From Alphaproteobacteria bacterium MarineAlpha9_Bin6 (GTDB taxonomy: Bacteria > Pseudomonadota > Alphaproteobacteria > UBA7887): a stretch of 39,465 bases of DNA. The position numbers and the translations under genes were made by a program. Positions 1-39,465 of the stretch are shown piece by piece. The stretch lies in the NCBI GenBank assembly GCA_002937585.1, contig PTKE01000012.1, positions 1 through 39,465 on the forward strand, read 5' to 3'. The notes beneath the pieces are model-generated. The model saw only the letters and a list, made by a program, of their open reading frames with translations, made no database searches and was not told the origin of the DNA. The number at the start of each line of letters is the position of its first letter. Positions within the stretch are counted from its first letter, which is position 1.

Positions 1-268
1 CTTTCTTGAACTCCAGACGAAAATATAGATTTGATGACATGCTGTTATACAATATGCCTAAAAATTAGTCAAGAGGTAAACCCATGGCTCAAAAATGAGT
101 AAACATTAGTCATTTCATGTTTGGTGTTCTGTCTGTGATGATCCGCCATTCGAAAATGGATGCGTAGACGCATATTATGACTCCTGTGGAAATCCGAGTC
201 TGTGCCAGGAGTCTACATGTATGCGTTCGGAAAGCTTTAAATGCTCGGGGATCCAGTAACTACTTTAT
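1..268. other. non-coding start of window
   Basis: No convincing gene is seen. Two small inverted repeats are visible: ATGCGT-AG-ACGCAT around 160-173, and GACTCCTG at 179-186 with its exact complement CAGGAGTC at 206-213 (8-bp stem, 19-base loop). The second lies about 55 bases before a possible GTG-started ORF and could be a leader hairpin or chance. Confidence 0.3.
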
Positions 269-496
269 GTGCTCGGTGCTTCAGGAACTGCTGCATCCTA
301 TCGCTACGTCAAATCGGCGCGACCCGCAGAGGGTGTTGACGAGGTAATGGTACCCGGTGATCCAGAACGTGCCGCAAAGGCCAAGCGCCAGGAGAGTGGG
401 ATTTCGGTCGACGACGAAACCTGGCGTCAAGTTCTAGGTGCCGCGAATTCGGTCGGTTTAAGATCCAGCGACATTGATCAACTTATTGCGGCATGA
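269..496 (+). CDS. small hypothetical protein (doubtful)
   Basis: A 75-residue ORF begins at GTG 269, just after an in-frame TAA at 257-259. An internal ATG at 347 would give 49 residues. I recognise no family. The composition looks protein-like, with balanced codon use, a charged middle and an amphipathic C-terminus (GISVDDETWRQVLGAANS). No good ribosome binding site precedes the GTG. It could be a small real protein, the surviving 3' end of a decayed gene, or chance. It lies alone, with the DinB-like gene on the other strand downstream. Confidence 0.35.
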   Translation: MLGASGTAASYRYVKSARPAEGVDEVMVPGDPERAAKAKRQESGISVDDETWRQVLGAANSVGLRSSDIDQLIAA

Positions 497-608
497 CTGA
501 AAGTTTTTGGGTTGCTTGCAGTCTAGTTCTAAATAGTCGCCTCATCGATGCGGTTTGTCTCAATCTGAATATCGTTTGAATTGTCCCCGAAATGTCTAGG
601 TATCATGT

Positions 609-1427
609 TTACATGCGGTGACGGTCTGAGTTTCGCGTATACCGTGTGCCGCGGGCAGGGGGATTTCGAGGCGGGCCGGCGAAACATTGGGCGACTGCCA
701 TCCATCTGTTAGCGGTCTTGCCAACGACATTCAGTGTGGTGTCTTGGATATTTCTGGTTTGCGTGACCACCTGGCAGAATTCAGTCGCTGATCCCTCGAT
801 GTGGTTATCCTCGCAATGGTCGTTGAATTCCCACACATCGCCGGTAGGCCCACAGAGGCGCAAAAACGGCTTGTTATATGGCGTTTCCTCGCCACGATTC
901 ACAAAGGTCCAGCCAAAAGTGTTGTTGCCGATTACCACGATATTTTTGATGTAATTGCTGTCTTCGCGCACCACTCCTAAAAGGTCATAAACTTCTTGGC
1001 CGTGAGACCAAGTTTCCATTAGGCGGGCAGTGATACTGGACAAAACACTCATATCTGGTCCAGCCCACTTGACGCGTTTTTTTGGGTCAGCTTCTCGGAA
1101 ACTGCCGGCCATGCCAGTGTAGTAATCTCGCCATAACCTCAGAAGAGACTGACCTTTGATACCATCTAATTGCCTGTCGGTGTAGGCAACAAGGCTTTCT
1201 CCCGTCTTCTGGCTTTCCTGAAGATTTTTCAGTAACTGCAGAATTCCCTGCTCGTCTTTGAGGGACATATCAGCAGCATAGTTAAAATAGTGCAGGTGTT
1301 GTAATACGGTGTTGAGTGTCCAGTCTTTGAACTGAGTAGTTTGTTCTAAATCCTCGTCACTCAGCGGTTTAAGCAGTTGATACAATGCGTCGCTTTCTGT
1401 TTTGAAGTCTACCGCTTGTTGCAGCAT
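609..1427 (-). CDS. TIGR03084-like DinB/maleylpyruvate isomerase superfamily protein
   Basis: This 272-residue protein resembles the TIGR03084 group, predicted metal-binding proteins with the four-helix DinB / mycothiol-dependent maleylpyruvate isomerase fold. Visible signs are an early histidine pair (VLQHLHYF, H44 and H46), a second motif METWSHGQEVYD (H142, D148) that would complete the metal site, and a C-terminal domain ending in CFAGPPRNPPARGTR, typical of the group. The ATG start at 1427 follows a purine-rich AAAAAGG. The exact substrate is unknown. Mycothiol is actinobacterial, so in a proteobacterium another thiol or none may be used (inference). The gene stands alone, transcribed away from gmhA. 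Confidence 0.75.
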   Translation of the reverse strand: MLQQAVDFKTESDALYQLLKPLSDEDLEQTTQFKDWTLNTVLQHLHYFNYAADMSLKDEQGILQLLKNLQESQKTGESLVAYTDRQLDGIKGQSLLRLWRDYYTGMAGSFREADPKKRVKWAGPDMSVLSSITARLMETWSHGQEVYDLLGVVREDSNYIKNIVVIGNNTFGWTFVNRGEETPYNKPFLRLCGPTGDVWEFNDHCEDNHIEGSATEFCQVVTQTRNIQDTTLNVVGKTANRWMAVAQCFAGPPRNPPARGTRYTRNSDRHRM

Positions 1428-1731
1428 TTGCCTTTTTCTCTCACTGTGCGGTTTTAGGTTCCAAAAGCTTTTGATAGTCGTTTTCTAGGTAGCCTTGATT
1501 TCAAATAACAATTTGTTGGCTCACCTTTTTAGGATGTGGGGCAGCTAATGGCAAAGTGTTGGTTGGCAATTGTGGTGAGCAGTATGGTTAACAAGACACG
1601 AACCGAAGCGGTTGGTGATAAACTATCTCGTGCAGGCCGTTCGGGCCGTCTCATTCTTTTGTGTTATAATGAATAACTACCAACTTTTATTGGGTGTTAA
1701 TTGAGGGGTCATTCCTGAGCGAGATAATATC
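1428..1731. promoter_or_regulatory. divergent intergenic region with an extended -10 promoter candidate
   Basis: This 304-base gap separates the minus-strand DinB-like gene from gmhA. TGTTATAAT at 1662-1670 matches an extended -10 element (TGn plus TATAAT at 1665-1670), about 60 bases before the gmhA start. No good -35 is seen at the usual distance, as expected for an extended -10 promoter. A short GC-rich inverted repeat (GGCC-GTTCG-GGCC) lies just upstream around 1636-1648. Nothing coding is apparent. Confidence 0.4.
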
Positions 1732-2295
1732 TTGACTGTAAACCACTATTTAACTGAGGCTTCTAACTTATTAATCGAAGCGGCAAAAGGTGACCTCGAT
1801 CAGCCCGTCGCTGCGACAATTGAAACCCTAGTACGGGTGATCGGCGCAGGTAAACCCGTATTGGTTTGTGGTAACGGTGGTTCCGCTGCAGATGCCATGC
1901 ATATTGCTGGCGAGTTGGTGGGACGTTATTTGCTTGATCGCCCCGCGTATAAGGTTATTTCGCTTGGAAGCGATCCGGCCGTTACCACGGCATGGAGCAA
2001 CGATTTTGGTTATGAATCGCTCTTCGCTCGCCAAGTAGAGGGGCTTGGTGAGAGGGGTGGGGTATTGTGGTGCTTGAGCACGAGTGGAAACTCTGAAAAT
2101 GTTGTTCGCGCTGTCGATGCTGCTAAGAACCAGGGAATGACCACTATTGCGTTCACGGGTCGAGGAGGTGGGCGATTGGCGAATTCTGATATCTTAGTTG
2201 CAGTGCCATCACCATCGACTCCCCGTATCCAGGAAGTCCATACTTGTCTTTACCATTATGTTTGTGAGCAGGTTGAGCATCGTCTGACTGGTTGA
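1732..2295 (+). CDS. gmhA: D-sedoheptulose 7-phosphate isomerase (phosphoheptose isomerase)
   Basis: GmhA converts sedoheptulose 7-phosphate to D-glycero-manno-heptose 7-phosphate, the first step of heptose supply for lipopolysaccharide core; it is a cytosolic SIS-domain enzyme. The 187 residues are close to the usual ~190. The motif CGNGGSAADAMHIAGELVGR (47-66) and the phosphate loop STSGNSENV (117-124 region) are clear. Residues corresponding to the family's Zn ligands are all present: H57, E61, Q167 (RIQEVH) and H175. The start is TTG 1732; no ATG fits before the conserved region. No other heptose genes lie nearby; the neighbour apt is convergent. Confidence 0.9.
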   Translation: MTVNHYLTEASNLLIEAAKGDLDQPVAATIETLVRVIGAGKPVLVCGNGGSAADAMHIAGELVGRYLLDRPAYKVISLGSDPAVTTAWSNDFGYESLFARQVEGLGERGGVLWCLSTSGNSENVVRAVDAAKNQGMTTIAFTGRGGGRLANSDILVAVPSPSTPRIQEVHTCLYHYVCEQVEHRLTG

Positions 2296-2324
2296 GTCAA
2301 TTTATATGTTTTTGTTACTGGAAT

Positions 2325-2346
2325 TTGCTTTTAGGGCTTTAAGCAA
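2325..2346. terminator. weak hairpin between convergent gmhA and apt
   Basis: TTGCTT at 2325-2330 pairs with AAGCAA at 2341-2346 around a 10-base loop, in the 57-base gap between two convergent genes. There is no clear T tract on either side, so it is only a weak bidirectional terminator candidate. Confidence 0.25.
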
Positions 2347-2352
2347 GGCGCA

Positions 2353-2880
2353 TTATTTACCCTCAAACGCACATAGGCTAAAGACGTTGTAACCAAGTTT
2401 TTCCAGTCGAGATCGGCCGCCAACATCTGGTAGGTCAACAACGAAACAGCATTCTCTGACGTCCCCGCCGGTCTTTTCTATCAGATGAATAGTGGCCTCA
2501 GCGGTTCCACCGGTGGCAAGAAGATCATCAACCAAAAGCACTAATTCGCCTTCCTTAATCGCGTCAGTATGCATTTCCAATACGTCCGTGCCGTATTCAA
2601 GTTCATATGTGTGGGATACGGTAGCCGCGGGTAATTTCCCCTTTTTGCGGATAGGCACAAATCCAACACTGAGTTGGTGCGCAAGAGGTGCTCCAAAAAT
2701 GAAGCCTCGTGCCTCGATTCCAGCGACCTTGTCAATTTTGATTCCGGTGTAGCGTTGTACCATTTTGTTAACGGACAGCCGGAAACCTTGTGGATCAGCG
2801 AGTAGGGTCGTGATGTCTCGGAACATAACTCCCTTTTTTGGGTAGTTGGGGATGGTTCGAATCAGAGATTTGATTGGCAT
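2353..2880 (-). CDS. apt: adenine phosphoribosyltransferase
   Basis: Apt salvages adenine by joining it to PRPP to give AMP and pyrophosphate in the cytosol. The 175-residue product has the typical opening [18 protein letters not shown], the EARGF motif at about 57-61, and the PRPP-binding loop [13 protein letters not shown] at about 114-126, all intact. The frame stays open upstream to 3057, but the start chosen is ATG 2880 because it follows a good Shine-Dalgarno (TTGGAG, nine bases away) and matches the family's N-terminus and length (E. coli Apt is 183). The longer upstream frame has no family resemblance. Confidence 0.95.
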
Positions 2881-3211
2881 CAAATTGCGCTCCAATTGAT
2901 TGAAGTGTCCTGTGGCGCTCTTAAAGACCAGTAAGATACTGTGCTCTGTGGCATGATGCCACTTCCCTTCCCTTTCATGTGTTAAGGGCTTGTTGCTGAG
3001 CGATGGCACATTATATGGTTCGTTATGTTTTGGTCCGGAGAGGACGAGTGATCCCACCAGGCGACGAATAGGTTATGGGTAGAAACTACCGTCGACCATT
3101 GCGGTAACGGGAGATGATCTGGCGTACAATCGTTGCTCCCCCACTTTTGCAGTAAGCGATACCTGTCCTGGGCTTGGGTGACTCGGTGGTAAACGTTTAA
3201 AGGAGGGTTAA
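2881..3211. promoter_or_regulatory. divergent promoter region of apt and the MORN gene
   Basis: These 331 bases separate divergently transcribed apt and the MORN-repeat gene. Open frames here are extensions or shadows without recognisable protein features. A strong Shine-Dalgarno, AGGAGGG at 3201-3207, precedes the TTG start of the MORN gene by four bases. I could not pick out a convincing -35/-10 pair. Confidence 0.35.
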
Positions 3212-4198
3212 TTGTCAAGTATTGGTGGAGGCGCGCTTCCCATCAGGCATGGTGGTTGGATCTTGGCACTTCTTTTGATTGCTATTTGTATGATTATTTC
3301 CCCCACAGACGCCCCTGTTCTTGGTCAAGAACAGAACGTGGCGCCTATAATTGAGCCCGATGGCGAGGACGCATTGGCGACTCTAAAAAGCGGGATCATC
3401 GATTTTGCGAGTGGCAGCCGATATGAGGGCGAGCTGAGCAACGGGAAAATGGACGGTGTTGGTACATTCCACTATGCCAACGGTGATATATATGAGGGTC
3501 AATTTTATGATGGACAAATGCACGGTTTCGGCCAGCTATCTTTTTCTAATGGGGACCGATATGAGGGCGTGTTTGTCGCCGGCAAACGCGAAGGCCGAGG
3601 GTTGTTGATTTTTTCCAATGGTCATCGTTATGAGGGAGATTTCAGTGATGGCCAAATGGATGGCGAAGGTGTCTTGATTTTTGCTAACGGAGACCGCTAC
3701 GAAGGCGAATTCTCTGCCGGGACGCGGCATGGCAAGGGCGGGTTTATGTTTGCCAATGGTGACACTTTTGAGGGCACCTTTTCGGACGGAGAGATGCACG
3801 GTACGGGGGTGTTTACCTTTGCCAGTGGGCACCTCTATGAGGGTGATTATGTCGGAGGTCTTTGGCATGGGAAAGGTGAACTAACGTTAGCTAACGGAGA
3901 CGTTTACCAGGGTGATTTTGTTGAAGGGCGGCGCCATGGTAAAGGCCTTTATACTTTTTCCAGCGGCAACGTTTACGAAGGAAGTTTTGCCGACGACAAG
4001 ATGCACGGAGAGGGGATCTTTACGTATTCCAATGGAGATCGGTACGTGGGCACTTTTGCCGACGGTCTGCAAAACGGTCCTGGAGTGATACATTATGTTG
4101 ACGGTGGGCGCTTTGAAGGGGCTTTTCAAAATGGCAAACGCTCTGGCAAGGGCGTTATGGTCTATGCCAATGGCGACCGAATAGAGGGCGAGTTTTAA
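3212..4198 (+). CDS. exported MORN-repeat protein
   Basis: A 328-residue protein with a hydrophobic N-terminal segment (about 15-31), read as a signal peptide or membrane anchor, then a spacer, then 11 complete 23-residue MORN repeats from residue 70 plus the first six residues of a twelfth at the very C-terminus. The pattern is RYEGxFxxGxxHGxGxxxFxNGD. MORN repeats form elongated beta-hairpin sheets that in other proteins bind lipids or scaffold complexes. There is no catalytic domain, so function is unknown; a periplasmic or membrane-tethered scaffold is my inference. The start is TTG 3212, supported by AGGAGGG four bases upstream and by the signal sequence. The regular repeats probably arose by internal duplication. 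Confidence 0.85.
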   Translation: MSSIGGGALPIRHGGWILALLLIAICMIISPTDAPVLGQEQNVAPIIEPDGEDALATLKSGIIDFASGSRYEGELSNGKMDGVGTFHYANGDIYEGQFYDGQMHGFGQLSFSNGDRYEGVFVAGKREGRGLLIFSNGHRYEGDFSDGQMDGEGVLIFANGDRYEGEFSAGTRHGKGGFMFANGDTFEGTFSDGEMHGTGVFTFASGHLYEGDYVGGLWHGKGELTLANGDVYQGDFVEGRRHGKGLYTFSSGNVYEGSFADDKMHGEGIFTYSNGDRYVGTFADGLQNGPGVIHYVDGGRFEGAFQNGKRSGKGVMVYANGDRIEGEF

Positions 4199-4335
4199 GT
4201 TTGGTGCGGCGAAGTTATGGATTCGAAAAATTGTGCTGACTTGGAATTTTTTGCACGCACATTACGAATAGATGGTTTTAAAGTTGTTTGCTTCCAACGA
4301 AAATTGGTTGGGTTAACGTGATCCAACGCTGATTC

Positions 4336-4740
4336 TTATTGATTTGGCTTCCTTACTTGACTCGATAAGGCTGCAAAGTTCTCAATCCGTAGATAGGGTG
4401 TGAAAATGATTCCTGCCAAATCGGAACCAACGTTCGGTCGGCCAGTCCGTCCGTTTTGAAATCCCGAGAAAATGGCACCTGCTACACTCCAAGAATGCGA
4501 TGAGATTACGATTATCTTATTTGTCTCGATGCCAAGTTTAGTTTGCATCGTTTGTTGTACAGCAGCGTCGGGTTTGAAGGTTGCAATGTCCTCGACAGAG
4601 AAAATGCGATCCAATATGTCTAATAAACTGGTTGCGTTGACTACCAATTTCGCCATATCGCAACAATGATCCGTGAGTGCCACGGACTTAGTGTTGAGCT
4701 TTCTAGAGCCGTGAGAGATTGTTCTACGTCGACTGGACAC
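4336..4740 (-). pseudogene. C-terminal half of a type II haloacid dehalogenase (HAD superfamily) remnant
   Basis: The translated frame matches the second half of (S)-2-haloacid dehalogenases: a cap/core segment LLDILDRIFSVEDIATFKP with the conserved motif III Lys (FKP), then IVISSHSWSVAGAIFSGF, corresponding to the family motif SSHxWDxAGA, then a degraded C-terminal region. The N-terminal half with the nucleophilic Asp (DxFGT) is absent; I translated parts of the minus strand upstream to about 5000 and did not find it. The motif IV acidic residue expected after the Trp is Ser. The ORF start has no good ribosome site. Truncation plus loss of catalytic residues indicates a decaying pseudogene; alternatively a small unrelated protein is possible. 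Confidence 0.6.
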
Positions 4741-5517
4741 GAGTTAGATCTCTTATAGCTATCGGTTGAGTGACATCGTAATGCTCCTCCGTCCGACGCG
4801 GCCCATATCGCTTAGGGGTAATATCCAGGATGTGGTGAATTATTTATTGAGATGGCAGTTGCGTTTCGTCAACGCGCGAAGTCATAAATATTTGAATCGC
4901 TTTCGGTGCCGGGGGCGATTGAAATCTTCGCTTAATGGCCTGAAGGCATTATCGCATCCAGCCAATGTTGAACGGATGCCAAAAAGAGTGCCATACATCA
5001 TATTGAGAGCACAAACCTTAATAGATCCTATATATCGGACCATGATGTGTGGGTTCCCATACTATTTTTTGCGTTAATGCGCATCACTTTGCTTGTTAAT
5101 ACTCCCGCGCAATAACTTTCGGGGGCGCCGGAATGTTTTTTTAAATACGTTTTTGCGGAGGGTAATGGGGATAATGCTGATAGGTTTTTGGTCTTGCGTC
5201 AAAAGTCGCTGAGAGCTGAGGACGGGGTATGAAATAATAGGTTCACGATTTTTGAACGCCGATATGCATTTCGACGAAAAGAGGTATTTGTTACTTCCAG
5301 AGCACATGAGAACTGTTAGGTTATTTTAGCATTCGTTATCGGGTATATTGGTTATAACTGTCGGTTTCACGGCTATTTTGAGCCATCGTACGCGATGCAG
5401 GTTTTTTGGCCATGCGCGCTCAGCCCGAAGAAATCGACTCAGGGGAGGATCGTCTTCCAACTCCCGACCTTGGTTGGGTCGGTAGTGGATCACAATTAAA
5501 AAGAAACAGGCAAAGAG
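4741..5517. other. long poorly coding stretch upstream of the EF-G-like gene
   Basis: These 777 bases contain only ORFs without recognisable features or proper start contexts (4766-5077 plus, 5074-5307 minus, and a 38-codon frame from ATG 5412 that runs into the next gene). Together with the HAD remnant next door this looks like decayed sequence. Near its end CCGACC and GGTCGG around 5464-5483 form a small hairpin about 35 bases before the EF-G-like start. No tRNA-like structure was recognised. Confidence 0.4.
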
Positions 5518-7557
5518 ATGGCGAATAAACCAGCGTCCGGCCCGCGAAGTATCGCGCTGATTGGGCCCTATTCCAGCGGCAAAACCACTTTGCTCGAGAA
5601 CTTATTATCTGCAGCTGGCGCGATTTCGCGCAAGGGGACAATAAAGGAAGGAAATACTGTCGGTGATTCATCGCCAGAAGCAAGATCCCGTAATATGAGC
5701 GTGGAAATTTCTACCGCAACTTTCGAGTTCGGAAGAGAAACGTTTACAATACTCGATTGTCCTGGCTCTATAGAATTATTACAGGAGTCTCTGGATGCGC
5801 TGGTTGGCGTGGATGCGGCGGTGGTGGTGTGCGAGGCTGACGCCGATCGTGCTGTGGCAATGACACCATTGCTGCGGTTTTTAGACGTTCACAAAATACC
5901 GTTCCTCGTGTTCGTGAATAAGATGGATCGTTTGACCACGGATCTGAACTCGTTTGTGTCAGCGCTGGGTGGTCTAACCCAGCGTCCACTTGCGCTCCGC
6001 CAATTACCGCTTGTTGAAGCGGATGAAGTGACAGGTTATGTGGATGTGATACACCGACGTTGCCACAGGTATGCCTCGGATGAAGAATCGACAACAATTG
6101 ATGTGCCGGAAGGGATGCAAGCCGACCTTGAAGGAACTCGCACTGAACTTCTCGAGGCTCTAGCTGACTTCGACGATACTTTGCTCGAACGCCTGCTGGA
6201 GGATGATATTCCTTCGCTAGAAGAGGCTTATGAAAATTGGAATGGAGCATTTGGGGCTGCAAAAATTGCACCGGTATTGATTGGTGCCGCAGAGTCCGGA
6301 CACGGTGTACACCGACTACTAAAGTCTCTCCGACACGACGTTCCTGAAAACTCGGTGACAGCTGCCCGCGTTGGCCTGGACAAAGGCGCCGAATGTGTTG
6401 CGCAAGTTCTCAAGACGTACCATACCGCTTCGAGTGGGAAGATGTCGTTGATTCGTATATGGTGTGGTGCACTCAGGGATGGTGCTTCGCTCAATGGTCA
6501 ACGTGTGGCAAGTGTTAACCGCATGGTCGGCCAGGAGATCAACAAACTGTCCGAGTCCAGGGGTGGTGATATTGTAGCACTTGGACGTATGGATGGGGTG
6601 AAGACGGGTGATATTTTATCGACCAATGGCGAGATAAGTGCGCCAGATGTTTTAAAGGTCGAGGTGTTGGCACCAATTTACGCATTTGCGGTTAAGGCCG
6701 AAAGTCGTCAAGACGAGGTTAAATTGTCGGATGCTCTACAGAAGCTGGTTGAGGAAGACCGCTCCCTTAGCTTTGAGGCGGACGCCGAGACACACCAAAT
6801 GTTACTAAGGGGTCAAGGTGAAATTCACCTTCAGATTGCTCTTGCGCGGGCACGTACCAAATATTCATTACCCTTAGTTACGGACCGACCTGCAGTGCCC
6901 TATAAGGAGACAATTCGGAAGCCAGTAAGCCGAATACAGGGTCGGCACAAGAAACAAAGCGGTGGACACGGCCAATTTGGCGATGTGTTCTTGGATATCA
7001 AACCATTGCCACGCGGTAGCGGCTTTGAATTTCACGATAAGATCGCTGGCGGTGTCGTACCAAAGCAGTATATTCCGGCTGTCCAGAACGGTGTGGCTGC
7101 GTATTGTGAACGCGGTCCTCTGGGCTTTCCAGTAGTTGATTTGGCCGTGACGTTAGTGTTTGGATCCTATCACGCTGTGGATAGTTCTGAGCTCGCGTTT
7201 ACCACCGCTGGACGGTTAGCAATGGGCACAGGTATGCCCCAATGCAGCCCGGTACTATTGGAGCCAGTTTATACGGTTCATGTTCATGTGCCCAATGAGT
7301 TTACACCGTATATTCAACGATTGTTGAGTGGCCGACGTGGCCAGATCTCGGGTTTTGAAGCCCGCGAGGGTTGGCAGGGCTGGGATTCCGTGTCAGCTCA
7401 GCTTCCTCAGGTAGAAACGCACGACCTAATTATCGAGCTGCGTTCTCTGACGCGCGGTGTTGGCAGTTTTGACTGTGAGTTTGATAGACTTCAGGAATTG
7501 ACTGGCAAACTGGCGGAGGACGTTGTTGCTGCCCGCACTACAAAGGATACTGCTTGA
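5518..7557 (+). CDS. elongation factor G-like translational GTPase (EF-G paralogue)
   Basis: A 679-residue GTPase with the EF-G domain order: G domain with P-loop GPYSSGKT (16-23), G3 DCPGS (80-84), G4 NKMD (134-137) and a G5-like GAAESGHG; then the domain II beta-barrel and domains III-V, including the segment KKQSGGHGQFGDV typical of EF-G domain IV and a C-terminal LSGRRGQISG. Canonical EF-G has DTPGH in G3, whose His promotes GTP hydrolysis; here it is Ser84. The switch I region also departs from the EF-G RGIT consensus. This is the pattern of the EF-G-like paralogue group common in alphaproteobacteria, whose role is not settled. It is not the housekeeping fusA, which sits with rpsL-rpsG-tuf. 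The ATG start follows AAAGAG. Confidence 0.85.
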   Translation: MANKPASGPRSIALIGPYSSGKTTLLENLLSAAGAISRKGTIKEGNTVGDSSPEARSRNMSVEISTATFEFGRETFTILDCPGSIELLQESLDALVGVDAAVVVCEADADRAVAMTPLLRFLDVHKIPFLVFVNKMDRLTTDLNSFVSALGGLTQRPLALRQLPLVEADEVTGYVDVIHRRCHRYASDEESTTIDVPEGMQADLEGTRTELLEALADFDDTLLERLLEDDIPSLEEAYENWNGAFGAAKIAPVLIGAAESGHGVHRLLKSLRHDVPENSVTAARVGLDKGAECVAQVLKTYHTASSGKMSLIRIWCGALRDGASLNGQRVASVNRMVGQEINKLSESRGGDIVALGRMDGVKTGDILSTNGEISAPDVLKVEVLAPIYAFAVKAESRQDEVKLSDALQKLVEEDRSLSFEADAETHQMLLRGQGEIHLQIALARARTKYSLPLVTDRPAVPYKETIRKPVSRIQGRHKKQSGGHGQFGDVFLDIKPLPRGSGFEFHDKIAGGVVPKQYIPAVQNGVAAYCERGPLGFPVVDLAVTLVFGSYHAVDSSELAFTTAGRLAMGTGMPQCSPVLLEPVYTVHVHVPNEFTPYIQRLLSGRRGQISGFEAREGWQGWDSVSAQLPQVETHDLIIELRSLTRGVGSFDCEFDRLQELTGKLAEDVVAARTTKDTA

Positions 7558-7815
7558 TAATGTGCTCACCCGGAAGCTTGTTAGAACGCTACTCTAGTCT
7601 ACTCTGGTTAAAAGTTTTCGGCGCTGGTGTCGCTATGCGAGTGCCCCCGGCACGGTTTGCGAGATAGAATTGCTGATGGGTCTTGTCAGCAGGCCGTTTA
7701 ACGAAAATAATCTGCCGACTTTTCGCTGTCGTTGAGGTCGGCTTTCATTTTGAGGGAGGGCGTGCCGAAATTACCTCGTAACCCTACGGGGGAACATGGT
7801 TTCCGCCAAAATCGC
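7558..7815 (+). promoter_or_regulatory. leader region of the acyl-CoA synthetase-liv operon
   Basis: This 258-base gap precedes the first gene of the transport operon and presumably holds its promoter. The reading frame of the synthetase is open back to a TTG at 7732, but those extra 28 residues show no family similarity. No operator or terminator stands out. Confidence 0.3.
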
Positions 7816-9792
7816 ATGATTCAGAAATTAGAAACTTCAGGTTCAACAACGTTGGACACGTTTCCAAAACTTTTGGACGATTTGGTACGCCACCTTGGAG
7901 ACAGTGTAGCGATCCGGGAAAAAAATTTCGGTATTTGGCAGTCATGGACTTGGCGTGAATATATGGAAGAGGCCCGTGCCATGGCGAATAACCTCGCGAA
8001 GTGCGGTTTCAATCGTGGAGATAAGTTGGCAATCATAGGTGATAATCGCCCCGAACTTTATTTTGGAATTATGGCAACTCAAATGTTGGGTGGAGTTCCG
8101 GTGCCCATCTATCAAGACTCGATTGCTGATGAGATGGTGTACATCCTCGAACATGCAGAAATCAGCTTTGCCATCGTCGAAGATCAGGAGCAGGTCGATA
8201 AGCTGCTATCTATCCGCGACAAATTGCCTAATCTCGATTTTGTCATTTATGAGGACGACCGAGGTTTGCGAAATTACGAAGAGCATGGCCTAATGTCTTA
8301 CGCTGCGGCACGAGAGCAGGGATTTTCGTTTGCCGCAGAAAATCCAAAATTCGTTGACGAACAGATCCAGAAGACTCAGGGAACCGATCTGGCAGTTATG
8401 CTCTACACCTCGGGCACAACGGGTAAGCCCAAGGGCGTCATGCTGAGTTATGACAACGTAATTACTACGTCCCGGAGTGGCATTGCACACGATAAGTTAA
8501 CGGTGAATGAGAGTTTGGTTGCCTATATGCCGATGGCTTGGATTGGCGATCATTTATTTTCTTATGGCGAAAGTCTTTGCATCGGTTTTACCGTAAACTG
8601 CCCGGAAAGCGCGGATACAATCCTGCAAGATGTACGAGAGATAGGTCCGACGTGTTTCTTCGCGCCGCCCCGTATCTGGGAGAATATCCTCACCACGGTG
8701 ATGGTCAGGATAGAAGATGCTGCTTGGTTGAAGCGAAAGATGTTTTATTATTTCATGAAGGTAGCGGAGCGTATCGGGCCATCTTTAATGGATGGGAAAC
8801 CAGTTTCTCTCCCAGATCGTTTACTATACGGGCTGGGCAGGTTCCTTGTTTATGGTCCACTCAGGGATAACCTGGGTTTCTCAAAAATGCGGGTGGCTTA
8901 CACGGCGGGTGAGGCAATTGGCCCGGAAATTTTTACCTTCTACCGATCGATTGGTGTGAACATCAAACAGCTATATGGAATGACAGAAGCCACTGCTCTT
9001 GTAGTGGGGCAGGCTGATGGTGAGGTTTACCCCGATTCGGTGGGGGTTCCTTATCCTGGTGTCGAACTGCGGATAGGTGACAATGGGGAAGTAATGTTCC
9101 GCAGTCCCGGTGTATTTCAGGGCTATTACAAAAACCCAGAGGCAACTGAGGAGACGAAAACTGCTGACGGTTGGATTAAATCAGGGGATGCTGGGTTAAT
9201 CGACGCTGATGGTCAGCTGCGGATAATTGACCGCGCAAAGGATGTCGGGAAGCTAAACGATGGCACAATGTTTGCTCCAAAGTACATAGAGAACAAGCTC
9301 AAGTTTAGCCCTTACGTGCGCGAGGCCGTGACGCATGGAAATGGCCGTGACATGGTGGCTGCTTTCATCAACATCGATCTTGAGGCTGTTGGTAACTGGG
9401 CCGAACGTAGAGGGATTACCTACACTAGCTACACGGATCTTGCGGCACGGCCAGAAGTCTATGACCTTGTGAATCGTGATATCGAGCGTGTTAATAACAG
9501 TCTCGCCGAAGATCCTCAATTGCGTGGGTCGCAGATTCAAAGGTTCCTGATTCTGCACAAAGAACTTGACCCAGATGACAACGAGCTTACACGGACGCGC
9601 AAAGTACGACGGGGGTTTGTTGCGGAAAAATATGCTGACTTAATTGACGCACTGTACAGTGATCGTGACAGGGTCTTCATCGATGCGCAGGTCACATTTG
9701 AGGACGGGCGCTCTGGCTCGATAAAGGCGGAACTTGCAATTCAAGATGTTTCGGTGGTTACACCAAATGTTAGTCAAGCTCAGGCGGCATGA
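7816..9792 (+). CDS. AMP-binding acyl-CoA synthetase (long-chain fatty acid-CoA ligase family)
   Basis: This ANL-superfamily enzyme should activate a carboxylic acid with ATP to an acyl-adenylate and then an acyl-CoA. Visible signatures are the nucleotide loop MLYTSGTTGKPKGVMLSYDN, the A5-like motif LYGMTEAT, GWIKSGDAG with the ribose-binding Asp, and RIIDRAKD preceding the hinge. From ATG 7816 the protein is 658 residues, in the range of long-chain acyl-CoA synthetases; a TTG at 7732 would add 28 unconserved residues. It ends four bases before livG. Across alphaproteobacteria this gene class heads branched-chain-type transporter operons, implying that the imported substrate is an acid needing CoA activation (inference). 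Chain length or ring specificity cannot be read from sequence. Confidence 0.88.
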   Translation: MIQKLETSGSTTLDTFPKLLDDLVRHLGDSVAIREKNFGIWQSWTWREYMEEARAMANNLAKCGFNRGDKLAIIGDNRPELYFGIMATQMLGGVPVPIYQDSIADEMVYILEHAEISFAIVEDQEQVDKLLSIRDKLPNLDFVIYEDDRGLRNYEEHGLMSYAAAREQGFSFAAENPKFVDEQIQKTQGTDLAVMLYTSGTTGKPKGVMLSYDNVITTSRSGIAHDKLTVNESLVAYMPMAWIGDHLFSYGESLCIGFTVNCPESADTILQDVREIGPTCFFAPPRIWENILTTVMVRIEDAAWLKRKMFYYFMKVAERIGPSLMDGKPVSLPDRLLYGLGRFLVYGPLRDNLGFSKMRVAYTAGEAIGPEIFTFYRSIGVNIKQLYGMTEATALVVGQADGEVYPDSVGVPYPGVELRIGDNGEVMFRSPGVFQGYYKNPEATEETKTADGWIKSGDAGLIDADGQLRIIDRAKDVGKLNDGTMFAPKYIENKLKFSPYVREAVTHGNGRDMVAAFINIDLEAVGNWAERRGITYTSYTDLAARPEVYDLVNRDIERVNNSLAEDPQLRGSQIQRFLILHKELDPDDNELTRTRKVRRGFVAEKYADLIDALYSDRDRVFIDAQVTFEDGRSGSIKAELAIQDVSVVTPNVSQAQAA

Positions 9793-9796
9793 CCAA

Positions 9797-10591
9797 ATGG
9801 TGACTGATCACAAACAAATTGGTGAGGCATTGCTGCAGGTCAACAACGTTTCGCTCAGTTTCGGTGCGGTTCAGGCATTGAGTGACGTTAGTTTTGAAGT
9901 TCGAGAACACGAAATTCTCGCTATTATCGGCCCTAACGGCGCTGGTAAATCGTCGATGCTAAACGTAATCAACGGCTTCTACACTGCGAATGAAGGTAGC
10001 ATTGTCTATAAGGGAATAAGCCGAGCAAAGATGGAGCCGGCCGACGTTGCCCGTAACGGTGTTTCTAGGACCTTCCAAAATATTGCGCTCTTCCGGGGAA
10101 TGACGACGCTCGACAACATCATGACGGGTCGTAATACCAAGATGCATCGAAACTTTATCTGGCAGGCGATCTATATTGGGCCGGCGCGTAATGAAGAGTT
10201 GGAGCATCGCCGAAAGGCGGAGGAGATTATCGACTTTCTTGAAATTCAGGCGATCCGAAAGACGCCGGTTGGGCGCCTCCCGTATGGTTTGCAAAAGCGC
10301 GTGGAGTTGGGCCGTGCCCTGGCCGCTGAACCGGAACTCCTGTTATTGGACGAGCCGATGGCTGGCATGAATACCGAGGAAAAAGAGGATATGTGCCGAT
10401 TTATCCTTGATGTGAATGAAGAATTTGGCACGACGATCGCTCTGATTGAACATGACATGGGCGTGGTTATGGACATCTCTGATCGCGTCGTTGTGCTTGA
10501 TTACGGGAGAAAGATTGCTGACGGGTCGCCAGATGAAGTGCGCGGCAACCAGAGTGTTATTGATGCGTATCTCGGTGTTTCACGTGAATGA
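9797..10591 (+). CDS. livG: branched-chain-type ABC transporter ATP-binding protein LivG
   Basis: A 264-residue ATPase subunit that powers uptake with LivF. It has Walker A GPNGAGKS (45-52), the degenerate signature LPYGLQKRVELGRAL usual in LivG, Walker B LLLLDEP, and an H-loop EHDMGVVMD. The start is ATG 9797, just after the synthetase stop at 9792 and preceded by AGGCGG within the end of that gene, suggesting translational coupling; an upstream in-frame extension overlaps the synthetase and is unlikely. It belongs to the HAAT family, which carries branched-chain amino acids, amides, urea or carboxylic compounds. The synthetase neighbour points to an acid. Confidence 0.92.
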   Translation: MVTDHKQIGEALLQVNNVSLSFGAVQALSDVSFEVREHEILAIIGPNGAGKSSMLNVINGFYTANEGSIVYKGISRAKMEPADVARNGVSRTFQNIALFRGMTTLDNIMTGRNTKMHRNFIWQAIYIGPARNEELEHRRKAEEIIDFLEIQAIRKTPVGRLPYGLQKRVELGRALAAEPELLLLDEPMAGMNTEEKEDMCRFILDVNEEFGTTIALIEHDMGVVMDISDRVVVLDYGRKIADGSPDEVRGNQSVIDAYLGVSRE

Positions 10592-10626
10592 TAGTGGTCT
10601 GATGCTTTAGTGCAGAAATAGAAACT

Positions 10627-11586
10627 ATGGATTTTCTTTATTCGGTTACTGCTGATCCGGTCCTGCAAATTGTCGAGGATCCGGTTTTCTTTCTCCAAAT
10701 CATCCTCGAAGGTCTGATGGCAGGAGTGATGTACTCGCTCGTCGCCCTCGGTTTCTGCCTTATCTACAAGGCGTCGGGCGTGTTCAATTTCGCTCAGGGG
10801 GTCATGATGGTCCTCGCCGTGATGTGTATGGTCACGGTCTATGACGCAGGTTTTGGCATTCTGTTGGCGCTCCTCGTTGCGATGGTATTCATGGTGGGCT
10901 TGTCCTTTGCTATCGAGCGCGTTGTGTTGCGGCCAATGGTGAACCAGCCGCAAATCATTTTGTTCATGGCAACCATAGGGCTTGCATTTTTTCTTGAAGG
11001 TTTTGGGGAATTCATTTTTGGTGGTTCTTCGCAAAAAATCGTCCCGACAGAAGCGTTGCATATTGGTCGAGACGCGCTGTTGATACCGATGTTTGGGAGT
11101 GAGATTCGGTTGCAGCAACTTGATTTAACAGCAGGTGTTTGTGCTGCTTTATTGGTGGCGACCTTGGCACTTTTTTTTCAGAAGACGACCGTTGGGCGTG
11201 CGCTGCGCGCGGTCGCCGACGATCACCAAGCAGCGCTTTCGGTTGGTATTCCACTCCGGTCCATGTGGGTGATCGTTTGGTCTGTGGCCGGGCTCGTTGC
11301 GCTCGTAACAGGTATCATGTGGGGGGCGAGCAGCAGCGTAGATTTCAGTCTTGTTCTGATTGCAATGAAGGCTTTCCCAGTTCTGATACTGGGTGGTTTT
11401 ACCTCTGTTCCAGGGGTGATAGTCGGTGGTCTGATAATTGGGGTAGGGGAAAAAGTTGCTGAACTCTACTGGGGAGATGCCCTTGGAGGATCCATCGAGG
11501 AGTGGTTTGCTTATGTGTTGGCATTGGTCTTCCTTATGTTCCGCCCACAAGGTTTGTTTGGCGAAAAGATCATCGAGCGGGTGTAG
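10627..11586 (+). CDS. livH: branched-chain-type ABC transporter permease LivH
   Basis: A 319-residue inner-membrane permease with several hydrophobic helices and the family landmark VALGFCLIYKASGVFNFAQG near residues 39-58. The C-terminal half carries the conserved segment ALRAVADDHQAALSVGIP, which contacts the ATPase, and a C-terminal FRPQGLFG motif. It forms the translocation pore with LivM. ATG start at 10627, 35 bases after livG; ends three bases before the livM start. Length is slightly above the E. coli LivH value of about 308. Confidence 0.92.
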   Translation: MDFLYSVTADPVLQIVEDPVFFLQIILEGLMAGVMYSLVALGFCLIYKASGVFNFAQGVMMVLAVMCMVTVYDAGFGILLALLVAMVFMVGLSFAIERVVLRPMVNQPQIILFMATIGLAFFLEGFGEFIFGGSSQKIVPTEALHIGRDALLIPMFGSEIRLQQLDLTAGVCAALLVATLALFFQKTTVGRALRAVADDHQAALSVGIPLRSMWVIVWSVAGLVALVTGIMWGASSSVDFSLVLIAMKAFPVLILGGFTSVPGVIVGGLIIGVGEKVAELYWGDALGGSIEEWFAYVLALVFLMFRPQGLFGEKIIERV

Positions 11587-11589
11587 ACG

Positions 11590-12669
11590 GTGATTTATCG
11601 TGAAACAGGCCAATATAAGGCCACATACGGTGCGGATCAGCAGCTCTTTCCGATCGTTCAGGACCGGTACTTTTTTTTCGCCTTTATGGCGTTTTTAGTA
11701 ATTTATCCGGTATTTTTCGGATCGGATTACCTGTTTCAAGTCGTGCTTTATCCGGTCCTGGGTCTGGGCCTTTGTGCTTTAGGTCTAAACATTTTAACTG
11801 GATATTGTGGACAGATTTCACTTGGTACGGGCGGGTTTATGGCAATCGGCGCCTATTCCTTCTTTAAGATCACTACGATCTTCCCCGATTTAAACATCCT
11901 GATCATATTTATTTTTGCTGGTCTTATTTCAGCCCTCTTTGGCATTTTGATTGGCCTGCCAAGTTTACGAATCAAAGGGTTTTATCTAGCAGTTACTACT
12001 CTCGCCGCGCAGTTTTTTGTTGAATGGTGCATTAACCGCAGCGATTGGCTGTCCAATTACAGCCCGTCGCATACGATCGGTGCGCCACCGCGCGAATTGT
12101 TCGGCTTCCTGGTGATGGGACCCGAAGCGCCGGGCTCGGCTAAATACCTTGTGATGCTATTCATCGTCGCTGTGATGACGCTGTTTGCTAGGAATCTGGT
12201 GAGAGGGCGGATTGGCCGCTCCTGGATGGCAATCCGAGATATGGATATCGCCGCTGAATTAATCGGAATTCGACCGCTATTCACTAAGTTATCCGCTTTT
12301 GCCATCGGCTCGTTTTATATTGGCGTCGGTGGCGCTATGCATGTGATGTTTAATCTGGAGAACGTTGATCCGGAGGCGTTCGAAATCTTCTCAACTTCCT
12401 TCCCGATATTATTTATGATTATGATCGGGGGACTAGGTAGCATTCTCGGGGCTTATATGGGAGCAGCGTTCATTGTGCTGCTGCCGGTGCTGCTTCGGAA
12501 CGCGTTCCCGTTCTTGGGAATCGACATTGCTTCCCATGTCATACAGCATATTGAGTTCATGTTATTTGGCGGTTTGATCGTCTTTTTCCTGATCGTCGAA
12601 CCAGCGGGCCTAGCCCGACTATGGCAAATTTTGAAAGAAAAACTTCGTCAGTGGCCATTTCCATACTAA
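11590..12669 (+). CDS. livM: branched-chain-type ABC transporter permease LivM
   Basis: A 359-residue permease with roughly ten hydrophobic segments. Family marks are LGLNILTGYCGQISLGTGGFMAIGAYS in the first half, GLPSLRIKGFYLAVTTLAAQ in the middle (both read across the frame), and the ATPase-contact segment RSWMAIRDMDIAAELIGI near 217-234. The start is GTG 11590, three bases after the livH stop, so the two are very probably co-translated. It pairs with LivH in the membrane. No truncation or frameshift is seen. Confidence 0.92.
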   Translation: MIYRETGQYKATYGADQQLFPIVQDRYFFFAFMAFLVIYPVFFGSDYLFQVVLYPVLGLGLCALGLNILTGYCGQISLGTGGFMAIGAYSFFKITTIFPDLNILIIFIFAGLISALFGILIGLPSLRIKGFYLAVTTLAAQFFVEWCINRSDWLSNYSPSHTIGAPPRELFGFLVMGPEAPGSAKYLVMLFIVAVMTLFARNLVRGRIGRSWMAIRDMDIAAELIGIRPLFTKLSAFAIGSFYIGVGGAMHVMFNLENVDPEAFEIFSTSFPILFMIMIGGLGSILGAYMGAAFIVLLPVLLRNAFPFLGIDIASHVIQHIEFMLFGGLIVFFLIVEPAGLARLWQILKEKLRQWPFPY

Positions 12670-12773
12670 GAGACTCGCAGAGGAGAGTAATTGCGTCACG
12701 TTTCGGGTCAATGGTAAGGTAATAGTTGTTGAAGACAAGTTTCTGCTTAGCTTTTGGATTCAGGGAGGAATAA

Positions 12774-14084
12774 ATGAAGTTCGGCAAATATTTAATCAGC
12801 CTCCTAGCTGCAGTTGCCGTGATCTGTCCGCTTTCGACCACAGCGGTTGCTGAGGATGGCTTATATATCCCGATGTTCACGTACCGCACGGGGCCTTTTG
12901 CTCCAGGCGGTTCGAAGATTGCCAACGGCCTTACCGCGTATTTCGAAATGATCAGCAAGCGCGATGGCGGGATCGAAGGTCAGAAAATCATCTGGGAGGA
13001 ATGTGAGTTTGGCTACAAGACTGACCGTGGTGTTGAGTGTTACGAGCGGTTGAAAGGAAAAGGTAGCCTGATTTCCAATCCCTTTAGCACGGGCCTGACC
13101 TACAAGCTGATTCCAAAGGCCCCGGTGGATAAAATTCCGATCCTCTCCATGGGTTATGGCATGAGCGGTGCGGCGGATGGACGTTGGTTCCCGTGGGTCT
13201 TCAACTTCCCGACAAGCTATTGGTCGCAAGCTTCCGCCTTTATCCGCTATGTGGGTACCGAAATGGGCGGCATGGACAATTTGAAGGGCAAGAAGATCGG
13301 GCTGATTTTCCTCGAATCAGGTTATGGCCGCGAGCCAATCAAGTTGTTCGAGACTTTGGGCGAGAGATTTGGCTACGAGTTCAAGCACTGGGCAATCCCG
13401 GCGAAGCAGATGGCGGACCAGCGGAGCCAATGGCGCAAGATCGTGCGTTGGAACCCAGATTATATGTTCATGTGGGGTTGGGGTGTGATGAATCCCACAG
13501 CGGTCTCGCGTGCGGGCGAGTTTGGTTATCCGATGGACCGTTTTATCGGTGTTTGGTGGTCAGGTGATGAACTCGATACCAAACCGGCGGGTATCAAAGC
13601 GAAGGGTTACCGTGCAGGTACGTTCCATGCGCCGGGTGCCTTCGCGGAGGTCCACAAGGACATTCTGAAATTCACCTATGACAACGATATGGCGTTGGCC
13701 AAGGAGCACAACTACGGCGACGTGCTGTGGTCACGTGGTGTCTTCAACGCAATGCTGATAGCCGAGGGCCTTCGCAATGCTATCTTGGAGTTCGGTAGTA
13801 ATATTACCGGCGAGGAGATGCGTTGGGGACTTGAGCATATCGACATGACGGACGAGCGCTTGGAAGAACTCGGTGCGACGGGTTTTGGTAGGCCCTTTAA
13901 GGTGACCTGCTCAGATCACGAGGGCAATGGTCCGGTGTTGTTTCAGGAGTGGGATGGTGAGAAGTGGGTTATCGTCAGTGATTGGGTCGAGCCAATGCGT
14001 GAAATTGTTCGTCCAATGCTGGAAGAGGCAGCTGCCACCGAAGCCGCGAAGTGGAACTACACGATGCGAGACGACTGTACATAA
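12774..14084 (+). CDS. livK: branched-chain-type ABC transporter substrate-binding protein (LivK-like)
   Basis: A 436-residue periplasmic binding protein of the type I fold (Peripla_BP_6). A Sec signal peptide is clear: Lys near the N-terminus, hydrophobic core LISLLAAVAVICPL, and an AxA-type cleavage after TTAVA, so the mature form begins near EDGLYIPM. The mature protein opens with a ligand-binding segment (FTYRTGPFAPGGSKIANG). A strong Shine-Dalgarno AGGGAGG lies eight to nine bases before ATG 12774, consistent with high expression. It has more aromatic residues (repeated Trp) than amino-acid LivK proteins, which would fit a hydrophobic ligand, but this is inference. A terminator-like hairpin follows. 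Confidence 0.9.
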   Translation: MKFGKYLISLLAAVAVICPLSTTAVAEDGLYIPMFTYRTGPFAPGGSKIANGLTAYFEMISKRDGGIEGQKIIWEECEFGYKTDRGVECYERLKGKGSLISNPFSTGLTYKLIPKAPVDKIPILSMGYGMSGAADGRWFPWVFNFPTSYWSQASAFIRYVGTEMGGMDNLKGKKIGLIFLESGYGREPIKLFETLGERFGYEFKHWAIPAKQMADQRSQWRKIVRWNPDYMFMWGWGVMNPTAVSRAGEFGYPMDRFIGVWWSGDELDTKPAGIKAKGYRAGTFHAPGAFAEVHKDILKFTYDNDMALAKEHNYGDVLWSRGVFNAMLIAEGLRNAILEFGSNITGEEMRWGLEHIDMTDERLEELGATGFGRPFKVTCSDHEGNGPVLFQEWDGEKWVIVSDWVEPMREIVRPMLEEAAATEAAKWNYTMRDDCT

Positions 14085-14121
14085 GAACGTGCTGCAATAT
14101 TGACTGGACATAGACCGATTC

Positions 14122-14158
14122 CCGAGGAGGGCGTGATGCTCTCCTCGGAGTTATTTTG
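14122..14158 (+). terminator. strong hairpin between livK and livF (terminator or attenuator)
   Basis: Bases 14122-14132 (CCGAGGAGGGC) pair with 14138-14148 (GCTCTCCTCGG), giving an 11-bp stem with one G-T pair and a 5-base loop, followed by AGTTATTTT. It sits 37 bases after the livK stop and 60 bases before the livF start. It probably ends part of the transcription, raising binding-protein mRNA over livF, and may also protect the livK 3' end. Confidence 0.75.
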
Positions 14159-14217
14159 AGACTATCGATTTTTGTGTGGAAGCCCGTAGCATTTTAACTT
14201 CAAGGAATTATGGAAAA

Positions 14218-15033
14218 ATGGCTGCGAATGGTGGTGCTCTTCTCAAAGTAAAAAACGTCGAAGTCATTTACGACCACGTCATTTTGGTTTTAAAAGGCGT
14301 TTCTTTTGATGTACCAGAGGGCGGGATTGTTGCTTTGTTGGGGGCTAACGGGGCAGGCAAAACAACGACGCTAAAGGCGATCTCAAATTTGCTACGCTCG
14401 GAACGCGGCGATGTCACAAAGGGCTCTATCGAATATCTTGGTGAACGGGTCGACCAACTATCATCGAATGATCTGGTTAAGAAAGGCGTCATCCAAGTTA
14501 TGGAGGGCCGGCACTGTTTCGAACATTTGACGGTCGAGGAAAACCTTTTGACTGGGGCTTATACTCGCCGTGACGGTCGTGCAGAGATCTATAAGGACCT
14601 GGAACTGGTATACGACTACTTTCCGCTCTTAAAAGATCGTCGGCGCTCCCAAGCCGGCTATACGTCGGGCGGCGAACAGCAAATGACAGCCCTTGGGCGG
14701 GCTCTTATGGCGCGCCCGAAAATGATTTTGTTGGACGAGCCCTCGCTAGGTTTGGCGCCGCAACTCGTTGAAGAAATTTTCGATATCGTTCGACGGCTCA
14801 ACGAGGATGAAGGAGTAACTTTTTTGCTTGCCGAGCAGAACACGAATATGGCGCTCAAATACGCTGATTACGGATATATTTTAGAAAATGGTCGTATCGT
14901 AATGGATGGTGAAGCTGCAACTCTACGTGAGAATGAGGACGTGAAAGAATTTTACCTTGGACTTTCAAGCGGCAAACGGAAAAGTTATCGCGACGTTAAA
15001 CATTATAGACGCCGCAAAAGGTGGTTAGCATAA
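14218..15033 (+). CDS. livF: branched-chain-type ABC transporter ATP-binding protein LivF
   Basis: The second ATPase of the transporter, 271 residues. Walker A GANGAGKT is at 42-49, the ABC signature is SGGEQQM, Walker B is ILLDEPSLGLAP, and the H-loop region is LAEQNTNMAL, where the usual His is Asn as is common in LivF. The start chosen is ATG 14218, preceded by AAGGAA about ten bases away; a non-ATG start 14 codons upstream at 14176 is less likely. The C-terminus is unusually basic (KRKSYRDVKHYRRRKRWLA), beyond the usual end at about 235-245 residues. It is last in the operon and separated from livK by the hairpin. Confidence 0.92.
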   Translation: MAANGGALLKVKNVEVIYDHVILVLKGVSFDVPEGGIVALLGANGAGKTTTLKAISNLLRSERGDVTKGSIEYLGERVDQLSSNDLVKKGVIQVMEGRHCFEHLTVEENLLTGAYTRRDGRAEIYKDLELVYDYFPLLKDRRRSQAGYTSGGEQQMTALGRALMARPKMILLDEPSLGLAPQLVEEIFDIVRRLNEDEGVTFLLAEQNTNMALKYADYGYILENGRIVMDGEAATLRENEDVKEFYLGLSSGKRKSYRDVKHYRRRKRWLA

Positions 15034-15327
15034 AGTCGCTACGTTACCAGTGTGCATTATTTTACGTTACCATTGCGCTTCATTATTTGTATCTGTTCTA
15101 GCGTAATTTCTTCCCGATTAGGGAAACGGACGGACTAAGTCTGGTTTTTGGCAGTACGGGCCTTGTTAAAATAATTCTTTTTCGCAATTGCACGTTTGGC
15201 TAAGTTGTATAACAATACGACGTCGCTAGAGAAAATGTGACGTGTTTTTGATTTGATGGGTCGCGTGGACTTTTGCGACGAGAACTAGAATCATTTAACA
15301 ATAGCGATCTATAGAGGTTTCGTTAGC
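15034..15327. promoter_or_regulatory. intergenic region upstream of the H1-tailed MarR gene
   Basis: This 294-base region after livF contains two copies of ACGTTACCA starting at 15041 and 15064 (23 bases apart), each followed by TG-rich and CATTAT-like bases, and a small palindrome TTGT-ATA-ACAA near 15205. AGAGG at 15313-15317 is the ribosome binding site of the next gene. The repeats could be regulator sites, but evidence is thin. No terminator for livF is clear. Confidence 0.3.
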
Positions 15328-16104
15328 ATGGCACCAACGAAAACAAAGAAGAAAACGAGTAAGCGGAAGACCGCTGCTCGAAAGACGATCCGGAAGACTG
15401 CACGCAAGACGACGGTTCGGAAGACTGCACGCAAGACGACGGCCCCGAAGACTGCACGCAAGAAGACTGCAAGCAAGAAGACTGCACGCAAGACGACGGT
15501 TCGGAAGACTGCACGCAAGAAGACTGCACGCAAGAAGACTGCAAGCAAGAAGACCGTTCGGAAGACTGCGCGCCGAACTACCTCTCGTCGGGCTGGCGGC
15601 CGCAAAACTAAGGCAAGGGCTAAGTCCAAAGCTCGAACGCTTAAGCCCGGTGCCAGGTTGGCGGACCGGGCGCTTGAAACTACGACCCAGCGATTTGCGT
15701 TGGTGTCGCGACTCATTGCTCGAGCTTTTGCCCAACGGCTGGCCCCAAAAGGCATTGGCTATGGGCAATTTCCTGTGCTGCTTTGCCTCTGGGACGAGGA
15801 CGGCATCACGCAGAAAACTCTAAGCGAAAGGATTCGCATCGAAGCGCCAACCATGGTGCGGACCCTAGATCGGATGGAGCGTGACAATTTGGTGTCACGT
15901 GTTCGAAGCATAACCGATAGACGTCAAATTCATGTGAGATTGACCGAAAAGGGGCGGAGATTGAAAAAAGTGCTGGCTCGGTTGTCAAGCGATGTAGACA
16001 AAACTGCATTGGCTGGATTAGGTCGCGCGGGGCACCAAACCCTACGTGTGTTGCTCGGGCGGTTGATCCAGAATTTGGAGCAAGACATTGCTCTAGATGT
16101 TTGA
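15328..16104 (+). CDS. MarR-family regulator with a histone H1-like Lys/Arg/Thr-Ala N-terminal tail
   Basis: A 258-residue two-part protein. Residues 1 to about 108 are a low-complexity basic tail built from KTARK, KTTVRKTAR and KTASK units, like the tails of histone H1-type bacterial proteins (HctB, AlgP). Residues from about 110 to 258 form a MarR winged-helix domain, with QKTLSERIRIEAPTMVRTLDRMERDNLVSR as helix-turn-helix and recognition helix and RSITDRRQIHVRLTEKG as the wing. The tail should bind DNA non-specifically while the MarR part gives specificity (inference). ATG 15328 has AGAGG ten bases upstream. A terminator follows. It lies between the liv operon and a crotonase, one of which may be its target. 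Confidence 0.85.
   Translation: MAPTKTKKKTSKRKTAARKTIRKTARKTTVRKTARKTTAPKTARKKTASKKTARKTTVRKTARKKTARKKTASKKTVRKTARRTTSRRAGGRKTKARAKSKARTLKPGARLADRALETTTQRFALVSRLIARAFAQRLAPKGIGYGQFPVLLCLWDEDGITQKTLSERIRIEAPTMVRTLDRMERDNLVSRVRSITDRRQIHVRLTEKGRRLKKVLARLSSDVDKTALAGLGRAGHQTLRVLLGRLIQNLEQDIALDV
15394..15573 (+). repeat. in-frame tandem repeat encoding KTARK/KTASK units
   Basis: Within the basic tail (residues 23-82) the 15-base unit AAGACTGCACGCAAG recurs many times, directly abutted or separated by ACGACGGTTCGG-like 12-base spacers, giving 15- and 27-base periods. The near identity at the DNA level, including third positions, indicates recent slippage or unequal exchange, so copy number probably varies between strains. 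Opposite-strand frames are open here only because of the repeat. Confidence 0.85.
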
Positions 16105-16151
16105 GCCAAGCAGTTGTGGCGTATTGTGCGCTGCAAAGATCTGAAAAATGG

Positions 16152-16190
16152 GGCCGTGGTGAAAGATCACCGCGGCCTTGTTTCTTTTTC
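16152..16190 (+). terminator. rho-independent terminator after the H1-tailed MarR gene
   Basis: GGCCGTGGTGA (16152-16162) pairs with TCACCGCGGCC (16167-16177) through an AAGA loop, 11 pairs with one G-T wobble, and is followed by TTGTTTCTTTTTC. It lies 48 bases after the stop codon. Confidence 0.85.
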
Positions 16191-16522
16191 TTGATTACTT
16201 TCTATGTACCCTCAGCTGGCAGCGGTCTGTGTCTTTTGGTGTATGGCGCTAACTACTATGATTTGTTGTTCGTACCGGTGTTACGGTGTGGTTTTAATTC
16301 TCAAGTGCAGGCTTGGTCCGGCCCATAATACGTTCTGTTAGGTTGTTTAGTCGATCGCCAGATCTGTGATTGGGTCAGCTCCGTGCTGAGTGACAGAAAG
16401 TTTATTAAGAACGGAAATGGGCTCTCAAATTCGTTTTTAGGGAAAAGTCACCCTTTCATTGACAGGGGACTTATCAATGCCGACAAATCGGCGTTTCGAT
16501 TACTCAAAGGACTGGACGTATC
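16191..16522 (+). promoter_or_regulatory. intergenic region upstream of the crotonase gene
   Basis: No gene is seen in this stretch. A perfect -35 hexamer TTGACA occurs at 16459-16464; the best -10 at the right distance (ACAAAT at 16483-16488, 18-base spacer) is poor, so the promoter is tentative. AAAGGA near 16506 serves as ribosome binding site of the crotonase. Confidence 0.35.
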
Positions 16523-17344
16523 ATGGCTGATAATCTGGATCGACAATATGGAGAGTTCAAGACTCTCAAGTTCGACCGGCCGGCAGATCGTGTGTTGCGG
16601 ATCATTTTGGACCGACCCCAGAGCCTTAACTCGATTACCGCAGAGATGCATCGTGATCTAGTTCGGGTGTGGTCTGCTGTGAGCGACGACCCTCACACCA
16701 ATGCGGTTATAGTGACCGGCGCGGGAAAGGCATTTTCGGCTGGGGGTGATTTCCGCTTGGTAGAGCAAAATGCTGCTACTTTTGAAGCCCGGGCGAGGGT
16801 TTTTCATGAAGCTCGGGATCTAGTGTACAATATCATAAATTGTCAAAAGCCTACCATTTCGGCGATCCGAGGGCCCGCGGTAGGTGCTGGGTTGGCGGTA
16901 GCGTTGTTGTGCGATATTTCCATCGCTTCCAAATCAGCCCGAATTATCGATGGGCACACTCGTCTTGGGGTAGCTGCGGGCGATCATGCTGCGATCATTT
17001 GGCCGCTACTTTGTGGTATGGCTAAAGCAAAATATTACCTGATGCTGTGTGAGACTGTACGCGGAGAGGAGGCGGAAAGGATTGGGTTGGTATCCCGTTG
17101 TGTGGAAGACGAGCACTTAGACGAAACTGCGCTCGAGGTAGCAACTAAGCTCGCGTACGGCTCTCCAACCGCTATCCAGTGGACTAAATATACTCTTAAC
17201 AATTGGCTGCGCATGGCAGGTCCAATCTTTGATTCTTCGGCGGCGCTAGAAATGCTGGGTTTCTCGGGTCCTGATGTACTTGAGGGAGTTGCATCTTTGC
17301 GAGAAAAACGTGCTCCGAAATTTAGCTCTACGGCTCCGACATAA
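16523..17344 (+). CDS. crotonase-fold protein (enoyl-CoA hydratase/isomerase family)
   Basis: A 273-residue crotonase. The CoA-binding/oxyanion-hole loops are intact: [10 protein letters not shown] (73-74) and [17 protein letters not shown] (near 121). Aligning the latter to rat enoyl-CoA hydratase by eye, the two catalytic glutamates (E144, E164) correspond to Ala124 and His145 (DGHTRLG). It should therefore bind acyl-CoA but is unlikely to be a standard hydratase; isomerase, hydrolase or other crotonase chemistry is possible. The start is ATG 16523 with a weak AAAGGA upstream. It has its own promoter region after a terminator, so it is not in the liv operon, although both concern CoA esters. 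Confidence 0.85.
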
Positions 17345-17472
17345 GATCCGGTTTACTCGCTAGCAACAAAGTGCATTTTTTAACAGACTGCTTGAAGTGA
17401 AAACTTAGTGAGAAGTCCGATTCGTTTCTTTCGCTAACTTCTTGGGGTCTCAGCATATGGATCGAATCCAAA

Positions 17473-18423
17473 TCACCAGTTGTCGACATCGCTTTGTTCC
17501 GCCTCTTTGTTAGTCTGCACCGAATTGTGGATTGGGATTAAAGACTGCAGATAGATTGCGATCGCTGACTGATCGTCAACAGTCAAGTGGCTGGTGCTGT
17601 GCTCGACTACATCAGCCATCGAGCTTCCAACAACATCTCCATCCGGCAAAAATCCAGTTTGGAGAAGCCAGGTGATGTCGCTTTGGCTCCAATCACCAAT
17701 GCCCGTTTCTCGGTCGGGCGTAATGTTGGGCACTTTCTCACCATCGGGTCCTTGTTTTGTACCAGCGTACGCGTATTTCGATTTAGTGGCGCCTAAGAGA
17801 TTCCTCGGAGTGTGGCATTCGCTGCAATGCCCGAGGGCGGTAACTAGATAGGATCCGCGATTCCATTCAGGAGAATGGGTGGATTCCGTTCGGTGAGTTA
17901 CAGGGCGAAAGAACATCAATTTCCAAGCCCAATTGGCAAGTCGAATGGAGAAGGGAAATTTCACATCGTGCTTACGGTTCGGCGCACGTGATAATGGAAC
18001 GGTACGTAAGTACGCCCAAAGATCGGAGAGGTCATCAGCTGTGATTCCGGAGTAAGCCGTATATGGGAAGACGGGATAATAGTGGGTGCCGTCTGGAGAT
18101 ACACCTCGGGTCATAGCTGTGATGAAGTCATGTTTATTCCAATTTCCAATGCCGTACTTGGGGTCGGCAGTGATATTGGGTGTGTAAAAAGTGCCAAATG
18201 GAGTCTTCAGTGCCCGCCCACCGGCAAGCAGTGTGCCACCGTGCTCGTAGTCTGTGTGGCATGCAACACATCCGGCTGCGTGCAGTAAATAGGCGCCGCG
18301 CGAAACCCTTTCAGCACTTGAAGTATTCTCGCTAGCAAATGCGCAGAACGAGAATATTGCCAGCGTTACCGTGGTCGTTAAAGTCCGACGCGCGTCCCTA
18401 AACGCAACGCTCGAGCATAACAT
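17473..18423 (-). CDS. periplasmic diheme cytochrome c
   Basis: The protein has a Sec signal peptide (RRTLTTTVTLAIFSFCAFAS) and two heme-binding sites, AAGCVACHTD and LGHCSECHTPRN (CxxCH at about 54-58 and 202-206 counted from the GTG at 18429), each with downstream Pro/Met-containing segments. It resembles the cytochrome subunits that accept electrons from membrane or periplasmic alcohol/aldehyde dehydrogenases, but no such dehydrogenase gene is nearby. GTG 18429 and ATG 18423 are both possible starts; I chose the ATG, giving 316 residues. It follows the cytochrome c' gene by under 25 bases on the same strand, so the two are probably one operon feeding a terminal oxidase. Confidence 0.85.
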   Translation of the reverse strand: MLCSSVAFRDARRTLTTTVTLAIFSFCAFASENTSSAERVSRGAYLLHAAGCVACHTDYEHGGTLLAGGRALKTPFGTFYTPNITADPKYGIGNWNKHDFITAMTRGVSPDGTHYYPVFPYTAYSGITADDLSDLWAYLRTVPLSRAPNRKHDVKFPFSIRLANWAWKLMFFRPVTHRTESTHSPEWNRGSYLVTALGHCSECHTPRNLLGATKSKYAYAGTKQGPDGEKVPNITPDRETGIGDWSQSDITWLLQTGFLPDGDVVGSSMADVVEHSTSHLTVDDQSAIAIYLQSLIPIHNSVQTNKEAEQSDVDNW

Positions 18424-18446
18424 CGCCACTCAGCCGGCAAGGAGGA

Positions 18447-18908
18447 CTACATTTTTTTTCTATATGGTTTGTGGCATCCACCGCAAGATTTACCCAACGC
18501 ACCAAGTGCCTTACCAATTGTTGCGATGTCGTTAGAAGCAGCGGCGCCTATCATATTTTCTGCAGCATCCTGTGCGTCAGCTAGCGCTTTGTCGAAGCCG
18601 GCGCGGTCGTCCCATACCTTAGCGAGCGCATTTGTTTTGCCGCCTTCTGTACCTGTGGGAAACAGTTTACCAAAATTTTCCAGGCCATCAGCAATCGCTT
18701 GGGCATCTGCCGCAAGATTAGCTGTAGTGGTTACCTGCCCCTTAACCACCGCAGCAATATTTGTAATATGCGCGCCGTTACCTTTCATCACGTTTTGGCG
18801 GAACTTGATGATATTTTCTGGTTCGTCTGCAGCATGCGCGGTGGATAGGCTGATGATCGTGCACACGGTCGCGATTGCAGTCAATATATGCTTGATTGGT
18901 GCAGCCAT
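18447..18908 (-). CDS. cytochrome c' / c-556 family protein
   Basis: A 153-residue exported protein with signal peptide ending STAHA, then a helical body and a single C-terminal heme motif [13 protein letters not shown] (C142, C145, H146), the classic four-helix cytochrome c' layout. The N-terminal RQNVMKGNG contains a Met placed like the axial ligand of low-spin c-556 relatives. Cytochromes c' bind nitric oxide or transfer electrons; which applies is not readable here. The start is ATG 18908, with AAAAGGAG at a six-base distance after passing a nearer in-frame ATG (18914); the frame is open further upstream without support. It heads a likely two-gene operon with the diheme cytochrome. Confidence 0.88.
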
Positions 18909-19112
18909 ATTCATCTCCTTTTGTTGTCTGAATGCATCCGTAAGCAATTCAGTGCAGTGTTAAGTTATAATCAAAGTGCCACAACTAGTGCTGTCTGTCA
19001 GCTGTGCTGTCCAGGGTATTTGAGTTGGTGTCTATCCCGTTTTCAAATAAGCTGCGCTACTACAAACGTTTTGGGCGAGAAATCCCCGTTAGGGGTGATG
19101 GAAGGAAAAATT

Positions 19113-20045
19113 ATGCACGCTATTTTGGCCCAACCGCGTGGGTTTTGTGCCGGTGTAGAGCGTGCTATTCGGATTGTTGAGGCGTCCATCGAACGCTATG
19201 GCGCCCCGGTCTATGTTCGCCACGAAATTGTTCATAACCGCCATGTAGTGGAGGAATTACGTGCCAAGGGTGCGGTGTTTGTTGAGGAGATAGACCAAAT
19301 TCCGGAGGGCGCGATCACTATTTTTAGTGCCCACGGGGTTTCTGAGTGTGTTGAGAATTCGGCTCGAGCACGAGGCCTTTCAATAATAGATGCAACCTGC
19401 CCGCTGGTCGAGAAAGTGCATAAGGAGGCCCAGCGGTTTTCTTTTCAGGATCGTAAGGTCATTCTAATCGGTCATCGCGGGCATCCAGAAGTCGAGGGTA
19501 CAAGTGGTCGTGTTAAAGGTGGTGTTTTGTTGGTTTCCAATGTTGCGGAAGTCGAGAATTTAGACGTAGAAGATAGTACTGATTTAGCATATGTGACCCA
19601 AACCACCCTAAGCGTTGACGACACACGGGATGTAATCAAGGCTTTGCGGCGACGGTTTCCAAATATTGTTGGTCCTGATCTTCGCGATATTTGCTACGCT
19701 ACGCAGAATCGACAAAGAGCGGCGCGTGAATTGGCCAAGCGAACCGATATGTTGCTGGTGATTGGAGCGTTGGCAAGTTCGAATTCAAATCGCCTACGCG
19801 ACATTGGCGAAGAAATGTCGATTCCAAGCTATTTGATTGAAGACGCGAACTCAATTGATCCAGCTTGGTTAAAGGGCGTAAAAAGGATCGGCATTACTGC
19901 AGGTGCTTCGGCACCGGAGCAGTTGGTGCAGGAGGTGATTCGATATTTGCGCAAATTCACGGCAATTGAGCTGGAGACGTTGCCCGGTATCATCGAAAGT
20001 GTAGAGTTTAAATTACCAACCGAATTGACGACTGAACAAAACTAA
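19113..20045 (+). CDS. ispH: 4-hydroxy-3-methylbut-2-enyl diphosphate reductase
   Basis: IspH carries out the last step of the MEP pathway, reducing HMBPP to IPP and DMAPP with an iron-sulfur cluster in the cytosol. The three cluster cysteines are present: C12 (RGFCAGV), C96 (DATCPLV) and C194 ([11 protein letters not shown]). Substrate-binding motifs [17 protein letters not shown] and SSNSNRL are intact. The start is ATG 19113, which follows AAGGA at six to seven bases and gives 310 residues (E. coli 316); an ATG at 19098 and longer frames upstream lack similarity. It is convergent with dxs, the first enzyme of the same pathway. Confidence 0.95.
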
Positions 20046-20181
20046 TTAATCCTAGAGATAGGCACATACTTCATTCACATCCGCCAACAAGGGATACATA
20101 AGTGGAGGCTCAAAGCACATTATTTTCTCGAGATACAAATCTGGTGAAATCGCAATTATCGCGCGTCGTTTGCCGATTTCG
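20046..20181. other. intergenic region between convergent ispH and dxs
   Basis: A 7-bp inverted repeat, GAAATCG at 20146-20152 and CGATTTC at 20174-20180, abuts the dxs stop codon. Lacking a T tract it is only a weak terminator candidate. Nothing coding is seen. Confidence 0.3.
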
Positions 20182-22128
20182 CTAGGCGGGTTTGACCAAT
20201 GCGGCCGAGGTTTCGCGACCAAGCGCTAACAGTACAGTATTAACAATATCAGATGCAGCTAACCCAGCATCTTGGTACATATTTGAGGGCGTCCCGTGGC
20301 TAATAAAGCGATCAGGGAGGACCATTGGCCGCACCTTGAGACCTTTGTCAAGTAATCCACTAGTTGCCAAAAACTGCATGACGTGGGCAGAAAAACCGCC
20401 AACTGCACCTTCCTCGATCGTTACCAAAACTTCGTGATTGGTCGCCAAACGACTCACCAGGTCCGTGTCCAATGGTTTGGCAAAGCGAGCATTTGCTACC
20501 GTCGTTGGCCAGCCCTGAGTAGCTAAATCATCTGCGGCCCTTAGACATTCTTGAAGACGTGCACCGAATGACAAGATTGCGATACGGCTTCCCTCGCGGA
20601 TAATACAGCCCTTCCCGATTGGGAGTGGCACGCCATATTCTGGAAGATCAACGCCTACACCTTCTCCGCGCGGGTAACGCAGTGCGCTTGGTTGATCATC
20701 TATTTTCGCTGCAGTGGCCACCATATGCACCAATTCGGCCTCGTCGGATGCCGCCATGACCACAAAATTGGGGAGTGTCGTTAGGTAGGTGATGTCATAA
20801 GAACCAGCGTGGGTTGGACCGTCAGATCCGACCAAGCCTGCACGGTCGATGGCAAATCTAACTGGTAAGCACTGAATTGCTACATCGTGCACAATCTGAT
20901 CATATGCTCGTTGCAAAAACGTTGAATATATGACCGCAAATGGCTTGTAGCCTTGTGTAGCCAATCCAGCAGCAAAGGTTACTGCGTGCTGCTCGGCAAT
21001 GCCGACATCAAAGGTACGCTCCGGGAAGGCCTTGGCAAATGTGTCAATACCGGTGCCGGAAGGCATAGCTGCAGTGATTGCAACGATTTTTTCGTCTGTC
21101 TCAGCTTCATGGATAAGCGATTTTGAGAATATGGCTGTATAGCTTGGCACATTCCCTTTTTTTGTCGGTTGCACACCAGTTACCACGTCAAATTTACTAA
21201 CGCCGTGAAATTTATCTGCAGATTTTTCTGCGGGTGGATATCCGAAGCCTTTCCGCGTTACTACATGTATCAGAACCGGTCCGCCACTTTTAGCATCACG
21301 CACATTGCGCAATACGGGTAACAAGTGATCAATATTATGCCCATCAATTGGGCCGACATAATAAAAGCCCAGTTCTTCAAATAATGTACCGCCGGTAATC
21401 ATGCCTCGTGCGTATTCCTCGGCACGTTTAAATGCTTGGGCGAGAGGTCTCGGAAATTTCATTGCCACCTGCGTCGCTACATGGCGCAGACTTCGGTAGG
21501 ATTTTGAAGAGATCAAACGCGATAAATAGGCGCTCATTGCCCCGACGGGAGGCGCAATAGACATGTCATTATCGTTTAAAATTACTATTAGTCGTTTTCC
21601 TAAATGTCCAGCATTGTTCATCGCTTCGTATGCCATGCCAGCACTCATGGCGCCGTCGCCGATTACCGCGATCACGTTATGGTTTTTGCTATCCAGGTCG
21701 CGTGCAGCAGCCATCCCGAGAGCGGCTGATATAGAGGTCGAAGAATGCGCCGCTCCGAACGGATCGTATTCGCTTTCTGTCCGTTTGGTAAAACCGTAAA
21801 GACCCCCTGGCTGTCTCAATGTTCGGATTCGATTCCGGCGGCCCGTAAGAATTTTATGTGGATAAGCTTGGTGTCCAACATCCCACACGAGCAGGTCATT
21901 TGGCGTATCGAATATATAGTGGAGAGCTACTGTAAGTTCTACGACTCCCAGTCCAGCGCCAAGGTGACCGCCGGTGTGCGATACCACATCTATAAGTTCC
22001 TGACGCAACTCATCTGCGAGCTGACCAAGTTCAGAATCAGGTAACTTTCGTAAATCAGCCGGAACATTAACAGTGTCCAGCAACGGGGTCGTCCTATCGA
22101 GGCTAATGATCGGTCTCCTCAGAGCCAC
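20182..22128 (-). CDS. dxs: 1-deoxy-D-xylulose-5-phosphate synthase
   Basis: Dxs condenses pyruvate and glyceraldehyde 3-phosphate to DXP, the entry reaction of the MEP pathway, with thiamine diphosphate. The 648-residue product (usual 620-650) shows the N-terminal [11 protein letters not shown] with catalytic His, [15 protein letters not shown], the ThDP/Mg motif [16 protein letters not shown]...NDNDMSI, and the transketolase-type catalytic Glu in [17 protein letters not shown]. Residues [13 protein letters not shown] near the N-terminus match other alphaproteobacterial Dxs. The GTG at 22128 is the furthest usable start and lacks a good ribosome site; an AGGAG lies just inside, so the true start may be slightly downstream. 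The downstream neighbour ispH is convergent. Confidence 0.95.
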
Positions 22129-22312
22129 AACGGTTTTTCAAATGCGCAATCATTTCCATAAGATGTTCAGGATACCTTACTGACATACATAGACGTAAAA
22201 GACAGGTACGTACGCTGTTTCCATTATTTGTAAGGTTCTTGTTGATGCGTGTTCCTTTAGGCTTTGTCAGCAGTGGTTGTAAAGTTAGATTAGCTGTTTC
22301 GCTCAGGGATGT

Positions 22313-22621
22313 TCAGCGCTTCAGGTTTGGTTGTGTCTGCTGAACGATAGCCCGACCCGTTTCTGTCAGCCTGCAGACCAGCCAGTCGGGTTTTAATGGA
22401 TTTCGGAACCAGGGCTCAGCCCAGCCATGCCCAATACAGCTTCGGATCGTACGGGCGCTGATCTTCGCGCCATCCTCGTCAAAGAGAGGAAGTTTTCCTC
22501 CCGGTTGGTCCAGTCCGCGCCCGAGCCAGCGTATTTGGGTGTGCGTGGGTGCAACGGTTTTATCGGCGTATTGACTCGTACACTCGATGGAGCGCTTCAC
22601 GTCCAGTCTGCTATCAATCAT
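22313..22621 (-). CDS. small conserved hypothetical protein, possibly winged-helix
   Basis: A 102-residue protein whose C-terminal part (GKLPLFDEDGAKISARTIR, then GWAEPWFRNPLKPDW and CRLTETGR) looks like a compact alpha/beta domain resembling winged-helix proteins: a helix, a recognition-like RTIRSCIGHGW, and a wing ending in LTETGRAIV as in MarR/PadR-type folds. I recall similar short hypothetical proteins in alphaproteobacteria but no assigned function. The start is ATG 22621, with GAAGG eight bases upstream; the frame extends 21 codons further without support. Same strand as dxs and 184 bases upstream of it, so it might be co-transcribed. Confidence 0.6.
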   Translation of the reverse strand: MIDSRLDVKRSIECTSQYADKTVAPTHTQIRWLGRGLDQPGGKLPLFDEDGAKISARTIRSCIGHGWAEPWFRNPLKPDWLVCRLTETGRAIVQQTQPNLKR

Positions 22622-22947
22622 TTGTGTTGCCTTCCCCCCCTCTCCATCTACTAATGTGCAAGAGTCAACCCTCGTGGGCAGCACTGCATTAGGGATGGTT
22701 TTTTCTAAGCCTTATTTAATGCTCTATCCTTATCGATTCAAATTTATTATTCCTTTCCACGAGGGGCAGTCCCTAACAATTCGACTTTCCGGTTGTCGAC
22801 TTCAGAACAGGTTTAGGACTTAATATTGTTGTCGAGATTCATAACCAATCTCTGGTTTATTGAATATTGACTTATCCTTACAACGTTGCATGAACCTTAA
22901 AACGAATCGTAGCGGCGAAGATGTTTCAATCCAAATCAGATTGTCGG
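22622..22947. other. intergenic region with a long-range inverted repeat
   Basis: No gene is seen in these 326 bases between the small winged-helix-like gene and the dipeptide-type ABC operon's end. CCCTCGTGG at 22669-22677 is repeated inverted as CCACGAGGG at 22757-22765, with an AT-rich 79-base interior; flanking GGCAG/TTAGGGA bases partly extend the match. It may be a remnant of an element or a regulatory structure. A short CAATC/GATTG hairpin at 22928-22944 follows the permease stop. Confidence 0.35.
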
Positions 22948-23871
22948 TCAGCGGGCCAACGCCTTTGGGTCAAGTGCATCTTGAAGGCCATCACCTAAAA
23001 AATTAAATGCAATCACGGTAGTGAAAATAGCTAGCCCTGGCCAAACAGCCAGCATCGGCGCTTCGTAAATAAGTTCCTGGGCGTTGGTCAGCATATTGCC
23101 CCAGCTTGGAATTGGCGGCTGAATGCCAAGCCCAAGGAAACTCAACACCGATTCTAGCAAAATGATGTTCCCCACAGAAAGCGTGGTAGCAACCAAAATG
23201 GGTGAAATTGAATTAGGCAAGATGTGCCGAAACATAATACGACTATGGCTCGCGCCCTGGGAGATTGAAGCAAGCACGAAGTCGCGCTGACGCAGGCTAA
23301 GTGCGGTCCCTCTTACTAAACGGGCGACAGTAGTCCATCCTACCAGCGCGATGATCAATATGATTCGGTAAAGGCTGAGTTCCGGAGCATGTGCCAGTAC
23401 TGGTTCTATACCTAATTTGGTCAAGTCAACGGCTGCCAATATAATTAGCAATGGTAAAAGCGGTAAAGCGATCACAGTATCTGTGATTCGCATCAGCGCA
23501 GCGTCGATCCACCCTCCAAAATAGCCTGCTGGTATACCGATTGCGATTCCAAAAATGGCAGCGAGGACAGCAGTGGTGAACCCAACGAGCAACGAAACAC
23601 GACCGCCGTGGAGCATGCGTAAGAACACATCTCTGCCCAGTTCATCAGTCCCTAGCAGGTGACTTGGAGAGGAACTTGCAAATCGGTTGAGAAGATCAAC
23701 AGATGAGGAGTTGTGGCCACTTAGGTATTCAACTGTAGGTGCAGCAAAAGCCAAAAGAACGAACGCCGATAGTACAAAACCGCTGAGTAAAGCCATGCGA
23801 TGAGCGCAGAAGCGACGCCAAGTGAGCCCCCATGGAGCTGACTCATGATTTGTGCGTTCGGTGCTGAACAA
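22948..23871 (-). CDS. dipeptide/oligopeptide-type ABC transporter permease (DppC/OppC)
   Basis: A 307-residue permease. It has the N-terminal cytoplasmic lead and first membrane helix of DppC proteins, the family hallmark HLLGTDELGRDVFLRMLHG (about 73-91), five further hydrophobic segments and the EAA loop SQGASHSRIMFRHILPNS that docks onto the ATPase. The ATG at 23871 lies 15 bases downstream of the partner permease stop, so the genes are one operon. It is the last gene of the four-gene transporter operon. The substrate may be peptide, nickel-chelate, opine or another small molecule; the family does not specify. Confidence 0.9.
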   Translation of the reverse strand: MFSTERTNHESAPWGLTWRRFCAHRMALLSGFVLSAFVLLAFAAPTVEYLSGHNSSSVDLLNRFASSSPSHLLGTDELGRDVFLRMLHGGRVSLLVGFTTAVLAAIFGIAIGIPAGYFGGWIDAALMRITDTVIALPLLPLLIILAAVDLTKLGIEPVLAHAPELSLYRIILIIALVGWTTVARLVRGTALSLRQRDFVLASISQGASHSRIMFRHILPNSISPILVATTLSVGNIILLESVLSFLGLGIQPPIPSWGNMLTNAQELIYEAPMLAVWPGLAIFTTVIAFNFLGDGLQDALDPKALAR

Positions 23872-23886
23872 GGTCAGTCCGTTCAG

Positions 23887-24840
23887 TTATCGGTAGCTTA
23901 TACGCGGGTCGAGCCATGCGTAGGCGAGATCGGCCGCTAAGTTACTGACCAAGACCAATGCGGTTGCAAATAGTAAGCTCACAAGCGCCATGTTGTAGTC
24001 ATTCCCGATGATAGAATCATAGATCAATTTTCCCATTCCTAGGTAAGAGAACATGGTCTCGGTGATCAATGCTCCAGAAAACAGAGAACCAAAGCTCAAA
24101 GCCAGCACTGTAACGACTGGAATCATTGCGTTGCGAAGCGCATGTTTGAATACAATCGTTTTTGTGCTCAAGCCTTTGGCGCGTGCAGTACGAATGTAAT
24201 CGTGCCGCATTACCTCCATCATGGCAGCTCGCACATAACGTGTCAGACTACCTATCGACGCAATACTCAAAGTAATCACGGGTAAAACCATGTGGCGAGC
24301 GCTATCAATCAAACTGTTATCACCAACCGTATGCATTCCGCCTGCTGGAAACCATCCAAGCCAAACTGAAAATACAATGATCAACATAAGAGCCAACCAA
24401 AACACAGGGACAGATATGCCGCCGAGAGCCATGAAATTGATCAAATAATCTGTCCGAGAGTAAGGGTGGAGTGCCGAATATACTCCGATTGGTAGTGCTA
24501 GAATAAGTGAAAGAACGAGGCTCGCCGCCATTAGCCATGTCGTATTAGCCAACCGTGGCACCAGTATTTCGAGGGCCGGCCGATTGTGAATTCGTGAATA
24601 CCCGAAATCTCCCCGGACGGCGGAAAGGAACCAGTTGGCGTAACGTTCGCTAAGTGGTTGGTCGAGGCCATACAGTGCTTTCAATCGCGCTGCGTCGGCT
24701 GAGGTCAAATTTGGGTCCGATTGTACCATGATGTCGATCGGATCCCCTGGCATCAATGCCATAATAGCATAAATTAGAAACGACATTACAATCAGAACGA
24801 TAACGGACTCCGCAAGACGTTGTATGGAATATCGGGTCAT
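23887..24840 (-). CDS. dipeptide/oligopeptide-type ABC transporter permease (DppB/OppB)
   Basis: The partner permease: an N-terminal helix followed by FLIYAIMALMPGDPID, the standard DppB opening with the conserved PGDP motif, six hydrophobic segments, and the EAA loop RTARAKGLSTKTIVFKHALRN. The start chosen is ATG 24840 (MTRYSIQRL), giving 317 residues, because it resembles other DppB N-termini and has GGAAG six bases before it; ATG 24855 would add five residues. It lies 54 bases after the ATPase gene. Membrane-integral. Confidence 0.9.
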   Translation of the reverse strand: MTRYSIQRLAESVIVLIVMSFLIYAIMALMPGDPIDIMVQSDPNLTSADAARLKALYGLDQPLSERYANWFLSAVRGDFGYSRIHNRPALEILVPRLANTTWLMAASLVLSLILALPIGVYSALHPYSRTDYLINFMALGGISVPVFWLALMLIIVFSVWLGWFPAGGMHTVGDNSLIDSARHMVLPVITLSIASIGSLTRYVRAAMMEVMRHDYIRTARAKGLSTKTIVFKHALRNAMIPVVTVLALSFGSLFSGALITETMFSYLGMGKLIYDSIIGNDYNMALVSLLFATALVLVSNLAADLAYAWLDPRISYR

Positions 24841-24894
24841 TGCCGCTTCCACCATAAGCCCGATGGTTCACAAATAATTACAAAAATCATTTGA

Positions 24895-25875
24895 TTATTT
24901 GAAATGACAAGCCGCCTGGTGATTAACGTTCCCTCCTACTGACTCGAGGACAGGCTCGATTTCCTTGCAAATGGTTTGCGCTTTTGGGCAGAGTGGGTGA
25001 AATGGGCATCCACGGGGTGGGGAAGTCGGGTCCGGAGAGCTTCCGACAAGTACCTTCCTGGACTGGCGTTTTCCCGCACCTGGTTTCGGTACAGCAGCCC
25101 GTAATGCTTGGCTGTAAGGGTGGTGTGGTTCTCTCAGCAGGACGTCGCGGTTTGCTATCTCGACTATTCGTCCCAAATACATGACCGCGACCCTATCAGC
25201 AATAAAGTTAACTACTGCCAGGTCATGGGTAATAAATAGTAATGCTAATCCTCTTTGTTCACGCAAATCCGCAAATAGGTTCAGAACCTGACTTTGAATT
25301 GAAACGTCGAGTGCTGAAACTGGTTCATCTGCGATAATCAAGTCTGGTTCCAGAACTAGGGTGCGGGCAATTGCTATCCGTTGTCGTTCACCGCCCGAGA
25401 ATTCATGAGGGTATCGATTTGAGAATTGGCGGGAAAGGCCAACAGCATCCATTGCTTCTGCGACCCGTTCCCGACAAAATGCTCGATTGCCCAGCTGGTG
25501 GATTTGCATTGGTTCTTCGATGATGGAGGCTGCTTGCATACGTGGATTGAGTGACGAATTCGGGTCCTGAAACACCATTTGAACAGATTTACGAAAAGGG
25601 TGTAGTCCTATGCCACGCGTTTCTGTTACGTCGATGCCACGAAAAAGTACCGACCCCTCTGTTGGTTGATAAAGGCGGATTGCACATCGTCCCAAGGTTG
25701 TTTTTCCGCAACCGCTTTCGCCGACAAGCGCTAACGTTTCGCCCAGGTTTATGGAAAGATTGACTTTATTTACTGCATGAACCACTCGTGTTGGTCTATT
25801 CAATCTTCGCCGTGGTAATCGGAAGCGCTTTACTATTTGGCGTAGTTCTAAAATGGGTGTTTCATTTAGTGGCAT
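24895..25875 (-). CDS. dipeptide/oligopeptide-type ABC transporter ATP-binding protein (DppF/OppF)
   Basis: ATPase with Walker [12 protein letters not shown]-loop VFQDPNSSLNPR, signature SGGERQRIAIART, Walker B LIIADEPVSALD and H-loop ITHDLAVV, plus the C-terminal oligopeptide-transporter extension with the cysteine cluster GCPFHPLCPKAQTIC. The start chosen is ATG 25875, which overlaps the stop of the preceding ATPase by one base (TAATG), indicating translational coupling; it gives 326 residues. ATG 25896 is an alternative. With the upstream DppD-like ATPase it should form the heterodimeric motor of the transporter. Confidence 0.9.
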   Translation of the reverse strand: MPLNETPILELRQIVKRFRLPRRRLNRPTRVVHAVNKVNLSINLGETLALVGESGCGKTTLGRCAIRLYQPTEGSVLFRGIDVTETRGIGLHPFRKSVQMVFQDPNSSLNPRMQAASIIEEPMQIHQLGNRAFCRERVAEAMDAVGLSRQFSNRYPHEFSGGERQRIAIARTLVLEPDLIIADEPVSALDVSIQSQVLNLFADLREQRGLALLFITHDLAVVNFIADRVAVMYLGRIVEIANRDVLLREPHHPYSQALRAAVPKPGAGKRQSRKVLVGSSPDPTSPPRGCPFHPLCPKAQTICKEIEPVLESVGGNVNHQAACHFK

Positions 25876-26897
25876 TATGATTGTACTTTCGGGCATGCTA
25901 CCCAATGGCCGGTCTCGACTTGGTCAAAAGTGGGTTCTTGTTCTGCGCATTCGGGTTCGGCTATAGAACAGCGATCGTGGAACGGACATCCGCTGGGTAA
26001 ATTATTGACGTTTGGTATTTGACCGGGAATTGTAGGCAAACGCCGCCGGTAACCTCCCAAACGTGGCACTGTAGCAAGTAGACCTTTAGTGTATGGATGC
26101 CGTGGATTGTCGAAAAGCGCTGTCGCTGATGCGCGTTCAACGGCGCGACCGCCATATAGAACCAGCACTTCATCGGCGATCTCCGAGATTACCCCCAAGT
26201 CATGGCTGATAAATTGGATCGCCATTTTGAACTGGCTCTGAATTTCCAAAAAAAGCTCTAAAATTTGTGATTGCACGGTGACATCTAAAGCAGTGGTCGG
26301 TTCATCGGCAATTAACAATGTTGGTTCTCCGGCAAGCGCCATGGCAATCATTGCGCGCTGGCGTAGCCCTCCCGATAATTGATGTGGATAGTCGTGCACG
26401 CGCTTGCTGGGTGCGGGCACACATACAAGATCCAGTAGTTCAATCGCACGTGATCGTGCAGCGCTTTGCGATAGATTCTGGTGAACGACTACTACCTCGG
26501 AAATTTGATCACCAATAGTGTAAACTGGATTCAGTGCTGTCATTGGCTCCTGAAAGACCATTGCGATCCTTGCACCTCGTATCTTTGCGAGTTCGTTTTG
26601 GGTAAGTGAGCTAAGCTCCTGGCCCTCGAACCATATCTCTCCACCGGAAATTTTCCCTGGAGGATCGAGCAGGCCGAGTATGGCGAGCGCAGTGATGGTT
26701 TTGCCACATCCACTCTCTCCTACGACACCTAGTGTACGACCATGTTCTAACTGGTACGACAGTCGGTGAACGGCCGGTATGGTGTCTTTTTGGTTTGAAA
26801 ATCGAATTTCGAGATCACGTACATCCAAAAGGGGACGGTCGTTTGCGGTATTACTCCGTGGGGTTGGATCTTTAAGGGTAGTGCGTTGAGAGTCCAT
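25875..26897 (-). CDS. dipeptide/oligopeptide-type ABC transporter ATP-binding protein (DppD/OppD)
   Basis: A 340-residue ATPase and first gene of the operon. Walker A is [10 protein letters not shown], the Q-loop [12 protein letters not shown], the signature [14 protein letters not shown], Walker [15 protein letters not shown], and the H-loop FISHDLGVI. The C-terminus holds [15 protein letters not shown], typical of DppD/OppD. ATG 26897 is used; its ribosome site is weak. The operon carries both ATPases and both permeases but no binding protein. The promoter must lie in the 259-base region shared with the divergent marR-emrAB unit. Confidence 0.9.
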
Positions 26898-27084
26898 TTA
26901 GCGTCATGCCCGTGGGTGTTTAATTTGGTGTCTGTTCATTATTTTGGGGGAACCTCTCAGTTAGGTCGAGTGTCCAGACAAAACAACGTCTGACGCATAT
27001 ATCCTTACTGTGCTTTAACGATACGCTTTCCGCCACCTAATAGTGGGGTTGGTCATAGTATCCTCCGATTAGGTACGCCACTCC

Positions 27085-27108
27085 ATTTTATAAGCTTGCT
27101 TATAAAAT
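27085..27108. promoter_or_regulatory. palindromic operator, copy 1 (probable MarR site)
   Basis: A perfect 11-2-11 palindrome: arm ATTTTATAAGC, centre TT, arm GCTTATAAAAT. It lies about 50 bases before the marR start and is repeated 30 bases downstream. Its size and symmetry fit dimeric MarR-type binding. Confidence 0.7.
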
Positions 27109-27115
27109 CGATGTC

Positions 27116-27137
27116 TTTTATAAGCTTGCTTATAAAA
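27116..27137. promoter_or_regulatory. palindromic operator, copy 2 (probable MarR site)
   Basis: A perfect 10-2-10 palindrome with arm TTTTATAAGC, centre TT, arm GCTTATAAAA, identical to copy 1 over this span. The 30-base period is about three helical turns, placing both sites on one DNA face. It ends 19 bases before the marR ATG, so bound repressor would block the promoter. Confidence 0.7.
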
Positions 27138-27156
27138 TAGCCAGCGGAAATTGCCG

Positions 27157-27642
27157 ATGTTAACTCCAGCGGAGTTGAAACGCAGCTTTGGATTTCTTAT
27201 GCACGACGTTTCACGCCTTTTGCGTAAGAGGTTTGATCATCACGCTAGCGCTATTGGGCTGACACGCGCTCAATGGCGCGTGTTGGCGCATTTGTCTCGA
27301 AACGAGGGCATCAAACAGGCAGGTCTTGCCGAGATTCTCGAGATCAAACCGATCACGTTAGCCCGCCTTTTAGACAGGTTAAGTGCCAATGGTTGGGTTG
27401 AACGTCGTTCAGATCCAAACGATAAGCGGGCAAGACTGTTGTTCCTGACCAACAAGGCACGGCCAATCCTCGTGGAATTACGCTCGGTGGCGCTCTCCGT
27501 TCGGGAAGAGGCATTGTCTGGTCTGGACGCCGCCGAACAGGATCGACTGATAGACCAGTTGCGCGTGGTCAAAGAAAATTTAGTGTCGGCCGACAAGAGA
27601 GCAGATCGGGATTTGGCTGTCGATTCAAAGATAAAATTTTAA
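27157..27642 (+). CDS. MarR-family transcriptional regulator of the adjacent efflux genes
   Basis: A 161-residue MarR protein: dimerisation helices at both ends, winged-helix core with AGLAEILEIKPITLARLLDRLSANGWVERR as helix-turn-helix/recognition helix, and the wing with the family's D-x-R signature, DPNDKRARLLFLT. The likely start is ATG 27157; an in-frame TTG at 27151 adds two residues. It stops seven bases before emrA, so marR-emrA-emrB is one unit as in E. coli emrRAB, where the regulator represses and drugs or phenolics release it. Two near-identical palindromes upstream suggest autorepression. Confidence 0.9.
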   Translation: MLTPAELKRSFGFLMHDVSRLLRKRFDHHASAIGLTRAQWRVLAHLSRNEGIKQAGLAEILEIKPITLARLLDRLSANGWVERRSDPNDKRARLLFLTNKARPILVELRSVALSVREEALSGLDAAEQDRLIDQLRVVKENLVSADKRADRDLAVDSKIKF

Positions 27643-27649
27643 ATAGACC

Positions 27650-28765
27650 ATGGCTGAGTCTAATCCGTCTCCAACCGGTCCAGGCCTGCTACGACGTTTG
27701 ATCCGATTTCTCTTTCGCGTCTGCCTACTTATTTTGGGGCCGCTCGCGGTGGCTAGTGTGGGTGGCTACTTTTATGCTACCGGCGGCCGGTTTGTGACGA
27801 CCGACAACGCTTACATAAAAGCCGACAAGATTTTTGTCAGTGCTGAGGTATCGGGCCCCTTAACTGAAGTTGCGGTCAGCGAAAACACACCGGTAGTACA
27901 TGGGCAAGCTTTGATTCGGATTGATGACATGCCTTTCCGCATCGCTGTTTCGCGTGCGGAGGCGCGACTTGGCGTGGTACGAAGAACTATTGAGTCTACG
28001 CGCGCGCATTATCGTGAGGTGTTGGCTGTTAAGCAAGCGGCGGAAGAAAAAGTGGCCTATTTCCAACGAGAGTTTGGGCGTCGTGAGGAACTGCAGGCAA
28101 GAGGTGTTAGCTCTGAGGCGGCACTTGATCAAGCCCGTCATGATCTTGATCTTGCACGGCAAGCGGTTCGACAAAGCATCGAGAAAATTGCGCAAATATC
28201 GGCCTATCTTGGTGGTGATTCCGATAGGTCTGTAGAAAAGCACCCGGAGTATCTGGAAGCTCTTGCCGAGTTGAAGAGGGCAGCTTTTGAGATAAGCCGT
28301 ACTGTGATTGAGGCTCCAACAGACGGTGTGGTCACTAGCATAGGTTTGCAACCCGGAGAATATGTCACCGCCGGAGAACCTTTGTTTGGGATTGTTGTAA
28401 GTGGAGAAGTCTGGGTCGATGCCAACCTAAAGGAAACCAAGCTGACACACGTTACGGTAGGTCAAACAGCAACGATTCGGGTTGACGCGTATCCGAAAAT
28501 TTCGTGGCGCGCTCTGGTAGCAAGCATCGGCGCAGCGACTGGGTCGGAGTTCTCAGTGCTGCCCCCGCAGAACGCCACGGGGAATTGGGTGAAAATCGTG
28601 CAGCGAGTGCCGGTGCGGTTGATGTTGCTGGACTACTCAGGAGAGCCGCCTCTTCGAGCCGGCATGAGTGTTGTCGTCTCTATTGATACAGAGCAACAAC
28701 GCGAATTGCCTGAGTTTCTGGCAAGCGCCTTGGCTCATTTTGGCTTAGATCAACCGTGGCGCTAA
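27650..28765 (+). CDS. emrA: EmrA-like membrane fusion protein of a drug efflux pump
   Basis: A 371-residue HlyD/EmrA-family adaptor. An N-terminal cytoplasmic lead and one membrane helix (LLILGPLAVASVGGYFYA) precede the periplasmic lipoyl halves (VTTDNAYIKADKIFVSAEVSG and EAPTDGVVTSIGLQPGEYV), a coiled-coil hairpin, and a beta-barrel containing VWVDANLKETKLTHVTVGQ. These are standard EmrA features. It joins the inner-membrane transporter EmrB to an outer-membrane channel, which is not encoded here. ATG 27650 directly follows marR. A 97-base gap separates it from emrB. Confidence 0.9.
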   Translation: MAESNPSPTGPGLLRRLIRFLFRVCLLILGPLAVASVGGYFYATGGRFVTTDNAYIKADKIFVSAEVSGPLTEVAVSENTPVVHGQALIRIDDMPFRIAVSRAEARLGVVRRTIESTRAHYREVLAVKQAAEEKVAYFQREFGRREELQARGVSSEAALDQARHDLDLARQAVRQSIEKIAQISAYLGGDSDRSVEKHPEYLEALAELKRAAFEISRTVIEAPTDGVVTSIGLQPGEYVTAGEPLFGIVVSGEVWVDANLKETKLTHVTVGQTATIRVDAYPKISWRALVASIGAATGSEFSVLPPQNATGNWVKIVQRVPVRLMLLDYSGEPPLRAGMSVVVSIDTEQQRELPEFLASALAHFGLDQPWR

Positions 28766-28862
28766 TGTGCCAAAATACAGTGCTCTCATCCCGTATAAGC
28801 CTTAGAACGCCATCAAGAAAAGTTTGTAGGCACTTATTATTTTACAGAGACGGCGCTCTATC

Positions 28863-30410
28863 GTGGATAGCGCGCTAGGGGTCATTTCTCCATCGGGTTT
28901 CAAGTTACGTCGCGGCTGGGTTTTGGCCGCGGTGATGCTGGCTTCATTGATGCAGGTGATTGATGTCACCATAGCAGCGACTGCTATTCCGAATATGCAG
29001 GGGAATCTTTCGGCGAGCCCAGATCAGATTTCCTGGGTGTTAACTTCCTATATTATTTCCACCGCGATCATGACCCCTGCGGTGGGATGGTTGTCTGCAC
29101 GGATCGGTCGGCGTCGATTATTTATGATATCCCTTGCCGGTTTCACCGTTGCATCGCTTGCATGTGGACAGGCTTCTTCTCTCGAGGAGCTAGTAATGTG
29201 GCGATTATTTCAGGGTGCGCTTGGTGCACCAATGATGCCTTTGTCGCAGGCCATCCTGCTAGATGTATTTCCGCGTCAGAGGCACGGTTTCGCAATGGGG
29301 ATTTGGTCAGTTGGTTTGATGATTGGACCTATTATAGGGCCAGCACTTGGTGGCTACATTACCGAGGTTTATGGCTGGCCCTGGATCTTCTATATAAACC
29401 TTCCGCTCGGAGTCGTCGCACTGCTCGGCATTAGGGCATTCGTTCCGGAGTCTGAACGACAGCCCCGACCGTTTGACTTTCTCAGCTTTTCTGCTCTCGG
29501 CCTCGGTGTTGGATCGTTCCAGGTAATGCTTGACCGTGGTGAATTGCTTGACTGGTTTTCATCCCTAGAAATTATGGTCGAGGCGGGAATTGCTGCGGCC
29601 TGTTTTTATGTTTTTATTGTGAGTGCCCTAACCGCCAAACACCCGCTCGTCGATTTAAGGTTATTTAGGGACCGGAATTTTGCGGTTGGAATTTGGTTTG
29701 TTTTTATGTTTGGCCTGCTGCTGTTGACCGGGATTGCGTTAATGCCGCTGTTTCTGCAGAACCTACTCGATTATCCCGTGATAGTTAGCGGCAATGTATT
29801 AGTGCCTCGTGGGTTTGGGGCGATGGCTGCAATGGTCGTGACAGCGCGGTTTTTGGATCGCATTGACGGCAGGTGGTTGATGGGAATTGGGTTGATTCTA
29901 TTGGCCTATGCCATGTGGGCACATTCGCATTTCACAGCCGATGTAAGTGTTTTTACAATTAGTTGGGTTGGTGTAGTTCAGGGATTTGGGTTGGGCTTAG
30001 TCTTTGTTCCGATAAATACGCTTACATTCGTGACTTTGTCGCCCGAACACCGGACAGAAGCGGCAGGTATGTTCAATCTGGTCCGCAACGCAGGAGCTAG
30101 CATCGGTGTGTCCATCGTTATTGGGCAATTAATTCGAAACACTCAAATCAGCCATGAGGAACTCGTGGGGTACATTACGCCATTCAATGAGATGATCCGT
30201 GCTCCATTTCTTCCTGAAGTGTGGCGTTTGTCTGATGTGGCTGGTTTGCTTGCACTGAACAATGAAATCACCAGACAGGCAAGTACCATTGCCTTCCAAA
30301 ACGACTTTAAGTTGTTAATGTTCCTTGCACTGTTGAATATTCCAATATTATTCTTTTTTCGCCTTCCGAAAAAGGATTTGAAAACTACGAATACAGCAAC
30401 AGCGGAATAA
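28863..30410 (+). CDS. emrB: EmrB-like MFS multidrug efflux transporter (DHA2 family)
   Basis: A 515-residue transporter with about 14 hydrophobic segments, as in the 14-TM DHA2 family. Motif D1-like LMQVIDVTIAATAIPNMQG sits in helix 1, WVLTSYIISTAIMTP in helix 2, motif A GWLSARIGRRRLF in the loop after helix 2, and motif C-like GLMIGPIIGPALGGYI in helix 5. It exports hydrophobic drugs or metabolites by proton antiport with EmrA. The start is GTG 28863; no ATG is available before the conserved first helix. The gene is convergent with the binding-protein gene downstream. Intact, no frameshift seen. Confidence 0.9.
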   Translation: MDSALGVISPSGFKLRRGWVLAAVMLASLMQVIDVTIAATAIPNMQGNLSASPDQISWVLTSYIISTAIMTPAVGWLSARIGRRRLFMISLAGFTVASLACGQASSLEELVMWRLFQGALGAPMMPLSQAILLDVFPRQRHGFAMGIWSVGLMIGPIIGPALGGYITEVYGWPWIFYINLPLGVVALLGIRAFVPESERQPRPFDFLSFSALGLGVGSFQVMLDRGELLDWFSSLEIMVEAGIAAACFYVFIVSALTAKHPLVDLRLFRDRNFAVGIWFVFMFGLLLLTGIALMPLFLQNLLDYPVIVSGNVLVPRGFGAMAAMVVTARFLDRIDGRWLMGIGLILLAYAMWAHSHFTADVSVFTISWVGVVQGFGLGLVFVPINTLTFVTLSPEHRTEAAGMFNLVRNAGASIGVSIVIGQLIRNTQISHEELVGYITPFNEMIRAPFLPEVWRLSDVAGLLALNNEITRQASTIAFQNDFKLLMFLALLNIPILFFFRLPKKDLKTTNTATAE

Positions 30411-30439
30411 TTTCTGACGCCGCTACACGGGAGCTGCAG

Positions 30440-32122
30440 TTATTCTTTTTCCGCAGTCCATTCTTCTACCCAAGTGGTGGTAGTTGACATGTGTCCAGTT
30501 GGCCGTACCCCCTTAAGCCATTTGGGGAAAAAATATGCTTCAGCACGAAAAAACAAGGGCAGCGCCGGGAGGTCCGTCGCGTATAGTTGTTGCAATTCAG
30601 CCCACAGTGGCAAGCGTTTGTTGGGGTCCAGTTCAATCTCTATGGCGTCGATAAGATCGTCCATACGTGGATTGGCGTAACCTGGATAATTCTGTCCTGA
30701 CCAACCATTACTGGCGCTAGGAATATTGTCAGAGCGCAAGGTGGTAAGGGGGAGTGATTCTGGAGCACTCAGCCACGCATACATCGATAGCCCTTGATTG
30801 GCACGCTTCGTCATAGTCTCACCGAAAAATACACGCGCCGGTTCATTGCGGATAAGGACCTCAATTCCAACTGCACGCCATTGGCTTTGCAGTACCTGTT
30901 GCACCAACTCACGGGATTTGTTGCCTGCCGTGGTCATTAGCGTGAATGATAAGCGATCGCCAGCTGAGTTGTGGCGTATACCATTGTGCATAATCGACCA
31001 GCCCGCGCTGTCTAGTAAATCCGCTGCCTTATCTGGCGCAAAGGTATAGATACCAACTTTTTCGCTGTATATCTGGTCTAGCGGACTGACGTTCGAGTGT
31101 GCGACTGGTTGTTGACCACCGAACAATTGTTCGACTAGCTGATTGCGATCGAGCGCATAGAGTAATGCTTGACGAACGCGTCGATCTGCAAATATCGGGT
31201 TATCGAGATTAAAATCCAGATGCTCGTAAATCAGACCAGCTTTGTAAATAACATTGTAGTTGTCACCTTTCCGACGTTCAAAGGACAATGCCTGTTCGAT
31301 TGTAAAACCCAGTTCACCGGCGACATAGTCGATTGCACCTGACAGCAAGTTTGCCTCTAGCGCCGCAGTATTTTCAATCACACGAATTACGATTCGTTGA
31401 AAATGGGGTGAAGGACCATACCAGTGAAGATTTGGCTCGAGCACCACTTCCGCACCCGACTCGATATCAACAATCTGGTACGGGCCAAAATATAAGCCAG
31501 GATTGGTTGGATCGGTGTCGTACGTGGTGCGATATCGGTACTCTGATGGTTGTTTGAATGCCGAGCGTTCTAGGTGTGACGGTAAGACATAGAAGTTGTT
31601 GAGTGAATTATAGTTGTATGACAAACGGTCACTGTGCAAGGTAAAGGTCTTATCGTCGACAACGTCGATGGTTAGGATTCGTTTATAACCTTCAAGACCA
31701 GCAAACCCTGCTTGTTCATGTCGGCCTGCCTCCCAAGTGAACAAAACGTCAGCGGTAGTCACGGGCGTTCCGTCTCCCCAGGTGGCGTCACGGTGGATGG
31801 TATACGTTGCAGCAACTCCAGTGCGGCCATCGGGGAGAGTTTCGGGCTCCGCAAGTCCATTCTCGATAGTCGGCAATGCAGTACAAAGAAGACACACTAA
31901 ATTCCAATCTTGGTCGTAGGTGGTGATTGGCCTTAGTGCCATGTTTAGCACATAGGATTTTGCCAACATGGAGTTGATGTTTGGATTCAAAGTGGCCGGA
32001 AACTGAGTGATGCCAATGACCAGTTGGTCTCGCGCCCACACTTTGTCAGTAAAATTGCACCCGGCGATAAAGATCGCTAAGAAAATCAGGGTGATCAGTT
32101 TTTTCTTGCTCATCTTCTGCAT
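30440..32122 (-). CDS. family 5 extracellular solute-binding lipoprotein (peptide/nickel type)
   Basis: A roughly 560-residue SBP_bac_5 protein. The N-terminus is a lipoprotein signal with lipobox FIAGC, so the mature protein is tethered to a membrane. Family marks include QFPATLNPNINSM at the start of the mature domain, DATWGDGTPVTTADVLFTWE, and RRVRQALLYALDRNQL in the middle. ATG 32122 is chosen; an in-frame TTG at 32131 and ATG at 32113 are alternatives. It begins 24 bases after the isomerase gene and is the nearest candidate partner for the dipeptide-type transporter 3.5 kb away, which lacks its own binding protein; this pairing is inference. Confidence 0.88.
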   Translation of the reverse strand: MQKMSKKKLITLIFLAIFIAGCNFTDKVWARDQLVIGITQFPATLNPNINSMLAKSYVLNMALRPITTYDQDWNLVCLLCTALPTIENGLAEPETLPDGRTGVAATYTIHRDATWGDGTPVTTADVLFTWEAGRHEQAGFAGLEGYKRILTIDVVDDKTFTLHSDRLSYNYNSLNNFYVLPSHLERSAFKQPSEYRYRTTYDTDPTNPGLYFGPYQIVDIESGAEVVLEPNLHWYGPSPHFQRIVIRVIENTAALEANLLSGAIDYVAGELGFTIEQALSFERRKGDNYNVIYKAGLIYEHLDFNLDNPIFADRRVRQALLYALDRNQLVEQLFGGQQPVAHSNVSPLDQIYSEKVGIYTFAPDKAADLLDSAGWSIMHNGIRHNSAGDRLSFTLMTTAGNKSRELVQQVLQSQWRAVGIEVLIRNEPARVFFGETMTKRANQGLSMYAWLSAPESLPLTTLRSDNIPSASNGWSGQNYPGYANPRMDDLIDAIEIELDPNKRLPLWAELQQLYATDLPALPLFFRAEAYFFPKWLKGVRPTGHMSTTTTWVEEWTAEKE

Positions 32123-32146
32123 GGTTGCCAAATGTCTTGGCTGTCC

Positions 32147-32749
32147 TCAATTGTTTTTCTCAATTGCGCGGCTTAAAAAATCCAGTCGATCCTGGCCCCA
32201 AAATAATTCATCCTCATATATCCATGTGGGAGTTCCAAATACGTTTCTGGAGATTGCTTCCTGAGTGTTCTTCTCTAACTCTTCCAGCACAACGGCATTT
32301 TCAATTTGATCGAACAAGGCGATACCATCTAGGTCCTGTTCATTGGCGATTGTTATAATGGTGTCGGGATCTGCAATATCACGCTCTTCAACCCAGACAG
32401 CAGTCATGTATGCGTTCGCAAGATCCATTACGTTGGCACCGTTTTGTAAAGCGCTGATCACCATGCGTGCTGCCGGGCTCGGGTTGACCGGAAAGAACTT
32501 CGGTTCAAGATGTAGTTTCATGTCGAGGAAAGAGCGCCATCTGGCCAAATCTGTAAGGCGATTTGCTTGGATTTGTGGCGCCCGTTCCTTGACTGGTTTT
32601 GTTCCTGTGAGACCGAAAACGCGGGCAACGTCGAATGGCTTCCATTTCACGTCGAGATTGTTGCGCCGAACAAGTTCTCGAAAACGAGGTCCTGCAAGAT
32701 AAGTCCATGGTGATGGTAAAGCGAAATAAAAATCAATGATTTTGGCCAT
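32147..32749 (-). CDS. 2-hydroxychromene-2-carboxylate isomerase family protein (DsbA/GST-kappa fold)
   Basis: A 200-residue thioredoxin-fold protein of the HCCA isomerase group, glutathione-dependent enzymes first known from naphthalene degradation. The N-terminal DFYFALPSPWTYLA carries the Ser (S13) that replaces the CxxC of DsbA and activates glutathione; the cis-Pro region is FGTPTWIYEDELFWGQDRLDFL. The start is ATG 32749, with AAAAGGA eight bases upstream. It is the first gene of a two-gene unit with the binding lipoprotein. Its true substrate is unknown; many such proteins act on other glutathione-conjugated or aromatic compounds. Confidence 0.9.
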   Translation of the reverse strand: MAKIIDFYFALPSPWTYLAGPRFRELVRRNNLDVKWKPFDVARVFGLTGTKPVKERAPQIQANRLTDLARWRSFLDMKLHLEPKFFPVNPSPAARMVISALQNGANVMDLANAYMTAVWVEERDIADPDTIITIANEQDLDGIALFDQIENAVVLEELEKNTQEAISRNVFGTPTWIYEDELFWGQDRLDFLSRAIEKNN

Positions 32750-33287
32750 TCGCAATCCTTTTCTTTGGCTGAGGTGAAACAGATCTAACGCGTATTTCGT
32801 GTGGAAAAACTTTCACATGTAAATTCATTTTAAGGAAAATAGCGTTAGTAAAGTCTCAATAGTTTGAAGAACTCTGTTGAGTTTCAGGTCAAATCGGATC
32901 GGTAAACTTTAGCATGATAAGTAACAGTGTTAGGTCCATCAAGGTGTGGGAGTTGACGTTTTTTAAGTTAAGGATGACTCATTGATCAGCGTCTATATCC
33001 GCCTAATGCTTGCAGCCGGGATGTAAATTTAACTCAAGTTATTGGGGTGTGTATGCGGTGCGACTTGGCAAGTGTGAAAATTCTATCTGTCAATCGATAA
33101 AGGCTGTTTAAATTATGGTTGGTACCCACTGGTGCTTCACGAAGTGGAATATCATTCTCGTGCCGTAGCTGCCAAGGAGGGGAACCGGTTAGATTAATCG
33201 TGAGACAATGACTAGGGAAGGCTACCTTTAGTTATCAAGAACGTATTAACGTTCGTGGGGGGAATGCCGATAGGGTTCCGTTGCCTT
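32750..33287. other. long intergenic region upstream of the isomerase gene
   Basis: These 538 bases hold no recognisable gene. CTAACGC at 32785-32791 and GCGTTAG at 32842-32848 form an exact 7-bp inverted repeat around a further imperfect palindrome (TGTGGAAAAACTTTCACA near 32803-32820), a possible regulator site or leader hairpin of the isomerase-binding protein unit. At 33239-33254 GAACGT-ATTA-ACGTTC is a hairpin downstream of the TPR gene, but no T tract follows in that gene's direction. No tRNA or small ORF with a good start was found. Confidence 0.35.
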
Positions 33288-33848
33288 TTAAATAGGTTCC
33301 CCCAGTTGGCGGTTGAGTTTGCGAATCCGCTCTGCGGCATTGGGCATGGCCGGATATATCTCGAGTGCTCGTTCGAAAGCTTGTAGCGCGTCTAAAGGGC
33401 GTTCCTGTGATTCGCGGATCATTGCAAGACCGGACAGGGCACCAAAATGGCGAGGTTCGAGCGCTAGGGTTCGATTAATGTCTTCCACAGATTTTTCGAA
33501 GTCACCCATCAACCAATACAGCGTCGCGCGCTTGTTCCAACCTTCCGCGAAATTGGGTGCACCTTTAACGATCGAGCTAAATGCAATTAATGCGCCCTCG
33601 TAATTGCCGCCCCCCATGGCCTTAACTCCATCCACCATCAGTTGGTCTACAGATTCGTCTCCGGACTCGCGCCATATCTTCCAAATAAACTTCTCTATAG
33701 TTCTCGCTTTTTGCCCCGAGTCCGTTATTTGCAGTTGAGAGAACAAAGAATCAAGGCGGGTATCGTTCTGGTTAGCCCAGCCTGTTTTCCCCCAACTAGG
33801 CGCCATCGTGATCAATAGTGTCAATAAACCTAAGCGTAATACTGGCAT
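33288..33848 (-). CDS. exported tetratricopeptide-repeat protein of the glycolate oxidase operon
   Basis: A 186-residue protein with an N-terminal signal peptide (MPVLRLGLLTLLITMAPSWG) and two to three TPR units in the second half: ALIAFSSIVKGAPNFAEGWN, ATLYWLMGDFEKSVEDINRT, then LALEPRHFGALSGLAMIRE and ALQAFERALEIYPAMPNAA. Similar exported TPR proteins with EPRHFGALSG are common in alphaproteobacteria; their role is unknown. ATG 33848 is chosen because the signal peptide starts there and GGGAG precedes it at 13 bases; ATG 33890 is the alternative. It follows glcF by 14 to 56 bases depending on start. It may assist an envelope complex, but there is no direct link to glycolate use. Confidence 0.8.
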   Translation of the reverse strand: MPVLRLGLLTLLITMAPSWGKTGWANQNDTRLDSLFSQLQITDSGQKARTIEKFIWKIWRESGDESVDQLMVDGVKAMGGGNYEGALIAFSSIVKGAPNFAEGWNKRATLYWLMGDFEKSVEDINRTLALEPRHFGALSGLAMIRESQERPLDALQAFERALEIYPAMPNAAERIRKLNRQLGEPI

Positions 33849-33904
33849 GCGCTGATTATGACTCCCTTCGGCGAAAGGGCCAAGTTGCATATAGCGGTGA
33901 GGAG

Positions 33905-35197
33905 TCAGAAAGAGTGTCCCATCGGCTCAGGTTTCGGGCCGCCGGTGGCCCAATCCAATAGTTGGACCGTGTGGACAATTGGAATAACGGTGCCGGAGGC
34001 GAGTTGAGTAATGCAGCCAATGTTGCCAGCCGCGATCACGTCCGGTTCGGTAGTCTCGATATTCGCGAGCTTGCGATCGCGTAGCTTGTTGGCAAGTGTG
34101 GGTTGAAGTAAATTGTAGGTTCCGGCCGAGCCACAGCAAAGGTGTCCTTCCGGTATTTCTAGGACCTCAAAGCCACAATCTTTTAACAGTGTTTTGGGGA
34201 CTTCGTGCACCTGCTGTCCGTGCTGAAGAGAGCAAGCTGAGTGATAGGCTACCGAAAGCTTTGAAGGTGCGACGCCGGAAACGCCGATCTTGGCGAGGAA
34301 TTCGCTAATATCGACAACTCGATCAGAAATCGTAGCGGCGCGATCGGACCATATTTTATCGTCACGAAAAATGTGGCCATAATTTTGCAACATTGTGCCA
34401 CACCCGGATGTGTTGGTAACGATTGCGTCAAGCCCGACGTCTTCTAGTTCTCTGGTCCAAGCCGCAATATTAGCTTTAGCCTTGGTCGCTGCTGACAGAT
34501 TTTTCCCCATATGGTGGGTGAGTGCACCGCAGCAGCCGGTGCCAGGCGAGATCACTACCTCACATCCATGCCGGGTGAGCAGCCGTATCGTAGATTCATT
34601 GATTCCCGGGTCGAGTACTCGTTGGGCGCACCCCGCAAGCAAAGCCACTCTATGTGTCGGCGCTCCATTGGTTCGTTTGATTCCAGGTTCATCCGCGCGG
34701 GAACGCTTCGGTAGGTGCCTCGGCGCAAACGCTATTAGGTTCGAGAGCTTACGGGGCATTAGAGATAGGAAGTGTCGACTGAATTGGGCACTAATCAGCG
34801 CCAGGCGGAATAACCTTGGGTTCGGCAGAATCCAGGCCAGTAGCGCGCGTAAGGCTCGATCGGTGAACGGTCGTTGGAAAGTATTTTCGATATGTTCTCG
34901 AGCTTGATCGACGAGGTGCATGTAGTTTACCCCTGATGGGCAGGTAGTCATGCAAGCAAGGCACGAAAGGCAACGATCTATATGTTTAACAACCTTTGCC
35001 GAAGCTGGTTTGGCGCTTTCGAGCATGTCCTTTATTAAATAAATACGGCCACGCGGGCTGTCGAGTTCGTCGCCGAGTAGCACATATGTTGGGCAAGTGG
35101 CGGTACAAAATCCACAGTGGACGCATTTACGTAAAATATTGTCGGCGTGCCGGATGTCAGGGTCGGTGAGTTGGGCAATGGTAAAGTTGGTTTGCAT
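33905..35197 (-). CDS. glcF: glycolate oxidase iron-sulfur subunit
   Basis: A 430-residue subunit of glycolate dehydrogenase carrying electrons from the FAD subunits toward the respiratory chain. The N-terminal ferredoxin-like part has two 4Fe-4S motifs, CVHCGFCTATCP (C25-C35) and CLSCLACMTTCP (C76-C86). The C-terminal part has two CCG domains: CCGALTHHMG and HSACSLQHGQ...CCGSAGTYN. The start is ATG 35197, with AAGGG eight bases upstream and 19 bases past the glcE stop; the open frame continues 30 codons into glcE and is rejected. Order glcD-glcE-glcF is as in other bacteria. Confidence 0.93.
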   Translation of the reverse strand: MQTNFTIAQLTDPDIRHADNILRKCVHCGFCTATCPTYVLLGDELDSPRGRIYLIKDMLESAKPASAKVVKHIDRCLSCLACMTTCPSGVNYMHLVDQAREHIENTFQRPFTDRALRALLAWILPNPRLFRLALISAQFSRHFLSLMPRKLSNLIAFAPRHLPKRSRADEPGIKRTNGAPTHRVALLAGCAQRVLDPGINESTIRLLTRHGCEVVISPGTGCCGALTHHMGKNLSAATKAKANIAAWTRELEDVGLDAIVTNTSGCGTMLQNYGHIFRDDKIWSDRAATISDRVVDISEFLAKIGVSGVAPSKLSVAYHSACSLQHGQQVHEVPKTLLKDCGFEVLEIPEGHLCCGSAGTYNLLQPTLANKLRDRKLANIETTEPDVIAAGNIGCITQLASGTVIPIVHTVQLLDWATGGPKPEPMGHSF

Positions 35198-35216
35198 CGG
35201 CGAACCCTTGTAGCGC

Positions 35217-36440
35217 TTACATGCCGGCGTAGAGTCGGCCTGGATTGAAAATTCCCTTTGGATCAAAACTTTGTTTGACCCTGGCACTTAATTTATAAAG
35301 TGCTGCTGGCAACGGCTCAAAAACAGAGGTGACGGTGCGCACGTTCGCCTCGGCACGAATTAAGGTTGCCTGGCCACCAGCTGAAGCCACGGAATCGCGG
35401 ACTAAGTTGTTGGATGTGACATCTGACTGCGGGGTCGCCAGCCAGATCAGTCCACCTGCCCAATCGTAATACCACTCCGCATTGCATTTGGATCCGATTG
35501 CGGCAGTCACGATGGCAGCTTCGATGGGGGCAACCGCTATGCGCCACACTGTAAGTTCCCGCCGTGTAACGAACGGCGTGACATTTGCTACCTCCTTCCA
35601 AAACGTTGCTGATCTCTGGCCATGCAGCTCTTCGACTTCTCCCAACTTGGAAAAATCTCCACGGAGCTTCTCGCATCGGAAAATTGTGGAGGGCGTTGGG
35701 CCTTCAACACGTACTGCGGTTGCCGCGCACCCAGCGTTAGAGACAAGATCGACTGATGAGCGGGCGGCGATGTTCGCAGGTAAATGCGCTAAGGCGGTTG
35801 GTTCGTGTACACTCGCCATAACATCAGATAAAGTTGAGATTGCGCTGTTTTCTTCAAGCCCAAACAATAATACGGTGCGAGTTTTTTCGGCGCGCGGTAA
35901 AACCTTGACCGTGACTTCGGTCAGAAGAGCCAAGGTGCCGTACGAACCGGCGATTAACTTGCAGAGATCATATCCCGTTACATTTTTCACCACCTTACCG
36001 CCAGCTTTAAAAGCTTCGGCACGGCCGTTGATAGCACGCATTCCAAGAAAATGGTCACGCGCGGCTCCCACCCGAACCCGTCTAGGCCCTGATAAATTGC
36101 ATGCGATCGTCCCACCTAATGTGGCTATGTTAGGGGCCGTGCCGAGGAGTGGGGCAAGATCGGGTGGCTCGAAGGCAAGTTCTTGGTTCTGTTCGCGCAG
36201 GCAGGCATCGATTTCGGCAAGTGAAGTTCCAGGTCGTGCGGTAAGAACTAATTCTGATGGCTCATAATCAAGGACACCGGTGAGTTTGCATAAGTCCATG
36301 GTAGTGTCTAAATTGGCGGGGCGGCCCAGTGCAGTTTTTGAACCAGCCCCCAGTACGGCCATGGGTTTATTTTCCGATGCCGCCCAGGCGACAGCCTCGC
36401 GGACTTGCGTATCATCGGTGGGTCGAAGCAAGGACTCCAT
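35217..36440 (-). CDS. glcE: glycolate oxidase FAD-binding subunit
   Basis: A 407-residue (423 if started at ATG 36488) FAD-binding PCMH-type subunit, weaker in motifs than GlcD as usual: VLGAGSKTALGRP is the pyrophosphate-binding segment, ATLGGTIACNLSGPRR follows, and GGKVVKNVTGYDLCKLIAGSYGTLALLTEVTVKVLPR is the conserved centre (read across the frame). E. coli GlcE is about 350 residues. I chose ATG 36440 because LLRPTDDTQVREAVAWA just after it is where the family usually begins, but the upstream ATG 36488, overlapping glcD by 38 bases, is equally possible. Confidence 0.9.
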   Translation of the reverse strand: MESLLRPTDDTQVREAVAWAASENKPMAVLGAGSKTALGRPANLDTTMDLCKLTGVLDYEPSELVLTARPGTSLAEIDACLREQNQELAFEPPDLAPLLGTAPNIATLGGTIACNLSGPRRVRVGAARDHFLGMRAINGRAEAFKAGGKVVKNVTGYDLCKLIAGSYGTLALLTEVTVKVLPRAEKTRTVLLFGLEENSAISTLSDVMASVHEPTALAHLPANIAARSSVDLVSNAGCAATAVRVEGPTPSTIFRCEKLRGDFSKLGEVEELHGQRSATFWKEVANVTPFVTRRELTVWRIAVAPIEAAIVTAAIGSKCNAEWYYDWAGGLIWLATPQSDVTSNNLVRDSVASAGGQATLIRAEANVRTVTSVFEPLPAALYKLSARVKQSFDPKGIFNPGRLYAGM

Positions 36441-36450
36441 TCGACGTTGA

Positions 36451-37938
36451 TCAGAACCGTGGTAACTCTGGAAATGGAACTCGGCCATGGTGAATATGCA
36501 TGCGGCCTAGTTCGGCGCAACGGTGCAGGGTGGGGAACACTTTACCCGGGTTTAAAAGGCCTTCCGTGTCAAATGCACATTTAACACGTTGTTGCTGATT
36601 CAAATCTTGTTCGTTAAACATAGTGCCCATCAAATCACGTTTTTCAACTCCGACGCCGTGTTCTCCGGTAAGCACACCGCCAACCTCGACACACAACTTC
36701 AAAATGTCAGCACCAAATTTCTCGGCTCGTTCTAACTCATCAGGTTTGTTGGCATCGTAAAGAATAAGGGGGTGCAGGTTTCCATCGCCGGCGTGAAATA
36801 CGTTCGCAACCCTGAGGTTGTATTTATCGGAGAGATCAGTCACGCGTGCCAGAACCTCAGTCAGGCGGCCACGAGGGATGGTGCCGTCCATGCAATAGTA
36901 GTCCGGTGAAATTCGCCCGATGGCTGGAAAAGCCGCCTTGCGTCCAGCCCAAAATTTGAGCCTTTCGCCCTCATTTTTGCTTGCCCGAATATTGACGGCG
37001 CCACATGATGTGGCAATTTCCTCGACCCTTTGAAGCAGGTGATCAACCTCGGCCTTTGGGCCGTCCAGTTCAACTATTAACAACGCTTCAACATCCAAAG
37101 GGTAACCGGCGTCGGAATAATCTTCCGCCGCATGTATCGCGGCCTTGTCCATCATTTCCATGCCGGATGGAATAACGCCGGCGGAGATGATCTCCACGAC
37201 ACATTTGCCACCAGCCTCTACAGTTGAAAAGCCTACTAGCAGTGCACGTGCCGACGCAGGCCTTGGTAAAATCCTGACTGTTACTTCAGTTATGACCCCA
37301 AGCAAACCTTCTGAGCCTGCAATTAGGCCTAGAAGGTCGTAACCTGCAGATTCCATGTGTTTGCCGCCAAGCCGTATAATCTCACCATCAATCAGCACCA
37401 TCTCAAGGCCAAGAATATTATTGGTAGTTACACCGTATTTCAGGCAATGAACGCCCCCCGAATTTTCCGCCACGTTACCGCCAATGGTGCAGGCAATCTG
37501 GCTGGATGGGTCGGGGGCATAATAGAAACCTTTAGCTTCGACTGCCTGGGTGATTGCTAGGTTTGTTACCCCGGTTTGCACGGTCGCAGTGCGGTTTCCA
37601 TAATCGATATCGAGAATTCGGTTAAATTTTGCAAGGCCCACAGTCACGCCATCGGCTAATGGCAGAGCACCGCCGGACAACCCGGTTCCGGCACCACGCG
37701 GCACCACTTTGACCCCTTCTGAGGTGCAGATTTTGAGAATTTTTGCAACTTGGGCCGTTGTATCAGGTAGTACGACAATCATTGGCAATTGGTGGTAGGC
37801 GGTTAACCCGTCAGTCTCGTAGACCTTAAGTTCGTCGTGGTCGTTGATAACGCTTTCTTCTGAAAGAAACTTGCGAAAGCGACCGACTAGACTGGATCGC
37901 TTTGCGATCACTCCTTCGTCAGTCTCGGGCATTTTCAT
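36451..37938 (-). CDS. glcD: glycolate oxidase catalytic FAD subunit
   Basis: GlcD oxidises glycolate (and D-lactate) to glyoxylate using FAD. The 495-residue product matches E. coli GlcD (499). Motifs: VVPRGAGTGLSGGALP (FAD pyrophosphate), DPSSQIACTIGGNVAENSGG, HAGDGNLHPLI with the active-site His, and GVLTGEHGVGVEKR near the C-terminus, ending FDTEGLLNPGKVFPT. The start is ATG 37938, with GAGGGA nine bases upstream; ATG 37962 has no spacing for a ribosome site. First gene of glcD-glcE-glcF-TPR. No glcC-type regulator or malate synthase is adjacent. Confidence 0.95.
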   Translation of the reverse strand: MKMPETDEGVIAKRSSLVGRFRKFLSEESVINDHDELKVYETDGLTAYHQLPMIVVLPDTTAQVAKILKICTSEGVKVVPRGAGTGLSGGALPLADGVTVGLAKFNRILDIDYGNRTATVQTGVTNLAITQAVEAKGFYYAPDPSSQIACTIGGNVAENSGGVHCLKYGVTTNNILGLEMVLIDGEIIRLGGKHMESAGYDLLGLIAGSEGLLGVITEVTVRILPRPASARALLVGFSTVEAGGKCVVEIISAGVIPSGMEMMDKAAIHAAEDYSDAGYPLDVEALLIVELDGPKAEVDHLLQRVEEIATSCGAVNIRASKNEGERLKFWAGRKAAFPAIGRISPDYYCMDGTIPRGRLTEVLARVTDLSDKYNLRVANVFHAGDGNLHPLILYDANKPDELERAEKFGADILKLCVEVGGVLTGEHGVGVEKRDLMGTMFNEQDLNQQQRVKCAFDTEGLLNPGKVFPTLHRCAELGRMHIHHGRVPFPELPRF

Positions 37939-38018
37939 GGCGGGATGTCCCTCGGAGTGCATTCCTGCTACAGCAATTTGAGCACGCGGTACTCTAAATC
38001 GTATTTTCGTAATATATT

Positions 38019-38032
38019 TTGGCTTTCGCCAA
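38019..38032 (-). terminator. weak GNRA-loop hairpin between rpmJ and glcD
   Basis: On the minus strand TTGGC-GAAA-GCCAA is a 5-bp stem capped by a stable GAAA tetraloop, followed by AATATATTACG. It lies after the bL36 gene and before glcD and could partly terminate bL36 transcription, but the stem is short. Confidence 0.3.
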
Positions 38033-38104
38033 CGTCACATGGAATGATTGTGGAGGCGCTTAGCGTAGCCGTCAATGCGCGGCTTCTCATGTAAAGCGTA
38101 GAGG

Positions 38105-38230
38105 TTATCCCTGACGGGCCTTGAACCGCGGATTGGTTTTATTAATTACTAGCACTTTGCCCTTCCGGCGGACAATTTTACAATCCCTATGGCGATTCTT
38201 CGCGGAGCGCAGGGATTTTAGCACTTTCAT
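38105..38230 (-). CDS. rpmJ: 50S ribosomal protein bL36
   Basis: A 41-residue basic protein easily missed because of its size. It begins [20 protein letters not shown] and ends [12 protein letters not shown], the long form of bL36 found in alphaproteobacteria. bL36 sits near the peptidyl transferase region of the 50S subunit. Zn-binding C+ forms have a C-x2-C...C...H set; here only one cysteine (C17) remains, so this is a C- (zinc-free) form. The ATG at 38230 has AAAGAG a few bases upstream and overlaps the stop of a short ORF by ATGA. As often in this class, the gene stands apart from the ribosomal operons. Confidence 0.9.
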
Positions 38231-38307
38231 TGGTACTCTTTCTGCACGTCGGATAAAAGTGTTTCTGCCGCTTTGTAGTGGGCGCGGACCATAGCAGGAG
38301 TGTCCAC
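38227..38307 (-). CDS. short ORF overlapping the bL36 start (tentative)
   Basis: A frame open from about 38376 ends in TGA overlapping the bL36 ATG (ATGA). It reads as plausible protein ([20 protein letters not shown], then QKEYQ), but the only usable starts are GTG 38307 (26 residues) and ATG 38292 (21 residues), neither with a clear ribosome site. The upstream part of the frame ([13 protein letters not shown]) also looks protein-like, hinting at a longer gene missing its start, or a sequence error. No family recognised. If translated it could couple ribosomes onto bL36. Confidence 0.25.
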
Positions 38308-38614
38308 CTTGTCAATGTTGCTGTCCCGACTTTCGCGCTTGTATTTTACACTTTTAGATACCTGAACTAAGCCTTTCTAAGGCACTCGGTTGTGAGGATA
38401 AATTTCAGGCTCCCAGCACATAATTAGTATCGACCTTTGTTAGTGGTTATTTTTTGCTGCTTCCATCAGAATGATGATTCCATAATTGCGACAATGACAA
38501 CGGTTTGGTACCGTCAAGACTCCAAATTCGTAGCCGAGACTATACCGATGCGAAGATGCTGTAGGTTAAACTGTGTATTACAACCAATTATAATAAATCT
38601 TAAGATCTAAAATC
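38231..38614. promoter_or_regulatory. divergent region between bL36 and the HlyD-family gene
   Basis: Apart from the tentative short ORF, no gene is seen in these 384 bases. The half nearer the HlyD-family start becomes clearly AT-rich (ATTATAATAAATCTTAAGATC around 38588-38608), including TATAAT at 38589-38594, a possible -10, about 21 bases before the GTG. A short palindrome, ATCTTAAGAT, lies at 38597-38606. No confident -35 was found. Confidence 0.4.
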
Positions 38615-39465
38615 GTGAATAATTTTGACGTTTATATTCAAGATCAAAATAACGTATCGCGTCATATACTACTTTTACTGCTTTCCGCTTTCTTAATAAC
38701 ATTCGGTGTGTGGGCGTATTTCAGTCCTCTTGATATTACGTCAGAAGCCCTCGGCGTTGTCGTTCCATCGAAAAATATACAAAAAATTCAGCACTTAGAG
38801 GGTGGAATCATTGAAAGTGTGGATGTGAGTGAAGGGGATATCGTATCCAAGGGACAGGCGCTTGTGAGCCTAGAGGGAACCGCATCCATTTCGGATTTAG
38901 AACAACTGAGAGTCAGAATGGCATCTTTGCGAGCAGATTTGGTTCGACTTAAAGGCGAATTAAATGACACCGATCAATTGAAATTCGAAAAGGATTTGGA
39001 AGAAGACCATTTAGATATAATTGAGTCCGCCAAGGAAATGTTCAAGGCTAATAAACGCCATATCAATAACCTAGTCTCCGCGCAAAAACAGAGTCTTGAA
39101 CAGAGGAAAGAAGAGATTCGGCAAATACAAGCTCGGATAAAGAAAAATCAAGAAAATTTAATTTTACTTAGAGAACAAATTTCAATAAGTGATGATTTAC
39201 TCCGAAGTAATCTTACCAACAAAATGCTGCATTTGAATTTTTTGAAGGAAGAATCAGAATTAGACGGACAACTGAATGAAGATGAAGCTGCTTTAAAAAG
39301 GGTGGAAGCAGCAGCGATCGAAGCGGAAATTCGCATATCGACCATAAAAGATAATTATGTGTCGGAAACGAGACAGGAGTTTGGAGAGAAGATTTCCTTT
39401 CTGGAGGAATTGCGCCAAAGGGAAGAAAAACTAAAAGATAATTTAAAACGCACAGTGCTCAGGGC
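38615..39465 (+). CDS. HlyD-family type I secretion membrane fusion protein (5' part)
   Basis: The first 283 codons of an adaptor that links an ABC exporter to a TolC-like outer-membrane channel. A short cytoplasmic lead is followed by one membrane helix (about 18-36, ILLLLLSAFLITFGVWAYF), then the first lipoyl half ALGVVVPSKNIQKIQHLEGG with IIESVDVSEGDIVSKGQALV, and a long charged coiled coil that runs to the window edge. IQHLEGGIIESV is diagnostic of HlyD/PrtE/LktD-type proteins. GTG 38615 is the only reasonable start; an in-frame stop lies at 38594-38596. The gene is more AT-rich than its neighbours, which may mark transferred DNA. The partner ATPase and secreted substrate probably lie beyond the edge. 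Confidence 0.85.
   Translation, partial: MNNFDVYIQDQNNVSRHILLLLLSAFLITFGVWAYFSPLDITSEALGVVVPSKNIQKIQHLEGGIIESVDVSEGDIVSKGQALVSLEGTASISDLEQLRVRMASLRADLVRLKGELNDTDQLKFEKDLEEDHLDIIESAKEMFKANKRHINNLVSAQKQSLEQRKEEIRQIQARIKKNQENLILLREQISISDDLLRSNLTNKMLHLNFLKEESELDGQLNEDEAALKRVEAAAIEAEIRISTIKDNYVSETRQEFGEKISFLEELRQREEKLKDNLKRTVLR

Follow-up and report, generated by a model that had tools for sequence, protein, structure and literature searches.

The gene that follows an acyl-CoA synthetase and liv transporter operon in the alphaproteobacterium MarineAlpha9_Bin6 encodes a MarR-type regulator preceded by a long, lysine-rich tail with the composition of histone H1, and the question that this locus raises is whether such a tail serves the regulator or is a unit of its own. 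The window (the whole stretch of DNA that was analysed, 39,465 nucleotides) belongs to genome G000, a draft assembly of 2.38 Mb. The comparison set consisted of all nine genomes of its alphaproteobacterial family (G000 to G008), which are drafts broken at repeats. The features of the window on which the analysis relies are the following:

7732..15033, plus strand: acyl-CoA synthetase and liv ABC transporter operon (AMP-binding enzyme, livG, livH, livM, livK, livF)
15185..15218, plus strand: upstream block CAATTGCACGTTTGGCTAAGTTGTATAACAATAC, conserved in the alignment of G000, G001, G002, G004 and G008, and used in a pattern search
15205-15215, plus strand: near-palindrome TTGTATAACAA within the upstream block, from the same alignment
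15313-15317, plus strand: Shine-Dalgarno sequence AGAGG, read from the sequence, within the leader common to the same five genomes
15328..16104, plus strand: tail-MarR fusion gene, 258 aa, ATG start, supported by the ORF and by orthologous fusions in G003, G005, G006 and G007
15328..15645, plus strand: H1-like basic tail of KTARK-type repeats, residues 1-106, net charge +49, supported by composition, tandem array, predicted disorder and the stand-alone counterpart in G008 and G004
15703..16077, plus strand: MarR winged-helix domain, about residues 126-250, supported by the Pfam MarR match and by sequence and fold matches in the PDB
16146..16192, plus strand: intrinsic terminator, a 17-pair hairpin followed by a T run, from a scan (fold z = -5.55)
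16523..17344, plus strand: enoyl-CoA hydratase (crotonase), the downstream neighbour, from Pfam ECH_1 and synteny

Within the operon, Pfam assigns the synthetase, livK and livF, and the names of the remaining liv subunits come from sequence and homology.

The observation of a single ORF joining tail and regulator was confirmed, with limits exactly at 15328 and 16104, and the possibility that the fusion is a product of chance or of a frame artefact was rejected by the orthologous in-frame fusions in four other species and by the selection described below. The tail has 106 residues, where the preliminary description had counted about 108, and its H1-like composition was borne out: 49 residues are lysine or arginine (46%) and none is aspartate or glutamate. 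Its coding DNA is a degenerate tandem array at 15382-15573 with periods of 15, 27 and 57 bp. In loose terms the tail is H1-like, being a long K/R-rich, acid-free, disordered stretch rich in alanine, threonine, serine and proline. Since the H1-like profile families match the protein only below their cut-offs (PF07382, HC2, 24.5 against 40; NF038052, 20.9 against 135; NF038053, 15.7 against 80), the term is used here as a statement on composition. On the minus strand at 15295-15768 there are also two long antisense ORFs of 157 and 148 aa with LACSLLACS-type repeats; these are mirror frames of the tail repeats and not likely to be genes.

The remainder of the protein belongs to the MarR family. 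Pfam PF01047 scores 53.8 bits over residues 146-201 (cut-off 24.6), and this part matches many solved MarR structures, both by sequence and by fold. Like the family members 3s2w, OhrR (1z91) and MgrA (2bv6), the protein contains a complete winged-helix domain; unlike them, it carries the 106-aa poly-cationic N-terminal tail, and its MarR half is dispensable in related genomes. In the AlphaFold model, MarR-type helices and a wing follow residue 109, and the part before it is disordered and without structure. Confidence is moderate (pLDDT mostly 64-89 in the MarR part, none for the tail), so that the model supports the MarR fold and nothing finer.

The signals around the gene are shared by genomes with and without the regulator. 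The leader TAGAGGTTTCGTTAGCATGGCACC is common to G000, G001, G002, G004 and G008 in the alignment, tail-only genes included, and the leader of G007 resembles it by eye. Translation from the MarR domain only, which the preliminary description had raised, is unlikely, since no ATG precedes the domain and the same leader and ATG start the tail-only gene in the sister genus. The block containing TTGTATAACAA is likewise kept in genomes without an intact MarR; because of this it is probably a promoter core or the site of another regulator. The near-palindrome had been considered as a MarR operator and was rejected, being equally conserved where MarR is missing. A pattern search found it in exact form only once in the window, and hence not upstream of the synthetase gene. 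The gene's own 17-pair terminator suggests a one-gene transcription unit. No Rfam RNA was found in the tail-MarR region.

A tail was found at the locus in all nine family genomes, with a MarR that is intact in five, decayed in two and absent in two. Tail and MarR are fused in frame in G000, G003, G005, G006 and G007, the MarR domains of the four relatives being 57-72% identical to that of the window protein. The fusion is complete in G005 and G007. In G003 and G006 the contigs break inside the tail repeats, so that it is truncated or divided between contigs; the N-terminus of G006 was located on another contig end. In G001 and G002, which belong to the same genus as the window, a stop closes the tail ORF after 74 and 68 aa, respectively, and a MarR remnant lies out of frame with it, that of G001 having lost about 43 codons. 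In the sister genus, G008 has a 93-aa tail-only gene between livF and the crotonase and no MarR, and G004 has both ends of the same tail-only gene, each at an unjoined contig end. The 93-aa protein has no Pfam match. The tails are poorly alignable, and their length ranges from 47 aa (G007) through 134 aa (G005) to 160 aa or more (G006); all members have 34-53% K+R and zero D/E. Composition is kept and sequence and length turn over.

Selection was estimated as dN/dS (w) by the simple NG86 method. Between G001 and G002 the tail gave 0.17 (p=0.0018), with a dS of 0.28 similar to that of livF and livK, whereas the MarR remnant gave 1.12 (tail versus MarR, Fisher p=0.017), and the stand-alone tail of G008 against G004 gave 0.09 (Fisher p=0.0013); each tail test comprises 50-60 repeat-rich codons, in which homogenisation of the repeats could look like constraint. 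In most other genome pairs, comparisons of a short N-terminal stretch (20 codons) were not significant. Intact MarR domains are constrained as well (w=0.10 for G000-G003 and 0.16 for G005-G006). The tail is thus under purifying selection with or without MarR.

The tree of neighbouring proteins is (((G000,(G001,G002)),G003),(G004,G008)),(G006,(G005,G007)). The simplest history on this tree would be an ancestral fusion followed by two losses of MarR, which depend on two nodes with moderate ultrafast bootstrap support (88 and 79). The stop that ends the tail ORF falls at one and the same codon (RKR*A) in G001, G004 and G008, and given this common stop the order of fusion and fission could differ. 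Because the tail is kept as a stand-alone gene where MarR has decayed or is absent, the comparison indicates that it is not merely an accessory of MarR but a unit of its own, whichever that order was. The proposal that the tail is simply a helper of the regulator does not fit this persistence.

The proposed place of the gene beside the synthetase-liv operon is conserved by synteny within the family: the operon or its end adjoins the tail gene in every family genome whose contig reaches there. Among MarR domains from outside the family, the closest ones (f82, that is G089, G203, G295 and G372, plus G164) lack the tail, and their loci share with the window a diheme cytochrome c, mostly also a cytochrome c', and not the liv operon. 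Since these closest outside orthologues have neither, the tail and the liv neighbourhood both appear to have been gained in the window's family. At window 17473-18947, as in loci L086, L087, L088, L089 and L090, a diheme cytochrome c lies near the MarR orthologue, usually together with cytochrome c'. This neighbour is kept in families without tail or liv neighbour, which suggests that the link between cytochrome c and MarR is the older one. A second MarR gene of the window (27151-27642), beside HlyD-type and MFS efflux-like genes (27151-30410), is probably an ordinary efflux regulator.

Our preferred reading, to which we give a probability of roughly 0.6, is that the tail is an autonomous H1-like DNA-binding polypeptide which can be placed at specific sites by the MarR dimer where the two are fused. 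Among the points in its favour are the tail in all nine genomes, the constraint on the tail without MarR, the constraint on intact MarR, and the conserved leader and promoter-like block; among those against it is that RNA, polyphosphate or ribosomes can likewise be the ligands of basic disordered peptides. Alternatively, the tail could be a MarR accessory that speeds the search for targets or strengthens repression of the adjoining synthetase-liv operon or of the crotonase. The conservation of the fusion in five species, the position next to the liv operon, or next to its end, wherever the contig reaches that far and the strong constraint on MarR where it is fused would all agree with this, and control of the synthetase-liv operon by the tail-MarR protein is possible. 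We nevertheless consider the accessory role unlikely: the tail is under selection without MarR, the near-palindrome is conserved also in genomes that lack MarR and has no second exact copy in the window, hence none before the synthetase gene, the tail-MarR gene has its own terminator, and the outgroup orthologues are not near liv. For the terminator, the near-palindrome kept without MarR and the outgroup loci, the suggested control of acyl-CoA catabolism is left unsupported.

The tail might instead tether polyphosphate, RNA or ribosomes, in a granule or condensate function like that of AlgP, and not bind DNA. The H1-like tail of AlgP acts in the spacing of polyphosphate granules (PMC9239181), and in G006 a CHAD gene is found at a distance of two genes from the fusion. 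A search for CHAD and PPK2 nevertheless gave matches in G006 only, with none in the other eight genomes, and a polyphosphate link was rejected on this ground; we hold a tethering role to be quite improbable. That the tail is a neutral 5' repeat expansion of the MarR gene, tolerated and without function, is hardly credible. A tandem array of variable length and composition is what such an expansion would look like, but every member has 34-53% K+R and no D/E, the stand-alone tail genes have w=0.09-0.17, the promoter block and leader are conserved, and the tail outlives MarR.

According to the preferred reading, in which the tail binds DNA on its own, the locus would encode a disordered, poly-cationic, H1-like polypeptide with its own selected function, most likely to bind, bridge or compact DNA non-specifically, DNA being the presumed ligand. 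The MarR half would be expected to form a dimer that recognises a specific operator and responds to a ligand, and that thereby brings two +49 tails to selected sites. The fusion would then work as a repressor that compacts DNA locally, or as an organiser of the nucleoid, laid out like a linker histone. Linker histone H1 itself consists of a winged helix and a lysine-rich tail, a layout that is an analogy to the window protein and not a homology.

The KPAA-repeat H1-like tails of Pseudomonas AlgP (AlgR3) and PhaF bind DNA (PMC9239181), and by analogy the tail of the window protein may bind and compact DNA. As in the window protein, a long disordered lysine/alanine repeat tail is joined in AlgP and PhaF to a folded or helical part. 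They differ in that their KPAA repeats are C-terminal and their partner is a helical part or a phasin and not a sequence-specific regulator, and the likeness is treated as an analogy. Chlamydial Hc2/HctB and the H1-like proteins of Burkholderia and Bordetella are low-complexity basic proteins rich in K, R, A and T, and the 93-aa protein of G008 is similar in kind. Linker histone H1, mycobacterial HupB and actinobacterial TopA also combine a folded DNA-binding or DNA-acting domain with a lysine-rich disordered tail; their folded parts are from families unrelated to MarR, and the likeness is one of layout only. The tail repeats of TopA in actinobacteria are treated in PMC7398561. G006 also encodes a DNA topoisomerase I with a lysine-rich C-terminal tail (KKTTKKSTARKSTAKKTTKKATKK; L123:545-3232). 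Another candidate H1-like gene in G000, a weak HC2 match at G000:C82, was rejected, the ORF being antisense to a pentapeptide-repeat frame and not an H1-like protein.

The statement that MarR proteins normally lack such tails stands for control MarR ORFs, of which only 2 of 54 distinct ones carry a genuine basic tail (a third match precedes the likely start codon), but not for a second MarR subfamily, here called type-b. With the G017 protein as query, type-b matches were obtained in 39 of the 385 sampled alphaproteobacterial genomes, and a C-terminal H1-like tail (15 aa or longer, K+R 30% or more) is present in 20 of the 30 loci read. Type-b MarRs (G017, G248, G146 and others) share with the window protein the winged helix and the K/R-rich tail; they differ in belonging to another subfamily and in carrying a C-terminal tail (at the N-terminus in G133) of up to about 860 aa. 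G000, G005, G006 and G007 gave no match to the G017 query at E<=1e-18. The window MarR lies outside the type-b subfamily, and the tails of the latter are of independent origin.

Single loci illustrate the range of these proteins. The tail of a MarR in G146 (L154:671-3694) is complete and comprises about 860 aa, of which 526 are K/R, a similar giant tail in G244 (L155) runs off the contig, and in G133 (L156) the basic tail of a type-b MarR is N-terminal. In G011 (L122:4598-5982), which belongs to the same genus as G146 and G244, a MarR with a 46-aa basic tail is immediately followed by a separate 278-codon open frame of KTAKRK repeats; in its same-genus relatives MarR and long tail are one gene. 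From these comparisons MarR and H1-like tail have been joined more than once, and they may have been separated more than once as well. We would propose only tentatively that linker-histone-like proteins were formed repeatedly in Alphaproteobacteria, H1-like tails of some 50 to 860 residues being joined to the sequence-specific winged-helix regulator MarR; these would act as targetable chromatin proteins whose tail is able to split off again as a free H1-like protein. A literature search of open-licence papers found none on a MarR-H1 fusion, and this speaks only weakly for novelty.

Most discussion of bacterial H1-like tails concerns stand-alone basic proteins, or tails whose partner is HU, a topoisomerase or a phasin. 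A tail borne by a sequence-specific regulator, which has arisen more than once and which survives the loss of that regulator, offers a natural experiment on the tail alone as compared with the tail to which a targeting domain is added. Fused, split and tail-only versions occur in related genomes at one locus, so that natural proteins are available for a direct test of the question.
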